From Lentisphaeria bacterium (lineage in GTDB: Bacteria; Verrucomicrobiota; Lentisphaeria; Victivallales; GWF2-50-93): 9,544 bases of DNA. Shown piece after piece: positions 1 through 9,544 of this stretch (position 1 is the stretch's first letter; each line of letters begins with the position of its first letter). A model generated the notes under the pieces. It was not told where the DNA came from, did not search any database, and saw nothing but the letters and a program-made list of their open reading frames with translations. Location of the stretch: positions 1 through 9,544 of the forward strand of contig JAGVIF010000371.1 in assembly GCA_020056205.1 (NCBI GenBank), given 5' to 3'. Position numbers and translations under genes: made by a program.

Positions 1-235
1 CATGCCTTGCCCCAAAGAGGTTGCCATCCCGAAAATTTTCGAGCGCTACAACCGGGGGCGGGTTTACGGCCTCTGGGACAATGCAAAAAAGGCTTATGCG
101 GATATCGGAACTCTTCCATGGGAGAATGGAAGCAAGGCTGATGCATGTGTCAAATGCGGGGTCTGCGAAGATAAATGCCCGCAAAAGATACCTATCCGCA
201 GGATGCTTGAAGAAGCTCATAAAAAGCTTTCCTGA
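1..235 (+). CDS. Aldo/keto reductase with C-terminal 4Fe-4S ferredoxin domain (3' end only)
   Basis: This is the last 77 residues of a protein whose start lies upstream of the window. The visible part opens with Met-Pro-Cys-Pro, the end of a first C-x2-C-x3-C-P type cluster motif. A second cluster motif follows at Cys49, Cys52, Cys55 and Cys59-Pro (C-x2-C-x2-C-x3-CP), then a KIPIRRMLEEAH tail. This order (CMPCP, IFERYN, ADACVKCGVCEDKCPQKIPI) is characteristic of the ferredoxin-like extension found on many aldo/keto reductases of anaerobes; the TIM-barrel catalytic part would be upstream and is not visible. The extension is expected to bind one or two [4Fe-4S] clusters in the cytoplasm; electron partner and substrate are unknown. 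It ends with TGA, and no convincing terminator follows; the next 660 bp are repeats, so it is probably not in an operon with the next gene. Confidence 0.88.
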   Translation, partial: MPCPKEVAIPKIFERYNRGRVYGLWDNAKKAYADIGTLPWENGSKADACVKCGVCEDKCPQKIPIRRMLEEAHKKLS

Positions 236-290
236 TCCTGCCGGAGGGAACGCTTTGTATTGAGAAGTTCTAAAGTTCGGGAATGCGAAA

Positions 291-386
291 GATTGAGAGT
301 GTCAATGTGTCAGAGTGTCAGAGTGTCAGAGTGTCGGAGTGTCAGAGTGTCGGAGCGTCGACGATTGGGTGATTGAAAGATTGAAA
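291..386. repeat. 8-bp-period degenerate tandem array, 12 units
   Basis: Twelve consecutive 8-bp units stay in one register. The first is GATTGAGA (291-298) and the second GTGTCAAT (299-306). Units 3 to 8 (307-354) are GTGTCAGA or GTGTCGGA, unit 9 is GCGTCGAC (355-362), unit 10 is GATTGGGT (363-370), and the last two are GATTGAAA (371-386). The period is not a multiple of three and there is no gene here, so the array is non-coding. The unit sequence drifts from a GATTGA type to a GTGTC type and back without losing the period. Units have no spacers between them, so this is not CRISPR. Confidence 0.9.
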
Positions 387-430
387 GATCTCTAAATCAC
401 CAAATAGGAAAAGAGAGCGCGAAAGTGTAG

Positions 431-449
431 CACAGGCATCTTGCCTGTG
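431..449. repeat. Small perfect inverted repeat (8-bp stem, 3-nt loop)
   Basis: CACAGGCA (431-438) and TGCCTGTG (442-449) are perfect complements around a TCT loop. A second short inverted repeat, AGGCT-AA-AGCCT, lies at 469-480. The downstream bases are an A-rich stretch and not a T-run on the + strand, so neither is a good terminator for the upstream gene. They look like dispersed intergenic palindromes in a gap that also holds several tandem arrays. Confidence 0.7.
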
Positions 450-537
450 AAAAAAGCAAAAAGGGGGAAGGCTAAAGCCTGAAGGGAGAAGGACGTTCGG
501 GAGTTTTTATTCTGAATCCTGAATTCTTGATTTTTAT

Positions 538-573
538 GTCCCTTGCGTCCCTTGTGTCCCTTATGTCTCTGCA
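538..573. repeat. 9-bp tandem repeat, about 4 units
   Basis: Units GTCCCTTGC, GTCCCTTGT and GTCCCTTAT are followed by a diverged GTCTCTGCA, in one 9-bp register. Because 9 is a multiple of three, a short reverse-strand open frame over it reads as a Lys-Gly-His-rich peptide, but that is a by-product of the repeat. Short ATTCTGAAT/GAATTC words flank it (509-530 and 590-603). This is simple-sequence intergenic DNA with no visible function. Confidence 0.8.
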
Positions 574-621
574 ATGAAAGAAATTGGAAATTCTGAATTC
601 TGACTACTTTTCAATCAATTG

Positions 622-645
622 CGATACCGATACCGACCCCGACCC
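622..645. repeat. 6-bp tandem repeat (CGATAC/CGACCC), 4 units, interrupted by a fold-back element
   Basis: Two CGATAC units (622-633) are followed by two CGACCC units (634-645). Another CGACCC appears at 758-763, immediately after the fold-back element. The array therefore looks as if it was split by that element, possibly with a 6-bp duplication of CGACCC, although a tandem array makes a true target-site duplication impossible to prove from one copy. Confidence 0.75.
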
Positions 646-759
646 GAATGGCGCTAAGTTAAGGATTTCGAAAAAAGTAACTCGGGTCTATTGACCCGAG
701 AGTCGCGGGTCAAATAGACCCGCGCTACCTCGAAATGCGCATTAACCTAGCGCCATTCG
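645..759. repeat. 115-bp fold-back (nested palindrome) element, MITE/REP-like
   Basis: The outer arms 645-662 and 742-759 are inverted copies with 17 of 18 positions complementary. Inside them ATTTCGA (665-671) pairs with TCGAAAT (730-736). The centre holds two perfect hairpins: CTCGGGTC-TATT-GACCCGAG (681-700) and CGCGGGTC-AAATA-GACCCGCG (704-724). The two central hairpins are near inverted copies of each other, so an alternative single long hairpin is also possible. The element contains no gene. Terminal inverted repeats, a small size and flanking CGACCC copies fit a non-autonomous mobile palindrome. A structured RNA or protein-binding site is an alternative. Confidence 0.75.
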
Positions 760-895
760 ACCCCGAAAAAAATAGAAGTGTAAAAGAAAGGACCTAACCT
801 CCAATCTGAATAATTCATGAGATATTGGTGGAACTTTTTTTACATATTTGTTGTCCAATGTGTTAGAACAAAAGAGGCTAAGCCCTGATTTAAAC

Positions 896-1777
896 ATGTT
901 GCCGAGAGAATTAATATCGCAGGTAAAGAAAATCGAGATAAAGACGCGGAAGACCGTCAACGAAATAACGGCAGGCGCCTATCACAGCGTATTCAAGGGC
1001 AGAGGCATAGAGTTTGACGAGGTTCGCGAATACACCGAAGACGATGATGTAAGAGACATAGACTGGAACGTAACCGCGAGAACCGGAGCCGCCCACATCA
1101 AAAAATATATTGAGGAGCGCGAGCTCAATGTCATACTTGCCGTTGACGCTTCATCATCAACGGCTTACGGCAGTTCAGATAAAAGCAAAGCGATGAGAGC
1201 CGTGGAAATGGGAGCCCTTCTCGCTTTCAGCGCCATAAGAAATCATGACAAAGTCGGACTGCTTTTTTTCACCGACAAGACCGAATTTTATCTGCCCCCG
1301 AAATCGGGAAGGCTTCACGGGATGAGGGTGATACGGGAACTGTTGGCGAGGGAACACAGCGGCGGCAAGACTAATATAGCCTCGGCGATGTCTTCTCTTA
1401 TGAGGCTCTTAAAAAAACACTCCGTCATTTTTTTGATGAGCGACCTTCTTGATGAAAAGGACTTTTCGAGAACCATGCGGAGCGCCGGAAAGAAGCACGA
1501 CCTGATAGCGATAAGGATACTCGATCCGGCGGAAAAGAATATTCCACACGGCATTCCGGATTTGATTTTGGAGGATTCGGAAGACGGCGGAATTTGCGAA
1601 TTTCGCGCGTCCTCTCCTTCGCGCGCGAAAGATTTCAGAGAAAAATCCGAACTGATTCACGCTCAAAATAAAGCTCTATGCGCGAAGGCGCAGGTTGACA
1701 TTATAGACATTGACTCTTCGGAAGATTTCATAAAGCCCCTGCTCAAATTTTTCAGGATGAGGGAAAGGAAACATTAA
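896..1777 (+). CDS. DUF58 domain protein (VWA-like, MoxR/Bat operon type)
   Basis: The protein has about 293 residues. It carries the DUF58 signature of a basic N-terminus (QVKKIEIKTRKTVNE), then AGAYHSVFKGRG, FDEVREY, DDVRDIDWN and TARTG. A VWA-like core follows with a MIDAS-type D84-A-S86-S-S88 and a second acidic residue at D183 in FLMSDLLDE. No signal peptide or membrane segment is visible, so it should be cytoplasmic. DUF58 proteins normally partner a MoxR AAA+ ATPase and membrane VWA proteins; two such membrane proteins follow, but no MoxR precedes it here. The start is uncertain: TTG at 848 and GTG at 860 are in frame upstream, but family proteins usually begin near the LPRELI segment, so I chose ATG 896. 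The best purine-rich stretch (about 871-877) is rather far from it. Family call is firm; the biochemical role is unknown. Confidence 0.88.
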   Translation: MLPRELISQVKKIEIKTRKTVNEITAGAYHSVFKGRGIEFDEVREYTEDDDVRDIDWNVTARTGAAHIKKYIEERELNVILAVDASSSTAYGSSDKSKAMRAVEMGALLAFSAIRNHDKVGLLFFTDKTEFYLPPKSGRLHGMRVIRELLAREHSGGKTNIASAMSSLMRLLKKHSVIFLMSDLLDEKDFSRTMRSAGKKHDLIAIRILDPAEKNIPHGIPDLILEDSEDGGICEFRASSPSRAKDFREKSELIHAQNKALCAKAQVDIIDIDSSEDFIKPLLKFFRMRERKH

Positions 1778-1780
1778 CCT

Positions 1781-1808
1781 AAGTTTTGCGGTTCAATCAA
1801 CCGAACTT
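1781..1808. other. Intra-operon hairpin between the DUF58 and two-TM genes
   Basis: CGGTT (1789-1793) pairs with AACCG (1799-1803) around a CAATC loop. AAGTT (1781-1785) pairs with AACTT (1804-1808), leaving a three-base bulge. No T-run follows, so it is not a standard terminator. It lies in a 55-bp gap and could stabilise or partly attenuate the transcript. Confidence 0.4.
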
Positions 1809-1832
1809 AAACTAAGCTCTTGATAATAAAAG

Positions 1833-2810
1833 ATGAAAAACTTTCTTAAATATTTGTTTTTCGCCGTCATAGCCGTCATAGCCGCTTTGACCCTTGTTTT
1901 TGCGGTTGCCGTGATAAAATATCGCTCTCTCGCGCCGTCCGCCGGTGTCAACGCGGAAGCATTGAAGCCTCTCGGCCCGGATAAAATCGGGATCGGAGAG
2001 AAACGGGAGTTTCATGCCGAAATTGAAGTTCCCTGGAGCCTCGTTCCTCTTGAATTTCAATTTGTCCTCCCGGACGGCCTCCAGGAAATCCCGCGCGATA
2101 ATTTTTCCCTGTCCGGTCTGGGCTGGGGCAAATGGAAATGGAAAATAAAAGGCCTCATTCAGGCGTATCGTCCGGGCGATTACAAAGGAATTGAAGGAGA
2201 ACTTATATATTCCGTGAAAGGGAAAAAACAGGAGCCGAAGAAAATACGGATATCGGATTTCACCGTCATCCCATTTGAACTCAAAGACGATAAAATAAAA
2301 ATAGCCGGAAAAATAGAACCGAAAAAAACTTATGCGAAATTCGCAAAAATCGCGTTGGCGGCTCTCGCCGTTTTTGGACTGATAATAGCGGCGCTGATTC
2401 TCATCAGGAAAAGGAAAATTGAAAAATTGAAACCGGTTTCCGCATGGCAAAAGGCGATGAATCTGCTCCGCGATTTGCGAATTTCGCACGAAAACGGCAT
2501 GATTGAGGCGCGAATTTGCGTGTCGCGTTTGACGGACATAATCAGAAATTATCTTGAAGAACGTTTTGGAATTGACGCTCCAACTATGACCACCGACGAA
2601 TTCCTCGAAAATTTAAAAAAACACAGAAGTCCTTTGCCGGATGAACATAAAAATTTTCTCTCCGAGTTTATGCGTTCCGCGGAGCTGGTTAAATTCGCCG
2701 CCGCGCCGGCGGATAGCGAACTGATCGGAAACGCAGTGTCGCATGCGGAAGTCTTAGTTCAATCGTCAATTCCCCATGAAGAAGACAACGGCGCGGACAA
2801 GTCAAGATGA
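1833..2810 (+). CDS. Two-TM membrane protein with DUF4381/BatD-like C-terminal domain
   Basis: 325 residues. An N-terminal hydrophobic helix (about 4-28) is followed by an extracytoplasmic, beta-rich region (about 30-165). A second membrane helix (about 173-191) ends in the basic stop-transfer RKRKIEKLK. The cytoplasmic tail (about 200-315) has the order AWQKAMNLL, TDIIRNYLEERFGI, T253-T-D-E-F-L258, and a late SAELVKFA. This order is typical of DUF4381 or BatD-type tails in MoxR/VWA operons, where a membrane protein sits between the DUF58 and VWA subunits. The stop overlaps the start of the VWA gene by four bases (ATGA), implying translational coupling. The start ATG 1833 has only a weak A/G stretch upstream, but it begins a clean membrane anchor. 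Domain assignment rests on motif order and context; the extracytoplasmic half is not recognised. The gene carries two exact copies of the 13-bp word TTGCGAATTTCGC (either strand). Confidence 0.8.
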   Translation: MKNFLKYLFFAVIAVIAALTLVFAVAVIKYRSLAPSAGVNAEALKPLGPDKIGIGEKREFHAEIEVPWSLVPLEFQFVLPDGLQEIPRDNFSLSGLGWGKWKWKIKGLIQAYRPGDYKGIEGELIYSVKGKKQEPKKIRISDFTVIPFELKDDKIKIAGKIEPKKTYAKFAKIALAALAVFGLIIAALILIRKRKIEKLKPVSAWQKAMNLLRDLRISHENGMIEARICVSRLTDIIRNYLEERFGIDAPTMTTDEFLENLKKHRSPLPDEHKNFLSEFMRSAELVKFAAAPADSELIGNAVSHAEVLVQSSIPHEEDNGADKSR

Positions 2811-3838
2811 AATTTGAAGCCTCATATTTTCTTCTTCTTCTGATCCCGCTTGCCGGACTTTTTATTCTTGCTTTGAAGAGAAAAGAGCCTTCGATAATAG
2901 TTCCGACCGTAAGACCGGCGTTCGGCGGCGGAAAAAAAACTGGAAAATCTTTCAGGAGCGCCTTCCCTCTTATCCTCGAATCTGCCGCTCTCGCTCTCGC
3001 TATTATCGCGCTTGCCAGGCCTCAAAAGGGGGTTGAAGAACTCAAGCAGCGGGCGGAGGGCATTGATATAATTATAGCCCTTGACCTCTCAGGGAGCATG
3101 CGGTCCATTGACGTTTCGGAAAAATACAATGATACGGACAAGCTCAGGAGGGCGCTTGCCAACGGCCTGCTCAAGGAGAGAATAGATGTCGCGAAAGACG
3201 AGATAAAAAAATTCATCGAACGCAGACCAAACGACCGGATAGGATTGGTAGCCTTCGCCCCCCTGCCCTATCTGGCATGTCCGCCGACACTCGACCACTC
3301 GTGGCTTTTGTCCCACCTTGAATACCTGAAACCCGGAGTGATAGGCGACGCGACCGGAATAGCCGGGCCTCTCGCAAGCGCCGTCAAACGGCTCGCGTCA
3401 ACGAATTCAAAGCGCAAGGTGATAGTCCTCTTCACCGACGGAAAAAACAATGTGGACGCGAGGGTAAGCCCCGAGCAGGCCGCGAAAATCGCAAATGACA
3501 ATAAAATAACAATACATACCGTTGGAATCGGGAGCGACAACGCCTTTATCATCATGGACGGGCTTTTCGGAAGGCAGCTGCAGAAAATAGAACATGAATT
3601 TGACGAAAAACTGCTTAAGACCATAGCCGAAACAACGGGCGGCAGATATTTTGCCGCCAGGGATTCCGATGGGCTTGAAAAAACTATGCAGGAGATAGAC
3701 AAGCTTGAAAAAACAAATTTTGAACAACCTAAATTCATAGACTACAGGGAACTGGCTTTTCCGCTTATAAGCATCTCGCTGACAATGATTTTCGCATCAT
3801 TCATCCTTTCAGGGACGCTACTGCTGAGACTGCCGTGA
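2807..3838 (+). CDS. BatA-like VWA-domain membrane protein
   Basis: 343 residues. It has the BatA/DUF1550-type layout: an N-terminal membrane helix (about 7-23), a short basic linker, a second helix (about 53-70, ending ALARPQKG), a VWA domain (about 88-300) and a C-terminal membrane helix (about 318-340). The metal-ion-dependent adhesion site is complete: D93-L-S95-G-S97, T183 in GDATGI, and D211 in LFTDG. The VWA domain should lie on the outer face of the inner membrane. BatA proteins are linked to MoxR ATPases and to oxidative-stress tolerance in Bacteroides and Leptospira; that role is only inferred here. Its start overlaps the previous stop (ATGA). Members usually are followed by a second VWA gene and TPR proteins (BatB, BatC); here the operon stops and an unrelated cassette begins. 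Confidence 0.9.
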   Translation: MKFEASYFLLLLIPLAGLFILALKRKEPSIIVPTVRPAFGGGKKTGKSFRSAFPLILESAALALAIIALARPQKGVEELKQRAEGIDIIIALDLSGSMRSIDVSEKYNDTDKLRRALANGLLKERIDVAKDEIKKFIERRPNDRIGLVAFAPLPYLACPPTLDHSWLLSHLEYLKPGVIGDATGIAGPLASAVKRLASTNSKRKVIVLFTDGKNNVDARVSPEQAAKIANDNKITIHTVGIGSDNAFIIMDGLFGRQLQKIEHEFDEKLLKTIAETTGGRYFAARDSDGLEKTMQEIDKLEKTNFEQPKFIDYRELAFPLISISLTMIFASFILSGTLLLRLP

Positions 3839-3869
3839 AGTAAGAATAGAGTAGAAGAGATTGATAATA

Positions 3870-3888
3870 AATTTTCCCCTTGAAAATT
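3870..3888. other. AT-rich hairpin after the VWA gene
   Basis: AATTTTC (3870-3876) pairs with GAAAATT (3882-3888) around CCCTT, 32 bp after the VWA stop. The stem is AT-rich and lacks a following T-run, so terminator activity is doubtful. It is listed because it is the only structure I see at the end of the membrane/VWA operon. Confidence 0.3.
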
Positions 3889-3918
3889 CAAAACAATACA
3901 ATAGAGTAAGGCGCGCAT

Positions 3919-3947
3919 TTGAGTGTTAAACAGAAAAACTATTTAAT
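3919..3947 (+). promoter_or_regulatory. Candidate sigma70-type promoter for the accessory cassette
   Basis: TTGAGT (3919-3924), a 17-bp spacer and TTTAAT (3942-3947) resemble -35 and -10 boxes, with four and five of six consensus matches. They precede the NYN gene start by about 53 bp. A direct repeat of TTGTTATC follows at 3951-3966, where a transcript leader or operator could sit. Two weak boxes in AT-rich DNA can arise by chance. Confidence 0.4.
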
Positions 3948-3999
3948 AACTTGTTATCTTGTTATCTGTTGAAGGTGAACAATACGTGGGGAGGCGCAT

Positions 4000-4602
4000 A
4001 TGGCTTTTTCGATAGTAGTCGATGGTCACAATTTCATCAACGACCTTGAGAGATACGGCAAAAAGAAGGAATATATTTTCAAGGAATTGTCCTTTCCCAT
4101 TCTGCACACCATCATTCAGGAGAAGTTGAAAATCGAAGGATTGTACAGCCATCCATTCATACATACCGAGTTTGTCAGTTCCGATCATGGTCAAATCGGG
4201 TCAATAAAGGGACAGGAAAGAGATGATCTGATAAAAAAATTGAAGCACGAAAAAGGTGTCACTGTGCTGGAAGTGCCCCAGCACACAGCCAACACAAACA
4301 AGCAGAAGGGTGTGGATTTCACGGTATTTATTAGAATGATGACGCTGGCAAAATCGCCAGCCCAGCCTCACGAGATCGTGCTATTTGCATCAGACACTGA
4401 TTACGTCCCAGCCCTGAAACTGATGGCTGAGATGGGTACACACGTCGTTATTGTCGGCTTCATGAAAAACGTACCTGTTCTGAACGAAGGCCTGGTCAAT
4501 GAAAGCTATCTGTCATTAGACTTGGAGCAGTTGTTACAGCAAATGGAAAAAGTATCAGATAACAAGGGCACTGCACCGGACGCAAAAAAGCTGCGCCGGT
4601 GA
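4000..4602 (+). CDS. NYN/PIN-like domain protein, predicted RNase
   Basis: 200 residues. The start is decided by a strong Shine-Dalgarno, GGGGAGG (3988-3994), five bases before ATG. The fold is the NYN (LabA/DUF88) branch of the PIN-like nucleases: SIVVDGHNF at the N-terminus (D8, N11), KGVDFTVFIRMMTLA (D106), and FASDTDYVPAL (D132, D134) followed by a GTHVVIVG strand. These four acidic positions are where the family coordinates metal. No membrane segment or signal is visible, so it should be cytoplasmic. It opens a small cassette with a winged-helix/nuclease-like protein 74 bp downstream. NYN proteins act in RNA decay, and some serve as effectors in defence or toxin systems; which applies here is not shown. 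The C-terminal 25 residues are hydrophilic and probably disordered. Confidence 0.85.
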   Translation: MAFSIVVDGHNFINDLERYGKKKEYIFKELSFPILHTIIQEKLKIEGLYSHPFIHTEFVSSDHGQIGSIKGQERDDLIKKLKHEKGVTVLEVPQHTANTNKQKGVDFTVFIRMMTLAKSPAQPHEIVLFASDTDYVPALKLMAEMGTHVVIVGFMKNVPVLNEGLVNESYLSLDLEQLLQQMEKVSDNKGTAPDAKKLRR

Positions 4603-4643
4603 GTTTTTCGTTAGACCTCAACAATAAAGGGAGATGCTTACAG

Positions 4644-4663
4644 CGATGAGATACGATGAGATA
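4644..4663. repeat. Perfect 10-bp tandem duplication next to a ribosome-binding site
   Basis: Two adjacent copies of CGATGAGATA lie directly before GAGGAAA (4664-4670), the probable Shine-Dalgarno of the next gene (start 4677). A short frame from ATG 4634 or 4646 reads through the repeat and ends at 4690, overlapping the next start by 14 bases. It could be a leader peptide, but nothing else supports it. Confidence 0.6.
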
Positions 4664-4676
4664 GAGGAAACTTGCT

Positions 4677-5411
4677 ATGAAACAGTATGAAGCAGTTATT
4701 AAAGTTATGCAAGAGAATGGTGGCTATGCTACTCTTGGCTCGCTAAATCAAAATGTATTTAAGGTTGAGAATTGTAAATGGAAAACAGAAACTCCATTTG
4801 CAAGTATCCGTCGTATCGTTCAAGACGAGCGTTTTTTCTTTAAGATACGCCCGGGTTTGTGGGCATTAAAAGCCTATAAAGGCAAGCTACCACCTGAAAT
4901 CCTGCCGGTTAAAAACCAGCCAAAGGCAAAAGAAGAAGAATGCTCTCACGCCTATTATCAGGGGTTGCTCGTAGAAATAGGAAATTTAAAGGAATATAAA
5001 ACATTTGTCCCCAATCAGGATAAAAACAAGCTTTATCTTGGCAGAAAGCTTTCAGAGGTTGTAACGGTTTCCGAGATATATAAGTTCACTTATGATGAAA
5101 TAGTCCGCACAGCTCGAACGATTGATGTGATGTGGTTTAACGATAGAAATATGCCTGCAAGCCTTTTTGAAATTGAACATTCCACGGATATGTATAGGTC
5201 TCTTCTGAAGTTTCTTGAACTTCAGGATTTTTACACCAACTTTCGCATAGTTGCTGATGAGGTCAGAAGGAAAGAATTTCAAACAAAAGTATCAGCAGAT
5301 GCTTTTAGGTCTATAAGTAAGCGGGTCGGATTTTGGTGTTACGACAATGTGCCCGAACTCCACTCAAAAACAAGCGAACACATAAGTATAGAATCAAAGC
5401 TTAAATTGTAG
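4677..5411 (+). CDS. HARE-like winged-helix protein with PD-(D/E)XK-like nuclease domain
   Basis: 244 residues in two parts. Residues 1-70 (KQYEAVIKVMQENGGYATLGSL, then KTETPFASIRRIVQDERFFFKIRPGLWAL) follow the HARE-HTH pattern, a winged-helix fold attached to several restriction and chromatin proteins. Residues 90-235 look like a restriction-endonuclease fold. E100 lies in LLVEIG, then come TFVPNQD and T148-I-D150-V-M-W, and a strand F164-E165-I-E167-H-S-T. A helical LLKFLELQDF segment, FRIVADEVRRKEF and a final VGFWCYDNV strand complete it. The D150 ... E165-x-E167 arrangement resembles the D-E-x-E active site of BamHI more than the common E-x-K. It is preceded by GAGGAAA and lies in the same cassette as the NYN gene, so a DNA-recognition-plus-cleavage defence role is plausible but inferred. 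The family is one I recognise by pattern and cannot name. Base composition is AT-richer than in the flanking operons. Confidence 0.72.
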   Translation: MKQYEAVIKVMQENGGYATLGSLNQNVFKVENCKWKTETPFASIRRIVQDERFFFKIRPGLWALKAYKGKLPPEILPVKNQPKAKEEECSHAYYQGLLVEIGNLKEYKTFVPNQDKNKLYLGRKLSEVVTVSEIYKFTYDEIVRTARTIDVMWFNDRNMPASLFEIEHSTDMYRSLLKFLELQDFYTNFRIVADEVRRKEFQTKVSADAFRSISKRVGFWCYDNVPELHSKTSEHISIESKLKL

Positions 5412-5424
5412 AAAGGAAGTGTAA

Positions 5425-5655
5425 ATGTCATTTAAACCTTATTTCAAAAAAATATCAGAAGAGCTAAGCAATAATATTATTATGTTCAAGAAAAAATACC
5501 CTGAGACAAAAAATAATTGTTATCCTGAAGAATTAACAAAAGTATTTGAAAAATATATTGAGGTTTATGGGCATGCATACTGTATGGATGTGGGTAGTGA
5601 AAGGAAAAAACTATCCAGATTGCTCTATAGAGCCTTAAATGAAGTGAAGCATTGA
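5425..5655 (+). CDS. Small hypothetical protein (76 aa) of the cassette
   Basis: The gene starts 13 bp after the previous stop, with a good Shine-Dalgarno AAAGGAAG (5412-5419) five bases before ATG, so it is almost surely co-transcribed with the nuclease-like gene. The product is lysine- and glutamate-rich, probably helical throughout (KISEELSNNIIMFKKKYPE, ELTKVFEKYIEVYGH, RKKLSRLLYRALNEVKH). It has no signal peptide or membrane segment, and its two cysteines form no metal motif. I recognise no family. Its size and last position would fit an accessory or immunity subunit, but nothing shows this. It is AT-rich like its neighbour and unlike the flanking native operons. Confidence 0.7.
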   Translation: MSFKPYFKKISEELSNNIIMFKKKYPETKNNCYPEELTKVFEKYIEVYGHAYCMDVGSERKKLSRLLYRALNEVKH

Positions 5656-5698
5656 AGTCAAGTATCAACGGGTGGCAGGATCGGTTGATGAGAAATTA

Positions 5699-5824
5699 GC
5701 GACCTACTGCGAGTTTCGCAGTTTTATCAAAATGAAACTAAATTGATAAAATCGGTGTTCATCGGTGGTGAAGTTTCAAAGGAGCGGACTACTGTGGAGA
5801 CCGCAGTTTTATCAATAAGAAACT
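5699..5824. repeat. Direct repeat pair (about 41 bp each) carrying conserved hairpins
   Basis: Copy 1 is 5699-5739 and copy 2 is 5784-5824; about 31 of 41 positions agree. Each holds a 7-bp stem with a 3-nt loop: ACTGCGA-GTT-TCGCAGT (5706-5722) and ACTGTGG-AGA-CCGCAGT (5791-5807). Changes between copies keep the pairing: one A-T pair became G-C and one C-G pair became T-G. The shared word AGTTTCAAAGGAG occurs at 5772-5784 and 5865-5877, the second just after a weaker hairpin (5847-5864). TTTTATCAA (5722-5730) also pairs with TTGATAAAA (5743-5751). An ATCGGTG direct repeat sits at 5751-5770. The whole 5656-5946 gap is non-coding. Confidence 0.75.
5706..5728 (+). terminator. Possible intrinsic terminator of the accessory cassette
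   Basis: A perfect 7-bp stem (5706-5712 with 5716-5722), loop GTT, is followed by TTTATC about 50 bp after the 76-aa gene. The T-run is short. The second repeat copy has the same stem followed by TTTATC (5791-5811). Tandem weak terminators would fit the end of the cassette, but the repeated nature makes a mobile or dispersed element equally possible. Confidence 0.4.
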
Positions 5825-5885
5825 GCCAAGAAAGAGACACGCTAAAGCTGTGAACTCCGACAGCAGTTTCAAAGGAGGATTCAGA

Positions 5886-5905
5886 ATTGCCGATTGCCGA
5901 TTTCC
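5886..5905. repeat. 7-bp tandem repeat ATTGCCG, about 2.8 units
   Basis: ATTGCCG occurs at 5886-5892 and 5893-5899, followed by a diverged ATTTCC. It lies after a strong ribosome-binding-like AAAGGAGG (5871-5878). From that site only an 11-codon frame (TTG 5887 to TAA 5922) opens, which I do not call as a gene. Confidence 0.55.
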
Positions 5906-5946
5906 AAATTCTTCACCGCTAAAGAACGCTCAAAAAAAACAAGAAT

Positions 5947-7278
5947 ATGACGGATAGTAGTATTAAGAAGGTTGTTCCGTTGGATGCCGGACTGCTTGAA
6001 TCCGGCGTCAAAAAATTTTCAATACGCTCGCTTTCGACCGCGAGCATAAGGGAAATAGTCCGGTTGTCTTCCGAATTGGAGAAGGACAGCGGGGTTCCAT
6101 TCATCCACATGGAGATGGGCGTGCCTGGTCTTTTTCCGAATCAGATAGGGGTTGCCGCCGAGATAGAGGCGCTCGAGCGAGGAGTGGCGTCTAAATATCC
6201 GAGCATAGAGGGCATTCCGGAATTGAAGGCCGAAATCTCAAGATTCGCGAAACTTTTTATGGATATAGAAGCGTCTCCTGAGAACTGTTTCCCGAGCGTA
6301 GGCTCAATGCAGGGATCGTTCGCGGTGTTTATGACCGCCTGCAGAAGAGACAAAAAAAAAGACACTACGCTCTTTATAGATCCCGGCTTCCCTGTGCAAA
6401 AGCAACAGCACAAAGTCCTCGGCCTCAAATATGAAAGTTTTGATGTGTATAATTTCAGAGGGACAAAACTCCGCGCAAAAATCGAATCATTCCTGAAAAA
6501 AGGAAATATCTCGTCCGTCATATATTCAAATCCGAACAATCCTTCGTGGATATCTTTTACGGAAAAGGAACTTGAGACGATAGGAAGCCTTTGCGATGAA
6601 CACGATGTCATTGCTATTGAAGACCTTGCATATTTCGCAATGGATTTCCGGAAGGATTACTCTGTTCCCGGGCAGGCTCCGTTCCAGCCGACGGTCGCGA
6701 AATTCGCAAACAATTACATCGTCCTTGTGTCAAGCTCGAAAATTTTCAGTTACGCCGGACAGCGAATCGCCGCGATGATAGTTTCCGGAAAGCTTTTCAA
6801 TCGAAAATTCAAAGACCTCGAAAATTATTTTGGGACTGATAATTTCGGGCGCGCCATTGTCTACGGCGCTTTATACAGCCTTTCATCAGGCACATGCCAC
6901 TCATCGCAATTCGCCCTTGCCGCCATGCTGCGCGGCGCAAACGACGGGCTTTTTAATATCGTTTCGCAGGTCAGGGAATACGGGGAACGCGCGGCATTGA
7001 TGAAAAAAATATTTACCGGCAACGGGTTCAGAATCGTTTATGACAAAGACGGGGAGGAAGACATCGCCCACGGATTTTACTTCACGCTCGCGTATCCCGG
7101 AATGAATTCGGAGGAGCTTCTCTTCGAACTTCTCCGCTACGGGGTAAGCGCGATTTCCCTTAAAATAACGGGAAGCGATAGGGATGACGGAATACGCGCC
7201 TGCGTGTCGCTTGCCGATCGCGGAGCGATATCGGAACTCGGGCGCAGAATGATTCTTTTCAGGAAGGAGCATAAGTGA
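5947..7278 (+). CDS. PLP-dependent aminotransferase, class I/II (fold type I)
   Basis: 443 residues. The fold-type I aminotransferase landmarks are in order: IHMEMGVPG near the N-terminus (about 53-61), YPSIEGIPELKAEI (about 84-97), a glycine-rich cofactor-contact region VGSMQGSF, and SNPNNPS with N198. E225-D226 with Y229 follows (PLP pyridine nitrogen and ring), then the Schiff-base lysine K265 in SSSKIFSYAGQR with R273. Near the C-terminus R417 in IRACVS is a good candidate for the substrate carboxylate arginine. The enzyme should be cytoplasmic and transfer or eliminate an amino group; substrate cannot be read from sequence. No clear Shine-Dalgarno precedes ATG 5947, but FSIRSLSTASIREIV soon after matches a normal family start. 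Its stop overlaps the GTG start of the Aas-type gene, so the two are translationally coupled. It contains one copy of the 13-bp word, on the minus strand. Confidence 0.88.
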   Translation: MTDSSIKKVVPLDAGLLESGVKKFSIRSLSTASIREIVRLSSELEKDSGVPFIHMEMGVPGLFPNQIGVAAEIEALERGVASKYPSIEGIPELKAEISRFAKLFMDIEASPENCFPSVGSMQGSFAVFMTACRRDKKKDTTLFIDPGFPVQKQQHKVLGLKYESFDVYNFRGTKLRAKIESFLKKGNISSVIYSNPNNPSWISFTEKELETIGSLCDEHDVIAIEDLAYFAMDFRKDYSVPGQAPFQPTVAKFANNYIVLVSSSKIFSYAGQRIAAMIVSGKLFNRKFKDLENYFGTDNFGRAIVYGALYSLSSGTCHSSQFALAAMLRGANDGLFNIVSQVREYGERAALMKKIFTGNGFRIVYDKDGEEDIAHGFYFTLAYPGMNSEELLFELLRYGVSAISLKITGSDRDDGIRACVSLADRGAISELGRRMILFRKEHK

Positions 7279-9544
7279 ACAAAACGGATCAAAGCCCTTC
7301 GCTCTTCTCTCTCGCCGCGACACAGTTTCTCGGCGTTTTCAACGACCACGTGTATAAGACTGCCGTCGTCTTTACGGTAATAGGCGCATCGTCCGACTAC
7401 TCCAAAAACGCCGCTTTCCTCGCGATGATAACTTTTATCTACGCCATCCCTTTTATAATTTTCCCCGCTCCGGCGGGATATTTCGCCGACAGATTCTCCA
7501 AGCGCAATGTGATAGTTCTCGCGAAAGCTGCGGAGCTTGTGATAATGTTATTCGCGTTGCTTTCTTTTGCGAATTTCGCAAATTGGGGAATGCTTCCGCT
7601 GCTGTTTGTGATGTTTTTAATGTCGGCGCAGAGCTGTTTTTTCAGTCCGGCTTTCAACGGAATTCTGCCCGAATTTTATACTGAAAAGAAGATATCAAGA
7701 GTCAACGGAATCGTAGGCATGATAACAATGATCGCCGTTCTCTGCGGCATGGGAGCCGGAACAGCGGTCAAGGCCGCCGTCGGAGACAAAGTTTATATAT
7801 GCGGACTCTTTTCGGTCGTCATATCAGTAGCCGGACTGCTCACATCTCTCAGAGTGGAGACCGGGCTTCCGGCCGCTCCGGCAAAGAAATGGTCGTGGCT
7901 GTGGTTCTCGAAATTCCGCGAAGGGATGAGATACATCTCGTCAAACCGCCCTCTTTTTCTCGCCGTTCTCGGAGACGCGTATTTCAGCGGAATAGGCATA
8001 GCTTTTCAATCTATTCTCGTTATATACGGAAAATTTTCGCTCGGCATGACAAATGAAAAAGAGCTTGGCGCGCTTCAGTTAATTACCGCCGCCGGAATCG
8101 GATTTGGATGTTATCTTGCCGGAAGAATTTCCGGCAGAAGGGTCGAGCTTGGCCTTGTCCCCTACGGAGCGGCCGGAATTTTCATCTTCATGCTGCTTTG
8201 CCTAGTCCAGGGACCTGCCGTTAAAATCGCGGGAAACAGCATATTTCCGTTTTTGCTCTGCTCCCTTGCGATGACCGGAATATCGGGCGGGCTTTTCATT
8301 ATTCCCCTCAGGGCTTACATACAACAGAAGAGCGACCCCGCGCGCAGAGGGGAAGTCATAGCCAACGCGAACGTCCTGGCTTTCATCGCGATAGCGGTCA
8401 GCGGGATAGCGCTTTTCGCTTTAACATCCGGGGTCTCAGGCGCCGACGCGGAAATCCTCCGCGGCGTCGAAAAGATAAGACTGTCCTGCCTGAATTTCAA
8501 TCCTGACAGTCTCATAATTTCAATATCTTTTATGACGGCGGCGGTTACCATTTACGCATGTTACCTCCTGCCGCTCTTCGTGCTTCGCTGCGCGATAGTA
8601 ACTCTCACCAACATTTTTTACAGGATAAGGCTTGAGGGGGAGGAAAATATTCCGGAGACAGGCCCCGCTCTCATAGTTTCCAATCACGTTACATTTGTGG
8701 ACGGACTTCTCATAAGCGCCTGTTCTTCAAGGATAGTCAGGTTCATGATGCATCAGGATTACTACCGGCATCCGCTCTTCCATTATTTTGTCAAGTGGGC
8801 GGGTTTTATCGAAGTGCCGGACGGCGGCAAAACCGGCGCGTTGAAGGTTATGTTCAAAAAAGCCCGCGAGTCTCTTAGGAATGGAGATATTCTGTGTATT
8901 TTCCCTGAAGGACGCCTTACGCGAAACGGAGTGATGAGCGAGTTTAAAAGCGGCTTTTCGAAAGTTATCCCGGAAGACCTTGACGCGCCGATCATCCCCG
9001 TCCGGCTTGGAATGATATGGGGAAGCATATTCAGCCACTACTACGGGAAGATAAAACTCAGATGGCCGACGAAACTCCCGCATCCGGCCTCGGTAACGGT
9101 CGGCAAAGCAGTTTCCAAGACATTGTCCCCGTTTGAGTTGCGGCAGATAATCTCCGGGCTTGCGGCTGACGCCGAGTCAATCCCGCGCAGAGAGGAACGC
9201 CCCGTGCATTATCAGTTTGCGAAAATCGCAAAACGCCACCCCTTCAGGAAAACTCTCTACGACTACGACAAGGGCGGAATTGCGAATTTCGCGCTTCTAT
9301 ACAAATCCGCGCTTCTCAGCGGAGAAATCCGCAGGCTTGACAGTTCCGATTACGAATACGTGGGAGTGTTCATGCCTAATTGCGTAGCCGCAGCGGTCTC
9401 GATTCTCGCCGCGCTCAACGCCGACAAAGTTCCGGTTGTGCTCAATTACACGGTTTCAAAGGATACCATGCGTTCGGCGATAGACAAAGCCGGGATAAGG
9501 CTCATTCTCACGAGCAGAGCCTTTCTTAAAAAAGCAAAAATAGA
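7275..9544 (+). CDS. aas: LplT-PlsC-acyl-ACP synthetase fusion (Aas type), 3' end beyond window
   Basis: This is an open frame of 756 codons with no stop before the window ends. The start is GTG 7275, overlapping the aminotransferase stop (GTGA), with AAGGAG (7264-7269) five bases upstream. Residues 1 to about 440 are an MFS transporter of the LplT kind: QFLGVFNDHVYK, PAGYFADRFSKRN, FFSPAFNGILPE, and GLFIIPLRAYIQQKSDPARRGEVIANAN. Residues about 455-620 are a PlsC acyltransferase with H471-V-T-F-V-D476 (HX4D) and F543-P-E-G-R547. From about 645 an AMP-binding domain begins (VGVFMPNCVAAAV, VVLNYTVSKDTM, AGIRLILTSRAFLKKAKI). Escherichia coli has the same order as separate lplT and aas genes; fused forms are known. 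The role is to flip lysophospholipid inward, activate a fatty acid and reacylate it at the inner membrane. The catalytic P-loop of the synthetase lies beyond the window. Two exact copies of the 13-bp word occur in it. Confidence 0.92.
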   Translation, partial: MNKTDQSPSLFSLAATQFLGVFNDHVYKTAVVFTVIGASSDYSKNAAFLAMITFIYAIPFIIFPAPAGYFADRFSKRNVIVLAKAAELVIMLFALLSFANFANWGMLPLLFVMFLMSAQSCFFSPAFNGILPEFYTEKKISRVNGIVGMITMIAVLCGMGAGTAVKAAVGDKVYICGLFSVVISVAGLLTSLRVETGLPAAPAKKWSWLWFSKFREGMRYISSNRPLFLAVLGDAYFSGIGIAFQSILVIYGKFSLGMTNEKELGALQLITAAGIGFGCYLAGRISGRRVELGLVPYGAAGIFIFMLLCLVQGPAVKIAGNSIFPFLLCSLAMTGISGGLFIIPLRAYIQQKSDPARRGEVIANANVLAFIAIAVSGIALFALTSGVSGADAEILRGVEKIRLSCLNFNPDSLIISISFMTAAVTIYACYLLPLFVLRCAIVTLTNIFYRIRLEGEENIPETGPALIVSNHVTFVDGLLISACSSRIVRFMMHQDYYRHPLFHYFVKWAGFIEVPDGGKTGALKVMFKKARESLRNGDILCIFPEGRLTRNGVMSEFKSGFSKVIPEDLDAPIIPVRLGMIWGSIFSHYYGKIKLRWPTKLPHPASVTVGKAVSKTLSPFELRQIISGLAADAESIPRREERPVHYQFAKIAKRHPFRKTLYDYDKGGIANFALLYKSALLSGEIRRLDSSDYEYVGVFMPNCVAAAVSILAALNADKVPVVLNYTVSKDTMRSAIDKAGIRLILTSRAFLKKAKI

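Follow-up and report, generated by a model that had tools for sequence, protein, structure and literature searches.

Few words are iterated throughout a genome, and those that are tend to be informative: uptake sequences, Chi and matS have each led to a cellular system. In E. coli, the MatP site matS (GTGAC-RNY-GTCAC) occurs in few copies and in the terminus region only, and the DNA uptake words known to us are all asymmetric. The 10-mer uptake word of Neisseria is asymmetric as printed in PMC3630211, and there the uptake sequences of the Neisseriaceae, like the Lentisphaeria word described below, have copy numbers in the hundreds to thousands, frequently lie within genes, and form dialects around a constant short core. 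HIP1 (GCGATCGC) and the alternate HIPs of cyanobacteria, as presented in PMC4390886, are likewise GC-rich, genome-iterated palindromes, with HIP1 being swapped for other palindromes in some related genomes. A survey of spaced motifs in 569 genomes (PMC5217627) describes palindromic pentamer pairs that are also held at a fixed spacing and found among genes, for example CGAAA-N19-TTTCG in Mycobacterium.

The window analyzed here is a stretch of 9,544 nucleotides from a Lentisphaeria bacterium (contig JAGVIF010000371.1). A preliminary description had reported an iterated 13-mer, and its six exact copies were found again at 1594-1606, 2475-2487, 7567-7579 and 9280-9292 on the plus strand and at 2334-2346 and 6697-6709 on the minus strand, as were the one-mismatch copies on the minus strand at 3482-3494 and 9219-9231. 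A T precedes five of the six exact copies, as had been claimed, the exception being the copy at 9280, which is preceded by A. With up to two mismatches, the 13-mer has 15 matches in the window, where 0.98 would be expected (200 dinucleotide shuffles; largest value 5). Several of these 15 matches are a single palindrome read from both strands. The 13-mer is not the repeat unit itself but one spelling of an interrupted palindrome of 13-17 bp with lineage dialects, [T/C]GCG[A/G]-N3-[C/T]CGC[A/G] (YGCGR-N3-YCGCR), in which the gap is fixed. The window contains nine copies, among them an intergenic one at 5708-5720 that was absent from the earlier list; they are given here without strand:

1595-1607, palindrome TGCGA-ATT-TCGCG, within the DUF58 gene
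2333-2345, palindrome TGCGA-AAT-TCGCA, within gene 1833-2810 (no Pfam match)
2476-2488, palindrome TGCGA-ATT-TCGCA, within gene 1833-2810
3481-3493, palindrome CGCGA-AAA-TCGCA, within the VWA/BatA-like gene
5708-5720, palindrome TGCGA-GTT-TCGCA, intergenic according to the gene calls used
6696-6708, palindrome CGCGA-AAT-TCGCA, within the aminotransferase gene
7568-7580, palindrome TGCGA-ATT-TCGCA, within gene 7275-9542; at the same place in 7/8 family genomes
9218-9230, palindrome TGCGA-AAA-TCGCA, within gene 7275-9542; in 3/8 family genomes
9281-9293, palindrome TGCGA-ATT-TCGCG, within gene 7275-9542; in 1/8 family genomes (the window's genome only)

The spacing of the half-sites was studied in a sample of genome G000 consisting of 40 contigs, 20 of which were picked for holding the word and the other 20 by number only. 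When the gap in TGCGA-N(0..11)-TCGCA was varied, N3 gave 87 copies and every other gap 0-2, and in G161 the corresponding values were 68 copies and 0-3. The shorter halves GCGA and TCGC occurred in 136 copies at gap 3 in G000, compared to 4 at gap 0. Where the outer and the inner base of a half-site deviate, transitions were tolerated on both sides (100 versus 11.9 expected) and transversions much less so (at least 23 among the matches listed versus 11.9 expected), and deviations within the GCG/CGC core were close to chance (28 among the matches listed versus about 21). Read along the sense strand of the genes, the spacer shows an asymmetry (AAT 70, ATT 41; AAC 19, GTT 0) that may be explained by codon constraint. 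The reading frames of the copies differ, as had been noted, but they are used unevenly (80/30/15 for the 125 sites that lie in coding sequence in the G000 sample); gene calls throughout were simple longest-ORF calls.

The window's genome harbors 226 copies and its reversed control none, and flank conservation fades within about 4 bases, so that recent local duplication, which the preliminary description had named as a refuting outcome, is rejected. Among 387 genomes of the phylum, the palindrome exceeded its reversed control in 14, by factors of 9.5 to 112; these were the six sampled from the window's family, all four of a second family, one of a third and, from a fourth, three that belong to a single genus. 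In some relatives of Victivallis and Lentisphaera the load reaches hundreds to about two thousand copies per genome, mostly intragenic, and G000 carries 978 copies in 2.886 Mb, or about 340 per Mb. Lineage dialects in four families share one register and range from TTGC-N7-GCAA to CCGCG-N5-CGCGG in genome samples that span 29 to 61% G+C, while the negative genomes of this comparison were small samples (60, 60 and 23 kb). The samples of G194 and G132 were partly picked from contigs with matches, those of G161, f53, f6 and f9 by number. G276 and G289, whose assemblies consist of two or three contigs, also carry the palindrome.

Concerning the placement of the sites, 11 of 136 in the G000 sample are intergenic, and since about 10% of that sample is non-coding, there is no intergenic excess. 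Neither the position within genes (KS p 0.18) nor the position along the 2.73-Mb contig of G289 (KS p 0.18, Kuiper p 0.06) showed a significant trend. Sites are nevertheless clumped, with a variance/mean of 1.42 (sd 0.16) in 5-kb bins and 12 genes that hold at least four sites versus 2.7 expected. Helical phasing of neighboring sites was considered and rejected, as signals at 10, 10.5 or 11 bp were absent and only the codon period was seen. Viral sequences were scanned as well, the first scan yielding at least 120 stretches and two further ones 15 and 80, and motif counts singled out one clear contig among the matches listed. In the 31.2 kb examined of this tailed-phage contig there are 8 palindromes, 3 of which are the query matches, compared to 0 in the reversed control, a density like that of the host. 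A further contig, IMGVR_UViG_2889877346_000001 (60% G+C), has 3 TGCGA-N3-TCGCA and 6 YGCGR-N3-YCGCR in 13.6 kb (control 0) and is suggestive of a second palindrome-bearing viral contig. One integrase-bearing stretch of 20 kb contained zero palindromes.

That the word might have arisen as a side effect of codon or peptide preference (such as A-K-F-A), or through the copying of mobile repeats, can practically be dismissed. Frame 0 (Ala-x-x-Ala) is the commonest, with the 80 coding sites given above; however, the palindrome occurs in all frames, and synonymous-codon shuffles, which preserve the peptide, reduce TGCGA-N3-TCGCA in five genomes to 1-5% of its copy number (observed/shuffled: G000 75/1.93, G161 64/1.33, G194 27/0.57, G132 11/0.50, G202 9/0.13). 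The mobile-repeat version is refuted by flanks that are unshared beyond about 4 bases. In the negative genome G002 TGCGA-N3-TCGCA stands at the shuffle expectation. Because so few copies survive the shuffles, selection or drive acts on DNA, and genome counts, gap scan and shuffles together uphold the earlier view of an iterated, palindromic DNA-level signal of HIP1 type that is not caused by a shared peptide. Some palindromes persist between genera and most turn over: 5 of 13 G000 sites are kept in G161, where codon use would predict 0.33, among 94 alanine codons spelled GCG that lie outside sites, 23 are still GCG in the same comparison, and in 16 of 26 ordered ortholog comparisons the site is not common to both. 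An mRNA hairpin with a 5-bp stem and a 3-base loop could have been envisaged, as most sites are transcribed with their genes, but we regard it as very improbable. Changes on the sense strand that keep a G-U pair (51) do not outnumber those that disrupt the pair (60), with about 10 expected for each; moreover, other stems with the identical loop are not comparably enriched, and intergenic copies occur.

Two explanations in which the word serves a described type of system deserve more weight. If a competence receptor preferred word-bearing DNA, transformation with DNA of kin would have enriched the word, and the copy number of hundreds to about two thousand, the mostly intragenic location, the dialects around a constant core and the absence from the integrase-bearing stretch would suit such a history; the uptake sequences of Neisseriaceae similarly have dialects, a constant 3-base core and a core-gene location (PMC3630211). 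ComEC was detected in 47 of the 48 genomes tested; however, it does not discriminate, being present in 16/17 genomes with the word and in 31/31 without it. The palindrome is two-fold symmetric, whereas the uptake words known to us are asymmetric, its intergenic copies are not in excess (11/136 versus about 10% non-coding), and a phage contig carries it. Uptake appears rather unlikely to us, and of the pattern proposed initially, DNA uptake or HIP1, it is the HIP1-type iterated palindrome that is supported. Slightly less likely still, in our judgement, is that an enzyme modifies the palindrome and that the word has been enriched because mismatches at modified bases are repaired or because modified sites are selected for. 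The sharp GCG/CGC core flanked by purine/pyrimidine degeneracy does look like many enzyme recognition sites, but type II enzymes usually recognize sites shorter than the 10 or more bases over 13-17 involved here. HIP1 and alternate HIPs accompany matching methyltransferases in cyanobacteria (PMC4390886), and PF02384 (N6_Mtase) was found in 17/17 positive genomes, yet also in 12/13 others (E 0.001). PF01555 went undetected in 7/17 and PF00145 in 6/17 positive genomes, and both were undetected in G161, G202, G371 and G289 (86-96% complete), which weakens the earlier idea of an orphan methyltransferase. In profile searches of positive and other genomes, none of ComEC, PF01555, PF00145 and PF02384 tracks the word.

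We favor, with a probability of about 0.42, that YGCGR-N3-YCGCR is a putative site at which a DNA-binding protein would bind as a homodimer and act chromosome-wide. With similarly tentative confidence, the word may be described as a chromosome-wide palindromic address with lineage dialects in fixed register, adopted by at least one phage and read by a putative dimer, that is, a global signal of neither HIP1 nor uptake type. Two-fold symmetry and fixed half-site spacing are as expected for the operator of a dimeric nucleoid-associated protein, and the favored reading is further supported by the enrichment, by copy numbers above those of the synonymous shuffles, by some sites persisting across genera, by dialects that keep one register and by the tailed-phage contig. 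A candidate homodimer would read the palindrome, one protein with a drifting preference might lie behind all dialects, and its role would be in resident DNA rather than in uptake, chromosome-wide and possibly in nucleoid organization. Counted against the dimeric reader are that no binding protein was found, that sites 9218 and 9281 occur in only 3/8 and 1/8 genomes, the 16/26 unshared ortholog comparisons, the clumping and the spacer asymmetry, as well as, by analogy, that constant-core dialects are typical of DNA uptake sequences, too. The phage argument is partly circular, as the host of the phage was inferred from the word itself, and it rests on one contig. A route to the reader through autoregulation showed no evident regulator among 20 proteins beside intergenic sites. 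In G203, RecR adjoins two paired sites, and in G202 a protein resembling RdgC, with a score below the Pfam cut-off, adjoins one site, cases too few to mean anything.

Compared with HIPs, the Lentisphaeria word is over-represented genome-wide, too, but it is not a contiguous sequence of the GCGATCGC type; it needs a 3-bp gap (GCGA-N3-TCGC), has a symmetry of 13-17 bp, belongs to another phylum and, unlike HIP1, occurs in four genomes in which PF01555 and PF00145 enzymes were undetected. Its density of about 340 per Mb in G000 is below the roughly 500-2500 per Mb given for high-frequency HIPs in PMC4390886. The motifs in PMC5217627 differ from it in sequence and spacer, and "Lentisphaer-" has 0 occurrences in the main text of that article. 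With uptake sequences the word shares genome-wide enrichment and lineage dialects; unlike those of Neisseriaceae, it has two-fold symmetry about a gap of fixed length, is present on a phage contig and goes along with a non-discriminating ComEC, and it lacks the asymmetry of the uptake words known to us. Among the papers listed in literature searches for such words or for the class, none dealt with one in Lentisphaerae. A strong signal in a little-studied group, with natural dialects and assemblies of two or three contigs, makes the reader protein searchable by comparing positive and negative sister families and, if the reading is true, would provide a natural experiment on the co-evolution of a global DNA signal with its reader. 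Like matS, the word follows a 5-3-5 palindromic plan and is dispersed inside the chromosome; unlike matS, it is present in at least hundreds of copies, which in the single large contig analyzed are found along its whole length.

Six exact and two one-mismatch copies of the 13-mer with the palindromic core were recovered in the window exactly where the preliminary description had placed them, and 226 exact copies were counted in the whole genome (G000; 2.886 Mb, 597 contigs, 81% complete), with 116 and 110 on the two strands and 0 for the reversed word. When 20 contigs of this genome, picked by number only, were ranked against a third-order Markov background, the iterated word topped the over-represented 11-mers and 13-mers, the leading 11-mer being GCGAAATTCGC (16 observed, 0.17 expected) and the leading 13-mer TGCGAAATTCGCA (13 observed, 0.01 expected). 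Among a 194-genome sample of the phylum, four members of the window's family had 226, 130, 131, and 43 exact 13-mers and genomes outside this family had 0 to 2.

An iterated palindromic signal had been proposed and is indeed present; however, alignment of the sites revealed that the actual unit is not the 13-mer but an interrupted palindrome with a fixed gap, TGCGA-N3-TCGCA, in which the spacer centre favours AAT, AAA or ACT and flank preferences weaken to little within about four bases. The gap of 3 is obligatory: 87 copies with this gap were found in 295 kb of G000, compared to 0 to 2 for each other gap from 0 to 11, and a second genome, G161, gave 68 copies compared to 0 to 3. For single deviations in coding sequence pooled from four genomes, tolerance was mostly for transitions at the outer and inner ends of the half-sites (33, 24, 20, and 23 observed versus 2.6, 2.4, 3.0, and 3.9 expected). 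Transversions at these positions were fewer (23 among those listed versus 11.9), and deviations in GCG or CGC were near chance (28 among those listed versus about 21). Because such transitions are tolerated, the working form is YGCGR-N3-YCGCR, of which the window contains nine.

Counting TGCGA-N3-TCGCA in 137 genomes gave 509 to 1041 copies in 8/8 genomes of the window's family (f1), versus 1 to 12 for the reversed control. Two genomes of family f53, which belongs to the same order, had 1184 and 231 copies and another two had 14 and 18; in f6 there were 60 in one genome and 3 in another, and the remaining 123 genomes had 0 to 32. The low f53 genomes spell the palindrome otherwise: G200 uses CGCGA-N3-TCGCG (19 versus 0.3 expected in 50 kb), and G203 uses CCGCG-N5-CGCGG (14 versus 0.3 expected in 58 kb). 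The degenerate form YGCGR-N3-YCGCR was 9.5- to 112-fold over the reversed control in 14 of 387 phylum genomes, namely six of f1, four of f53, one of f6 (G129) and three from genus g132 (family f9, same class), and at most about 6-fold in the other 373. In G371 of g132 the spelling is TTTGCG-N5-CGCAAA (8 versus 0.04), with TGCG-N5-CGCA at 41 versus 1.3 in 160 kb. TTGC-N7-GCAA and its control numbered 987/61, 854/57, and 1142/51 in g132. Two further genomes were also high, G086 of f9 (553/20) and the AT-rich G129 (1169/9), but G309 of f9 (143/61) and G204 of f6 (71/28) were much lower. The register around the centre is identical in all spellings. Small samples of G002 (f2), G218 (f3), and G114 (f10) contained no such palindrome; since their genome-wide degenerate counts exceed the control 2.2-, 5.8-, and 3.3-fold, weak or diverged forms may occur there. 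The first 8 kb of contig G132:C35 are the same as in DYRX01000007.1, and G161:C14 has 8 kb in common with CAMCYE010000014.1; each of these two records is of a Victivallis vadensis MAG. Other named contigs with at least 4 GCGA-N3-TCGC and 0 of the reversed form bear the labels Lentisphaera, Lentisphaerae and, for a single contig, Kiritimatiellota. Taken together, these names point to Lentisphaeria as the probable class.

The suggestion that selection acts on DNA and not on a shared peptide was borne out, as synonymous-codon shuffles removed nearly all coding copies, leaving 1.93 of 75 in G000, 1.33 of 64 in G161, 0.57 of 27 in G194, 0.50 of 11 in G132, and 0.13 of 9 in G202. The dialects behaved similarly: CGCG-N5-CGCG numbered 44 versus 3.2 after shuffling in G200 and 37 versus 5.0 in G203, and TTGCG-N5-CGCAA 16 versus 0.3 in G371; the negative genome G002 was at the shuffle expectation (CGCG-N5-CGCG, 12 versus 12.0). 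The reversed control lay close to the shuffle mean in most sets, the largest departure among four f1 samples being 6 versus 1.9 (G132). Coding sequence, 89.6% of the G000 sample, held 125 of 136 sites, and all three reading frames were used (80/30/15), as the occurrence in different frames had indicated. The word is unexplained by peptide. The sense-strand spacer is uneven (AAT 70, ATT 41; AAC 19, GTT 0), perhaps owing to codon constraint.

Two genes of the window are:
4000-4602: NYN-domain (PF01936) protein, with a VWA gene on one side and an aminotransferase on the other
7275-9544: long open frame ended by the contig end (about 1170-1207 amino acids in full-frame relatives), product resembling, by eye only, a transporter joined to an acyltransferase plus one more domain

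Orthologues of the gene at 7275-9542 were compared in 8 genomes (50-66% amino-acid identity). Site 7568 was present in 7/8, the eighth differing from it by a single base, site 9218 in 3/8 and site 9281 in 1/8, and at three more places other genomes have a site that is absent from the window. Among 65 ordered reciprocal-best pairs, 10 of 26 site comparisons were shared versus 1.02 expected from codon use; these 10 are 5 distinct sites, each counted in both directions, and every one belongs to the G000-G161 pair. For this pair, 5 of 13 sites were kept versus 0.33 expected, with the central codon changed in four; away from the sites, conserved residues had identical codons in 46% of cases and 23 of 94 GCG alanine codons remained GCG. 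With sites kept above the codon expectation and many unshared, some sites are retained or restored at the DNA level and the majority turn over.

The 319 sites did not trend significantly with position inside genes (KS p 0.18), although the first tenth of the gene had few (17). On a 2.73-Mb contig of G289, the 73 plus-strand matches among those listed were compatible with an even distribution (KS p 0.18, Kuiper p 0.06). Sites clump mildly (variance/mean 1.42, sd 0.16), and 12 of 791 genes carry four or more, versus 2.7 expected. A 20-kb stretch of G161 (G161:C8:1-20000) had no palindrome at all; it carries two tyrosine integrases, a Y-family polymerase and a sigma-70-like factor. A 36.9-kb viral contig encoding terminase, major head protein, head-tail adaptor, tape-measure and DnaB had 8 TGCGA-N3-TCGCA in the 31.2 kb examined, three of them the matches by which it was retrieved, versus 0 of the reversed form; its whole record had TTGC-N7-GCAA at 6 versus 1. 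Some excess was also seen in a second viral contig (IMGVR_UViG_2889877346_000001, 13.6 kb), with 3 TGCGA-N3-TCGCA, 6 YGCGR-N3-YCGCR and 0 for the reversed control.

Other repeats were noticed as well. Contigs of G000 (e.g., L124, L126, L131, L134, L137) contain GTAAATATTCACCGAA ... TTCGGTGAATATTTAC inverted repeats, intergenic as judged by eye and often with additional inverted-repeat cassettes between the arms, and resemble a REP/MITE-type family that has taken up nested insertions. In the G161 sample (L157-L176), GAATATCCAATAT and TCGGTCGTCGGTC were also strongly over-represented, with tandem-like character.

Judging from symmetry and spacing, a homodimer would be the simplest reader of such a two-fold symmetric site. 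Of the competence genes suggested to co-occur with the word, ComEC did not discriminate, being detected in 16/17 genomes enriched for the palindrome and in 31/31 others. PF01555 methyltransferases were undetected in 7 and PF00145 in 6 of the 17 enriched genomes, both being undetected in G161, G202, G371, and G289 (86-96% complete), and PF02384 was found in 17/17 enriched genomes and 12/13 others. None of these four tracks the word, and no evident regulator was seen among twenty proteins neighbouring intergenic sites.

Among known systems, matS has the same 5-3-5 plan as the Lentisphaeria palindrome, but few copies. HIP1 is denser and contiguous, whereas the Lentisphaeria palindrome is gapped, and matching methyltransferases generally accompany HIP1 (PMC4390886). 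Neisseria uptake words likewise come in dialects around a constant core (PMC3630211). They are asymmetric, in contrast to the two-fold symmetric palindrome. A spaced-motif survey of 569 genomes reports palindromic pairs of a similar general sort, for example one in Mycobacterium, and its main text does not name Lentisphaerae (PMC5217627). Our literature search found no paper on the word. From these comparisons and the search, the Lentisphaeria palindrome belongs to the iterated-palindrome kind, as a form not reported before in the literature found.
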